A program made the position numbers and the translations under genes. A stretch of 42,593 nucleotides of DNA, taken from assembly GCA_946185535.1 (NCBI GenBank), contig CAMHJX010000025.1, positions 1-42,593 of the forward strand. The letters run 5' to 3'. The notes beneath the pieces are model-generated. The model was not told the DNA's origin. It made no database searches and saw only the letters and a list, made by a program, of their open reading frames with translations. This document shows positions 1 to 42,593 of this stretch, piece by piece. Positions within the stretch are counted from its first letter, which is position 1; each line of letters opens with the position of its first letter. The DNA comes from an uncultured Bacteroidales bacterium. GTDB lineage: Bacteria > Bacteroidota > Bacteroidia > Bacteroidales > F082.

Positions 1-134
1 CCTACCGAAAAAAACTATCAAAAAACCGTTGCCAATTCATAAGAATAGGTAGGAAAAAAAACAGTCAACAACAAAAACGGCATTCGTTTTTGAGGATATT
101 TTTCAAAAAATTCTGGCGCTTCGGGAAATTGTTG

Positions 135-142
135 TATTTTTG
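135..142 (+). promoter_or_regulatory. -7 promoter box (TATTTTTG) of candidate ncRNA
   Basis: Exact match to the Bacteroidota TAnnTTTG box. No plausible rightward protein gene follows before 1045, so it appears to drive a non-coding transcript starting near 149. Confidence 0.6.
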
Positions 143-148
143 CAAGCA

Positions 149-387
149 GAAAATCCAGTCAGGGACAGCGTTCCAAACTTTTGTGCGGTAACGGATTACA
201 TGGCTGGTAGAACAATCCGGCCATGGATGGTCCAAACTTATTGTGAGGTACTGTGAAACTTGGTCGATCAATAGTCGGACGGGAAATGGCGACTGCCAAG
301 CCCTTTATAACTCCGACGAACACAAACCGTACACATTCCAATTGAGTAAAACAGGAGGTAATGTAGAGTGCGGTTTTCTTTTTATAC
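149..387 (+). ncRNA. candidate structured non-coding RNA, about 235 nt
   Basis: The stretch from a -7 box to a U-rich hairpin holds no convincing reading frame on the plus strand. It contains two imperfect direct copies of TCCAAACTTnTTGTGnGGTA (172-194 and 231-254) flanking a strong hairpin: CATGGCTGG at 199-207 pairs with CCGGCCATG at 217-225 with one wobble, around a 9-nt loop. It ends in a 13-bp stem followed by TTTTCTTTTTAT. It could be the genome's 6S RNA or an unassigned small RNA; I did not recognise tmRNA, RNase P or SRP RNA signatures. The unit is read from the sequence; the assignment as RNA is inference. Confidence 0.45.
325..386 (+). terminator. Rho-independent terminator of the candidate ncRNA
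   Basis: AACCGTAC at 325-332 pairs with GTGCGGTT at 368-375, and ACATT at 333-337 with AATGT at 360-364, leaving a 3-nt bulge. A run of T residues follows. Confidence 0.6.
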
Positions 388-846
388 CTCAACTTTGTTG
401 ATGCAGTATTGGATATGCTTGTGGTCAGCCTTGATGCCAATTGTCAATTTGGCAACAAAATTCAGATAAGGCCTTTGGTCATCCTTGAACATATAGTGCA
501 ACACGGCTATGTTCTTATATCCATTCGCCTTTTGGGTTTTACCTTTTGGCAAATCATAGATGGGCCCATCGCCTAGCTTTGTTGCTTTCGAAATCACTTC
601 TTCTAAATGCTTAACTGCATAGGTCGACTGCCAATTCTTTGAGGCTGCATAAATTGTTTTCTTGTCGCTTTCTTTTTCAACAATATAAACGTCTACTCCG
701 AGAAACTCGTTATATACGGAATTGATCCGCCCTTCTTTTTGCAATTTCTTCCATAGCATTGAATAGTAATCTTTTATCAACCCTACGCGTTCTTTACTTT
801 TGCCTTTCGGGGTTGGGATGCCATAAACATATTCTGGTATTTCCAT
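382..846 (-). CDS. small polyvalent-protein-like domain protein (LPD/PBECR-like), function unknown
   Basis: A 154-residue soluble protein with no signal peptide. The C-terminal half (about residues 68-154) has a helix (VKHLEEVISKA), a variable KGKTQKANGYKN segment and a strand-rich end reading FVAKLTIGIKADHKHIQYCI. This resembles the compact nuclease-like or accessory domains of phage and conjugative-element polyvalent proteins, which also occur as solitary genes in Bacteroidales. The family call is from memory of pattern and is tentative. ATG at 846 is chosen because a promoter-like CTTTGC lies about 30 nt upstream. The gene is single and divergent from aspartate kinase. Its upstream region is a near copy of the comM upstream region, which suggests shared control. 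Confidence 0.5.
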   Translation of the reverse strand: MEIPEYVYGIPTPKGKSKERVGLIKDYYSMLWKKLQKEGRINSVYNEFLGVDVYIVEKESDKKTIYAASKNWQSTYAVKHLEEVISKATKLGDGPIYDLPKGKTQKANGYKNIAVLHYMFKDDQRPYLNFVAKLTIGIKADHKHIQYCINKVEV

Positions 847-863
847 AATGATGATGGTTTGAT

Positions 864-960
864 GTTTCTTGCTGCAAAGAAACCAAACCTGTCAAAATCT
901 ATCCGTTGATTAAACATTTGTAGTCGACAGTAGTCGTTTGTTGTTGTTTGCTGTCGGATA
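864..960 (-). promoter_or_regulatory. 97-bp promoter module, copy A (shared with comM)
   Basis: Aligns without gaps to 36004-36100, with about 80 of 97 positions identical by my count and about 53 of 58 in the distal part. GTCG occurs at 923, 933 and 953, with GTTG at 943, i.e. a 10-bp phase. It lies 18 nt upstream of the start codon, exactly as in copy B. It includes TTTCTTTG (875-882 on the minus strand) as a weak -7 box. Confidence 0.6.
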
Positions 961-1015
961 AATTATTGAATATCTGTAAAGTAATTAAAACCATTTAGCA
1001 ATTAAAATTATTCGT

Positions 1016-1023
1016 TATTTTTG
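1016..1023 (+). promoter_or_regulatory. -7 promoter box of aspartate kinase
   Basis: TATTTTTG, 21 nt before the ATG at 1045, giving a leader of about 15 nt. It shows that the TTG at 1021 is promoter sequence rather than a start codon. Confidence 0.65.
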
Positions 1024-1044
1024 CACTTTCAAAGACAGATTCTA

Positions 1045-2325
1045 ATGATCAAAAAAATCTATAAATTCGGTGGCGCGTCGGTGAAGGATGCCGATGCCGT
1101 ACGAAATTTGGCACAAATTGTCAGTCAGCACAAGGACGAGGACATCATGTTGGTGGTCTCCGCCATGGGCAAGACGACCAATGCCCTCGAAAAAGCATTG
1201 GCCAATTTCCGCGAACACGACGGTCAACTCGGCATGGAAGCCCTGCACGAGGTCATCGCCTACCACGACGGCATCATCCAAGGCCTGTTCGATGGCAACA
1301 CCGACCCACGTTTCGACGAAAACATCGCCAGGCTTTTCATCGAACTTTGGGAGAAACTGCAAAAGACCGATGCGCCCTACGACTACCAATACGACCAGAC
1401 CGTTTGCTACGGCGAACTGATTTCGACCAGCATCATCCACGAATATCTGAATAAATGCGACATCCCCACGCGCTGGCTTGACGCACGGAAATATGTCATT
1501 GCCGAGGATGAGGCCCACTACCGTGCCGCCAACCCCGATTGGGACGAAACGCGACTGAAAATCAGCAAACTGAATGATGAGCATATTCGGGGTATCGTAT
1601 GTCTGACTCAGGGTTTCATCGGCGGTACGGCCGACGGCAAACACAGCGTCACCCTTGGGCGCGAAGGCTCCGACTTCACAGCGGCCATCTTTGCCAACTG
1701 CCTCGATGCCGAGGAGGTCACCATCTGGAAAGATGTGGACGGCCTGCTCAACGCCGACCCGAAACGCTTCGCCGACACGGTTCAGCTGCCACATATCCCC
1801 TACTCCGAGGCCATTGAGTTGGCCTTTTATGGCGCGACCATCATCCACCCAAAGACCATCAAGCCGCTGCAAAACAAGGGAATAACATTAAAAGTGCAAT
1901 CTTTCTTGAACCCCGACCACGAACCAACCATCATCGATGGCACCCATCGTAAATACGACGAGAGCATCCCATCCTACATCGTCAAGGACAACCAAATGCT
2001 GGTCTCCATCTCGCCGCGCGACTATTCCTTTATGGACGAACACAACCTAAAAACCATTTTCGCCGTTTGCGCCGACCTGAACCTTCACGCCAATATGATC
2101 CAAACTTCTGCCCTGATGCTCTCTTTCTGCTTCGACAGTGACAAAGCCAAACTACGCCAGATGATGGCCAACCTCAAAGACGATTTCAGCGTCAAGTATA
2201 ATGACGGCCTGCAACTGTTCACCATCCGCCACTATCAAGACGGCTTGGAAAACGACTTCATCAAGGGAAAGAAAGTTTTAGTGAAGCAAGGAAGTCGCTC
2301 CACCTTACAGTTCGTACTTGGTTAG
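1045..2325 (+). CDS. lysC: aspartate kinase
   Basis: Phosphorylates L-aspartate to aspartyl-4-phosphate, the first step toward lysine, threonine, methionine and diaminopimelate. The 426-residue protein begins with the kinase signature KFGGASV (residues 7-13; KFGGTSV in most family members) and has the nucleotide-binding TLGREGSDFTAA and the WKDVDGLLNADP segment typical of the amino-acid kinase fold. The last 120 residues form the regulatory ACT region. Length fits a monofunctional enzyme; no homoserine dehydrogenase domain follows. ATG at 1045 is chosen because it lies just behind the -7 box. It converges on the ATPase gene with only 29 bp between stop codons and no obvious terminator. The leader is too short for an attenuator. 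Confidence 0.9.
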   Translation: MIKKIYKFGGASVKDADAVRNLAQIVSQHKDEDIMLVVSAMGKTTNALEKALANFREHDGQLGMEALHEVIAYHDGIIQGLFDGNTDPRFDENIARLFIELWEKLQKTDAPYDYQYDQTVCYGELISTSIIHEYLNKCDIPTRWLDARKYVIAEDEAHYRAANPDWDETRLKISKLNDEHIRGIVCLTQGFIGGTADGKHSVTLGREGSDFTAAIFANCLDAEEVTIWKDVDGLLNADPKRFADTVQLPHIPYSEAIELAFYGATIIHPKTIKPLQNKGITLKVQSFLNPDHEPTIIDGTHRKYDESIPSYIVKDNQMLVSISPRDYSFMDEHNLKTIFAVCADLNLHANMIQTSALMLSFCFDSDKAKLRQMMANLKDDFSVKYNDGLQLFTIRHYQDGLENDFIKGKKVLVKQGSRSTLQFVLG

Positions 2326-2354
2326 AAGATTCGAATTAAGAAGGTTAACTTAAA

Positions 2355-3902
2355 CTAAATGATGGCTTCAAAAAGCCGTTTTCCGTTGTGTTCAATCCAA
2401 TGGGGTTCGGCCTCGACTTTGTTTTTCGAGAAATCGAAAGTCACCAAATAACCATCCTCTAATCCTTTAACGGCAAGATATTCAGAGAGTTGGTCGCGGC
2501 CTGACTGCTCGTATTTGTCGCCGTGCCAGATTTTCAGTTCGACGATGAATTCTTTTTTGCCGTATGTGATCACCAAATCCATTCGGCGGTTGTCGCGGGT
2601 CTGAGGCTCAACATAATAGAATCCCGTTCCGTTGATGACCGGTTTGAGGAAAGTGAGGAACAACAGACGACCTTCGCGTTCAAGGAAAGGAACCGTGCTT
2701 TCGCGGTACTCCTCGTGCATCAAATCCGCGAAACGCCTGATTACCATTTCCATATCCAACACATCGTCCTTCACATAATTATATTGAAGCCGAAGTTTGC
2801 CCATATCGGCGATGCTCTGCTCGGCAATGAAATAATTATTCAACACCTCCTCGAAAATAATGTTATGAATCCTGACTTTGCGGTTGGCGTCATACTTGAT
2901 GATGCTGAACATTGTGGCAAAATCCATCACGGGATTGTTGATGTCGTAGGTCACCGTGTCGCCCAAAATGGAGATGGAATAGATGAAACGCTTCAGTTCG
3001 GGATAGTCTTCGAGGCTCTTGGTGAGGCTCGTGAACAAGGTGTTTTTTTCCAAAATGGTCTGTTTTGTGGCCTCTTGCACGCCCTCAATGGTCCAGTTTT
3101 GGTCCAATTCCTCGTCAATCACCTTGCAGAGTTTGCTCACGAGAAAAGGATAGCCAAAAGTGTATTTGTAAATCTCCTCGCTCACCGCCTTAATGTCCAT
3201 ACCAGTATGCATATCGTTCTCGTAATCGCCCAACATCTGCGCGATTTCTTCGGGATGGAAGGTCATATCCACCTTGAAATCGGCGGCAATGTTCCACGGC
3301 GAGTTGTATTTCCTTTCCGCATCGGGGCGGAGTTTCAGTTTGAGGTTCTTGACATCGTAAACACCTGCGAGGACTACGCTGTAGAAAGTATAGTTCATAC
3401 CGTTTTCGTCCCTTCCCAAATACAAATCGCGCAACATTCCAATGAAACCAACAAATATCTGGTTGTTGGAACTCTTGTCCACTTCATCAATCAAAAGTAC
3501 GACTGGTTTGGGAAACGCTCGGCAGAAAGCAATTATGGCTTGACCTAAACTGTCAAAACTCACAATATCAGGGTTTTTCCAAATGGCTGCATACTGCTCA
3601 TTTTCAGCAGAATTGATTTCCCTAAATATTCTTCCCGAAAACATCCTTGCAAATGACTCTTCATCTTTGAAAGGAGCATCGCCGACACCCTCAAAACTGG
3701 TTTTTATGACCAAATATCGGTCAGACAATTTGCGCCAAATCATACTTAAAGTGGTCGTCTTCCCATATTGCCGCGCACGGTTGATGGTGAAATACTCCCC
3801 AAAATCAATAAGTTCTTCAATAGACTTGAAGCGCTTGTCTGTCTGAATCATATAATTCCTTTCCGGATTGCAACTGCCCGTGATATTGAACCTTTTTCTC
3901 AT
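2355..3902 (-). CDS. AAA-ATPase_like / PD-(D/E)XK nuclease-domain protein
   Basis: A 515-residue member of the large Bacteroidota AAA-ATPase_like family with a C-terminal DUF1703 nuclease-like domain; the biological role is unknown. The N-terminus has FTINRARQYGKTTTL, the characteristic Walker A region (residues about 38-52), and VVLLIDEVDKS as Walker B. The C-terminus contains RRMDLVITYGKKEFIVELKIW, a PD-(D/E)XK pattern whose D and ExK carry the expected active-site acids. Genomes of this group carry many copies and they are often called mobile or defence-like, but evidence here is only familial. The start at 3902 (MRKRFNITGSC) matches the usual family N-terminus and lies behind a TATTTTTG box; the longer frame to 3968 would translate promoter DNA. 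Divergent from the flavoprotein gene. Confidence 0.8.
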   Translation of the reverse strand: MRKRFNITGSCNPERNYMIQTDKRFKSIEELIDFGEYFTINRARQYGKTTTLSMIWRKLSDRYLVIKTSFEGVGDAPFKDEESFARMFSGRIFREINSAENEQYAAIWKNPDIVSFDSLGQAIIAFCRAFPKPVVLLIDEVDKSSNNQIFVGFIGMLRDLYLGRDENGMNYTFYSVVLAGVYDVKNLKLKLRPDAERKYNSPWNIAADFKVDMTFHPEEIAQMLGDYENDMHTGMDIKAVSEEIYKYTFGYPFLVSKLCKVIDEELDQNWTIEGVQEATKQTILEKNTLFTSLTKSLEDYPELKRFIYSISILGDTVTYDINNPVMDFATMFSIIKYDANRKVRIHNIIFEEVLNNYFIAEQSIADMGKLRLQYNYVKDDVLDMEMVIRRFADLMHEEYRESTVPFLEREGRLLFLTFLKPVINGTGFYYVEPQTRDNRRMDLVITYGKKEFIVELKIWHGDKYEQSGRDQLSEYLAVKGLEDGYLVTFDFSKNKVEAEPHWIEHNGKRLFEAII

Positions 3903-3922
3903 AATGTGTCGTTTTCTGTCGG

Positions 3923-3930
3923 CAAAAATA
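3923..3930 (-). promoter_or_regulatory. -7 box of the AAA ATPase/nuclease gene
   Basis: TATTTTTG on the minus strand, 20 nt before ATG 3902. The leader carries a 16-nt match with one mismatch (3906-3921) to the distal part of the comM promoter module; this may be chance. Confidence 0.6.
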
Positions 3931-3993
3931 AGCAGATTTTTCGCTTTTTTGACTAAAAATTGCGCCAATTATGTTTGCTTTTTATGTTTTTCC

Positions 3994-4001
3994 TAAATTT
4001 G
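3994..4001 (+). promoter_or_regulatory. -7 box of the fused flavoprotein gene
   Basis: TAAATTTG with TTTG at 3974-3977 as a possible -33 element, 33 nt before ATG 4035. Confidence 0.6.
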
Positions 4002-4034
4002 CGCCCGCATTGTAAGACTCAAAACTCATTCTAT

Positions 4035-7000
4035 ATGTACAAAATCGAAAAACACCCCATCTTGGACATCCCGCAGGAAGACCTTGTGGAATTCCAATAT
4101 GAAGGCAAGACCGTCAAAGGTCAGCGCGGCAAGACCATCGCCGCCGCCCTTCACCAAGCCGGTTATCCCGTCCACAGCCACTCGCTCGACGGCCGCAACC
4201 GAAGCCTCAACTGCGGCATCGGTAAGTGCGGTGCCTGCGAGATGTTAGTGGATGGCAAGATCCGCCGTATCTGTATCACCAAAGTCGATGGCGTCAAGGA
4301 AGTGCGCCGCATCGACAAGGAGGACACCATCCTTCCCGAGCCCAAGGAGCAACAGCCCCGTGAGGTGAAGATCTACAAGACCCAGGTCGCCATCATCGGC
4401 GCCGGTCCCGCAGGTCTCGCCTGTCGTGAGCAACTCAACGCCTTCGGCATCAGCAACATCGTCGTCGACAACAACGCCAACATCGGCGGCCAGTTCAACA
4501 TGCAGACCCACCAGTTCTTCTTCTTCGAGAAGGAGAAGAAATTCGGTGGCATGCGTGGCTTCGACATCGCCAAGACCTTTGCGGGCGACAACCACGAAGG
4601 CATCCTGCTGAACAACACCGTTTGGGACCTGCTTGAAGGCGGTCGTGTGGCCATCAAGAACATCGTCACTGGCGAGATTGGCTACATCGACGCACAACAT
4701 CTCGTGGTCGCCACGGGTGCCGTGCCCTTCATGCCGACCTTCGAGAACGACGACGTGCCGGGCGTTTACACCGCTGCCGTGTTCCAAAAGATGATGAACC
4801 AAGAGCACACCTTGCTCGGTAAGAAAGTCCTCACCGTGGGTGCTGGCAACATCGGCTACCTGACTTCCTACCAAGGCATGCAGGCGGGTGCCACCATCAA
4901 GGCCATCATCGAGGCCATGCCCCGCGAGGGCGGCTTCCCCGTGCAGGCCAACCGTGTGCGCCGTCTCGGCATCCCGATCATGACCAGCTACGTCCTAGTG
5001 CGCGCCATCCCCAATGCCGACTACACTGGCATCACGGGCGCCGTCATCGCTAAGTGCGAGAACTTCAAGGCCATCCCTGGCACTGAGCAAGTCATTGACG
5101 ACATCGACATCATCAACATCTGCACCGGCCTCATCCCCGACAACCAATTGTTGGTGAAAGGCCGCGAGGTCTTCGGCCTCAACACCTACGGTGCCGGCGA
5201 TGCCATCCGCATCGGCGAAGGAACCAGCGCAGTGCTGCGTGGCAAACAAGTCGCCTACGAGGTGGCCCAAGCCATCGGCGTTCGCTTCAACTACGACGAT
5301 TATCTTGAGATTTCAAGACAATATATCGACTCGCAACAGCATCCTGTGCGACTCCTCGAGAAGCCCAACCTGCCCACGCCCGAGCGCATGATGCAGAAGG
5401 CTTTCGTGCAGGCCGACTGCCTCTACGGCTTCGCCTGCAACCCCTGCTCGTTCAGCTGCCCGCAAGGCGCCATCACCAAGCCTTCCACCAGCAGCACGCC
5501 CACCATCGACTACAACAAGTGCATCGGCTGTATGCTGTGTGTCTCGAGCTGCCCAGGTCTGGCCATCTTCGGCTACGATGTGCAGAAGTCGCTTTGCTTC
5601 CTGCCTATCGAATATGAAGCCCAGGAAGGCGCAGAGGTCTATCTCGTCGACAACGACGGCCAAAAGATTGGCGAAGGCGTCATCGAGAAGATCCTCAAGA
5701 AGTCGAACAAAACCAATGTGGCCAGGGTGAAAGCCCGTTCCTCTCGCCCATCTGGAGAGGCAAGCATGGTATTTGAGTTAACGGATGTGAAGGGATTTAT
5801 CTTGAAAGACCGTTACAATGGCAACAAAGAACTCACCACTCCTCTTTCCCAAAAGAAAGGAGCGACTAGTGAGGGTGAAACCTACGTCTGCCACTGCGAG
5901 GACATCAAACTCGACCGCGTGCTGCGTGTCATCGGCAACCGTAAGACCATCTCCGTGGACGAACTAAAACACATCACCCGCATGGGTATGGGTCCCTGCC
6001 GCGGCAAGCGTTGCATCCCACGCGCCCGTCAGATCTTGCGTTCCTACGGCATCGAATTGGTTGGCGACGCCACACCGCGTGCCCCGCTGTCGAACCAAGT
6101 CAGCCTTGGCGACCTTTACAACCCGCACACCAAAGAGACCTTCATCTTCCCCGAAATGAACGGTGTGAAGAAAGAGCAAGTCGAGGTATTCATTGCGGGT
6201 GGCGGTATCGCGGGTAGCGCCTTGTTCCGTTACTTCTCGGAAGCCGGCAAGAAGCCCGTGATGATCAACTACAGCCGTGGCGCTTCGTGGCGTTGCATCG
6301 GTGGCGGCCGTCCGGCCTTCTCCAACCCCGACATCGCCGACATCGCTGTGCACAACCACGAGATCTTCAAGAAGATGCAGGCCGAGCACAACATCAACTA
6401 CCACCCGACGCACTACGTCAACTTGGTACACGATGAAGCCACCTACAACTCCTTGGATGCCTCACGCGCTTGGAGCGATGCCTATATGATTGAGCGCAAA
6501 GACTTCAAGAAGGAGATTTCGCCGCTGTGGGACGACAGCAAGGACACCTACAGCCATGCCCTCATCACCCGCGACTGCTGGCAGGCTACGCCTGGCCGCG
6601 TCATCGATTACATCCGTTGGATCGGTGTGCAGCAAGGCGGTCGTTACTTCGAGGATTGCGAGTTGCTCCACGTGCAGAAGGTCGGTGGACACTATGTCAC
6701 CTTGGTGCGCACCCATGAGGGTGAGTTCATCGAGTACACCTGCGACCACTTCGTTAACGCGATGGGTTGGGGTGCCGAGAAGTTCAATGACATGTTAGGT
6801 CTCGACACTGGTCTCTATCCTGTGAAGCACCAAGCCTTCATCACGCGCCGTCTGCCTATGATGGGACCCAATGGTGGCCCGCTCGACATGATCATCGACC
6901 GCCGTCACTACAAGGGCTTCAGCGCCGTCTACGGACAGCAGTGGGCCCACACCGGCCAGATCATCGGCTGCGCCAGCCCCGACACCGACGCTTACGAGGC

Positions 7001-7304
7001 ACGCCAGAACATCAAGTACAACAGCAAGGAATTCTTGGAGATCGTCTCCGAGGTCTTCGCCGAGTGGATTCCCAACTTGGGCGAAGTGAGCTTCTTGGCT
7101 TGCTGGGCTGGTCGTTACACCGAGCCGCGTTACATCGTCGACCCGGAGGTCGGTATCCTCACCGGCTTGCGCGGCCACGGCTTCATGCTCGGCCAATACC
7201 TCGCCAAGTTGTATGTGGACAAGTACCTCGGCAAGGAGGTTCCTGGCTACATGAAGGATTTGGCTTTGAGTGGCAAGGGATTGAGTGAGAACGCGTTCAA
7301 GTAA
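4035..7304 (+). CDS. fused iron-sulphur/FAD multidomain dehydrogenase (imino/amino-acid oxidase-like)
   Basis: A 1089-residue cytoplasmic redox protein. In order it carries a [2Fe-2S] ferredoxin domain (C60, C65, C68, C80, the Cx4Cx2Cx11C spacing), an FAD Rossmann motif (IIGAGPAGLA, about 119), a nucleotide-binding motif (GAGNIGY, about 269), a ferredoxin-type 4Fe-4S region (CNPCSFSCPQGA and CIGCMLCVSSCP, about 465-510), a BFD-like [2Fe-2S] domain (CHCED and GPCRGKRC, about 618-660) and a C-terminal DAO-type FAD domain (IAGGGIAGSALF, from about 720). In many bacteria these parts are separate subunits of sarcosine oxidase, opine oxidase or D-(hydroxy)proline dehydrogenase. Substrate cannot be read; an imino or N-methyl amino acid is inferred. 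The gene is monocistronic, is GC-rich compared with its neighbours and ends at a strong terminator. The long 25-codon extension to 3960 is promoter sequence. Confidence 0.8.
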   Translation: MYKIEKHPILDIPQEDLVEFQYEGKTVKGQRGKTIAAALHQAGYPVHSHSLDGRNRSLNCGIGKCGACEMLVDGKIRRICITKVDGVKEVRRIDKEDTILPEPKEQQPREVKIYKTQVAIIGAGPAGLACREQLNAFGISNIVVDNNANIGGQFNMQTHQFFFFEKEKKFGGMRGFDIAKTFAGDNHEGILLNNTVWDLLEGGRVAIKNIVTGEIGYIDAQHLVVATGAVPFMPTFENDDVPGVYTAAVFQKMMNQEHTLLGKKVLTVGAGNIGYLTSYQGMQAGATIKAIIEAMPREGGFPVQANRVRRLGIPIMTSYVLVRAIPNADYTGITGAVIAKCENFKAIPGTEQVIDDIDIINICTGLIPDNQLLVKGREVFGLNTYGAGDAIRIGEGTSAVLRGKQVAYEVAQAIGVRFNYDDYLEISRQYIDSQQHPVRLLEKPNLPTPERMMQKAFVQADCLYGFACNPCSFSCPQGAITKPSTSSTPTIDYNKCIGCMLCVSSCPGLAIFGYDVQKSLCFLPIEYEAQEGAEVYLVDNDGQKIGEGVIEKILKKSNKTNVARVKARSSRPSGEASMVFELTDVKGFILKDRYNGNKELTTPLSQKKGATSEGETYVCHCEDIKLDRVLRVIGNRKTISVDELKHITRMGMGPCRGKRCIPRARQILRSYGIELVGDATPRAPLSNQVSLGDLYNPHTKETFIFPEMNGVKKEQVEVFIAGGGIAGSALFRYFSEAGKKPVMINYSRGASWRCIGGGRPAFSNPDIADIAVHNHEIFKKMQAEHNINYHPTHYVNLVHDEATYNSLDASRAWSDAYMIERKDFKKEISPLWDDSKDTYSHALITRDCWQATPGRVIDYIRWIGVQQGGRYFEDCELLHVQKVGGHYVTLVRTHEGEFIEYTCDHFVNAMGWGAEKFNDMLGLDTGLYPVKHQAFITRRLPMMGPNGGPLDMIIDRRHYKGFSAVYGQQWAHTGQIIGCASPDTDAYEARQNIKYNSKEFLEIVSEVFAEWIPNLGEVSFLACWAGRYTEPRYIVDPEVGILTGLRGHGFMLGQYLAKLYVDKYLGKEVPGYMKDLALSGKGLSENAFK

Positions 7305-7325
7305 GAATGCGGAATGCTGAATGAG
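7305..7325 (+). repeat. short copy of a GAATGC/GAATGTTGAATGC dispersed repeat
   Basis: GAATGCGGAATGCTGAATGAG directly after the stop codon resembles the GAATG-type repeat found inside the T9SS gene at 10422-10470. Confidence 0.45.
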
Positions 7326-7362
7326 GCTGTCGCAGGGTTGCGGCAGCCTTATTTATTTTGTT
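7325..7362 (+). terminator. terminator of the fused flavoprotein gene
   Basis: GGCTGTCGCA (7325-7334) pairs with TGCGGCAGCC (7339-7348) with one wobble around GGGT, followed by a T-rich tail. Confidence 0.75.
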
Positions 7363-7391
7363 ATATTTCAAGTGATTGCAACTTAGTGTTT

Positions 7392-7407
7392 TCTGTTCGC
7401 GAACAGA
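7392..7407. promoter_or_regulatory. 16-bp perfect palindrome, probable operator upstream of fic
   Basis: TCTGTTCGCGAACAGA is perfectly symmetric and lies about 50 bp upstream of the fic -7 box. It looks like a binding site for a dimeric regulator. Confidence 0.5.
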
Positions 7408-7420
7408 GAACACATAAAAA

Positions 7421-7451
7421 GTAGGGAGAAAATACAATGGTAGGGAGAAAA
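7421..7451 (+). promoter_or_regulatory. two copies of GTAGGGAGAAAA in the fic promoter
   Basis: The 12-mer occurs at 7421-7432 and 7440-7451, 19 bp apart. The second copy ends 4 bp before the -7 box, an expected repressor position. Three more copies lie in the fic coding region. Confidence 0.5.
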
Positions 7452-7455
7452 GTTG

Positions 7456-7463
7456 TATTTTTG
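7456..7463 (+). promoter_or_regulatory. -7 box of fic
   Basis: TATTTTTG, 24 nt before ATG 7480. Confidence 0.65.
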
Positions 7464-7479
7464 CGGCAAAAACAACAAT

Positions 7480-8493
7480 ATGAGCATCTGGGAAAAAATA
7501 GAAAAACTGATACAGACCTACGAAACCTTGGGTATTGGGCAACAAGTGGACTACGACAAGTTCTACTTATACTCACTTATCACCCACTCTACCGCCATTG
7601 AAGGCTCAACCATTACTGAGGTGGAGAACCAACTCTTGTTTGACGAAGGTTTAATTTCCAAAGGCAAAAACATCAATGAGTATTTGATGAACTTGGACTT
7701 GAAGGCGGCTTACGAAGCCAGTATTTCAATGGCAAAAGCCAACACTGAAATAACGACAGGATGGCTGAAAAAGATGGCTTCCTTGGTGATGAAAAGCACG
7801 GGCAGCACTTATAAAACCGCTTTGGGTGAATTCTCATCCGCCAACGGAGACATAAGATTGGTGAATGTTAGTGCTGGTATCGGAGGCGCATCGTATATGG
7901 ATTTCCACAAGGTGCCCAATCGATTACAGAACTTCTGCAATACTCTGAATGACAAGCGAAAAAACATCAGCAAAGAAGACAAAAAAAGCCAATACGAACT
8001 CAGTTTTGATGCACATTATGAATTGGTGACTATCCATCCATGGGTGGACGGCAACGGAAGAATGGCCCGACTGCTCATGAATCATCTTCAATTTGAATAC
8101 GGCCTAATACCCACAAAAATCCTAAAAGAAGACAAATCCGAATACATTCAAGCGCTTATCGACACTCGAAGAGATGAGAACTTGCAGATTTTCAGAGATT
8201 TCATGTTCAAAACGCTAAGAAAAAACCTTCAGCAAGATATCCAATCCTTTGTTGATTCGCAAAATGAAGTGGGGAGAAAATCCTCAAATAGTAGGGAGAA
8301 AAATAAAGGAAGTAGGGAGAAAATCCTTGAGCTGCTGCGTGAGAATCCCAAACTCACCACGGCAGGTTTGGCTCAAGCAGTGGGCATCTCATCCAAAGGT
8401 ATAGAGAAGCAACTTGCCCATCTAAAGCGAGAAGGGTTGCTTCGCCGCATCGGTCCCGACAAAGGAGGTCATTGGGAGGTCGTTGATTTATAA
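7480..8493 (+). CDS. Fic-domain AMP-transferase with C-terminal winged-helix
   Basis: A 337-residue Fic protein that probably transfers AMP from ATP to a target hydroxyl. The catalytic motif HPWVDGNGRMAR starts at H186. The N-terminal inhibitory motif [S/T]xxxE[G/N] is present as STAIEG (S37-E41-G42), so it is an intramolecularly inhibited Fic. After a charged linker rich in SREK, residues from about 283 (KILELLREN, then LAQAVGISSKGIEKQLAHLKREGLLRRIG) form a winged helix-turn-helix, which suggests DNA binding and self-regulation. ATG 7480 follows a -7 box. The linker DNA repeats the 12-mer found in the promoter. It is flanked by terminators on both sides and so is a single-gene unit. The target is unknown. 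Confidence 0.87.
   Translation: MSIWEKIEKLIQTYETLGIGQQVDYDKFYLYSLITHSTAIEGSTITEVENQLLFDEGLISKGKNINEYLMNLDLKAAYEASISMAKANTEITTGWLKKMASLVMKSTGSTYKTALGEFSSANGDIRLVNVSAGIGGASYMDFHKVPNRLQNFCNTLNDKRKNISKEDKKSQYELSFDAHYELVTIHPWVDGNGRMARLLMNHLQFEYGLIPTKILKEDKSEYIQALIDTRRDENLQIFRDFMFKTLRKNLQQDIQSFVDSQNEVGRKSSNSREKNKGSREKILELLRENPKLTTAGLAQAVGISSKGIEKQLAHLKREGLLRRIGPDKGGHWEVVDL
8269..8323 (+). repeat. three in-gene copies of the fic promoter 12-mer
   Basis: GTGGGGAGAAAA at 8269-8280, and GTAGGGAGAAAA at 8291-8302 and 8312-8323, spaced 21-22 bp. They encode the GRK/SREK linker ahead of the helix-turn-helix. Confidence 0.6.
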
Positions 8494-8504
8494 CAAACAC
8501 GAAA

Positions 8505-8536
8505 AAAGCCCAAGAATCACTTCTCGGGCTTTGTTT
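8505..8536. terminator. bidirectional terminator between fic and the barrel gene
   Basis: AAAGCCC (8505-8511) pairs with GGGCTTT (8526-8532), with inner AGAA/TTCT pairs. A-rich and T-rich flanks on the two sides serve both convergent genes. Confidence 0.75.
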
Positions 8537-8554
8537 TAGTTTAAAAGGTTGCTA

Positions 8555-9100
8555 TTACCACTCGATGCCGATGCGCAAAGAGATGCCAGAAGGACTAATT
8601 TGTCGGGCTTCTTGGGTATGATGATATCCATCATAATAACTCTCATTGATCTTGTCGTAATAGGTACCGGCCACCATAGCGCTGACGGCGAAGTCACGCT
8701 TGGAGGCGAAACGCACACCGAAGGCAAGGTCGCCATAGGCGCCCAAACCGTCGCCGACATAAGAGCCAAGACGCAGGCTGATGATGGGGCTCACCACCCT
8801 GGTGTTGTTGAACTGATAACGCAGATTGGTGTAGAAAGGCACCAAGGCGCGGTCGTTGTTGAAGTCGACACCCAAGCCGATACCAGCATAGATATGTCCA
8901 TTGAAATAGAAGCCGTGTGTGGTTGACAGGCTGATGCTATTGGGCATATTCTTGTCGAAATGCCAGGTGTTCCCTTGTTCGATGAAGCCTTGGTAGCCAC
9001 TGGGGACACGAACCTTGGCAGGGTTGGGAACATCCTTTTCTTGTGCGAACATACTCGTTGCCATGAGAAGCATGACTAACGATAAGATTACTTTCTTCAT
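8555..9100 (-). CDS. small outer-membrane beta-barrel protein
   Basis: 181 residues with a clear Sec signal peptide (MKKVILSLVMLLMATSMFAQ, cleavage after A-Q). The rest has alternating hydrophobic strands typical of an 8-stranded barrel, for instance GHIYAGIGLGVDF, ISLRLGSYVGD, GAYGDLAFGVRFA and a final ISLRIGIEW ending in an aromatic residue, as outer-membrane barrels do. No specific family or ligand is recognised. It is transcribed alone from a box at 9228-9235, leaving a leader of about 120 nt that is long for this window. It converges on fic at a shared terminator. Confidence 0.75.
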   Translation of the reverse strand: MKKVILSLVMLLMATSMFAQEKDVPNPAKVRVPSGYQGFIEQGNTWHFDKNMPNSISLSTTHGFYFNGHIYAGIGLGVDFNNDRALVPFYTNLRYQFNNTRVVSPIISLRLGSYVGDGLGAYGDLAFGVRFASKRDFAVSAMVAGTYYDKINESYYDGYHHTQEARQISPSGISLRIGIEW

Positions 9101-9227
9101 TGTTGGTAGTTTTTAGGTTAATAAATGGATTAACTTAACTCTGTTTTCAATTTCGTTATTATAACGCAGGTTTTTATGGTTTATTGCTCAATGGATTTCC
9201 TAGTCGTTTCTCCAATGAATCGTTCTG

Positions 9228-9235
9228 CAAAAGTA
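9228..9235 (-). promoter_or_regulatory. -7 box of the barrel gene at 8555-9100
   Basis: TACTTTTG on the minus strand. The 9101-9227 leader has no reading frame of note; GTTAA/TTAAC arms at about 9117-9134 form a small inverted repeat. Confidence 0.5.
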
Positions 9236-9348
9236 TTGCAAATTTTCGCTGTTTTCGCAACTTTTCAGCCCATTACAAACTTTTTAAAGAACTCGTTATT
9301 GATTTTCAATCGGTTACATGATTTGATTACAACTTTTTCATTCCCATA

Positions 9349-10131
9349 CTACCTCACCACAAACTTGTTGCTCACCCCATTGTACTCATAAATGTAGATA
9401 CCCGGGCGGTAATTGCTCACATTGATGTCAACCCTTTCGGCATCGGGATTGAGGGTCTTGATGTCCATCAAGACACCTCGAGAGTCATAGATGTGCATTT
9501 CAGCCGACTTCCCATCAAGGGTATAAGGGATGGAAACCGTCATGCTGGCCGGATTGGGATAGGGGCTTTGGGTGCTGACCACCATTTCATTAGCTGAGAA
9601 GTTGCCTTGGGTGGCATAAACCTCGATGTTGTAATTGTCGTAACTATTCGAAATCTCGAATCTCAGCTCGTCTCCAGCCTTGTACAAATAGGAAATCAGC
9701 GACCCCTCCTGCATAAACAGCACCTCACCGTCTTCGTTGAGGATCATTGTGTACATTTTGCCACCTTGCTTCCAAGGCGTAAGGCAAATCTCAATCTTGT
9801 CATCATTGTTGAAAAGGTGTTTTCCAGCGATGACCACACCAAAAGAGCTGTATCTGATGCCCCATTTTCCCTCTACGGTGAACGGAATTTCTTTAGTCAG
9901 TTGGAAATCGGCATCATACACTGAGAAGCCCGTGATGGCTTCATCCTCATCCAAATCACAAACCACATACGAAACCTCAGGAAGAATCTCGTAGACATAT
10001 TCATGAATTGAATTCTGGAAAACGCTATGAAGGCCGCCACTATTGTTGGTGAAGGTATGCTTCAAAATGGCTTGCGAAAAAACTGGCATAAAGGCAAGGG
10101 CCAGTACCAAGGTTAAAACTGTCTTTTTCAT
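9349..10131 (-). CDS. T9SS-sorted secreted protein, function unknown
   Basis: 260 residues. A signal peptide (MKKTVLTLVLALAFMPVFSQ) is followed by a mixed region of about 160 residues with no recognised fold and then a type A T9SS sorting domain: SPYPNPASMTVSIPY, MHIYDSRGVLM, a GIYIYEY strand and terminal NKFVVR. Such proteins are exported by the Sec system, cross the outer membrane through the type IX machinery and are cleaved or anchored at the CTD. It lies downstream of the two giant T9SS genes in the same orientation, separated by an inverted-repeat element, so it may be transcribed with them. No good -7 box is visible directly upstream. Confidence 0.75.
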   Translation of the reverse strand: MKKTVLTLVLALAFMPVFSQAILKHTFTNNSGGLHSVFQNSIHEYVYEILPEVSYVVCDLDEDEAITGFSVYDADFQLTKEIPFTVEGKWGIRYSSFGVVIAGKHLFNNDDKIEICLTPWKQGGKMYTMILNEDGEVLFMQEGSLISYLYKAGDELRFEISNSYDNYNIEVYATQGNFSANEMVVSTQSPYPNPASMTVSIPYTLDGKSAEMHIYDSRGVLMDIKTLNPDAERVDINVSNYRPGIYIYEYNGVSNKFVVR

Positions 10132-10178
10132 TTGTTGTATTTTTTGATGATTGTTTGTTATTCATTTATTTATTCGGT

Positions 10179-10279
10179 CTGTAGGGCTGTCGTACCATCC
10201 TTCGACAAACTCAGGAATCTCGGCAGCCGTTGATTGTCATGGCTGCACAGGCGGCTGCCACGGTGTGACAGCCCTACAG
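10179..10279. repeat. intergenic inverted-repeat element (MITE/REP-like)
   Basis: CTGTAGGGCTGTC at 10179-10191 is the perfect reverse complement of 10267-10279. Inside lie GGCAGCCG and CGGCTGCC, a second 8-bp inverted pair, and CCTTCGACAAACTCAGG, a relative of the CCTTCGACGGGCTC repeat elsewhere in the window. The element fills most of the gap between two T9SS genes. Confidence 0.6.
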
Positions 10280-10286
10280 GTCCGCG

Positions 10287-13200
10287 TTATTGCACCACAA
10301 ATTTCTGTGTCAAATCACCGATGCTGATGAAATACATGCCCTGCGGCAAAGCCGACACATTAATCTGTTGGGTTTCAGCGTTGAGGCTGCCCGTTTGGAC
10401 GGTTTGACCCATGAGGTTGGTAATTCTGAATGATGAATTCGGAATGTTGAATGCTGAATGCTGAATGGTGAGGACACCATTGGTCGGGTTGGGATAGAGG
10501 TCGAATTGAGCAACGACATGTTCATAAGTAGGTTCGTCAATGCCATGGATTTCAGAAAAAATGGCATCGCAATCTTTTTCGCCGTTTTTGAATACCAACT
10601 TATCCTCAACCCAATAGCAGCGCAGTCCGTCCACACGCAGACCTTCTCCGTTGCGCATCAGTCGTTCAGGGAAGAAGCTAGTCTGATGGCCAATACCGCA
10701 CACGATATCGCCACTGAAGAGATTGTAGACATCGCTCACATGCATGACACGGAATGTCCTTCCATTGTAATCCAAACTGTCAACAGCATCCACATGCATG
10801 GTGAGGCTTTGCATGCCAACTCTGATTTGCCATGTATCACCCACCTCGGCAACAAGATTGTAAAGTGTAGTGAACTGATGCAGGTCGCGATTCCACCAAT
10901 AGACAATGCCTTCTTCCTCATAGACATACTCATGCGTCACGACAGTGTTGTCACTCTTGTCGTATAGTGTGTTGGTGCGAATGACAATTTTCACATCTTT
11001 GTGATTGATGGTTGTGTCACCGGCATATTCCAGATGCTGGTATGTGACACTTCCATCACCGTTCTGTATTTCATAGTACCACTCCGATCCAAAGAATGGG
11101 AACAAAGGAACTTCCTGAAAATCGAAAATAGGCAAACCTCCATTGACACCATACTCATCTTTTTGCCAGACACATAGATTGGGATAACTCGGCACAGAGT
11201 CGAGTACAGCAGGAGCGCCGAAGTTCAATGCGTCCAAAAGATAGTCGGTGCCATATTGCGGGTCATTCAACATCCATTCGTTGAAGGCCTCACCTTCATT
11301 AAATGCTGATGATCCTGACAAGTCAGGTAGATTGGCATTGCCACAGGCCGGCAAGTCATCTTGCTCCAACCAATAGCAGTTCATATATTTGCCTTCCTCT
11401 GTAGTGTGACCAATGATAGCACCATAGCTCACCATATCGAAACTCGAAGGCAATTCGGGAACAACAACCGTACCAGCATTATAGACATTATAGATGCTTC
11501 CTGTTGAACGACCCACGATGCCTCCAAGGGCTTCAGTTGCTCTGTTAAGGTCGCCGCACACAGCCGACACCTCGCCTCGATTATAACAGTTTGCCACCAC
11601 ACCACCGCTATGGTCACCAACAAGTCCACCAACTTCGGCACCAGAGGTCGATATGGAACTCATATTGCCCATATTGGCACATTCTATCACAATGCCATCC
11701 ATATTAATGCCGATGATACCTCCTGCGTTATAGTTGGCAGTAACATCACCCCAATTGAAGCACCTTGACACCTCTATATCCCAACAATAACCAACAATAC
11801 CGCCAGAATACCGTCCCAAAGTGATTTCACCATAGTTTTTGCATTCCCTAACTACAAAAGCAGACGATTCATCATTGCCGATGACACCACCAGTACCCAA
11901 AATGCCTCCCGTATCTTCTATCCCTATAACATTAGAGTAATTCATGCAATTCTCTATGACCAAAACACATCTTTGGGAACAAGCATAACCAACTATACCC
12001 CCACAAGAATAATATGAGCCATCAGAGCTAAACCTTATATTACTCGTGCAATCTTTGATGAAAAGTGTATCCATCTCGTTATCATAAGCAATGACATTGC
12101 CTACGATTCCGCCCTGACCTCCTGAGCGGACAGTGGTAATCATCTCGCACTCTATCACATTACAATTGATAAAATCTGTATTCCTCGCTTCCCCTGCTAT
12201 GATGCCCATGCCGTTACCTGCCACAATTCTGGAATCCGCCACCGTAAGATTCTTAATGACTGCATTCTTGGTATCACCAAAAAGGCCTGAACTGATATGG
12301 TATTCGCCTATATACATTCCCTTGATGGCATGCCCGTTGCCGTCAAAGACACCTCTGAAATATGTTGGTTGAGGTTGAGCAGGAGAAGCATCTAGTCCGA
12401 TCACAGGCCACTCAAGTGTACCGCCTTCGTCGTTAAGGCAGATGTCGTCAACAAGAATGTAATGTGCTGTACCTTCCCCCTCGTTGGTCTGCTGCGCAAG
12501 CAAAGCCAATTGCTGAGGCGTTGCAATCTGGAAGGGGTTCTCTTCCGTACCATCACCGCCTTCGTAGGCCTCGGCCACCGTGCCGTCCCAACAAGTGGTA
12601 TTGAAAGGATAAACGGCATCGCAGGCATAGTTGCCTTGGTGGTAGATCATCTCACCATTGACGAGATAGCATCTAAGGAAATCGGGATAAGGGCCTTCAT
12701 AAACAGCCCCCTCGCATATCGAAGGATAAGGGAACAATCCTTCCACACTCCCTATACCGTCGATGATGCGTCCTTCAGAATAATAGAAATACTCGCCATT
12801 AACGGGTGCCACATTTTGCACCCGATAGGTATGCCCTTCGAAGAGAATATCATCAACGGAACGCACCCTGATTTCGTAAGAGCAATCGCCCACTTCGCAA
12901 ATCCATGATTCTCCCACTTCGGCTTCGAAGTCGTAAAGCGTCGTAAATGCGTCCAAAGTCGGGTTATACCAATACACCTTCCTGTCTTCCTCATAGACAA
13001 ACTGATAGTCAGCATCACCAAGGAATTGCCTTGAGATGACAGTACATTGATGTCCTTGGATAAGGGTATCGCCAATCACCTCCATACGATAATATGATAC
13101 ATCACTTCCCATATAGGAAGAGAGGTTGAAATACCATTCTGCGCCTTGTGGAGCAAATGTGCTGAAATTGGTGTCAATATTGCCAGCCTCATCCATACTC

Positions 13201-14138
13201 TTCCAATGCGAATTGTTTGCAAAGTAATACAGATGGTTGTCTCGTCCTCTAAAAAGCGTGCCGCCAGTTGCCGTGATCGGTTCTCCAATTTCATGGAAAT
13301 GCGCTCCTTGATCATTGGAATAGGCCAACATCGAATGGTTGTTGTGTTGTCTACAGATATAGACAGCACCATTGTCAGCCACTGCCATTGACACCGCCAT
13401 AGAGCCTGCCAAACAATAACCTGGAACCTGCTGGAATCCAATGTATTCACCTGCGTTAGCTACAGCCATCACATTGCCTTCGGCGTCAAACTCCATGTCC
13501 CTGACACTTATATTGGGAAAGGCAGCGAGCTCCCATTCCCAATACTCAGCATCCGTATAATTGCAATGATAGATGCCATCGTTTTGTGCACTGTTCGACC
13601 AGAAGCTGACAAACACATCGCCTTCCTCGTTGGCAATCACATCACCAATATGGTGAGTTTGGCTCATTGGAGTGATGTCGGCACTGCTCCAAGTTGAGCC
13701 GCCATCAAGTGTGAAATGCAGGCTCTCATTACCATATTCATTGGTGCCCCAAATGAACAGTGTGTCGCTTGAAACTGCATACATCCCATCCACCAAACAA
13801 GTAGGGAACATTGGGGTAATATGCCAAGTATCACCGTTGCTGTCGGAATAATAGACCTGGCTATAGTAAGGAGGTATAAGGAACACCCTGCCTTGGTCGC
13901 TAACCGTCATCTGAGTGCCGCTATAAATGGTCTCGTTGGAAAAGACAGGTTCCCAAGTCAAGCCTTCATCCGTTGAGCGACAGAGACAACCCATTTCAAA
14001 AGAAGTCGAGTACAGGTAGCCGTTGGGGGCAACCGCCAAGACATATCCCGGAGCACCGATAGGCTTCCAAATGTTTTGTGCCGGAAGTGCCATGCTGCAT
14101 CCGAGACAAATAGCCAATATTGTTATTAGTTTTTTCAT
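10287..14138 (-). CDS. giant T9SS surface protein with BNR-like and GLUG repeats
   Basis: 1283 residues. A signal peptide is followed by a sialidase-like propeller region (STDEGLTW, SNGDTW and LDGGSTW resemble Asp boxes), a module of about 200 residues containing VYWYNPTLDAFTTLYDF, a block of GLUG-type repeats (GGIVGYACS, GGIIGIN, GGLVGDHSG, GGIVGRSTG with NCxNxG endings), a second copy of the 200-residue module (VYWWNRDLHQFTTLYNL) and a T9SS sorting domain (YPNPTNGVL to KFVVQ). It is probably a surface adhesin or binding protein; catalysis is not implied. Its start lies 18 nt after the stop of its paralogue, so both are likely co-transcribed. The sorting domain contains an in-frame GAATG-type repeat. 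Confidence 0.8.
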   Translation of the reverse strand: MKKLITILAICLGCSMALPAQNIWKPIGAPGYVLAVAPNGYLYSTSFEMGCLCRSTDEGLTWEPVFSNETIYSGTQMTVSDQGRVFLIPPYYSQVYYSDSNGDTWHITPMFPTCLVDGMYAVSSDTLFIWGTNEYGNESLHFTLDGGSTWSSADITPMSQTHHIGDVIANEEGDVFVSFWSNSAQNDGIYHCNYTDAEYWEWELAAFPNISVRDMEFDAEGNVMAVANAGEYIGFQQVPGYCLAGSMAVSMAVADNGAVYICRQHNNHSMLAYSNDQGAHFHEIGEPITATGGTLFRGRDNHLYYFANNSHWKSMDEAGNIDTNFSTFAPQGAEWYFNLSSYMGSDVSYYRMEVIGDTLIQGHQCTVISRQFLGDADYQFVYEEDRKVYWYNPTLDAFTTLYDFEAEVGESWICEVGDCSYEIRVRSVDDILFEGHTYRVQNVAPVNGEYFYYSEGRIIDGIGSVEGLFPYPSICEGAVYEGPYPDFLRCYLVNGEMIYHQGNYACDAVYPFNTTCWDGTVAEAYEGGDGTEENPFQIATPQQLALLAQQTNEGEGTAHYILVDDICLNDEGGTLEWPVIGLDASPAQPQPTYFRGVFDGNGHAIKGMYIGEYHISSGLFGDTKNAVIKNLTVADSRIVAGNGMGIIAGEARNTDFINCNVIECEMITTVRSGGQGGIVGNVIAYDNEMDTLFIKDCTSNIRFSSDGSYYSCGGIVGYACSQRCVLVIENCMNYSNVIGIEDTGGILGTGGVIGNDESSAFVVRECKNYGEITLGRYSGGIVGYCWDIEVSRCFNWGDVTANYNAGGIIGINMDGIVIECANMGNMSSISTSGAEVGGLVGDHSGGVVANCYNRGEVSAVCGDLNRATEALGGIVGRSTGSIYNVYNAGTVVVPELPSSFDMVSYGAIIGHTTEEGKYMNCYWLEQDDLPACGNANLPDLSGSSAFNEGEAFNEWMLNDPQYGTDYLLDALNFGAPAVLDSVPSYPNLCVWQKDEYGVNGGLPIFDFQEVPLFPFFGSEWYYEIQNGDGSVTYQHLEYAGDTTINHKDVKIVIRTNTLYDKSDNTVVTHEYVYEEEGIVYWWNRDLHQFTTLYNLVAEVGDTWQIRVGMQSLTMHVDAVDSLDYNGRTFRVMHVSDVYNLFSGDIVCGIGHQTSFFPERLMRNGEGLRVDGLRCYWVEDKLVFKNGEKDCDAIFSEIHGIDEPTYEHVVAQFDLYPNPTNGVLTIQHSAFNIPNSSFRITNLMGQTVQTGSLNAETQQINVSALPQGMYFISIGDLTQKFVVQ
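10422..10470 (-). repeat. GAATG-type dispersed repeat inside the T9SS sorting domain
   Basis: The DNA is built from variants of GAATGTTGAATGCTGAATG. On the coding strand it encodes IQHSAFNIPNSSFRI between GVL and the conserved TNLMGQ segment. The paralogue carries unrelated repeats at this same place. Confidence 0.6.
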
Positions 14139-14156
14139 TGTAGTATGTATTAAGTG

Positions 14157-17100
14157 TTATTTATTCACCACGAATTTCTTTGTTTCACCTGCAAAGGTAA
14201 TGAAATACATGCCCTGCGGCAAACCTGACACATCAATCTGTTGGGTTTCGGCGTTGAGACTGCCCGTTTGGACGGTTTGGCCCATGAGGTTGGTAATACG
14301 GTAGGTTGCCGTTGGTAGAGACGGTGCATGCACCGTCTGTACAAACAAAACGCCATCGGTCGGATTCGGATAGATGGTGAAGGTCCCTGAGCCCGTCGAA
14401 GGGCCGTCTTCCTCGATGCCATTATGGAGTTCTTGATACACCTCATCACAGTCTTTATCGCCGTATTTGAACACCAGATTACCCTCGCGCCAATAGCAGC
14501 GGATGCCTTCCACGCGGAAATTCTCGCCGCGCGTCATCAACCTTTCGGGGAAGAAGCTGGTGAGATGGCCGATGCCACTCATAATCTCTCCACTGAACAG
14601 GTTGTTTGCATCGCTCACGTGCAACAATCTATAGGTCGTTCCTTCATATTCATATTGTTCTACTGTGTCGACATGCATAATGATGCTTTCCAAACCCACC
14701 TTGATTTCCCATTCATCACCAGCTTGTGCGCCAAGGTCATAGAGCAAGGTGAAATCCTGAAGGGTCTCGTTCCACCAATACACCTTGCCGAAGTCTTCGT
14801 AGATGTATTCACGGGTCACTTCGCTGTGTTCGCCCTTGTCGTATAGCGTGTTGGTACGGATGATGATTTTCACGTCCTTGTGGTTGACGGTTGTGTCGGC
14901 GGCATATTGCAGATGCTGGTAAGTGATGCTGCCGTTCTCGTTCTGAATTTCATAGTACCACTCAGAGCCAAGCGAAGACATGTTCCCGACGTGGAAATAC
15001 ACATAGTCTGGACTGTGAGGATTCTCACTCCTTTTGGCAGGCGCCGACTCGCGTCCATCGGTATAGGAAGCGGTCAGTTGGTAATAGTAGTCGCCAAAAG
15101 GCTGCTCCAAGGTGTCGAAATACTCCTCTGCGTCTCTGCCTACCTCGGCAACTTTCTCCATTTCCTCCAAAGTGCTGCCGCGATATATGTTGTAATGGTC
15201 GAGATCTTCATTGTAGCCAGCCTCCTGATACCCCATATCATTAGTGAAATAACCGCGAATCATCCAATCGCCGCCTGTGCCTTCCACGGCCAGATAATCG
15301 TACCAACCTCCTATAAGGCTCACCCAACGCGCATCAGGATTGCCCGAAGTCTGACAATAAGGGGCTTTGTTGCCTGCGACAAAGGGAGCTCTCATTACAA
15401 TCCACAGACTCCTTCCTTCTTCACAGATGATGGGATAACGCAGTTTGACCATCACCCATTCATCAGGACCAGGCTCAACCAGCACCGAATTCCAAGCAAG
15501 GAATTCCAAGTTTTCAGGTTCCGTTTCACCACCACTGAATGCGAAATCATATTGTGCAGCCTCATTTTGGCCTCCAACCTTATAAAAAGCCACATGCGTC
15601 AACATGTCTCCTGCATGAATTTCCTCGCCCGGAATGCGAATTCCCCAGCAAAAAACTTCAGCAGACCCGGCATAAGGTTTCTCATCGTAATGGAACCAAT
15701 GGCTTGCGAAAGGTTTGTTCCACCAAAGTTGTGCACCGTAAATTCCTTGGTCGGTGGTCGGGCTACCGAAAAAGTTAAATGGTGCTTCGCAATAGGCTTC
15801 AAGCATGTCATCCCCTGCACTGAAAGGCCCAAAAACCGGAAAACCATCATTAGTACCTTCCATATCTTCCATCCATGTGCAAATGTGGGGATAGCTTGGC
15901 ACCGAATCAAGTACAACGGCTGCACCAAAATTCAAGGCTTCCAAAAGGTCAGTGGTGCCATATTCGGCATCGTTGAGTGTCCAAGAAGTAGAGGTTGCAC
16001 CCTGTACGAAAGCCGTGGAGCCATGCAATTCAGGTTCGTTGACATTGCCACAAGCCGACAAGTCATCATCATCAAGCCAATAGGCATTGAGATAGTGGCT
16101 GTCTTCGAGTCCACGACCAATAATATTACCATAGTCGTGAATGACGGAAGCAGGTAATTCGGGACCAGTGACCACACCGGTATTATAGACATTGTAAATC
16201 GTCGGGTCTGGCGTTGCAGAGATACCTCCGACAAACAGCAATTCGGGATTCACAACAGAATCATCCACAGTTGCCGTCACATTACCACGATTATAACAAT
16301 TGGCCACAATGCCAACACAATCTCCAACGATGCCACCCACAAAGCCTGAAGATTTAACTATTCCCATAACATCGCCTTTGTTGACACAACGGATGATTTT
16401 GGAGCTCCAGAGGCCAACGATACCACCTACGAAAGCATGCTGCCCCATATCGTGACACGTAACCGAGCCTTCGTTGACACAATCGATAATATCTAAAGAA
16501 GTCACATTCGTATTACCATCACCATAACCGACTATACCGCCAGTGGCAAATCCACCAGAAATCTCACCTTGGTTGATGCAGTTCTTGATCGTAACAAAAT
16601 CCGCTGTTCCTGCAATACCACCAGTGCCAGGGTTACCACCCGTCACCACAAACTGATTCAGGCAACCCGAAATTGAGCCATTGCGAAACCACCCGACAAT
16701 GCCACCAGCGTCGCCATCACTGGTCACTGAAAACCCTGCCGTATAGCCATCATCCCATACCCTACAATCGGCAATCACCCAAGGATTGCGGCCATCATTT
16801 TTGTTAACTTTACCCACAATACCGCCAGCGCAATCGGAGCCTTCAATCCATGTTGCTACGTCAGTGAGACAGTTAGTGAGATAAGAAAACTCTATGTCCG
16901 TTGGATAGAAACCCGTACCAAAAGGCATGTCAGCACAACCCACCAAACCGCCAGCAACGCCTGCTTCGGTCTTGACAGAAGACTGGGTGATGCTGCAATT
17001 GGAAATATTGCTCAGACCAGCATAGCCCACCAAACCGCCTACATATTGTCCATTTCCTCTGATACTGCATTGCACCAATCGGACATTGCTGATTACGGCA

Positions 17101-18068
17101 TGATCGGTGTAGCCAAACAAGCCACCCACAGGCTGCAAATCCCCATCGCCGATGAACTGATTCAGATTCAGGATATTATAGCCATTGCCGTTGAAATGTC
17201 CCATGAACATATTGGTTGCGGTTCCGATGGAGACCCACTGTATCGTTCCGCCCTCGCACCTTTGCAGATTGATGTTTGCCACCAATTTATAATAGGCATC
17301 GCCACCAATGCCGTTGTTTGTTTCATAGGCGAGCAAAGCCAGTTGTTCCGAAGTGGCAATTTGATAGGGATTTTCGGCAGTACCGTCACCGCCAGCGTAT
17401 GCTTCGGCCACCGTGCCGTCCCAGCAGTAGGATTGTTGGTCGCAATCATACGAGCCTTCGTGATAAAGCATCTCACCGTCAACAAGATAGCAGCGCAAGT
17501 AATCTATGGAATTACCACAGTAAATCTCACCAATGCAAGCACCTGGATAAGGGAACAGTCCATTTATTTCGCCGATGCCTTCAATGATGGTTCCTTCTCC
17601 AGTATAGAAGAACGAATTGTAATACTCGTCTCCTCCTATGGCATACACATGCTGCACACGGTAGGTATGGCCTTCCCATGTCTCCTCCTCAACGGATTGC
17701 ACCTGTATCTCGAAAGAACAGGAATCCACTTCACAAATCCACGATTCGCCCACTTCGGCATCGAAGTCGTAAAGTGTGGTGAAGGCCTGCAAAGTCTGGT
17801 TATACCAATACACCTTGTGGTTTTCTTCATAAACATACTGTGCGTCGCCGTTGCCACCAAAAAAAGGTCGGGTGATGATGCTGCACATATGCCCTTGGAT
17901 GAGGGTGTCGCCTTCCACAGCCATCCGATAATAAGTGATGGGGCTGTTCATGAAGGTGCCGACATTGAAGTACCATTCCGCGCCTTGGGGAGCGAAACTG
18001 CCATGCTGCGCCATGCCATTGAACACGAAGGCGAGCAGGATTACTAAGGTTAAAACTAACTTTTTCAT
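14157..18068 (-). CDS. giant T9SS surface protein with GLUG repeats, paralogue of 10287-14138
   Basis: 1303 residues, starting at ATG 18068 (MKKLVLTLVILLAFVFNG, a signal peptide). The frame stays open upstream to 18287 but that part is repeat DNA. Order: a 200-residue module (VYWYNQTLQAFTTLYDFDA), GLUG repeats (GGLVGYAGLS, GGIVGKVN, GGIVGWFRNG, GGIAGTAD, GGIVGYGDG, GGIVGLWSS), a lectin/fibronectin-like stretch at about 820-1010, a second module (VYWWNETLQDFTLLYDLGA) and a T9SS sorting domain (YPNPTDGVL to KKFVVNK). It lacks the N-terminal propeller of its paralogue. It is likely a surface adhesin. Two palindromic repeats lie in frame near the C-terminus and encode GPSTGSGT and QTVHAPSLP. Confidence 0.8.
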   Translation of the reverse strand: MKKLVLTLVILLAFVFNGMAQHGSFAPQGAEWYFNVGTFMNSPITYYRMAVEGDTLIQGHMCSIITRPFFGGNGDAQYVYEENHKVYWYNQTLQAFTTLYDFDAEVGESWICEVDSCSFEIQVQSVEEETWEGHTYRVQHVYAIGGDEYYNSFFYTGEGTIIEGIGEINGLFPYPGACIGEIYCGNSIDYLRCYLVDGEMLYHEGSYDCDQQSYCWDGTVAEAYAGGDGTAENPYQIATSEQLALLAYETNNGIGGDAYYKLVANINLQRCEGGTIQWVSIGTATNMFMGHFNGNGYNILNLNQFIGDGDLQPVGGLFGYTDHAVISNVRLVQCSIRGNGQYVGGLVGYAGLSNISNCSITQSSVKTEAGVAGGLVGCADMPFGTGFYPTDIEFSYLTNCLTDVATWIEGSDCAGGIVGKVNKNDGRNPWVIADCRVWDDGYTAGFSVTSDGDAGGIVGWFRNGSISGCLNQFVVTGGNPGTGGIAGTADFVTIKNCINQGEISGGFATGGIVGYGDGNTNVTSLDIIDCVNEGSVTCHDMGQHAFVGGIVGLWSSKIIRCVNKGDVMGIVKSSGFVGGIVGDCVGIVANCYNRGNVTATVDDSVVNPELLFVGGISATPDPTIYNVYNTGVVTGPELPASVIHDYGNIIGRGLEDSHYLNAYWLDDDDLSACGNVNEPELHGSTAFVQGATSTSWTLNDAEYGTTDLLEALNFGAAVVLDSVPSYPHICTWMEDMEGTNDGFPVFGPFSAGDDMLEAYCEAPFNFFGSPTTDQGIYGAQLWWNKPFASHWFHYDEKPYAGSAEVFCWGIRIPGEEIHAGDMLTHVAFYKVGGQNEAAQYDFAFSGGETEPENLEFLAWNSVLVEPGPDEWVMVKLRYPIICEEGRSLWIVMRAPFVAGNKAPYCQTSGNPDARWVSLIGGWYDYLAVEGTGGDWMIRGYFTNDMGYQEAGYNEDLDHYNIYRGSTLEEMEKVAEVGRDAEEYFDTLEQPFGDYYYQLTASYTDGRESAPAKRSENPHSPDYVYFHVGNMSSLGSEWYYEIQNENGSITYQHLQYAADTTVNHKDVKIIIRTNTLYDKGEHSEVTREYIYEDFGKVYWWNETLQDFTLLYDLGAQAGDEWEIKVGLESIIMHVDTVEQYEYEGTTYRLLHVSDANNLFSGEIMSGIGHLTSFFPERLMTRGENFRVEGIRCYWREGNLVFKYGDKDCDEVYQELHNGIEEDGPSTGSGTFTIYPNPTDGVLFVQTVHAPSLPTATYRITNLMGQTVQTGSLNAETQQIDVSGLPQGMYFITFAGETKKFVVNK
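14315..14342. repeat. 28-bp TAGAGACG...CGTCT palindrome inside a coding sequence
   Basis: The two 14-bp arms match with one mismatched pair around GCATGC. It is of the same type as 28763-28790. In the T9SS gene it encodes QTVHAPSL, within the sorting domain. Confidence 0.65.
14380..14406. repeat. 27-bp CCCTGAGCCCGTCGAAGGG repeat inside a coding sequence
   Basis: Identical over 27 bp to 19804-19830. On the coding strand it gives GPSTGSGT, a linker just before the T9SS sorting domain. Confidence 0.7.
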
Positions 18069-18111
18069 AGGTCTAAGTATTTGATTGTTATTACTTTGTA
18101 TTTCTTTTTTT

Positions 18112-18262
18112 GTCACAAAACCAACAAAACCTTCAAAACCCTTTTTGCAGGGTGGGGAAAGCGGCCAACTGGCCCGCTTTCCGGCGGCAACCCGGTTGGG
18201 TGCCGCCACACGCTTTTCTTTGGTCTTGTTCATTGTTTTGCAAGTTTTGTATGTTTTGTGAT
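18112..18262. mobile_element. 151-bp element with 28-bp terminal inverted repeats and two inner hairpins
   Basis: 18112-18139 is the imperfect reverse complement of 18235-18262 (about 23 of 28 positions). Inside, GGAAAGCGG (18156-18164) pairs with CCGCTTTCC (18174-18182), and GGCGGCA plus CCC (18183-18193) pair with GGG plus TGCCGCC (18198-18207). It reaches the stop codon of the TPR gene. It looks like a MITE-type or REP-type unit; no transposase is nearby. Confidence 0.5.
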
Positions 18263-19740
18263 TAAACCGCATTGACAATTTCCTCAAAGGTCCGTGTGTC
18301 GTCCGTGAGGTTCATCTTCATCTGTTTGATGCGGGTCTTGCGGCGGTAGTACGACTCGGTCTGGGTGTCCAAGAGGATGGAAATCACCTGGTTGGAAAAG
18401 CCGTTCTTGGAGAGGCAGCAGATGCGCACATCCCACTTGCCGAGTTTGGGATAGAGTTCGAGGAGGCGCTGCGAGAAGCCGTCGTACACCAAGTCGGTGA
18501 GGCTGATGAAGTCGGCCCAGTCGTCGTCGCTGAGGGCGAAGCTCATCGTGTCGGCGGTCACCTGCTCGCCGAGGCCCTGCGCCGTGGTGTAGACCTTGTT
18601 GCGCCCCATGATCTTGCTCGTCATCAGCAGGTCTTTTTGAGAGAGCGTCTGACGGTCGCGGCGCAGGTCGTCGTTGGTACGGATGAGGTTCTCCATGTCG
18701 CTCACCAACTCGTGGATGCGGTTTTGGTCGCGTTCCACTTGGCTGCGGAACTGCTCCACGGCCAATTTGTGGTCGCTCACCTTCTTCCTCACAATCAGCA
18801 CGATGACCAAGAGCGCAATCACCGCTGCTGCGATAATGAGCCAAAGTTTGAGGCTACGGTTTCGGAGCAGACTCTCCATCTCGCTCTTCTGCGCCTTCAG
18901 TTCGTACTCGGCCTTGAGGCGTTGTAGGTTGTCGGAGGCATGTTCCTTGTCGGCCTGCATCATGTATTGCGTGAAGAGGTCTTGGTATTCCATGGCCTGC
19001 TCAAGATGGCCTTCGTTGTAGGCGATGGCGTAAAGCGTTTGGTACACCGACATCTTCAGTCCGGCGCGCTCGCTGCGGAGGGCGGCTTCGAGGTAAGGCT
19101 TAGCTTCGGCGTAGTTATCAGTGTAGTAGTATAATACACCCATCGTCATATTGGCGATGTCGGTGTTGTTGTCATCAAGCTCGCCCTCCAAGGCGCGGCG
19201 AACGCAAGTCATGGCTTCGGGATAGTTGCCCACGGGCAGGTAGTAGTCGCGGCCCATCTCCAGATAGATGTCGCTTTGCATGGCCTTATCGTTTAATAAG
19301 GTGGCGATGCTGAAGGCCGTGTCGTAGTAATGCTTGGCTTGGGCAAACTGCTCCAGCGACTTCGCCACGCGGCCGCAGTTGCGCATCGTGGTCATCACGG
19401 CAGTGGAGTCGTCGATTTGGCGGAAACACGCGATGGCTTCGCAGTGCATCTTGAGGGCATCGTCGAAGAGGCCGTGTTTGTTGTACATCGCACCGAGGTT
19501 GTCTTTGAGTTGGCCTTCGAGGCGGAGGTTTTCGGTGGTTGGCTCGCAGCCTTGCATCAGCGCGAGGGCTTGCAGGAAACGGTCGGTGGCCTCTTCCGAG
19601 AGGCGTTGCTGGCGCAGTTCGGTACCTTCATCATATAAGGCACGCGCCTGCTGCACGCGTTTGGCGGGAGTGTCGCACGAGGACAGCATCACGCCGAGCG
19701 CGAGGGTCGTTAGGATGAGTGATTTTAGTGTTGCTTTCAT
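18262..19740 (-). CDS. membrane-anchored TPR lipoprotein with C-terminal helix-turn-helix
   Basis: 492 residues. A lipobox (LSSC, Cys22) ends the signal peptide. TPR-like helices fill residues 30-290 (AMYNKHGLFDDALKMH, GNYPEAMTCVRRALE, DNYAEAKPYLEAAL). One membrane span (LWLIIAAAVIALLVIVLIV, about 300) is followed by a coiled coil and a C-terminal LuxR-like helix-turn-helix (DVRICCLSKNGFSNQVISIL, TESYYRRKTRIKQ). This is a Bacteroidota architecture thought to sense envelope conditions and bind DNA on the inner side; the signal is unknown. It stands directly upstream of the two giant T9SS genes in the same direction and may control them. ATG 19740 is chosen; the longer frame to 19902 covers promoter and repeats. 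Confidence 0.75.
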   Translation of the reverse strand: MKATLKSLILTTLALGVMLSSCDTPAKRVQQARALYDEGTELRQQRLSEEATDRFLQALALMQGCEPTTENLRLEGQLKDNLGAMYNKHGLFDDALKMHCEAIACFRQIDDSTAVMTTMRNCGRVAKSLEQFAQAKHYYDTAFSIATLLNDKAMQSDIYLEMGRDYYLPVGNYPEAMTCVRRALEGELDDNNTDIANMTMGVLYYYTDNYAEAKPYLEAALRSERAGLKMSVYQTLYAIAYNEGHLEQAMEYQDLFTQYMMQADKEHASDNLQRLKAEYELKAQKSEMESLLRNRSLKLWLIIAAAVIALLVIVLIVRKKVSDHKLAVEQFRSQVERDQNRIHELVSDMENLIRTNDDLRRDRQTLSQKDLLMTSKIMGRNKVYTTAQGLGEQVTADTMSFALSDDDWADFISLTDLVYDGFSQRLLELYPKLGKWDVRICCLSKNGFSNQVISILLDTQTESYYRRKTRIKQMKMNLTDDTRTFEEIVNAV

Positions 19741-19759
19741 AGGGTTGAATTTTATCTGT

Positions 19760-19830
19760 CGGGCCTTCGACGGGCTCTGGCACCTTAACTTCACGTGACA
19801 GCCAAGGTCCCTGAGCCCGTCGAAGGGCCG
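19760..19830. repeat. inverted pair of CCTTCGACGGGCTC repeats in a 5' leader
   Basis: 19760-19786 and 19804-19830 are near reverse complements around a 17-nt loop, forming a long hairpin. The right arm is identical to 14380-14406. It lies between the -7 box at 19841 and the TPR start codon, so it would be transcribed. Confidence 0.65.
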
Positions 19831-19840
19831 AAACACATCG

Positions 19841-19848
19841 CAAAAATA
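19841..19848 (-). promoter_or_regulatory. -7 box of the TPR lipoprotein gene
   Basis: TATTTTTG on the minus strand, predicting a leader of about 95 nt that contains the long hairpin. Confidence 0.55.
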
Positions 19849-19892
19849 TACAGAAAAAACGCTTGTCAAGAGGTTTTTGGGGAGCCTCTCGG

Positions 19893-19975
19893 TTTTGTCC
19901 ATGCTTTTTTGGATTGTCCAAATTTATTTTATTGGAAATCAATGATGTAATTTCGGCATGGACAAAATTTTGTCC
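19893..19975. promoter_or_regulatory. cluster of TGTCC palindromic motifs upstream of the TPR gene
   Basis: TTTTGTCCATGC (19893-19904) is the exact reverse complement of 19956-19967. The latter overlaps the perfect palindrome GGACAAAATTTTGTCC (19960-19975), and a further ATTGTCCAAAT lies at 19914. It is located 45-130 bp upstream of the -7 box. It could be an operator array or the 3' end of the ATPase transcript. Confidence 0.4.
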
Positions 19976-20004
19976 CTATGATTTTTTGGAAAAAAGGATA
20001 AAAA

Positions 20005-21132
20005 TCACAGCCTTTCGAGCCAATGAGAGAAGAAAACATCGCCCACAGAGTAGTCTATTCCCTCAAGACTGACCTCAACATTGAGCAATCCTTTTTCGCT
20101 AAGCGACTCGGCCAACTTCCGCGAAGCCGAGGCACCACCAATCTGATACCGTTTCAGAAAATCGGCAGCAGTAATCTGCCTAACACCCCCCTCTTTGGCT
20201 ACGGCAATGAGATAGTTCCACTGCTTGTCTGTCAACATTTGGCGGTACTGCAAATAAACGGCCTCGCTTTGTTTCAGTAACTGATTGCAAGTGCTTTTCA
20301 CTTCGGCCAAGTCAATGGTTTTCTTTCCGTTGGCATAAATAGCATGGCACAACTGTTGGGTATAGTAAGTCACCCGTTGTGTCCAATCAAGAACGAATTG
20401 AAGGGCTTCGTCGGTGATGCTTCGCTTGCCACTGCCAAACAACTGGCGGATAAAAGCAGCGTAACGCTCTTCCGAGATTTTTCCCAAAGAAACAAAAGTC
20501 GTACTCGAATAGAAAGGTTTCCGTTCATTGGCAAAAATGTCCGTCATGATATGCTTTTTGCTGCCACAAAAGATAAAAGTAAGATTCTTGCATTGCTGGA
20601 TATATGTGCGTAACAAGGCTTCCATATTTTGCTCGGGATATTCCCTAATCTGCTGAAACTCATCGATGGCAATGACAATAGGCGAATTCTGTCCATCAAG
20701 GAATTCGAATAATCCGCGCAAGGTGTACTCCTTTTCTTGAACCGTCTGGTAAGCGATTTGCAACTGGGGCTGACCCGTCAAGGTATCGTAGGTAACCTGT
20801 GGCCTAAACGACTTGATATAGTTCACCAACCGCTTGCCAAATGTTGACTTTTCCGGAATAGCACTTAATGCCGCCTCTGCAAACAATTTGATGAACCCGT
20901 CAATATTGTCCGAAGCAAAAATGTCCACATACACGGTCTGAATGTTAGGATAAAACGCTTTTATTTCATCAAACAACCTAAAAATCAGCCCTGTTTTCCC
21001 TAATCTTCGGCGCGAAATCAAAGTCATATTGGTCTGGTTTAGACAGTTGCGCAACATCAGTTGCAACTCTTCCTCACGGTCGCAAAACAAGTCTTTCGAC
21101 TCGTAAGCTTTGATGACAAAAGGATTATCCAT
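20005..21132 (-). CDS. archaeal-type (AAA) ATPase of the Bacteroidota ATP-binding protein family
   Basis: 375 residues. Walker A is SRRRLGKTGLIF (residues about 41-52) and Walker B IVIAIDEFQQI. A sensor-like FIFCGSKKHIM and a C-terminal winged helix (AADFLKRYQIGGASASRKLAESL) complete the STAND/archaeal ATPase pattern. Such proteins are abundant in gut Bacteroidota and their role is unknown; they may be stress, defence or mobile-element related. The start MDNPFVIKAYES is canonical. It is a single gene with a TATCTTTG box and a clear palindromic operator upstream, which suggests tight control, perhaps by the winged helix itself. Confidence 0.75.
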   Translation of the reverse strand: MDNPFVIKAYESKDLFCDREEELQLMLRNCLNQTNMTLISRRRLGKTGLIFRLFDEIKAFYPNIQTVYVDIFASDNIDGFIKLFAEAALSAIPEKSTFGKRLVNYIKSFRPQVTYDTLTGQPQLQIAYQTVQEKEYTLRGLFEFLDGQNSPIVIAIDEFQQIREYPEQNMEALLRTYIQQCKNLTFIFCGSKKHIMTDIFANERKPFYSSTTFVSLGKISEERYAAFIRQLFGSGKRSITDEALQFVLDWTQRVTYYTQQLCHAIYANGKKTIDLAEVKSTCNQLLKQSEAVYLQYRQMLTDKQWNYLIAVAKEGGVRQITAADFLKRYQIGGASASRKLAESLSEKGLLNVEVSLEGIDYSVGDVFFSHWLERL

Positions 21133-21157
21133 AGCAGCATTTTTTATATTGACGCTG

Positions 21158-21165
21158 CAAAGATA
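21158..21165 (-). promoter_or_regulatory. -7 box of the ATPase gene
   Basis: TATCTTTG on the minus strand, 26 nt before ATG 21132. Confidence 0.6.
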
Positions 21166-21191
21166 TATATTATTTTCAAATTACACAAAAG

Positions 21192-21214
21192 GTGTTACAC
21201 AAAAAGTGTAACAC
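21192..21214. promoter_or_regulatory. 9-bp inverted repeat operator upstream of the ATPase gene
   Basis: GTGTTACAC-AAAAA-GTGTAACAC is perfectly symmetric. Extra half-sites (TTACAC at 21181, AGTG at 21219) extend it. It sits at about the -40 to -60 region of the promoter. Confidence 0.55.
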
Positions 21215-21227
21215 TAAAAGTGAAATC

Positions 21228-21259
21228 AAAAAAAAGACGCTGCCGAAAGGCAACGTCTT
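21228..21259 (-). terminator. terminator of the EF-G gene
   Basis: AAGACG-C-TGCC-GAAA-GGCA-A-CGTCTT hairpin with an A run at 21228-21235, read as a U tract on the minus strand. Confidence 0.75.
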
Positions 21260-21285
21260 AAACATGCTCTAATTCTTGATAAAAA

Positions 21286-23355
21286 CTACTCTTTCTCGTT
21301 CCGCATCTTGACAATCTCCTCCTGTTTGTCTTTCGGCGTCGGCATGTACTGGTGGAACTCCATCGAGTAGTTGGCGCGGCCGGAAGTGAGGTTGCGCAAG
21401 GCGGTGGCATAGCCGAACATCTCCATCAGCGGAACGAAGGCATCCAACTTCTGCGAGCCCTTGCGGAAACGACGCATGGCCTCGATGCGACCACGGCGCT
21501 TGTTGACGTCGCCCGTCACATTGCCGATGTAGTCGTCGGGTGTATTGATTTCCACCTTCATCACAGGCTCAAGCAGCACAGGGTTGGCTTTCATGAAAGC
21601 CTGCTTGAAGCACATCTGGGCGCAGAGTTGGAAGGCCATGTCGCTGGAGTCGACGGGGTGTGAACTACCATCCACGAGGACACACTTCACATCCACGACG
21701 GGATAGCCTGCGAAAGGACCTTTGTTCATGGCTGCGGCCAGACCTTTCTGCACCGAGGGGATGTATTCCTTCGGGATGACGCCGCCCTTGGTGATGTCGA
21801 CGAACTCGAAGCCACCGCCCGGGTTAGGCTCAAAGCGGATGACGGTGTGGGCAAACTGGCCTTTGCCGCCGGTCTGCTTCACATAGCGGTAGTTGCACTC
21901 GAACGGTGCGGTGATGGTCTCGCGGAACGACACTGAAGGCGCGCCCACCGTGACCGGCACCTTGAACTCTTCCTTCAGACGGTCGACGATGATTTCCAGG
22001 TGCAACTCGCCCATGCCGGCGATGATGGTCTCTTCCGTCTCCTCATCGAAGTGGGCGTGGAACGACGGGTCCTCGTTGCAGAGCTTGGCCAAGGCCTCGC
22101 TCAACTTGCTGCGGTTCTTCTTATCGTCGAGGTTGACCTTCATCTCGATGACCGCTGGCGGTATATTGATGGATTCCAGCAAGATAGGTTGCTCTTCATT
22201 GCAAAGCGTGTCGCCCGTCTTAGTGTATTTCATGCCCACGAGCGCCACGATTTCGCCCGCGCTAGCCTCGTTGATTTCCTCGCGTTCCTTCGCCTTAATG
22301 CGGAAGATACGGCCCACACGCTCACTCTTCAGCTTGTTGGTGTTGTAGACGCTCATGCCGTTGGTCAACTTGCCGCTGAAGATACGGATAAAGGTCTGCT
22401 GGCCCACATACGGGTCGTTGATGAGCTTGAAGGCCAAAGCCGAGAAAGGCTCATTTTCAGAGGGGTTGCGACGGTAGGTCTTCTCCTCATTGGCGGGGTC
22501 GTGCGCGATGACGGCACCCAGGTCGTTGGGCGAAGGCAGGTAGTCGACGATGGCGTCCAAAAGGAGCTGGATACCTTTATTCTTATAGGCAGCACCGCAG
22601 AGCACCGGCACCATCATCAGTTTGATGGTGGCCTGACGGATAGCAGCCATCAGCTTGTCGGTCGGGATTTCTTTGTCTTCGAGGTAAAGTTCGGCGATTT
22701 CGTCGTCGAGGTCGGCCACCTTCTCGATGAGGTTGCGGCGGGCTTCCTGGGCCTGCTCCATCATGTTTTCCGGGATGGGACCCACGATGCGTTCCTTCTC
22801 GATGAAGCGCACCGAGTTCATCTGTACCAGGTCGACCATGCCCTCAAAATCAGACTCTGCTCCGATGGGGAGATGGAGTGGCACGGCGTTGGCGCCCAAG
22901 TATTTATGCATTTGGTTGACCACCTCTTGGAAGTCGGCACCCGTGCGGTCCATCTTGTTGACGAAGGCGATGCGGGGCACGCGGTATTTGTCGGCTTGGT
23001 TCCACACCGTCTCCGACTGCGGCTCCACGCCACCCACGGCGCAAAACACCGCCACCATGCCGTCGATGACGCGCAGCGAGCGCTCCACCTCGACGGTGAA
23101 GTCGACGTGGCCGGGAGTATCGATAAGGTTAATCTGATAGCCGTTCCAATGGGCAGTGATGGCTGCCGAAGCGATGGTGATGCCGCGCTCCTGCTCTTGT
23201 TTCATAAAGTCCATGGTGGCTTGTCCATCATGCGTTTCACCCACCTTACGGTTGACGCCCGTGAAGAACAGGATGCGTTCCGAAACCGTAGTCTTGCCAG
23301 CATCGATATGCGCAGCGATACCGATGTTTCTCAATTTTGAAATGTTTAAACTCAT
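21286..23355 (-). CDS. fusA: translation elongation factor G (stand-alone copy)
   Basis: 689 residues. GTPase that drives ribosomal translocation. All G motifs are intact: AHIDAGKTT (15-23), RGITI (57-61), DTPGH (79-83, with the catalytic His) and NKMD (133-136). Domains II-V follow, with GMGELHLE and [12 protein letters not shown]. It is not next to rpsL/rpsG/tuf as in a str operon; it is a single gene with its own promoter and terminator. Segments such as [19 protein letters not shown] and [16 protein letters not shown] differ from the common bacterial EF-G ([14 protein letters not shown]) and recall spirochaete-type factors, so it may be a second EF-G. Unlike the described Bacteroides EF-G2, GTPase residues look intact. 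The gene symbol is given for the family, not the paralogue. Confidence 0.88.
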
Positions 23356-23412
23356 TATTTTAGCTGATTTTCAATTTATTACAATTTTAAATCGGTCTCC
23401 CAATTTGCGCGG

Positions 23413-23420
23413 CAAAAGTA
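23413..23420 (-). promoter_or_regulatory. -7 box of the EF-G gene
   Basis: TACTTTTG on the minus strand, about 58 nt before ATG 23355. Confidence 0.5.
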
Positions 23421-23457
23421 CGGAAAAATTTTGAAACAACGTTTTATGTTCAAAACC

Positions 23458-23488
23458 TTTGCCATTTACAAAAAAAAACGTATCTTTG
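23458..23488 (+). promoter_or_regulatory. complete -33/-7 promoter of the tyrosine-rich T9SS gene
   Basis: TTTG at 23458-23461, 19 bp, then TATCTTTG at 23481-23488; this is the ideal Bacteroidota spacing. The leader to ATG 23542 is about 45 nt. Confidence 0.7.
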
Positions 23489-23541
23489 TCGCACATAAAG
23501 TCAGCCAAACTAATCAAACTAACCGACAAAAAGCAGATAAA

Positions 23542-24852
23542 ATGAAACGTATAATCAACACCTTACTTATTTGCGCATTTGCTATGGGTTCTTCTTTTGC
23601 TAGTTCACTTGTCGACAGCATCGCCCAACCCAGTCATATTATATTGACCAGACACGATGCCTCTGGAAACATGCTAAGTTCGTCATATGCAGACTTCGGC
23701 TATTATGGCAACGGAAAACTCAAGACTTTCAATTATGCCTATGGTGATCCCGGCAAGACTTATTCTTATGACGGAGATTTTCTCACGAAAATACGAATCA
23801 AGAATGGTACCGAGCACCCGGTCTATTTTGAAACCTTCAGATATTATTATGAGAACAACAAAGTAAGCAACATCTACCATGATGGAGATGAGTATGGGAT
23901 AACACACTCCTACAGAATTGGGTTTACATACGATGCATACGGCAGGCTTGAAAAGAAAGAGCTCTTCGACTATTACAATTATTATTTCAACGAAACAGAT
24001 TCTCTCTGGAGTTACTGGACTTACGAATATTTTGACAATGGGAAGACGAGAAAGGAAACGATGTATGAACATCCGTACTCCAAAGAATATGAGGTGATTT
24101 CCATTGAAGCCTATCGTTATGATGACGATTACCGATTGATTTCCATCCAAAAGGACTCGGAAACATCGCCCCTGACTTTGACGACCTACACCTACACCGA
24201 CAATGGCGAATTGGAGTCCGAAACCAAGCAAAACTGGGAAGACGGACGATGGGTCAATGCGAGCAAGTTTGTGAATGTTTTCGATTTTGAAGGTCGCATC
24301 GAAGAGCATCGGATGGGCGAATGGTCGGGCAACGAATGGAATCTCAACAAGAAAGCTTTGTACGTATATGATGCAAATGGCCTATGCAAGAACATTTCGA
24401 TTTTTAGAGAAACCGAGGAAACTATGTTGGCTTGGGATTATGAAGACGACACTCTCTTTTATGACTATCAGCCGTTCAAAAATAGCATTTCCATTTTCAA
24501 CAATCCTTTGCTGTCCATGCAGGAAAAGGATTTGCATGAATGTTGCGGTTCCTACAACGAAATGGAGATTGAGTATGTTTATACCGAAATCCCAACCTAT
24601 AATTCCGTTGAAGAGAAAGACAACGAGGCCTGTAAGGTGTATCCCAATCCCGGCAACGGTTCCGTGACTATTACCGCTCCCTTCGAGCGTTCGGTCATCC
24701 GTTTCTACGACCTTCAAGGACGTTTTGTTCACGCACATCTTTTCGACTTCCAAACCAATATCAGCACCGCCGACTGGAAATCAGGGCTTTATCTTTGGGA
24801 AATCTGGCAAGACACCCAAAAAATCGCCTCGGGTAAGTGGGTTAAGCAGTAA
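23542..24852 (+). CDS. tyrosine-rich YD-like secreted protein with T9SS sorting domain
   Basis: 436 residues. The signal peptide is MKRIINTLLICAFAMGSSFA. The middle (about 30-330) consists of strands rich in Y, D and G that recall YD/RHS or MORN-like wraps (YGNGKLKTFNYAYGD, YDAYGRLEKKELFDY, YTDNGELESETKQNW). Residues from about 365 form a type A T9SS sorting domain (KVYPNPGNGSVTI, IRFYDLQGRFVH, GLYLWEIW, ASGKWVKQ). It is probably a surface or released protein; no enzyme signature is visible. The longer frame from 23431 would include promoter DNA. It converges on the sialidase gene. Confidence 0.75.
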   Translation: MKRIINTLLICAFAMGSSFASSLVDSIAQPSHIILTRHDASGNMLSSSYADFGYYGNGKLKTFNYAYGDPGKTYSYDGDFLTKIRIKNGTEHPVYFETFRYYYENNKVSNIYHDGDEYGITHSYRIGFTYDAYGRLEKKELFDYYNYYFNETDSLWSYWTYEYFDNGKTRKETMYEHPYSKEYEVISIEAYRYDDDYRLISIQKDSETSPLTLTTYTYTDNGELESETKQNWEDGRWVNASKFVNVFDFEGRIEEHRMGEWSGNEWNLNKKALYVYDANGLCKNISIFRETEETMLAWDYEDDTLFYDYQPFKNSISIFNNPLLSMQEKDLHECCGSYNEMEIEYVYTEIPTYNSVEEKDNEACKVYPNPGNGSVTITAPFERSVIRFYDLQGRFVHAHLFDFQTNISTADWKSGLYLWEIWQDTQKIASGKWVKQ

Positions 24853-25049
24853 TCAGAGTTTTACAATCTTTCCAAACGTCTGTTGCCGTCGACGTCAATG
24901 GTTTAGCACTCATCGAAGGCACTAAGTTCAATTTAGAAGTGCGAAAGTAACGATGAAGGCCTTGCCGTTCCACTGGCTCCCGAATTATCGTTTCAATTAT
25001 AGAATTTGTATAATTGAAGAACTTCGCAAACGGGCGGAAAACGCCAAAT
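24853..25049. other. convergent spacer with one inverted repeat
   Basis: No gene is seen. TTCAATTATA (24992-25001) and TATAATTGAA (25009-25018) form a perfect 10-bp hairpin that may end one or both convergent transcripts, although no T run follows. A short open stretch at about 24887-24951 is too small to interpret. Confidence 0.4.
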
Positions 25050-27587
25050 TCACTTCACAAATCGTCCTACTCTTTTGAAGCCATTACCATTTACACCTTC
25101 AACCAGATACGCCCCCGAAGCCCATTCAGAAACATCTAAGCGAACTTCCGAAACTCCTTTGGTAGATGCTGACTTAACGAGCTGTCCCAAAGCATTGTAA
25201 ACATTGATGGTCTTCATTCCTTCCGCTTCAATCGTAACAAAAGACGTGGCGGGCACAGGATAAACCTTCAATAATTCCGTTTGTGTTTGATTTTCAGCCA
25301 CTCCCGTCGGGTCAAAAGTGTCATTGCCGTCGGTGAGCCATTCGAGGCTGAAGTTGTAGAACACCGTCGAATAGCCCGAAGCGCCAGCGTAGGCTTCCTC
25401 GACATAGAGTCCAATGGTGCCATCGGGCAGAATACAAAGCGAAGAATAGGCAGAGCTATAGGGCACGATGCATTTCTTCACCGGCCAAGTCTCACCCTCG
25501 TCGTAACTGACATAGACCGTCACATCGGTGCGTGAGTTGCCGTAAGGAACCGAATGCAGCAGGCGGTTCTTGTCGTGGCCTAGGTTTTCGGAGGTATAAC
25601 GGATCATGTCGCCGTTGCATGCAGGCGCGGTGATATCGTACCAAGTGGAAGTGGTAGGCTGCCAAGTCTCACCGCCGTCTTCGGAAATGTTGTACCAACG
25701 GTTGCCAGCGTGACGGATGCTCATCAGGATGCGGCCGTCAACCAACTCCGTGACCTTGGCCTCGTCACCCGAGGTGGAAGCACGACCCGACACATGCCAG
25801 GTCTGACCGTTGTCATCGGAATAAACGGCATGGTTGTAGAGTACCTGCGCCGTAGTCTCACGGATGGCGGCCACGAACATGATACGACCCGTGGAGGTGC
25901 GCAAGCCATTGCCCGATCCGAAGAATGAGGCGCGCCATGTGCGCTGTTCGGGGATAATGCAGTTGTCGCCAAAGATGAAGTGGGTGATATCTTCGGGCTC
26001 CGTCCAAGTCTGACCGTTGTCATAACTCTTACAAATATAGGTGCGGATCGGATTCGATGGGGTGGAATACCACAATCCGGGACCACCCACGAAGCCAGCG
26101 ATAAGGCCGTTGTCATCGTTGCTCCACGCCAAGGCGCAGTCGCCAAAACCATGGTTGACGCCCGTTCCCAAAGCTATAGTGTAAGGCTCGCTCCAAGTGT
26201 GACCACCATCGGTACTGCGGTTGCAGACAATGTCAATGTCCCCGGGCAGGTCGCCTTCGTTGTATTTGCGCTTGTCGGTGACCGCCACGATGCTGCCGTC
26301 CTTTGCTGTGATTACGGCAGGAATGCGATAATTCGTTGAGTTATAGTCTCCAGGCTGCAACAACAAGGTGTGTGCAAGAATGATTTCACGGCTACCATCG
26401 GGCGAAGGATTAGCCAATTCATAAGTCTCTTCCGTTGTCGTAATCGACTTCAGTGAAACATCAATCATGTTGCCCTCAGTAGCATTGTCTGCTACATGTG
26501 CCACGACCCACAAGTAGTTGGTGCCAGTAAAGAGGTTGCCTTCGAGGTTGCAGGTCAAATCACTCGAAGCAGGTTCTATACTACCAAGCAATGTGGCATT
26601 TTGAGGATGACGCTCATCGAAAGCATTGACCGTACCCGTGGAATACACCTTAATCTCCCTGACATCGCTCAGGTCCGTCGTCCCTTCAAGGTTGAGCACC
26701 ATGGATTGCAATCCAACCAAGGCATTCTCACCGCCAAACGAAACTGCTGCTTTCAGCAACACATCGTTAGCGTTTCCACGACCTGCCTTGCGTGTGTCTT
26801 GCGTCAAGGTGACATTCAAGATTTCAGCGCCACCAAAGTTGAAATTGACCATCTGTGCATCGTGACCTTGGCCTGAGAGGTCGGCCAACATGTTGTTGTC
26901 AATCCAAACGGTTGAGAAATCATAGGCTGCTTTTAATTGATTTGCCATATCAGGATGCAGATCATACAAATCATCCGCACTCATGTCAACACTAATCTCG
27001 TCGGCGTCCAATGCCATATGGTAGAATCTCACGTTGCCGAACGAGCCATTGCAAAAATTAGTTGGCTGTCCACCGCTGTTGCCCGCCCCTATAAACACAT
27101 CATGCGTGTTGGTCACGGCCCAGTCGTTCACTGGTGCTGTCCAATTACTGTTGGTCTCACCGTTGTGATAAATACGAATCTCGTTGTTGGTGCGGTCCAC
27201 GACCAGTGCGAAGTGCATCCACTCCCCTGCCGGCACAGTGACTCCCGTGTAGACCGAAAGGGCATGACCCGAAGTCGCAGTGGGTGTATTGAGACCCAAG
27301 GATTGTCCCGCACTACCCGTGCCAAAGAACTCATAGCCAGAGCGTTCGCTTCCAGCGCCCGTTACAGACATATCGCGCTTGCACACATAACGCGGGTAAC
27401 TAGTATAGGTCTCATTGCGCACCCATCCCGTGACCGTGAAGCTTTGGTCGGCAGCGATGTTGAAGTCTTCGTGATGCGGGATACGCATGTATTGGTCAGT
27501 ACCGTTGAAAGTGATGTAATGGGCAGGTTGGGCAAATGCCCCAGTCAAAGCCGTCAGCAGGACAACGAGAGCAAAGAGTTTATTCAT
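25050..27587 (-). CDS. secreted exo-sialidase (GH33) with LamG-like domain and T9SS sorting domain
   Basis: 845 residues. Releases terminal sialic acids from host glycans. The signal peptide is MNKLFALVVLLTALTGAFAQ. Residues about 22-230 are a LamG/concanavalin-like binding domain (YITFNGTDQYMRIP), followed by a sialidase-associated N-domain. The catalytic propeller starts at the YRIP motif (about residue 420, catalytic Arg) and has five Asp boxes: STDGGHTW, SYDNGQTW, SDDNGQTW, SEDGGETW and SYDEGETW. The C-terminus is a T9SS sorting domain (KVYPVPATSFVTIEA, INVYNALGQLVKS, RVGRFVK), so export is by type IX. ATG 27587 lies behind a TTG-N19-TAGTTTTG promoter. No nan catabolic genes are adjacent. 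Confidence 0.87.
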   Translation of the reverse strand: MNKLFALVVLLTALTGAFAQPAHYITFNGTDQYMRIPHHEDFNIAADQSFTVTGWVRNETYTSYPRYVCKRDMSVTGAGSERSGYEFFGTGSAGQSLGLNTPTATSGHALSVYTGVTVPAGEWMHFALVVDRTNNEIRIYHNGETNSNWTAPVNDWAVTNTHDVFIGAGNSGGQPTNFCNGSFGNVRFYHMALDADEISVDMSADDLYDLHPDMANQLKAAYDFSTVWIDNNMLADLSGQGHDAQMVNFNFGGAEILNVTLTQDTRKAGRGNANDVLLKAAVSFGGENALVGLQSMVLNLEGTTDLSDVREIKVYSTGTVNAFDERHPQNATLLGSIEPASSDLTCNLEGNLFTGTNYLWVVAHVADNATEGNMIDVSLKSITTTEETYELANPSPDGSREIILAHTLLLQPGDYNSTNYRIPAVITAKDGSIVAVTDKRKYNEGDLPGDIDIVCNRSTDGGHTWSEPYTIALGTGVNHGFGDCALAWSNDDNGLIAGFVGGPGLWYSTPSNPIRTYICKSYDNGQTWTEPEDITHFIFGDNCIIPEQRTWRASFFGSGNGLRTSTGRIMFVAAIRETTAQVLYNHAVYSDDNGQTWHVSGRASTSGDEAKVTELVDGRILMSIRHAGNRWYNISEDGGETWQPTTSTWYDITAPACNGDMIRYTSENLGHDKNRLLHSVPYGNSRTDVTVYVSYDEGETWPVKKCIVPYSSAYSSLCILPDGTIGLYVEEAYAGASGYSTVFYNFSLEWLTDGNDTFDPTGVAENQTQTELLKVYPVPATSFVTIEAEGMKTINVYNALGQLVKSASTKGVSEVRLDVSEWASGAYLVEGVNGNGFKRVGRFVK

Positions 27588-27628
27588 GGCGATAGGTGTT
27601 ATTGGATTAAACTTCAATGTATTGGGTG

Positions 27629-27636
27629 CAAAACTA
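27629..27636 (-). promoter_or_regulatory. -7 box of the sialidase gene
   Basis: TAGTTTTG on the minus strand with TTGT 19 bp upstream. Confidence 0.6.
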
Positions 27637-27667
27637 ATATTATTTCGGAAAACACACAACTTTTTCC

Positions 27668-27675
27668 TATTTTTG
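27668..27675 (+). promoter_or_regulatory. -7 box of the gene at 27748
   Basis: TATTTTTG. The two divergent promoters overlap in the 160-bp gap. A leader of about 65 nt follows. Confidence 0.55.
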
Positions 27676-27747
27676 CCTCCTGTATGTTGCCAAACATCAT
27701 CAACATTCGAAAAGGAAATAGGATTATTATTTAAACAGTATAAAACT

Positions 27748-28407
27748 ATGGGTTGGCTTGTTGATCATTACAAAATCACCTACAACGACCTATTTGTGGG
27801 CAGTTATTACGTTTACGAAGACAATACTTGCAGGTATTACGTCAACAGTTGGAAAAATGAACTTGAACCCATCAAGGACCTCCTTGAAAAAAAAGGCCTG
27901 TTGAAAGACAAAGACACAAAGAGACCTATCGCTGCCATCACGAAGATGATGACGGCTGAAAATAGGGTAAAGGGCAGGAAGAGATCCATATATCATTGTG
28001 ACGGCCTTACTTTGGAAAGGATTCCTAATGAGACCAACGAGCGTTTTTGGGTGTATCGACATGATGCCAAGAAGAATGAGCCGGGCTATTCTGACAAAAG
28101 CCATTCCGCTCCGCATTATGAAGGTGAAAAAACACCGGAAGGAATGAGAGAATGGACCACCTGGTATGCCTTCGTCAAGATGGACGATGGTACCTACGAG
28201 GCGGCACTCGACGAATCATGGTGGTGGGGCGGCGGCCACAACGACGGCGGCACCATCCACACCGACATCCCTGAAGAATGGTTCGAATTATCCTACGACG
28301 AATTCCTTGAAAACGTGGTGACGCTTTCGGCGGCAGCACACTATGGTTTCACGCCAGATGAACTGAAAGAAAAACAAGGGCTGAAAGAATTCTTTGGTTT
28401 CGAATAA
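27748..28407 (+). CDS. hypothetical protein, 219 aa
   Basis: No family recognised. It is soluble with no signal peptide; the N-terminus is MGWLVDHYKITYNDLFVGSYYVYED. The centre is basic (NRVKGRKRSIYHC) and the C-terminal third is rich in W and G (ESWWWGGGHNDGGTIHTDIPEEWF), ending with an acidic helix. Codon use is ordinary for the window, and a -7 box lies about 70 nt upstream, so it is probably a real gene. The open frame extends back to 27586 but that part is divergent promoter DNA. It ends 11 bp before the convergent ogt stop with no room for a terminator. Confidence 0.6.
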   Translation: MGWLVDHYKITYNDLFVGSYYVYEDNTCRYYVNSWKNELEPIKDLLEKKGLLKDKDTKRPIAAITKMMTAENRVKGRKRSIYHCDGLTLERIPNETNERFWVYRHDAKKNEPGYSDKSHSAPHYEGEKTPEGMREWTTWYAFVKMDDGTYEAALDESWWWGGGHNDGGTIHTDIPEEWFELSYDEFLENVVTLSAAAHYGFTPDELKEKQGLKEFFGFE

Positions 28408-28418
28408 GACACAACACG

Positions 28419-28916
28419 CTATTTCCACCATCCTTCCAGCTTCAGCAACGCGATTTTGTTGTGCAAACCACCGCCATAGCCCGTGAGTTTGCCATTAGCA
28501 CCCATCACGCGATGGCAGGGCACGATGAGGCAAATGGGGTTCCAACCCACTGCGCCACCTACCGCCTGCGCAGAATTGATTTTCAACCGTTTTGCGATTT
28601 CTCCATAAGTTAGTGTATGCCCAAATGGTATCTCGCACACGATATCCAACACTACCTTGCGGAATGGTGTCAAGTCTTCCATGCGGTAAGCTGGTGTGAA
28701 ATCTGGCTGATGGCCAGTGAAATAGAAGTCCAACCAACGATAGGTATCATGAATTACGGGCGGTAGAGACGAGCCATGGCGCGTCTCTACAACGCCCAAT
28801 GGATGTTTGTTTTCGTCACGCGAACCTGCAAACCATAAGCCTGTCAGCGCCTTGCCATCGGTGCTCATCAGCAGATCATCAAAACCTTCTGGTGTCGGAT
28901 AAAGGTATGTAGCCAT
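28419..28916 (-). CDS. ogt: methylated-DNA--[protein]-cysteine S-methyltransferase
   Basis: 165 residues. Suicide repair enzyme that transfers the alkyl group from O6-alkylguanine (and O4-alkylthymine) in DNA to its own cysteine. The active-site motif PCHRVMG has Cys134. The helix-turn-helix region (PFGHTLTYGEIAKRL) and YGGGLHNKIALLKLEG are typical. ATG 28916 is preferred over the TTG at 28922, 2 nt after the GNAT stop. It is the last gene of a seven-gene leftward run. A 28-bp palindrome of intergenic type lies in frame and encodes VETRHGSSLP, in the variable loop of the N-terminal domain. A role in alkylation repair would fit an operon dealing with DNA damage. Confidence 0.9.
   Translation of the reverse strand: MATYLYPTPEGFDDLLMSTDGKALTGLWFAGSRDENKHPLGVVETRHGSSLPPVIHDTYRWLDFYFTGHQPDFTPAYRMEDLTPFRKVVLDIVCEIPFGHTLTYGEIAKRLKINSAQAVGGAVGWNPICLIVPCHRVMGANGKLTGYGGGLHNKIALLKLEGWWK
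28757..28797. repeat. TAGAGACG...CGTCTCTAC palindrome inside ogt
   Basis: 28763-28790 is a 28-bp palindrome with one mismatched pair around CCATGG, extended by outer GGGCG/CGCCC arms. It is of the same type as 14315-14342 and encodes part of the Ogt N-terminal domain in frame. Confidence 0.7.
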
Positions 28917-28918
28917 AT

Positions 28919-29404
28919 TCAATCCTCCAAAGCGAATTTTCGCAAAGCCGTTTCATCCAAGCGCTGGACGGTCCATTCATCCATGGGCATAGCACCGATG
29001 CTGCGGTAAACCGTCAGGGCTGGTTTGTTCCAATCGAGGCAGATCCACTCCATGCGGCCGCAGTTACGCTCCACAGCAATCTTTGCCAAATATTTCAACA
29101 AGGCCTTACCATAGCCACGACCGCGTTTCTCGGGAAGGATGAACAGGTCTTCGAGATACAGGCCCTTGCGCCCAACAAAAGTGGAGAAATTGTGGAAAAA
29201 CAAAGCGAATCCGATGACCGCGCCGCCTTCCTCGGCAAAGACCACCTCGGCGGAATGTTCCACAAAAAGGGAATGATAGATGGTGGCCTCGTCGGCCACG
29301 ACTTCATCGGTGCATTTCTCGTAAACGGCGAGTTTCTTGATGAATTCAAGGACGAGGCCTGCCTCTTCGGGCTTCGCAGGACGGATAGTGAATTGATTGT
29401 TCAT
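28919..29404 (-). CDS. GNAT-family N-acetyltransferase (diamine acetyltransferase-like)
   Basis: 161 residues. Transfers acetyl from acetyl-CoA to an amine. Motif A is present as LEDLFILPEKRGRGYGKALL, with the RGRGYG pyrophosphate loop at about 98-103. The layout IRPAKPEEAGLVLEFIKKLAVYEK at the N-terminus and WNKPALTVYRSIGA at the C-terminus resembles the spermidine/spermine acetyltransferase branch. Substrate is not certain. It overlaps the operon: 30 nt after the HEAT-like gene and 2 nt before ogt. Confidence 0.83.
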   Translation of the reverse strand: MNNQFTIRPAKPEEAGLVLEFIKKLAVYEKCTDEVVADEATIYHSLFVEHSAEVVFAEEGGAVIGFALFFHNFSTFVGRKGLYLEDLFILPEKRGRGYGKALLKYLAKIAVERNCGRMEWICLDWNKPALTVYRSIGAMPMDEWTVQRLDETALRKFALED

Positions 29405-29434
29405 GGTTTGACTATTTCTGAAAGTGCAAAGATA

Positions 29435-29929
29435 TCATTTTTCCAGCATCTTTCCCCTAATATGTTTCAACGCGGCTGGCAGCACCTCGGGTTCCATCAT
29501 CCGGAGTGCCGTGTTGAACTCTTCGATCAGTTCAGGGTAGAATTTGCTTTGCGCATAAGTGAGCTTGATGGCCAATGACTTCACGCCGATGGGTTCGTCG
29601 GAGAGCATGGAGTTGAAGCAGAAATCGAGGAAGTCGGTGCGGATGCTGTCGGCCTCAAAGGGTGTTCTATCTAATAGGTTCATGATAAGTCGACGCTTGG
29701 TGGTGCTGGTGGTGCGCATGGCCTCATCAATAAGGATGTTCTGCCTTTCGGCCAACCAGGCATCTGCGGTCTTGGGCAGGTGCGTCAACACCCAAGCGGC
29801 ATTGTCGGAAGTACGCTTGTCTTCATCGAAGAGCAACTGAAACAGTTCCTCCTTGAAGTCGCCACCAGCCAAGGATCGGGCGTCGCCTCCGCTGATTCTG
29901 CCTGATAATATGGTTTTCAGCTCCGACAT
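29435..29929 (-). CDS. HEAT-repeat-like protein
   Basis: 164 residues, almost entirely helical: FKEELFQLLFDEDKRTSDNAAWVL, RQNILIDEAMRTTSTTKRRLIMNLL, VKSLAIKLTYAQSKFYPELIEEF. Paired helices with conserved N and P positions suggest ARM/HEAT repeats, hence protein or nucleic-acid binding. DNA glycosylases of the AlkD type also have HEAT repeats, but the known AlkD catalytic residues are not evident and the protein is short, so this is only a thought. It starts 3 nt after the PhzF stop. Confidence 0.65.
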   Translation of the reverse strand: MSELKTILSGRISGGDARSLAGGDFKEELFQLLFDEDKRTSDNAAWVLTHLPKTADAWLAERQNILIDEAMRTTSTTKRRLIMNLLDRTPFEADSIRTDFLDFCFNSMLSDEPIGVKSLAIKLTYAQSKFYPELIEEFNTALRMMEPEVLPAALKHIRGKMLEK

Positions 29930-29932
29930 AGG

Positions 29933-30769
29933 CTAAACACACAATTCTCCTTTCGCGACAATCGCTGCCGTGCCGCCCACATAGATGGTCCCATCTTTGT
30001 CGATACGCGTTGCAACAACGGAAGGCCGACCCATGGCCTCGCCTTGCATGAAGGCGCATTCCGCTTCGGCACCGAGGCAGCCGTTATGTTGCAGATAGAA
30101 GGTCAATGCCGCATTGGCGGTACCAGTGGCCGATTCCTCGGGCACGCCGTACAAAGGCCCGAAGTCGCGGACATGGGCTGTGTAGCTGTCGTTGGCGAAG
30201 GCAAAGACATGGAAACTTACTGCATCATATTTCTTGGTGATGGCCGTGATGGCCTCCATGTTGGGATTCAAGGCCTGCAAGGTGTCCACATCAGGCAAGG
30301 GAATCATCAAATCGGGAAGGCCCGAGTAGGCTATTTGTATAGGCATAATGGGATGATAATCATTGACACCCAATGCCTTATAGATTTCTTCCGTCTCATT
30401 GACAGTAGCCACAATACGCGGCATAGCCATCTGCATCATCACCCTTTCTCCGGCTTCGACAGACAAGTCACCTGCAAGCGTGTGGCAAAGACATTGACCC
30501 GACGCCAACCCTTCATGGTGCAACAAATAGAATGATGCTATGGTAGCATGGCCACACAGATCCACTTCGGCTTTGGGCGTGAAATACCGGATAGTAAACT
30601 CCTTATCTGAGTGCCGTCTGATGAAGGCCGTCTCCGAATAGCGTAACTCCGCGGCGATTTGAAGCATCAGTCTTTCTTCGGGGAACTGCTCCGATTCGAG
30701 CAGCACCACACCTGCGGGATTGCCGCCGAAGGGTTGATTGGTGAAGGCATCGAGGATATAGTATGTCAT
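29933..30769 (-). CDS. PhzF-family isomerase
   Basis: 278 residues. PhzF/diaminopimelate-epimerase fold enzyme; the substrate in this lineage is unknown. Signature elements are FTNQPFGGNPAGV (residues 9-21), SETAFI with the catalytic Glu, EVDLCGHATIAS and EESATGTANAAL. ATG 30769 (MTYYILDAF) fits the family N-terminus. An upstream in-frame ATG at 30805 would overlap the preceding gene by 11 bp and is possible but less likely. It lies within the seven-gene run, 25 nt after the dual-OB-like gene. Sequence from here leftward is more GC-rich than the three genes before it. Confidence 0.85.
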   Translation of the reverse strand: MTYYILDAFTNQPFGGNPAGVVLLESEQFPEERLMLQIAAELRYSETAFIRRHSDKEFTIRYFTPKAEVDLCGHATIASFYLLHHEGLASGQCLCHTLAGDLSVEAGERVMMQMAMPRIVATVNETEEIYKALGVNDYHPIMPIQIAYSGLPDLMIPLPDVDTLQALNPNMEAITAITKKYDAVSFHVFAFANDSYTAHVRDFGPLYGVPEESATGTANAALTFYLQHNGCLGAEAECAFMQGEAMGRPSVVATRIDKDGTIYVGGTAAIVAKGELCV

Positions 30770-30794
30770 TGTTTCAGTTTTATTCTTTTTTGTA

Positions 30795-32045
30795 CTAAGA
30801 CTCATCTGTTTTGTTTTGCCTAACCACTATTGAAGCTTCCTTTTGCACTGGTTTGCAATAGTTTTCACACAATTCTTGATTCTCCTCACGGAACAGTTTA
30901 CTGTCGAAAATGGTGCAATAGCTTCTGTATAGTTCTTCGTTTTTTTCTCGAAGAAGGTCGCTATCAAATTTCAAAACAGTTTTTGGAGGAGAATAACTAA
31001 TGGTGAACCTTGTCGTTTTTATCTTCTCTTCATCATGGATTTCCATTTGTTGAAGCAGTTCTTTCCGCAATGCGCCAATTTGGCTCTCTGTCTCTTTCTT
31101 GAGGTCAATCAAACGGGCCAATTCTTGATCATAATAATCAAACCAATTACCTGATGAATCTTCGACAAGTAGTTTTTTCAACCGAGCACGGATAGATCCT
31201 TCATTCCGCTGAAATCGAGTCATGATTTCATTAAGCGAAGCACCCTGTCTATGCATCTCCATCAATAAACTATCATCCTCTTGACTCCATTTAGCATAGG
31301 CATTTGGATGAAGTTGTTTCTGCCGATCTATATATGAAAGCTCCTTGTCAGGAGAAGAAATATCTTTCTTTTCCAATTCTATTTTTGGAGGCAAGAACAC
31401 CCCTGCAACCAGTTTGAAATGAAAACCTTCGAATTCCAACCCCAATGAGAGTGTAAGGTAAACTCCTTTTAAGTCCGTGTATCTTTCCGGATTCTTCTTA
31501 AAAGCATCCAAAAAATAAGGATCCGTAATAGGGAAGTCATAGTTGGAGCCATAATAAGTAAACTTCATCCGATATTTAGACTTTTCCCTTTCTTCGTCAA
31601 TATAGGCACTAGCTATTTCAGGGCGTATGAGCATCAACGAATAGTTGAGCCGGTCTATCATCTTTGCTGGGATGGCTTTCCCTCGAAAATAGAATACCGC
31701 TTGGTGAACAGGGTCAATGAGTTGGCTCATGAAATCGTCTTTGAACTCATTGTCATTGGGACAGCATTCCATGCGCGAACAATGCACATCCTCAGTGTGA
31801 GCCTTATGAGGGCAAGGTGCCACATCAGTTAGTCTTACCAAAGAAAGCAATTTGACATCTTGCGCCAATTGCATTGGGATTTCTCCGTTTTCTGCCATCG
31901 AAACCGGGCGAATCCAACAAGGGCGACCGTCATCATGGCGAACAATATCCATACGGCCATCTTGACTTGGCGAGACCTCAATGCCAGCAATGCACCGTCC
32001 ACCGTGCTTGTATGAATTAGCCAAACAAATGAAATACTTATCCAT
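30795..32045 (-). CDS. dual-OB-like (DuOB) domain protein with SANT-like helix domain
   Basis: 416 residues, function unknown. The N-terminus (FICLANSYKHGGRCIAGIEV, then CWIRPVS) matches my memory of the dual-OB family, predicted to bind nucleic acid; a Cys/His stretch (PCPHKAHTEDVHC) follows at about 77-89. Residues about 252-297 (KWSQEDDSLLMEMHRQG, IMTRFQRNEGSIRARLKKL) form a SANT/Myb-like three-helix unit with a conserved Trp. A coiled coil follows (about 310-340), then a polar tail. ATG 32045 is chosen over the TTG at 32054, which overlaps the upstream stop. It is 5 nt after a DUF488 gene and AT-rich. Family naming is from memory; a nucleic-acid sensor or effector role is inference. Confidence 0.6.
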   Translation of the reverse strand: MDKYFICLANSYKHGGRCIAGIEVSPSQDGRMDIVRHDDGRPCWIRPVSMAENGEIPMQLAQDVKLLSLVRLTDVAPCPHKAHTEDVHCSRMECCPNDNEFKDDFMSQLIDPVHQAVFYFRGKAIPAKMIDRLNYSLMLIRPEIASAYIDEEREKSKYRMKFTYYGSNYDFPITDPYFLDAFKKNPERYTDLKGVYLTLSLGLEFEGFHFKLVAGVFLPPKIELEKKDISSPDKELSYIDRQKQLHPNAYAKWSQEDDSLLMEMHRQGASLNEIMTRFQRNEGSIRARLKKLLVEDSSGNWFDYYDQELARLIDLKKETESQIGALRKELLQQMEIHDEEKIKTTRFTISYSPPKTVLKFDSDLLREKNEELYRSYCTIFDSKLFREENQELCENYCKPVQKEASIVVRQNKTDES

Positions 32046-32050
32046 AATGG

Positions 32051-32494
32051 TCAAATGAGGTGAACAATCGTGACCTTTTCTTTACTGTGCGCTTGCAAAT
32101 ATTCGGCCAATAGCCTGCGGTGGCATTGTTCGGGTGTGTCTTCGCTACATAGGAAGCACGAGCCATCAAAAGCCTTTACACCGTATTTACGAATGACATC
32201 TCTGGTTTTCAGCAAGTTCACATAGATTTCTACATATTCTTCCCAGGTTACTTCCTCTTTGTGCCACTTGTCGAGTAATTCTTTTGTCGGTGCAAAATCA
32301 TCAACATGCTGATAGGGAATATGGCAAATCTCGTTGACGAAAAACTCCAAGTCTTTTCCTTTGGCAAAACCAGCCAATTGGCTGCTATTGCTGATCCGTA
32401 CATCAACTAACTGCTTTACATGGTTGTCGCGCAGCAAATTAAAGAAATGTTCGGCACTTTTTTTCGTAAAGCCGATGGTAAAAAGAGTAATCAT
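32051..32494 (-). CDS. DUF488 family protein (short)
   Basis: 147 residues, the second DUF488 of the operon. Family hallmarks are FTIGFTKKSAEHFFNLL (IGHS-type start), LVDVRISNSS (D31, R33) and CSEDTPEQCHRRLLAEYL with C116 and C124-H125-R126. Biochemical function of DUF488 is not established; the conserved Cys/His/Arg set suggests catalysis or metal binding. It starts 3 nt after the first DUF488 stop and ends 5 nt before the dual-OB-like gene, so translation is likely coupled. Confidence 0.8.
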   Translation of the reverse strand: MITLFTIGFTKKSAEHFFNLLRDNHVKQLVDVRISNSSQLAGFAKGKDLEFFVNEICHIPYQHVDDFAPTKELLDKWHKEEVTWEEYVEIYVNLLKTRDVIRKYGVKAFDGSCFLCSEDTPEQCHRRLLAEYLQAHSKEKVTIVHLI

Positions 32495-32497
32495 ACG

Positions 32498-33130
32498 TTA
32501 ATAAATTTCTTCGTTCTGCAATTCGGGCTTGTATCCTATTTCCTTGTTTTTCAGTCGATAGGCATCTCTTCGCTGTTCTTCTTCAGTATACAATCCAAAC
32601 AAGTAATCCACTTCTGAAAGATGGTATTTGCGTGAATGGATGTATGTTGTAATCATCTCTTTTTCCAACTTGGCTTGGGATGCCAATGAAGCGTCTTTCA
32701 GAATATGCTGAACATCGACTCCATTGTCATAAAAAAAGCGAGAAACAAGTGAAAAACGATGGCATTCTAAAGGATCGGCCTCAGAGCACATGAAAGCAAT
32801 TCGGAAGCCTTTTTCCAAGCCCTTCATAACACGCTCAACACCTTTCTTGAAAAGGGGAGTCTCAACTGCTTTTTCAAAATCGACTTGTTCATTCTCATCC
32901 AAGCAATCCGTTCGTCTTGCGCCAAACTCGTCGCCAAAATGCAAGTACTGAATGTTGTGAGCCTTCAAATAGCATTTCAAACCATCTTGGTTGAATTGTG
33001 GAGAGTACTTACTCGCAGGAATGCTTCTGACATCAATCACACAATTGATGCTATGTACATTCAGTAGTCCAATAAACTCCTCTAAGGATTGGTTGGAATG
33101 TCCTATACTATATAACCTGTAATTCTCCAT
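32498..33130 (-). CDS. DUF488 family protein (long)
   Basis: 210 residues. The first gene of the operon. It contains LYSIGHSNQSLEEFIGLL, CVIDVRSIPASKYSPQFN (D33, R35), FGARRTD and FMCSEADPLECHRFSLV (C115, C123-H124-R125), all typical of DUF488. After about 145 a helical, charged tail is added that the short paralogue lacks. The two paralogues are clearly distinct, not a recent duplication. ATG 33130 follows a TATTTTTG box. Base composition is more AT-rich than in PhzF to ogt downstream. Confidence 0.82.
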   Translation of the reverse strand: MENYRLYSIGHSNQSLEEFIGLLNVHSINCVIDVRSIPASKYSPQFNQDGLKCYLKAHNIQYLHFGDEFGARRTDCLDENEQVDFEKAVETPLFKKGVERVMKGLEKGFRIAFMCSEADPLECHRFSLVSRFFYDNGVDVQHILKDASLASQAKLEKEMITTYIHSRKYHLSEVDYLFGLYTEEEQRRDAYRLKNKEIGYKPELQNEEIY

Positions 33131-33155
33131 TCAATACTATTCAATTGTCTGGCTG

Positions 33156-33163
33156 CAAAAATA
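33156..33163 (-). promoter_or_regulatory. -7 box of the DUF488/dual-OB operon
   Basis: TATTTTTG on the minus strand, 25 nt before ATG 33130. No other clear promoter is seen down to ogt. Confidence 0.6.
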
Positions 33164-33190
33164 GAAAAACATTTCCATTATCGCAATAGC

Positions 33191-33634
33191 TTATAATATC
33201 TGTGCCGTATGGTTCTTGGTATCCACCTTGCCAATAGCATCGATAATAACTCCCTCTTCATCAATGACATAGGTTGTACGCAGCGTGCCTTCGGTCACCT
33301 TGCCGTACATCTTCTTCTCACCCCATGCCTCGTAGGCTTTCAGGATAGTCAAATCAGTGTCGGCGATGAGATGGAAAGGCAGGTTATATTTGGCGATAAA
33401 GTTCTGATGCGACTTGGCACTATCGCGACTGACGCCTAACACATTATAGCCCAACGACAGGAAGCGCTCGTAGTTGTCGCGCAGATCGCAGGCCTCGGCG
33501 GTGCAGCCTGGCGTGCTGTCTTTGGGATAGAAATAGAGCACCAGTTTCTTTCCTACAAAATCCGTCAATTTGATGAGATTGCCGTTTTCATCTTGCCCTT
33601 CAAAATAAGGGGCTTTTGTTCCTTTTTGTAACAT
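33191..33634 (-). CDS. bcp: thiol peroxidase (peroxiredoxin, BCP type)
   Basis: 147 residues. Reduces peroxides with thioredoxin as donor. Peroxidatic Cys44 and resolving Cys49 lie in PKDSTPGCTAEAC, the BCP/PrxQ signature; LVLYFYPKD, VLGVSRDSAKSHQNFIAKY and RTTYVIDEEGVI are also typical. Full length for the family. Single gene; a TAACTTTG box lies about 25 nt upstream. Separated from the DUF488 operon by its promoter, so it is probably independent. Confidence 0.92.
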   Translation of the reverse strand: MLQKGTKAPYFEGQDENGNLIKLTDFVGKKLVLYFYPKDSTPGCTAEACDLRDNYERFLSLGYNVLGVSRDSAKSHQNFIAKYNLPFHLIADTDLTILKAYEAWGEKKMYGKVTEGTLRTTYVIDEEGVIIDAIGKVDTKNHTAQIL

Positions 33635-33659
33635 AGTTTGTATGTATTGTTCGTGTGTG

Positions 33660-33667
33660 CAAAGTTA
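33660..33667 (-). promoter_or_regulatory. -7 box of bcp
   Basis: TAACTTTG on the minus strand. No OxyR-like site was recognised. Confidence 0.55.
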
Positions 33668-33725
33668 CACATTTTGACACTAATTCAACAAAAACAAAGA
33701 ATTTATCTGTCTACCAAAAAACCAG

Positions 33726-33733
33726 TAATTTTG
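33726..33733 (+). promoter_or_regulatory. -7 box of the first candidate small RNA
   Basis: TAATTTTG; the transcript would begin near 33740. Confidence 0.45.
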
Positions 33734-33739
33734 CAGACG

Positions 33740-33845
33740 AAAACAACTCCGATATGAACATTCAAAACTGCTTAAACGGTAGTGGATTGGAGCGCTGTTT
33801 AGCAGGGATAGAAAAGATTGAAAAAAGTTGCTTTTTTCTTCTTTT
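33740..33845 (+). ncRNA. candidate small RNA 1
   Basis: Starts behind a -7 box. It contains a hairpin with CTGCTTAAAC (33768-33777) pairing with GTTTAGCAG (33797-33805), and ends with GAAAAAAG-TTG-CTTTTTTC (33820-33838), a terminator-like stem followed by TTCTTTT. An alternative reading is a 73-codon frame from ATG 33754 to 33975 (start MNIQNCLNGSG), but it runs through the A/T hairpin and the second promoter and has an unlikely composition. Confidence 0.35.
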
Positions 33846-33869
33846 CTGTTGCATGTTAGAAAAAAAGTG

Positions 33870-33877
33870 TACTTTTG
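33870..33877 (+). promoter_or_regulatory. -7 box of the second candidate small RNA
   Basis: TACTTTTG with TTG 18 bp upstream at 33849-33851. Confidence 0.5.
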
Positions 33878-33883
33878 CAAACA

Positions 33884-34000
33884 GTTGGTTGCGGCAACGG
33901 AAAGAAAAACGAATGGATTATCAAGACGTAAAGGACGGAACAACAGTTACGACACCTCCCGCAATAACAGATTAAGCCTCCTAAACGGGAGGCTTTTTTA
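33884..34000 (+). ncRNA. candidate small RNA 2 (or 20-codon leader peptide gene)
   Basis: About 115 nt between a promoter and a strong terminator, with GGTTGCGGCAACGG near its 5' end able to fold. A 20-codon frame (start MDYQDVKDG) from 33913 to 33975 ends at the terminator. CCTCCCG at 33955-33961 can pair with the terminator's right arm and so compete with the left arm GCCTCC, an attenuator-like arrangement. No rightward gene follows, which favours a free RNA. Confidence 0.4.
33974..33999 (+). terminator. terminator of candidate small RNA 2
   Basis: AAGCCTCC (33974-33981) and GGAGGCTT (33988-33995) around TAAACG, followed by T residues. Confidence 0.75.
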
Positions 34001-34451
34001 TTGGCCTTTTGTAGATTGTCTGAAAAGCCAAACTTTTGTTCCTACCAATTCTAATTTCTTCAACATATACGTATTGTTCTCCTATTGCTTTACGATAGAT
34101 AATTGTTTTGTGATGATGACTTCTAGAAGTGTTATTAGAGATTTCCACTTCGTCTCGGTTTTTGATAATATATGGGATCAACAAATAATCTTCAAGCGAT
34201 AGCGGCATCCTATCATTGCTTCTTTCTCCATGTCTGTTTTGAGAATGATTTGTGCCACTAGTCTCGATAACATGCTTATACCCTGTCAGATCAAGACCTG
34301 CACTTTTAGCGATGGATTTCAATTCATCATCCACCTCATAATCAATGATGGCAAACTTGTAGTCGCATTTTTGACCTATTAATTGAACGAGTTCCTAAAA
34401 AGAAATGCGTTTCTCGGACTCTTTGTTGAAAGCATTATTCCTTTTTCCCAT
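33981..34451 (-). pseudogene. PBECR-type nuclease-like gene broken by an in-frame amber codon
   Basis: An uninterrupted frame of 156 codons from ATG 34451 except for one TAG at codon 19 (34395-34397). The residues on both sides read smoothly (NKESEKRISF, stop, ELVQLIGQKCDYKF), so a CAG to TAG change is the simplest explanation. The downstream part has HVIETSGTNHSQNRHGE, LEDYLLIPYIIKNRDEVEI and YVEEIRIGRNKSLAFQTIYKRP, typical as I recall of the phage Barnase/EndoU/ColicinE5/RelE-like nuclease domains. The intact part could still start at GTG 34334 (117 aa). The ATG is 2 nt after the comM stop, so the gene was in the comM operon. A predicted RNase whose N-terminus is lost may be inactive. Confidence 0.65.
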
Positions 34452-34453
34452 TG

Positions 34454-35986
34454 TCAACTCCCCCAATTATCCCTATCCAAACTACGATAGTTTATTGCCT
34501 CGGCGAGATGTCCCGTCTGAATGTTTTCGCTGCTGTCTAAATCGGCGATAGTGCGAGAGACTTTGAGGATTCTATCGTATGCGCGAGCAGAGAGTCCGAG
34601 GCGATTCATGGCATTTTTTAGGATGGCGCGACAATCTTCGTCCAACTCGCAATATTTCTGGATGAGTTGTGTGGTCATCTGGGCGTTGGCGTGAATGGTT
34701 GGATACTCTGCATAGCGCTCCTCTTGTATCTTCCTCGCTTTGATGACACGCTCACGCACTGCCTCACTCGACTCTCCTATTTGCTTGTCGGACAAATCTT
34801 TATAGGCCACCGGCACAACCTCAACGTGCAAGTCGATACGGTCCATCAAGGGGCCGCTGATGCGGTTAAGATATTGCTGTACCATGCCCGGCTTGCAGGT
34901 GCATTCCTTGTCGGGATGGTTGTAATATCCGCAAGGACAAGGATTCATGGCTGCGACCATCATGAAATTGGCAGGAAAGTCAACGGTCATCTTGGCTCTT
35001 GAAATCGTTACGATCCTATCCTCCATTGGTTGCCTCATGACTTCTAATACAGTGCGTTTAAACTCTGGGAGCTCATCAAGAAAGAGCACGCCGTTATGTG
35101 CAAGTGAGATTTCACCGGGCTGTGGATAGGTACCGCCACCTACCAAGCCAGCATCACTGATGGTATGGTGCGGGCTCCGAAAAGGTCTCGTTCGCACCAA
35201 CGCGGCATTACGACCAATCAATCCAGCCACGGAATGGATCTTTGTGGTTTCCAAAGCCTCAGCCATCGTCAAAGGGGGTAAAATGGTAGGCATACGCTTG
35301 GCAAGCATGGTCTTGCCGCTGCCGGGAGGACCGATAAGGATGACATTGTGTCCGCCAGCGGCCGCAATCTCCAAGGCTCGCTTGATGTTCTCCTGACCTT
35401 TCACATCGCTGAAGTCGAACTCGTATACAACATCTTGCCACGAGTCGACCATATCAATGGACACAGGCTGAATCTGGTTTTCGCCATTAAGAATCGACAC
35501 AACTTCATGAATGTTTTCCACACCATACACCTCCAAACCCTCCACCACGGCAGCTTCGCGAGCGTTGGCTTTAGGAACGATCAGTCCCCTGAAGCCATCT
35601 TGTCTTGCCTTGATAGCAATAGGTAGAGTGCCTTTGATGGGTTTAAGTGTGCCGTCAAGCGAGAGCTCGCCCATAATGATGAATTGTTCAAGCAAATCAA
35701 TGCTGACCTGCTCCGAAGCCGCCAGAATGCCGATGGCAATGGGCAGGTCATAAGCCGAGCCTTCCTTGCGGATGTCGGCGGGCGCCATATTTATGACAAT
35801 TTTCCTATGGGGATAGTAATAGCCAAGATTGATAATGGCAGCTTCAATGCGCTGCTGGCTCTCCTTGACCGCGTTGTCGGGTAGGCCGACCAGATAGAAG
35901 TTGATACCTCTGTCAATGTTCACCTCAATGGTGACCTGAATGGCTTCGATGCCGAAAAGGGCACATCCAAATGTCTTTACTAGCAT
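34454..35986 (-). CDS. comM: ComM/YifB-family Mg-chelatase-like AAA+ helicase
   Basis: 510 residues. In naturally transforming bacteria ComM is a hexameric helicase that extends heteroduplex joints. An N-terminal Lon-protease-like fold (IDRGINFYLVGLPDNAVKES, EGSAYDLPIAIGIL) precedes the AAA+ core with Walker A GPPGSGKTMLAKR (about 214-226), Walker B GVLFLDELPEF and the Cys-rich NPCPCGYYNHPDKECTC. C-terminal helices follow (LSARAYDRILKVSRTIADL). Full length. ATG 35986 lies behind the 97-bp promoter module shared with the gene at 382-846. The broken nuclease-like gene follows 2 nt later. Confidence 0.9.
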   Translation of the reverse strand: MLVKTFGCALFGIEAIQVTIEVNIDRGINFYLVGLPDNAVKESQQRIEAAIINLGYYYPHRKIVINMAPADIRKEGSAYDLPIAIGILAASEQVSIDLLEQFIIMGELSLDGTLKPIKGTLPIAIKARQDGFRGLIVPKANAREAAVVEGLEVYGVENIHEVVSILNGENQIQPVSIDMVDSWQDVVYEFDFSDVKGQENIKRALEIAAAGGHNVILIGPPGSGKTMLAKRMPTILPPLTMAEALETTKIHSVAGLIGRNAALVRTRPFRSPHHTISDAGLVGGGTYPQPGEISLAHNGVLFLDELPEFKRTVLEVMRQPMEDRIVTISRAKMTVDFPANFMMVAAMNPCPCGYYNHPDKECTCKPGMVQQYLNRISGPLMDRIDLHVEVVPVAYKDLSDKQIGESSEAVRERVIKARKIQEERYAEYPTIHANAQMTTQLIQKYCELDEDCRAILKNAMNRLGLSARAYDRILKVSRTIADLDSSENIQTGHLAEAINYRSLDRDNWGS

Positions 35987-36003
35987 AATTCTTAGTGTTT
36001 AAA

Positions 36004-36100
36004 GTTTCATGCCGCAAAGATGCAACCCTTGTCAAGAAAAAGCCGTTGAACAAACGTTTGTTGTCGACAGTAGTCGTTTGTTGTCGTTTGCTGTCGGATA
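36004..36100 (-). promoter_or_regulatory. 97-bp promoter module, copy B (comM)
   Basis: Gap-free alignment with 864-960, at the same distance from the start codon. GTCG occurs at 36063, 36073, 36083 and 36093, exactly 10 bp apart; the first lies in the palindrome TGTCGACA. CATCTTTG (36015-36022, minus strand) is the probable -7 box. Confidence 0.6.
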
Positions 36101-36132
36101 TGTTTTTAATAATCAATAATATAAAAAATAAT

Positions 36133-36158
36133 GGGCAGACACACGGGTCTGCCCCTAC
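36133..36158 (-). terminator. hairpin after gldB, also a REP-type repeat
   Basis: GGGCAGAC (36133-36140) pairs with GTCTGCCC (36147-36154). On the minus strand it is followed by ATTATTTTTTAT. The GGGCAGAC...GTCTGCCCCTAC form is of the kind seen as dispersed intergenic repeats in this phylum (from memory). Confidence 0.6.
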
Positions 36159-36164
36159 TTTAAC

Positions 36165-37163
36165 CTATTTCCTTGGCTTGTACCCCGAATCCTGGAAGAT
36201 ATTCTGCAAATCTTTCCGTTGCATCAGATTCTGGAGCGATGTCTCATTGCTAGAGAAATAAGAGCGAATGATATTCAAGCCGAAATACTCGCCCAAACGC
36301 GAAGGCGCATCATTGCTATAAGCCTGGGTGAACGGCCCGTCACCAAAAAACATCATATAGGAATCCAAGCTGGCATCATAAAGACGGCGGTTGCCCACAA
36401 TGTCGGCCCAAACCTGGCCTTCGTTCGCAACTGCCCATTGCCACTGCTTGGTCGAATAGCCGAGCAAAAGGCTGTCGGGCAACTCAGGACACATGGACTC
36501 GACAAAGAAATTGCGTCGGCCGTAAAACACCATCTCATCAACGATCTGGCTTTGCTTGCGCCATTCGTAGAGGTAATACGTATAAAGTTGCTCGGCCACT
36601 TCCTTGGCCAGAGTCGGCACATTCCTACGCAGCGACATGTATCTTGGCATTCCGATTTGGTCGTAAGTCTCTTCATCATTGAGATACCAGTCCAAGGAAA
36701 TCACTAGTTGGTCATCAATGATTTGAACCGAAGGCTCGTCGGGGTGGATACCCGTGATACATGTGAACGCCTTTTTAGGCAACTCAATATCAGGATAATA
36801 GTGTTGGAAATGTGCAAACACGTCCTCCACTACATGCTCTACTTGTTTCAAATCGGGAAAGGTAGATTTTACTTTTTTATATAAATAGATACTGAACGGG
36901 TCGGTGGCAAAATCCTTGAGGTATTGCACCGCATCGGGGTTGTTGAGGTCGCCACTGAGGAACACATGGTAGCGGTCCTGGAGCTTCATCAGTTCCACTT
37001 GGAAATCGGCAGTATCCAGGTTGAAGAGCACCTCTTCGTAACGGTCGAATTCGAGGTCGTAGGGGTCAGGCTTGATGTCGAGTTTGGCTTTGTAAGCAGG
37101 CTCGTTCTCTTGACACGAGGCCATCATCAGGCAGATGGCGAGGAGGATTAGTATTCTGTTCAT
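36165..37163 (-). CDS. gldB: GldB-like gliding-motility-type lipoprotein
   Basis: 332 residues. Lipoprotein signal with lipobox MASC (Cys17). The body matches the GldB family pattern: DLEFDRYEEVLFNLD, FATDPFSIYLYKKVKSTFPDL, DIELPKKAFTCITG, LDWYLNDEETYDQIGMPRYM and a C-terminal RLGEYFGLNIIRSYFSSN. GldB is needed for gliding in Flavobacterium, but homologues are common in non-gliding Bacteroidales, where the exact role is unclear. It follows cinA in the same direction after a terminator-like hairpin; no clear box of its own is seen. Confidence 0.85.
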   Translation of the reverse strand: MNRILILLAICLMMASCQENEPAYKAKLDIKPDPYDLEFDRYEEVLFNLDTADFQVELMKLQDRYHVFLSGDLNNPDAVQYLKDFATDPFSIYLYKKVKSTFPDLKQVEHVVEDVFAHFQHYYPDIELPKKAFTCITGIHPDEPSVQIIDDQLVISLDWYLNDEETYDQIGMPRYMSLRRNVPTLAKEVAEQLYTYYLYEWRKQSQIVDEMVFYGRRNFFVESMCPELPDSLLLGYSTKQWQWAVANEGQVWADIVGNRRLYDASLDSYMMFFGDGPFTQAYSNDAPSRLGEYFGLNIIRSYFSSNETSLQNLMQRKDLQNIFQDSGYKPRK

Positions 37164-37177
37164 GTTCTATGTGTGTT

Positions 37178-37203
37178 AAAAAGCAGGGGCTTACGTCACC
37201 TGC
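37178..37203 (-). terminator. terminator of cinA
   Basis: GCAGG (37183-37187) pairs with CCTGC (37199-37203). The A run at 37178 gives a U tract on the minus strand. A second hairpin, GCCCC-TAC-GGGGC, lies just upstream of it on that strand. Confidence 0.5.
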
Positions 37204-37230
37204 TTATCTGTCGCCCCTACGGGGCTTGGG

Positions 37231-38475
37231 TTAATCGGTTATCTGTTGCCTAAGCATCTCATACGCCGCTATTGTGGCACGGTTGATGACATTCTCGCGG
37301 TCCTTACCGAAGTTGAAGCGTTTTGACACGACTCCCTTGGCAGAAGCCACGCCAATCCACACTGTGCCGACAGGATTTTCCTCGGTTCCACCACTTGGTC
37401 CTGCGACGCCCGTAGTAGCCACGCCAAAGTCGACTTCCATCAAATTGCGGACGCCTGTCGCCATAGTTTCCACTACTTCCTGACTTACGACACCGCACCT
37501 TTCAATCATCTCAGCAGGTACACTCAGCACCTTGGTTTTCATCGGTGTAGCGTATGTGACCGCCGTCCCTTTGAACACCACCGAACTACCTGGAATCAAT
37601 GTGATGACATGAGCAATGTTGCCACCTGTACAACTCTCAGCCGATGCGAAAGTCATACCTTTACTATTTAATAACTCAAAAACCGTACGCTCGATGGGTT
37701 GGTCTTGCATAGAGAAAATGTACTCGGAAATTAAGTCAACAAGTTTTGCCACTTCACGGTCCAATGTCTCATGAAGCAGCCGCGCATCCTCATGCCTGCC
37801 GCTCAAACGCAAGCGCACCATCCCATATTGTGGCAGATAGGCCAAAGAAAGAAAATCGGGCAAGGCATATTCCCAATCCTTAATCTTGTCGACCAGAAAC
37901 GACTCCCCAATGCCCGTAGTCATAATGACTCGTTTTTCGTAGGGAATGGCTTGAAAGCGTTCTTTGATGCGTGGCAATAGTTCATCAGTGAAGATGCCCT
38001 TCATTTCGAAAGGCACGCCTGGCATAAATACAAAAGCAACTCCATTCTTCTCCAGCCACATGCAAGGTGCTGTGCCGTAGGTGTTTGGAACATACTCGCA
38101 CGACTTTGGCAGCATCGCCTGACCACGGTTGCGCTCACTCATCTTAAAACCACGACGCTTGAACAAGGACACTAAATTATCGTAGGCCGCCTGACAAAAC
38201 TCAAGTTCGGTATCAAAGAACTTGCAGACCGTTGGTTTAGTGATGTCGTCGGCTGTAGGCCCCAGTCCACCCGTGACCAAAACAAGGTCAGCATCCATGC
38301 AAGCATCAAAAGCATTGAGGATGGCATTTTCGGAATCGCCAATTGTTAATATAGAATCCAGTTGGAAACCAGCCTCCGACAAGTGTTCACCGAGCCAGGC
38401 CGCATTGGTGTTAACCACCTGACCAATAAGTAGTTCGTCACCAATTGAGATATTCTTTATGAGTATTTCTTTCAT
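37231..38475 (-). CDS. cinA: CinA, nicotinamide-nucleotide amidase / competence-damage protein
   Basis: 414 residues. The N-terminal MoCF-like domain (ISIGDELLIGQVVNTNAAWLG, VTGGLGPTADDITKPTV) is a nucleotide-processing pyrophosphatase-type domain. The C-terminal PncC domain deamidates nicotinamide mononucleotide in NAD recycling; FASAESCTGGNIAHVIT holds the catalytic Ser and ATTGVAGPSGGTEENPVGTVWIG the substrate loop. Full length. ATG 38475 is behind a TATCTTTG box; the TTG at 38481 is rejected. Divergent from uridine phosphorylase. Confidence 0.92.
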   Translation of the reverse strand: MKEILIKNISIGDELLIGQVVNTNAAWLGEHLSEAGFQLDSILTIGDSENAILNAFDACMDADLVLVTGGLGPTADDITKPTVCKFFDTELEFCQAAYDNLVSLFKRRGFKMSERNRGQAMLPKSCEYVPNTYGTAPCMWLEKNGVAFVFMPGVPFEMKGIFTDELLPRIKERFQAIPYEKRVIMTTGIGESFLVDKIKDWEYALPDFLSLAYLPQYGMVRLRLSGRHEDARLLHETLDREVAKLVDLISEYIFSMQDQPIERTVFELLNSKGMTFASAESCTGGNIAHVITLIPGSSVVFKGTAVTYATPMKTKVLSVPAEMIERCGVVSQEVVETMATGVRNLMEVDFGVATTGVAGPSGGTEENPVGTVWIGVASAKGVVSKRFNFGKDRENVINRATIAAYEMLRQQITD

Positions 38476-38492
38476 CTTCAATCAAATTTGCG

Positions 38493-38500
38493 CAAAGATA
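38493..38500 (-). promoter_or_regulatory. -7 box of cinA
   Basis: TATCTTTG on the minus strand, 17 nt before ATG 38475; the leader is only about 10 nt. Confidence 0.6.
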
Positions 38501-38551
38501 GGTCATTTTTCGGCTATCCTTACGAAAAAAACGTCGTTTCAAAATATTTCG

Positions 38552-38559
38552 TATCTTTG
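38552..38559 (+). promoter_or_regulatory. -7 box of the uridine phosphorylase gene
   Basis: TATCTTTG, 21 nt before ATG 38581. A 4-codon ATG frame (38570) overlaps the leader and is probably meaningless. Confidence 0.65.
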
Positions 38560-38580
38560 CAGCTTCAAAATGAAAAAGAT

Positions 38581-39462
38581 ATGAATCAACCTATTCCTGC
38601 ATCGCAACTTGTCCTCAATAATGAGGGTGCAATATACCACTTGAACCTCCATCCTGACCAACTCGCCGACGACGTCATCATGGTAGGAGACCCTGGTAGG
38701 GTCGACCTAATTGCCTCGTTCTTCGACAAGATAGAAGTGAAACGCCAGAACCGTGAGCTCATCACCCGCACCGGCTATTTCAATGGCAAACGTATCACCG
38801 CGCTTTCTACCGGCATGGGCACCGACAATCTTGACATTGTAATGAACGAACTTGATGCCTTGGCCAATATCGACCTGAAAACCAGGATGCCAAAAGACGA
38901 ACATCGCTCGCTGAATTTGATTCGGCTCGGTACTTGCGGTGCACTTCAGCCTGAAATAGAAGTGGAAGACAATTATGTAGCCACCCGTTATGCAATTGGC
39001 TTGGATGGTCTACTCTATTTCTACGAAAAGCACAAAGAAGTGAACGAAATCGCTATGCGTGATGCCTTCATCGAGCAGATGAATTACCCAAAAGACCTAC
39101 CGCTACCTTATGTCGTGGAAGGGTCAAAAGAATTGTTCGACCGTTTGGCTGAAGGATATTATCAAGGCGTAACAGCCACAGCGCCAGGATTCTACGGTCC
39201 TCAAGGCCGCACATTAAGAATGCATCTCTCCTATCCAGAGAACAACCGAAAGATTGAAGCTTTCGAATACCAAGGCATGCGCGTGTGCAACTTCGAAATG
39301 GAATCGTCGGCACTCTACGGACTCGGCAAAATGATGGGACACAACTGCCTTACTATTTGCGTGGTCGTCGCCAACCGCGTGACCGAAAAGTTTGCCACCG
39401 ATTATCACCCTTATGTGAAAAAATTAGTTTTGAAAACTTTTGAAAGACTTTCAGCAAAATAA
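38581..39462 (+). CDS. udp: uridine phosphorylase-like nucleoside phosphorylase
   Basis: 293 residues. Cleaves uridine (or a related nucleoside) with phosphate to base and ribose-1-phosphate in salvage. The PNP_UDP_1 fold motifs are VIMVGDPGRVDLIASFF (phosphate binding), ALSTGMGTDNLDIVMNELDAL, RLGTCGALQPEIEV and VCNFEMESSALYGLGKMMG, which binds ribose by Glu and Met. Length fits the long Bacteroidota branch. The frame opens upstream to 38488 but ATG 38581 follows the -7 box. Single gene. Substrate preference between uridine and other nucleosides cannot be settled by reading. Confidence 0.87.
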   Translation: MNQPIPASQLVLNNEGAIYHLNLHPDQLADDVIMVGDPGRVDLIASFFDKIEVKRQNRELITRTGYFNGKRITALSTGMGTDNLDIVMNELDALANIDLKTRMPKDEHRSLNLIRLGTCGALQPEIEVEDNYVATRYAIGLDGLLYFYEKHKEVNEIAMRDAFIEQMNYPKDLPLPYVVEGSKELFDRLAEGYYQGVTATAPGFYGPQGRTLRMHLSYPENNRKIEAFEYQGMRVCNFEMESSALYGLGKMMGHNCLTICVVVANRVTEKFATDYHPYVKKLVLKTFERLSAK

Positions 39463-39533
39463 CTGTTCATATTGTTGTTGATAAAAAAGTGTAATTTTTT
39501 CATTATTTATTAAATAGGTAAGGAAAAAATGCC

Positions 39534-39541
39534 TATTTTTG
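39534..39541 (+). promoter_or_regulatory. -7 box of the OmpA-family gene
   Basis: TATTTTTG. The leader to ATG 39614 is about 65 nt. Confidence 0.6.
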
Positions 39542-39613
39542 CCGCCGAATTAGTATGGACACTGATTTTTTGATATGAGAAGAATAATAATAAAAAATAG
39601 AACTACAAAAACG

Positions 39614-40891
39614 ATGAAAAAGTCTTTTATTACATTGATTGCTATCCTAGCCATTTCTACTTCGGTGATGGCCGATGGTCATGTTGATTCAGTTCGTTAC
39701 CTAACAACCAAAGCTTGGAAGAACTGGTTCGTTTCTGCCGAAGGCAGTATTGACTGGTGGCAAGGCTCTGACTTGAATCCCAATGGCAACTATACAGCGG
39801 TTCAATGGGGTAGACCTTCATTTGGGGCTGGCCTTAGCGTTGGAAAATGGCTCAACCATAGCCTTGGCCTTCGTCTTTCATACGACGTGAATGGCGGCAA
39901 GAGTTACATTGATAATTACTATCCCAACCGTGACCATTTATTTGGTTTCCTCTATGATGACAAAATGGATCCAGATGAAAACGGCTATTACAAAACATCT
40001 TTCATCTATCACGATGCACATTTTGATGTTTTGTTCAGCCCCATCGATTTCTTCCAAGGATATTACAATCCCGAAAGAATCTGGACACCTGTTCTTTATA
40101 TAGGCATGGGTGCTGCCTCTGTTAGTGAAAATATCTTAATCAACCCCACTTTCATCAATAATGTCAGAACCAGATTTCATGATGGCGAGCAAAAAGGCCT
40201 CAATTTTGAGTTTTCTTTCAACGCTGGTTTAATGAACAATTTCCGCGTGAGTGATCATCTTGACCTCAATCTGTCCCTCAAATGGTCTGCTCAAGAATGG
40301 CACATTGATTCTTGGTACTATGAGTTGGGTGGCATGCCCAGCGACCAAAGTCTTGCTTTCTCTGGTGGCGACCGTATCCGTCCCAAGAGAGCCGACAACA
40401 ACTATTCGGTGACTTTAGGTCTCATCTACTACTTCAGCAGAGAATACGACCTGCCCATTGATTGCTGCAAAGAAATGGATTTATTCCCACAAAAGTTGGA
40501 AGAATTTGTCCCTGACACTGTTGTGAAATTCGTCAATGTCCAGACCGAAGATATGGAGAGCTATCCATTCTCCATCTTCTTCAACCGCGACTCTTATGAG
40601 CTGATGTCAAGAAGAGACATCGTCAACTTGAGAGAAATTGCCAAGGTTGCTATGGACAATGGCTACAAGATTCGTCTGACAGGTTCTTGCGACAGCGCCA
40701 CAGCTACTCCTTCCTACAACCAAACCCTTTCTGAAAACCGCTGCAACAAGATTAAGATTGAACTTCTTGAGTTAGGTTTCCCAGCAGACCAAATCATCAT
40801 CGAGCCTATTGGTGGTGTGAAACACCTTGACCCGACGGAATATGACCGCCGCGTATTGGTCCAGCTGGTTAAGGAAGCTCCGCAAGAATAA
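39614..40891 (+). CDS. OmpA-family outer-membrane protein
   Basis: 425 residues. The signal peptide is MKKSFITLIAILAISTSVMA. Residues about 25-290 form a barrel with strands such as NWFVSAEGSIDWWQG, GAGLSVGKWLNHSLGLRLSYDV, FSFNAGLMNNFRVSDHLDLNLSL and YSVTLGLIYYFS. The C-terminal about 120 residues form an OmpA-like peptidoglycan-binding domain (RDIVNLREIAKVAMDNGY, LTGSCDSATATPSYNQTLSENR), in which the usual GHTD is GSCD, keeping the acidic residue and the Arg. It probably links outer membrane and cell wall. Single gene with its own terminator. Confidence 0.85.
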   Translation: MKKSFITLIAILAISTSVMADGHVDSVRYLTTKAWKNWFVSAEGSIDWWQGSDLNPNGNYTAVQWGRPSFGAGLSVGKWLNHSLGLRLSYDVNGGKSYIDNYYPNRDHLFGFLYDDKMDPDENGYYKTSFIYHDAHFDVLFSPIDFFQGYYNPERIWTPVLYIGMGAASVSENILINPTFINNVRTRFHDGEQKGLNFEFSFNAGLMNNFRVSDHLDLNLSLKWSAQEWHIDSWYYELGGMPSDQSLAFSGGDRIRPKRADNNYSVTLGLIYYFSREYDLPIDCCKEMDLFPQKLEEFVPDTVVKFVNVQTEDMESYPFSIFFNRDSYELMSRRDIVNLREIAKVAMDNGYKIRLTGSCDSATATPSYNQTLSENRCNKIKIELLELGFPADQIIIEPIGGVKHLDPTEYDRRVLVQLVKEAPQE

Positions 40892-40916
40892 GCCAAACAC
40901 ACAAAGCAAATACAAT

Positions 40917-40947
40917 AAAGCCTGACGGAATCCCGCCAGGCTTTTTC
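40917..40947. terminator. bidirectional terminator between the OmpA and barrel genes
   Basis: AAAGCCTGACGG-AATC-CCGCCAGGCTTT with one internal mismatch, flanked by A and T residues. Confidence 0.75.
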
Positions 40948-40969
40948 ATTCGTATCGTCAAAATGGTGG

Positions 40970-41662
40970 TCAGTGCATGACACCAATCTCAATGCCAATG
41001 TAATTATTACGCAAGATGCTGCCCGTTTGCTTCTCCAATGCGTTGACAAAAGCGTTGGAAAAAGCATGGTCGAAAGTCAGCTGGGCAAAAATCGACAAAT
41101 TCCTGTTGATCTCGTATTCGGCACCCAAACCAAAAATCATCGACAGCTGCAACGGACGATACTGATTGGTGCAATCGACATAACTCTGCCCCTCATAGGA
41201 AGCCCAATAAAACTTATAACTATCCTTGCCATAGTCCTTGCAATTGAGGCTCAGGCCAGCTCCTGCTTCAGCATAAGCCTTGAACAAATCGAGCACATCC
41301 ATTCTGACCTTAAACTTCAAGGGAATTTCAATATTGGCAGCCTTCAGTCGACGCGACACCGAAATGTTGGACTCTTCCAAGAAATCTTCGGCACGCCTAT
41401 GGTCGACAAAGGTGTATTTCAACCGTAGGAAATTGAAATCCACTCCCGACGAAACCGCGACATTGCTCGTTAGATAATAGTCACAAACCAATCCCAAGTT
41501 GCCGCCCAACCTTATACCGTCATTGGTGGCGGCGGTAGAACCCGAACTTGCCCAGTCAATGGTAGGCCCCAACTTGATGCCAAGCCTGACATTTCCCGGT
41601 TGAGCGTTGGCACCTACAAAAACAGCAGATACCATACTGATAATCAACAATATTCTTCTCAT
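40970..41662 (-). CDS. PorT-like outer-membrane beta-barrel protein
   Basis: 230 residues. The signal peptide is MRRILLIISMVSAVFVGANA. The barrel begins with VRLGIKLGPTIDW and has GGNLGLVCDYYLTSNVAVSSGVDF, KAANIEIPLKFKV, AYAEAGAGLSLNC, IFGLGAEYEINRNLSIFAQL and the final strand NNYIGIEIGV, the layout of the outer-membrane beta-barrel 2/PorT-like family. PorT itself is a type IX component, but this generic family is large and a T9SS role is not shown. Divergent from the next gene, which is of the same family. Confidence 0.78.
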   Translation of the reverse strand: MRRILLIISMVSAVFVGANAQPGNVRLGIKLGPTIDWASSGSTAATNDGIRLGGNLGLVCDYYLTSNVAVSSGVDFNFLRLKYTFVDHRRAEDFLEESNISVSRRLKAANIEIPLKFKVRMDVLDLFKAYAEAGAGLSLNCKDYGKDSYKFYWASYEGQSYVDCTNQYRPLQLSMIFGLGAEYEINRNLSIFAQLTFDHAFSNAFVNALEKQTGSILRNNYIGIEIGVMH

Positions 41663-41682
41663 AGTAACAAATTTTAGACCTA

Positions 41683-41690
41683 CAAAGATA
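41683..41690 (-). promoter_or_regulatory. -7 box of the barrel gene at 40970-41662
   Basis: TATCTTTG on the minus strand, 20 nt before ATG 41662. Confidence 0.6.
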
Positions 41691-41732
41691 ATTTATTTTA
41701 CCGATATTTCCCTAAAATCCGAAAATGATTCT

Positions 41733-41740
41733 TAATTTTG
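41733..41740 (+). promoter_or_regulatory. -7 box of the barrel gene at 41780
   Basis: TAATTTTG, 39 nt before ATG 41780; divergent from the box at 41683. Confidence 0.55.
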
Positions 41741-41779
41741 TCGCCAAATTGATTGTATCATTCACTAAATCACATCAAA

Positions 41780-42499
41780 ATGAAAAAGACGTTTTTACTG
41801 ATTGCAGCCCTGTTGATGATGGGCAGCGCAGCCTTCGCTGGTGGCGGCTTCGATCTCGCCATCGGCCCGAAAGTCGGTTACCAGACCGCAAGACTCTCCT
41901 ATCAGAAAGCCGACATCAAGTCAAGCTTCTCCAACCATTTCACTGCGGGTCTCTTTGGCCGCGTGACCATCGGCAGACTCTATGTGCAACCTGAAGTGTT
42001 GTACTTCAAGACCTCCAACATCTTCGAAGGACATGTCACTGGCGTAGAAAGCGATAACCTGTTCAATCTTCCTACGGGTGCCAATGTCAACTTAACATTG
42101 AACCAAATGAACCTTCAGGTGCCTGTTATGATTGGTGTCAATATCCTTGACCTCGACATTGTCACTCTGCGTGCCCAAGCTGGTCCTACCGCAAACTTTG
42201 TCCTTAAGTCACAGACTTTGTATGACAAAACCTACACCCTTAATGGTCAACAAGGCGAAATAGAAAATACAACTACCGACCAAGATTTCGATACTAAATC
42301 CATCTCTTGGGGTGTTCAAGCCGGTCTTGGTGTTGACGTGTTAAAGCGCATTACTCTTGACATCAACTACAACTTTGGCGTGAGCAAGATGTTTGATGCT
42401 CTTAACCAGACTACCCTTGGCGAAACCTTCGACTTCAGCAACATCGACAACACCAAACAAAACATGTTCATGGTGACATTGGGCATCAAACTGCTCTAA
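41780..42499 (+). CDS. PorT-like outer-membrane beta-barrel protein
   Basis: 239 residues. The signal peptide is MKKTFLLIAALLMMGSAAFA. The mature part starts GGGFDLAIGPKVGYQTARL; other strands are HFTAGLFGRVTIGRLYVQPEVLY, NQMNLQVPVMIGVNI, VTLRAQAGPTANFVL, GVQAGLGVDVLKRITLDINY and MVTLGIKLL at the end. It is a complete small outer-membrane barrel of the same general family as its divergent neighbour but clearly different in sequence. ATG 41780 is set by the signal peptide and the -7 box; the frame from 41753 would add nine non-signal residues. Ligand unknown. Confidence 0.8.
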   Translation: MKKTFLLIAALLMMGSAAFAGGGFDLAIGPKVGYQTARLSYQKADIKSSFSNHFTAGLFGRVTIGRLYVQPEVLYFKTSNIFEGHVTGVESDNLFNLPTGANVNLTLNQMNLQVPVMIGVNILDLDIVTLRAQAGPTANFVLKSQTLYDKTYTLNGQQGEIENTTTDQDFDTKSISWGVQAGLGVDVLKRITLDINYNFGVSKMFDALNQTTLGETFDFSNIDNTKQNMFMVTLGIKLL

Positions 42500-42546
42500 T
42501 TCACACAGCAACATTTATAAAATGAAAGAGAGCGACTCGTGACATG

Positions 42547-42584
42547 AACCCCGAAAGTTGGACAAAAAACTTTCGGGGTTTTAT
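42547..42584 (+). terminator. terminator of the last barrel gene
   Basis: AACCCCGAAAGTT pairs with AACTTTCGGGGTT around GGACAAA, followed by TTATTAT. Confidence 0.8.
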
Positions 42585-42593
42585 TATGTCACA

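Follow-up and report, generated by a model that had tools for sequence, protein, structure and literature searches.

A PDC-M45-type cassette of two DUF488 proteins and a DuOB protein, inserted into a resident gene row of a Bacteroidales bacterium

Genes at the locus

The DNA analyzed here (the window, a stretch of 42,593 nucleotides from contig CAMHJX010000025.1 of an uncultured Bacteroidales bacterium) carries seven leftward open reading frames between positions 28419 and 33130. The gaps between them are 3, 5, 25, 3, 30, and 2 nt, in agreement with the 2–30 nt given in a preliminary description of the sequence. The features are as follows:

33191..33634, minus strand: prxQ-type peroxiredoxin, resident left flank; AhpC-TSA 1.9e-39
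33156..33163, minus strand: TATTTTTG, candidate Bacteroidetes -7 box, a TAnnTTTG match upstream of LONG
32498..33130, minus strand: LONG (DUF488-long, PDC-M45B); PF04343 1.9e-20; PDC-M45B 2.2e-53; C-x7-CHR; model pLDDT 93.9
32051..32494, minus strand: SHORT (DUF488-short, PDC-M45C); PF04343 1.8e-21; DUF488-N3a 3.8e-09; PDC-M45C 2.4e-57; C-x7-CHR
30795..32045, minus strand: DuOB protein (PDC-M45A); PF22557 4.5e-36; Sipho_Gp157 1.9e-07 at residues 307–368; PDC-M45A 5.9e-30; model pLDDT 90.5
29933..30769, minus strand: phzF-family isomerase, resident right flank; PF02567 2.7e-64
29435..29929, minus strand: 164-aa protein, resident, without family match
28919..29404, minus strand: GNAT acetyltransferase, resident; PF00583 4e-18
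28419..28916, minus strand: Ogt/MGMT alkylguanine transferase, resident; PF01035 8.5e-29 (MGMT DNA-binding domain); PCHRV in the translation
30770..33185, minus strand: inserted cassette, 2416 bp, absent from five relatives

The DuOB start is the ATG at 32045 (the TTG of the open reading frame list lies upstream of it), and the ATG chosen for PhzF agrees with its relatives. The Pfam matches bear out the earlier naming of PhzF, GNAT, and Ogt; the last of these has both the MGMT DNA-binding domain and the PCHR active site that define its family. The 164-aa protein had been called HEAT-like, a name that found no backing, with no Pfam or NCBIfam match at E<=1 and nothing convincing among PDB sequences. 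A divergent HEAT fold in this protein is still conceivable. The first three genes are more AT-rich than the last four, as had been noticed: the GC contents of LONG, SHORT, and DuOB are 0.398, 0.419, and 0.413, compared to 0.506–0.527 for the last four genes, and prxQ has 0.473.

An insert in a resident gene block

The seven genes had been placed behind a single promoter. This is not borne out: prxQ, read in the same direction, lies 60 nt upstream of LONG, and in five relatives without the insert (L068–L072) it is separated from phzF by only 3 nt. The resident row includes prxQ because of this spacing. Similarity to the empty sites stops after the prxQ TAA plus GCTAT and restarts at the phzF ATG, and the row prxQ-phzF-164-aa gene-GNAT-ogt is split by a 2.4-kb insert carrying LONG-SHORT-DuOB. 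At the empty sites the 164-aa gene follows phzF, although in L069 it lies behind another insert and in L071 it is a shorter open reading frame. A phzF homologue is found at E<=1e-60 in 42 of 60 genomes of the genus. In the related genome G031 the triplet lies at a helicase locus, and the same locus is empty in the window's genome, forming a reciprocal empty site.

The genes from phzF to ogt form a resident block that is also present where the triplet is missing. Among 145 loci (L088–L232), a PhzF homologue occurs only in six loci at the prxQ/phzF site, and a homologue of the 164-aa protein or of GNAT only in four of these six. One second-type LONG is shared at 99.7% identity by two genomes that have 69.6% identity in phzF. 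The row is two joined things, a transferable three-gene cassette and ordinary housekeeping genes, and ogt is most likely a mere neighbor, since the cassette landed between housekeeping genes. The same most likely applies to phzF, the 164-aa gene, and GNAT, which look like chance neighbors. Recognizing them as bystanders avoids naming a false seven-gene system. The genes from phzF to ogt may still be co-transcribed with the cassette, and a sequence scan found no terminator-like site between DuOB and phzF.

The candidate box at 33156–33163 matches TAnnTTTG, the Bacteroidetes -7 consensus, and is compatible with a transcription start just before LONG. Of 79 loci, 42 have a TAnnTTTG in the 90 nt preceding LONG, compared to 65 of 1580 random windows; these counts stem from related loci and have no proper significance.

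The three proteins

DUF488 proteins are widespread, and their biochemistry is not settled; among the papers listed for the family, one (PMC11687729) has a CRISPR-Cas system in its title. Both DUF488 proteins of the window exceed the PF04343 gathering cut-off of 22.2 bits, with scores of 74.2 and 77.4. SHORT also exceeds the cut-off of 27 for DUF488-N3a (PF22751) with 37.3 bits, whereas LONG scores 14. The C-x7-CHR motif, previously noted for this family, is present in both proteins and is kept in 79/79 LONG and 63/64 SHORT relatives; the single exception is a short open reading frame of 117 aa. The arrangement C-x-E-x5-CH might bind a metal. The model of LONG weakly resembles cysteine phosphatases, which are its top structural neighbors in the PDB and more than half of the named BFVD rows. 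The scores are weak, with no Foldseek match at E<=1e-3, and tetrapyrrole methylases score equally.

The DuOB protein scores 125.3 bits against its family (PF22557, gathering cut-off 27). Its model, which lacks Met1, has two OB-like barrels (approximately residues 1–220), a helix-turn-helix-like segment (approximately 254–295), a long helix, and a small alpha/beta tail. The protein had been described as dual-OB/SANT-like. The dual-OB part is upheld by the profile. For the SANT-like part, the Myb_DNA-bind_6 match is under the family cut-off (E 0.013), but the model shows a confident three-helix segment at approximately residues 254–295. The structural matches of DuOB are mostly DNA-binding OB proteins, namely LEF-3, HIN-200, RPA, and BrxL. 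A sequence search of solved structures gave nothing convincing for LONG, SHORT, DuOB, or the DuOB tail.

Recurrence and mobile contexts

The conserved triplet sought by the preliminary description is found. Among the best 80 of 109 genome loci, some of them related (e.g., L133 and L134), 61 are ordered LONG>SHORT>DuOB, another 3 carry an additional DuOB, 15 read LONG>DuOB without SHORT, and 1 has DuOB alone. In 15 genomes, all 17 relative loci have two DUF488 genes beside DuOB, in the order LONG-SHORT-DuOB, though DuOB comes after a gap of 0.55–1 kb in L022 and L024, and LONG is broken in L031. The triplet is patchy, being present in 16 of 100 relative genomes. DUF488 occurs in 16/16 DuOB-positive genomes versus 12/84 DuOB-negative ones (Fisher p 2.3e-11, for relatives that are not independent).

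The triplet is also found on plasmids, on prophage-type viral contigs, in E. coli integrative islands, and inside two BREX operons (L198 and L200), where it sits between pglX and pglZ. Phage records gave no match to SHORT, DuOB, or the L176 cassette. Of the 36 partnered loci on plasmid and viral contigs, 22 have a DUF4326 protein where LONG would otherwise stand and 12 have LONG; none has both. Four pairs of these 36 loci have identical SHORT ends (L176/L177, L184/L186, L189/L190, and L192/L194), so the counts become 20 and 11 without duplicates. An mSLOG part is recognizable in 21 of the 22 DUF4326 proteins, and the one mSLOG-DUF4326 protein tested had no PADLOC model match at E<=0.1. In the E. 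coli islands, as on a 4.2-kb plasmid, the cassette is compact, at approximately 2 kb.

A PADLOC test of 100 neighbors of 54 triplet loci (of the 80) matched PDC-S07 in 5 members; among the first 25 of 56 families, eight other system names came up, each with a single member per family. PDC-S07 is presumably the Nudix protein, judging from the equal counts (5 and 5). In the control, three PDC names were found among 98 phzF neighbors from 17 of 20 control loci. The result is only suggestive because the genome mix differs between the sets, as does the sampling of neighbors (the nearest gene on each side of the triplet versus three on each side in the control).

What the cassette may do

On the evidence of sequence comparison, LONG-SHORT-DuOB is a horizontally moving PDC-M45-type cassette inserted between prxQ and phzF. 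The earlier proposal of an anti-element module is supported for these three genes, given their PDC-M45 matches, the conserved triplet, and the mobile and BREX carriage; its extension to phzF, the 164-aa gene, GNAT, and ogt finds no support at this site. The cassette would defend against phages or other incoming DNA. DuOB would be the DNA-recognizing part, its tandem OB extended by the helix-turn-helix-like segment and the Gp157-like tail, while LONG and SHORT would be non-identical Cys/His enzymes, both apparently active. DuOB could position them on foreign or abnormal DNA, or such DNA could switch them on via DuOB, and they would then hydrolyze a phosphoryl or base-linked group of DNA or nucleotides. 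A cysteine-phosphatase-like reaction is weakly favored, and the chemistry is the step likeliest to be wrong. Taken whole, a mobile anti-element cassette in which a DNA-binding DuOB directs paired Cys/His enzymes is, in our judgment, slightly better than an even bet.

A broader proposal, which we hold only tentatively, is a modular immune system. Its core would be a tandem-OB DNA reader, usually with SHORT; LONG or mSLOG-DUF4326 would be the exchangeable partner; and the optional motor or DNA-binding tail would be a Pif1 helicase fusion or the helix-turn-helix plus Gp157-like tail. If true, DUF488/DUF4326 would be an enzyme class new to immunity, acting on DNA or nucleotides. With its DUF488 pair and tandem OB, the mSLOG-DUF4326 swap, the Pif1 fusions, and the compact versions, this is a small, directly testable system, which could reveal the activity of DUF488 enzymes and whether PDC-M45 truly defends.

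Alternative explanations

An unlikely alternative is a module for DNA repair or damage tolerance. DuOB would load on damaged or single-stranded DNA, the DUF488 pair would process modified bases or blocked ends together with Pif1-type helicases, and mobile carriage would be incidental. A Pif1-type helicase is fused to DuOB in 5 of the 80 loci (L125, L153, L156, L160, and L167), and a separate gene for one lies beside the triplet in 9 more, to which one weak match (L138) can be added. Nudix is upstream of LONG in 7 loci, UDG is nearby in 4, and Ogt is nearby in 4 outside the window site; the 20 phzF control loci have no Nudix, UDG, or Pif1, and the resident Ogt in 7. The co-occurrence of triplet and ogt raised in the preliminary description is most likely a matter of residence at the window site, but Ogt-domain homologues are found near the triplet in four other genome loci, so that there is a repair link in another lineage, independent of the window row. 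Two of these are strong, each behind UDG: L153 (UDG-Ogt-LONG-SHORT-DuOB::Pif1), with Ogt directly upstream of LONG, and L147, with Ogt approximately 0.6 kb upstream. The other two (L130 and L137) are weak. However, the partners are lineage-specific, the counts come from related loci and have no proper significance, and the helicase adjoining the triplet in the window's genus is also present without it. The patchiness (16/100), the plasmid, prophage-type, and BREX carriage, and the near-identical LONG in two otherwise well-diverged genomes would be unusual for housekeeping repair.

Quite improbable is a module for nucleotide or ADP-ribose processing, possibly in the counter-defense of mobile elements, in which mSLOG-DUF4326 and DUF488 strip phosphates or bases from signal nucleotides. 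It would account for the replacement of LONG by DUF4326 proteins and for the Nudix neighbors. PMC9503650 places DUF4326 in the rhodanese-phosphatase superfamily and proposes the ribose-linked phosphates of ADP-ribose as its target. Yet the partner seen most often is a tandem OB of the DNA-binding type, and chromosomal copies with LONG are common. Homology between DUF4326 and DUF488 was not established by profile comparison: SHORT reached a probability of 21.7%, with an alignment of just 18 columns around the P-x-x-CH motif, and LONG 0.3%, compared to 0.1% for the unrelated DuOB and 98.3% for the positive control LONG-SHORT.

A maintenance (addiction) module of plasmids or islands is less probable again. 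Besides DuOB-SHORT-mSLOG/DUF4326, the 4.2-kb plasmid L168 has just two annotated open reading frames, both hypothetical, and SHORT homologues occur in 127 plasmids. The genes are nevertheless conserved, encode two enzyme-like proteins, and include no obvious antitoxin; chromosomal copies also exist, as in five Dyadobacter genomes at one position. Finally, a single operon of all seven genes for damage response, in which Ogt acts as effector and the 164-aa protein as HEAT scaffold, is hardly credible. On its side are the short gaps, the single direction, and the lack of a terminator-like site after DuOB. Against it, block and cassette each occur without the other and differ in GC, the empty sites and the cassette's other contexts lead us to reject a functional operon, and the scaffold has no profile support.

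Comparison with known systems

Literature searches found no paper for the term PDC-M45 or for DuOB with "OB fold," and a broad search for DuOB, DUF488-N3, and the Pfam accessions had no relevant title among the matches listed. PTP-like cysteine phosphatases carry the P-loop signature C-x5-R. LONG is a weak structural match to them but has C-x7-CHR instead; a motif check found no C-x5-R in LONG, where C115 to R125 is C-x9-R. The tandem-OB DNA binders HIN-200, LEF-3, and RPA may share with DuOB a tandem of two OB-like barrels.

BREX is related by the two operons that house the triplet and by the OB region of BrxL, a weak structural match to DuOB. However, no BREX gene was observed next to the window triplet, and the triplet includes neither PglX nor PglZ. 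The accessible text of a BREX survey (PMC12839542) has no mention of "dual OB." The DuOB-SHORT-mSLOG/DUF4326 cassette, carried by plasmids, prophage-type contigs, and E. coli islands, shares DuOB, SHORT, and the compact layout with the window triplet, and differs in having mSLOG-DUF4326 in place of LONG.

The closest known system is PDC-M45, a PADLOC candidate, by which this type of cassette is already on a list of candidate antiviral systems. The PDC series is attributed to Payne et al. (2024, bioRxiv). The window proteins match its components A, B, and C at 5.9e-30, 2.2e-53, and 2.4e-57, and the genes are adjacent and co-directional as PDC-M45 requires, with gaps of 3 and 5 nt. What sets the window apart is that its DuOB has a helix-turn-helix-like segment and a Gp157-like tail, and that the cassette stands alone in a row of housekeeping genes.

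Genes of the row and the inserted cassette

The seven leftward genes that the preliminary description placed at 28419..33163 are present with the short gaps it stated, encoding two DUF488 proteins, a DuOB (tandem-OB) protein, PhzF, a 164-aa protein, GNAT and Ogt. The first three are indeed more AT-rich (GC 0.398-0.419 vs 0.506-0.527 for the last four). The 164-aa protein had been called HEAT-like, but family profile searches matched it to no family. As an operon the row is ordinary; its interest lies in the cassette, or triplet, formed by the first three genes. Below, L-numbers are loci compared and G-numbers related genomes.

30770-33185, insert of 2416 bp carrying the triplet, from comparison with empty sites L068-L072
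32498-33130, minus strand, long DUF488 protein (LONG)
32051-32494, minus strand, short DUF488 protein (SHORT)
30795-32045, minus strand, DuOB

The window is one entire contig of a 3.67 Mb genome in 86 contigs. At the empty sites of five relatives (L068-L072), prxQ and phzF are 3 nt apart, and the genes for the 164-aa protein, GNAT and Ogt lie downstream of phzF, with other genes interposed in L069 and L072. Homology between these sites and the window ends with the GCTAT that follows the prxQ stop codon and restarts at the phzF ATG, thereby delimiting the insert; judged from this alignment, the triplet is an insertion. The cassette occupies the same site in two of the 15 other DuOB genomes (G002 and G003) among 100 genomes surveyed, and in six of 80 loci of a wider scan (best 80 of 109), two of these apparently being the G002 and G003 contigs. 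The cassette is mobile: in G031 the prxQ-phzF site is empty (L068) and the triplet lies instead behind a Pif1-type helicase (L027), while the window's own genome has the syntenic helicase locus (L236) without a triplet.

Other material has entered this row as well. In relatives, additional ORFs or extra DNA are found at L069:2192-3430, in L072 and L073 between the 164-aa and GNAT genes, and in L073 also between prxQ and phzF; the prxQ-ogt row thus seems to acquire inserts repeatedly.

Conservation of the triplet

The nearest DuOB relatives (93-99% identity) are in Bacteroidales or Bacteroidia assemblies, among them one from goat abomasum and several of the rumen RUG series, which makes a Bacteroidales of the ruminant gut the likely source. 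DuOB is found in 16 of the 100 genomes, the window's included, and DUF488 in 28; a DUF488 pair adjoins DuOB in all 16 (17 loci from 15 genomes, plus the window), in a looser layout at L022 and L024, with a gap of ~0.55-1 kb ahead of DuOB. The cassette in these two is of a second type, whose DuOB is short; close to it are genes that resemble, by eye, those for an ECF sigma factor and for a protease of the caspase kind. LONG is split over two reading frames at L031:6146-6732 (G056; also L097), with SHORT and DuOB open.

The wider scan, with one genome per species, is the neighbourhood survey that had been called for, and it bears out a conserved DUF488-DUF488-DuOB triplet. Among the best 80 of 109 DuOB relatives, 61 loci read LONG-SHORT-DuOB, three have an additional DuOB in front, 15 read LONG-DuOB (no SHORT match at E<=1e-3) and one has DuOB only; the genes are on one strand in all 80. 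The C-x7-CHR motif is present in 79/79 LONG and 63/64 SHORT proteins; the one SHORT that lacks it is an ORF of 117 aa. A TAnnTTTG box, by its consensus a candidate promoter element, stands immediately before LONG in the window and is enriched upstream of LONG in general (42/79 loci, which are related, vs 65/1580 random windows).

A second-type cassette is present in both G002 and G028, with identities of 99.7% for the LONG gene, 89.8% for SHORT and 82.0% for DuOB, against 69.6% for phzF. This pattern points to recent transfer or recombination, with some reserve since both genomes are metagenome-assembled.

Further arrangements were seen around the cassette. A same-strand gene (up to ~365 aa) is close behind DuOB in L143, L150, L151, L152, L154, L159 and L166, starting in L150 with an acyl-carrier-like domain (PF00550, 4.9e-06); L021:1633-2724 holds a gene similar to it by eye. 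In five Dyadobacter loci (L157, L161, L163, L164, L165) the cassette lies among genes that are, by eye, trpC/F/B- and trpA-like.

Plasmids, viral contigs, genomic islands and defense operons

SHORT homologues occur in 127 of 72,556 plasmid records and DuOB in 15. A 4.2-kb Citrobacter plasmid, whose DuOB gene spans the record start, carries DuOB-SHORT followed by mSLOG-DUF4326, a protein found in place of LONG; an Allochromatium plasmid has DuOB-LONG-SHORT adjoining csm6, in a neighborhood that also contains cas1 and type III-B genes; and an Acinetobacter plasmid has SHORT without DuOB, ~4 kb from a GajA match. Viral contigs add 55 loci with SHORT relatives. Together with six plasmid loci, 36 have a partner or DuOB and 25 have SHORT alone (23 as weak matches only). 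The partner in the 36, four pairs of which share identical SHORT ends, is DUF4326 in 22 (mSLOG part recognisable in 21), LONG in 12 and never both; the last two, which are close to contig ends, have just DuOB. All five loci tested (L176, L178, L179, L187, L195) have genes for terminase, portal, head, tail or endolysin no more than ~3 kb from the cassette.

In E. coli, 14 of 5426 genomes have a DUF488-DUF4326 pair of the cassette type. DuOB is present in all four that were read, with a frameshift in one of them; one of the four loci is in a prophage remnant at icd with mcrA and three are in integrase-bearing islands at ffs. The DuOB-SHORT-mSLOG/DUF4326 cassette was seen in L168, L169, L173, L176, L195 and L229-L232, which are plasmids, prophage-type contigs and E. 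coli islands. By eye, an XRE-type regulator and an ImmA/IrrE-protease-like gene stand beside DuOB-LONG-SHORT in L192, L193 and L194, which may point to damage- or induction-linked control.

Two BREX operons (L198:884-11056 and L200:825-11067) hold DuOB-LONG-SHORT between pglX and pglZ-brxL, so these contigs look like host islands, not phage. Restriction genes of type I (L128), type IIG (L148) and type IV (L135) lie near chromosomal triplets.

Defense or repair

The triplet is most likely a mobile anti-element module, with a role in defense. DuOB would read DNA, and LONG and SHORT would act as paired Cys/His enzymes with phosphoryl or base chemistry. That mSLOG-DUF4326 replaces LONG in mobile elements suggests one shared slot for both. 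DUF4326 has been assigned to a rhodanese-phosphatase superfamily, with action on ribose-linked phosphates proposed (PMC9503650). Profile comparison aligned only a short P-x-x-CH segment of DUF4326 and SHORT (21.7% probability), so a common reaction is offered as a hypothesis.

The neighbors of the triplet also raise the possibility of a DNA-repair module. In L125, L153, L156, L160 and L167, DuOB carries a fused Pif1-type helicase (by phmmer; three of five by Pfam, with HRDC in one of the three scanned and HTH_40 in one). Nine further loci have the helicase as its own gene next to the triplet, and one more (L138) gives a weak match. A Nudix gene, probably the PADLOC candidate PDC-S07, is upstream of LONG in L131, L132, L133, L134, L135, L156 and L160, directly except in L156. 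UDG lies near the triplet in four loci, upstream in L147 and L153 and downstream on the opposite strand in L109 and L110. In 20 phzF control loci this search found no Nudix, UDG or Pif1, and Ogt, the resident gene, in seven. The triplet loci are related, however, the control set has fewer loci, all of one genus, and in the window's genus the helicase also occurs without a triplet, so the repair neighbors are a lead that keeps repair in play as the rival reading.

The proposed link with ogt is not supported at the window's site, though a few other loci have such a gene nearby. Ogt-domain homologues lie near 4 of 74 other genome loci, with strong matches in L147 and L153 and weak ones in L130 and L137; no PhzF, 164-aa or GNAT homologue lies near a triplet outside the six same-site loci. 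L153:3765-9132 reads UDG-Ogt-LONG-SHORT-DuOB::Pif1, with Ogt directly before LONG, and L147:3022-9246 has UDG and Ogt ~0.6 kb upstream of LONG and Pif1 behind DuOB; in both, the triplet-ogt neighborhood is independent of the window's row. The three E. coli loci at ffs also have an Ogt homologue there, which belongs to the resident chromosome.

Comparison with catalogued systems

For the anti-element module, the literature searched, mostly by title, yielded no description of the mSLOG-DUF4326 exchange or the Pif1-DuOB fusions, nor was the term PDC-M45 found there. A single mSLOG-DUF4326 protein was compared with the PADLOC models and hit none of them. Payne et al. (2024, bioRxiv) is cited in two papers, one giving it as the PDC reference; PDC abundance in rumen genomes is treated there. 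The window's own proteins match the PADLOC models PDC-M45A (DuOB, 5.9e-30), PDC-M45B (LONG, 2.2e-53) and PDC-M45C (SHORT, 2.4e-57), and by these profile matches the first three genes of the row are a further member of the already catalogued candidate system PDC-M45.
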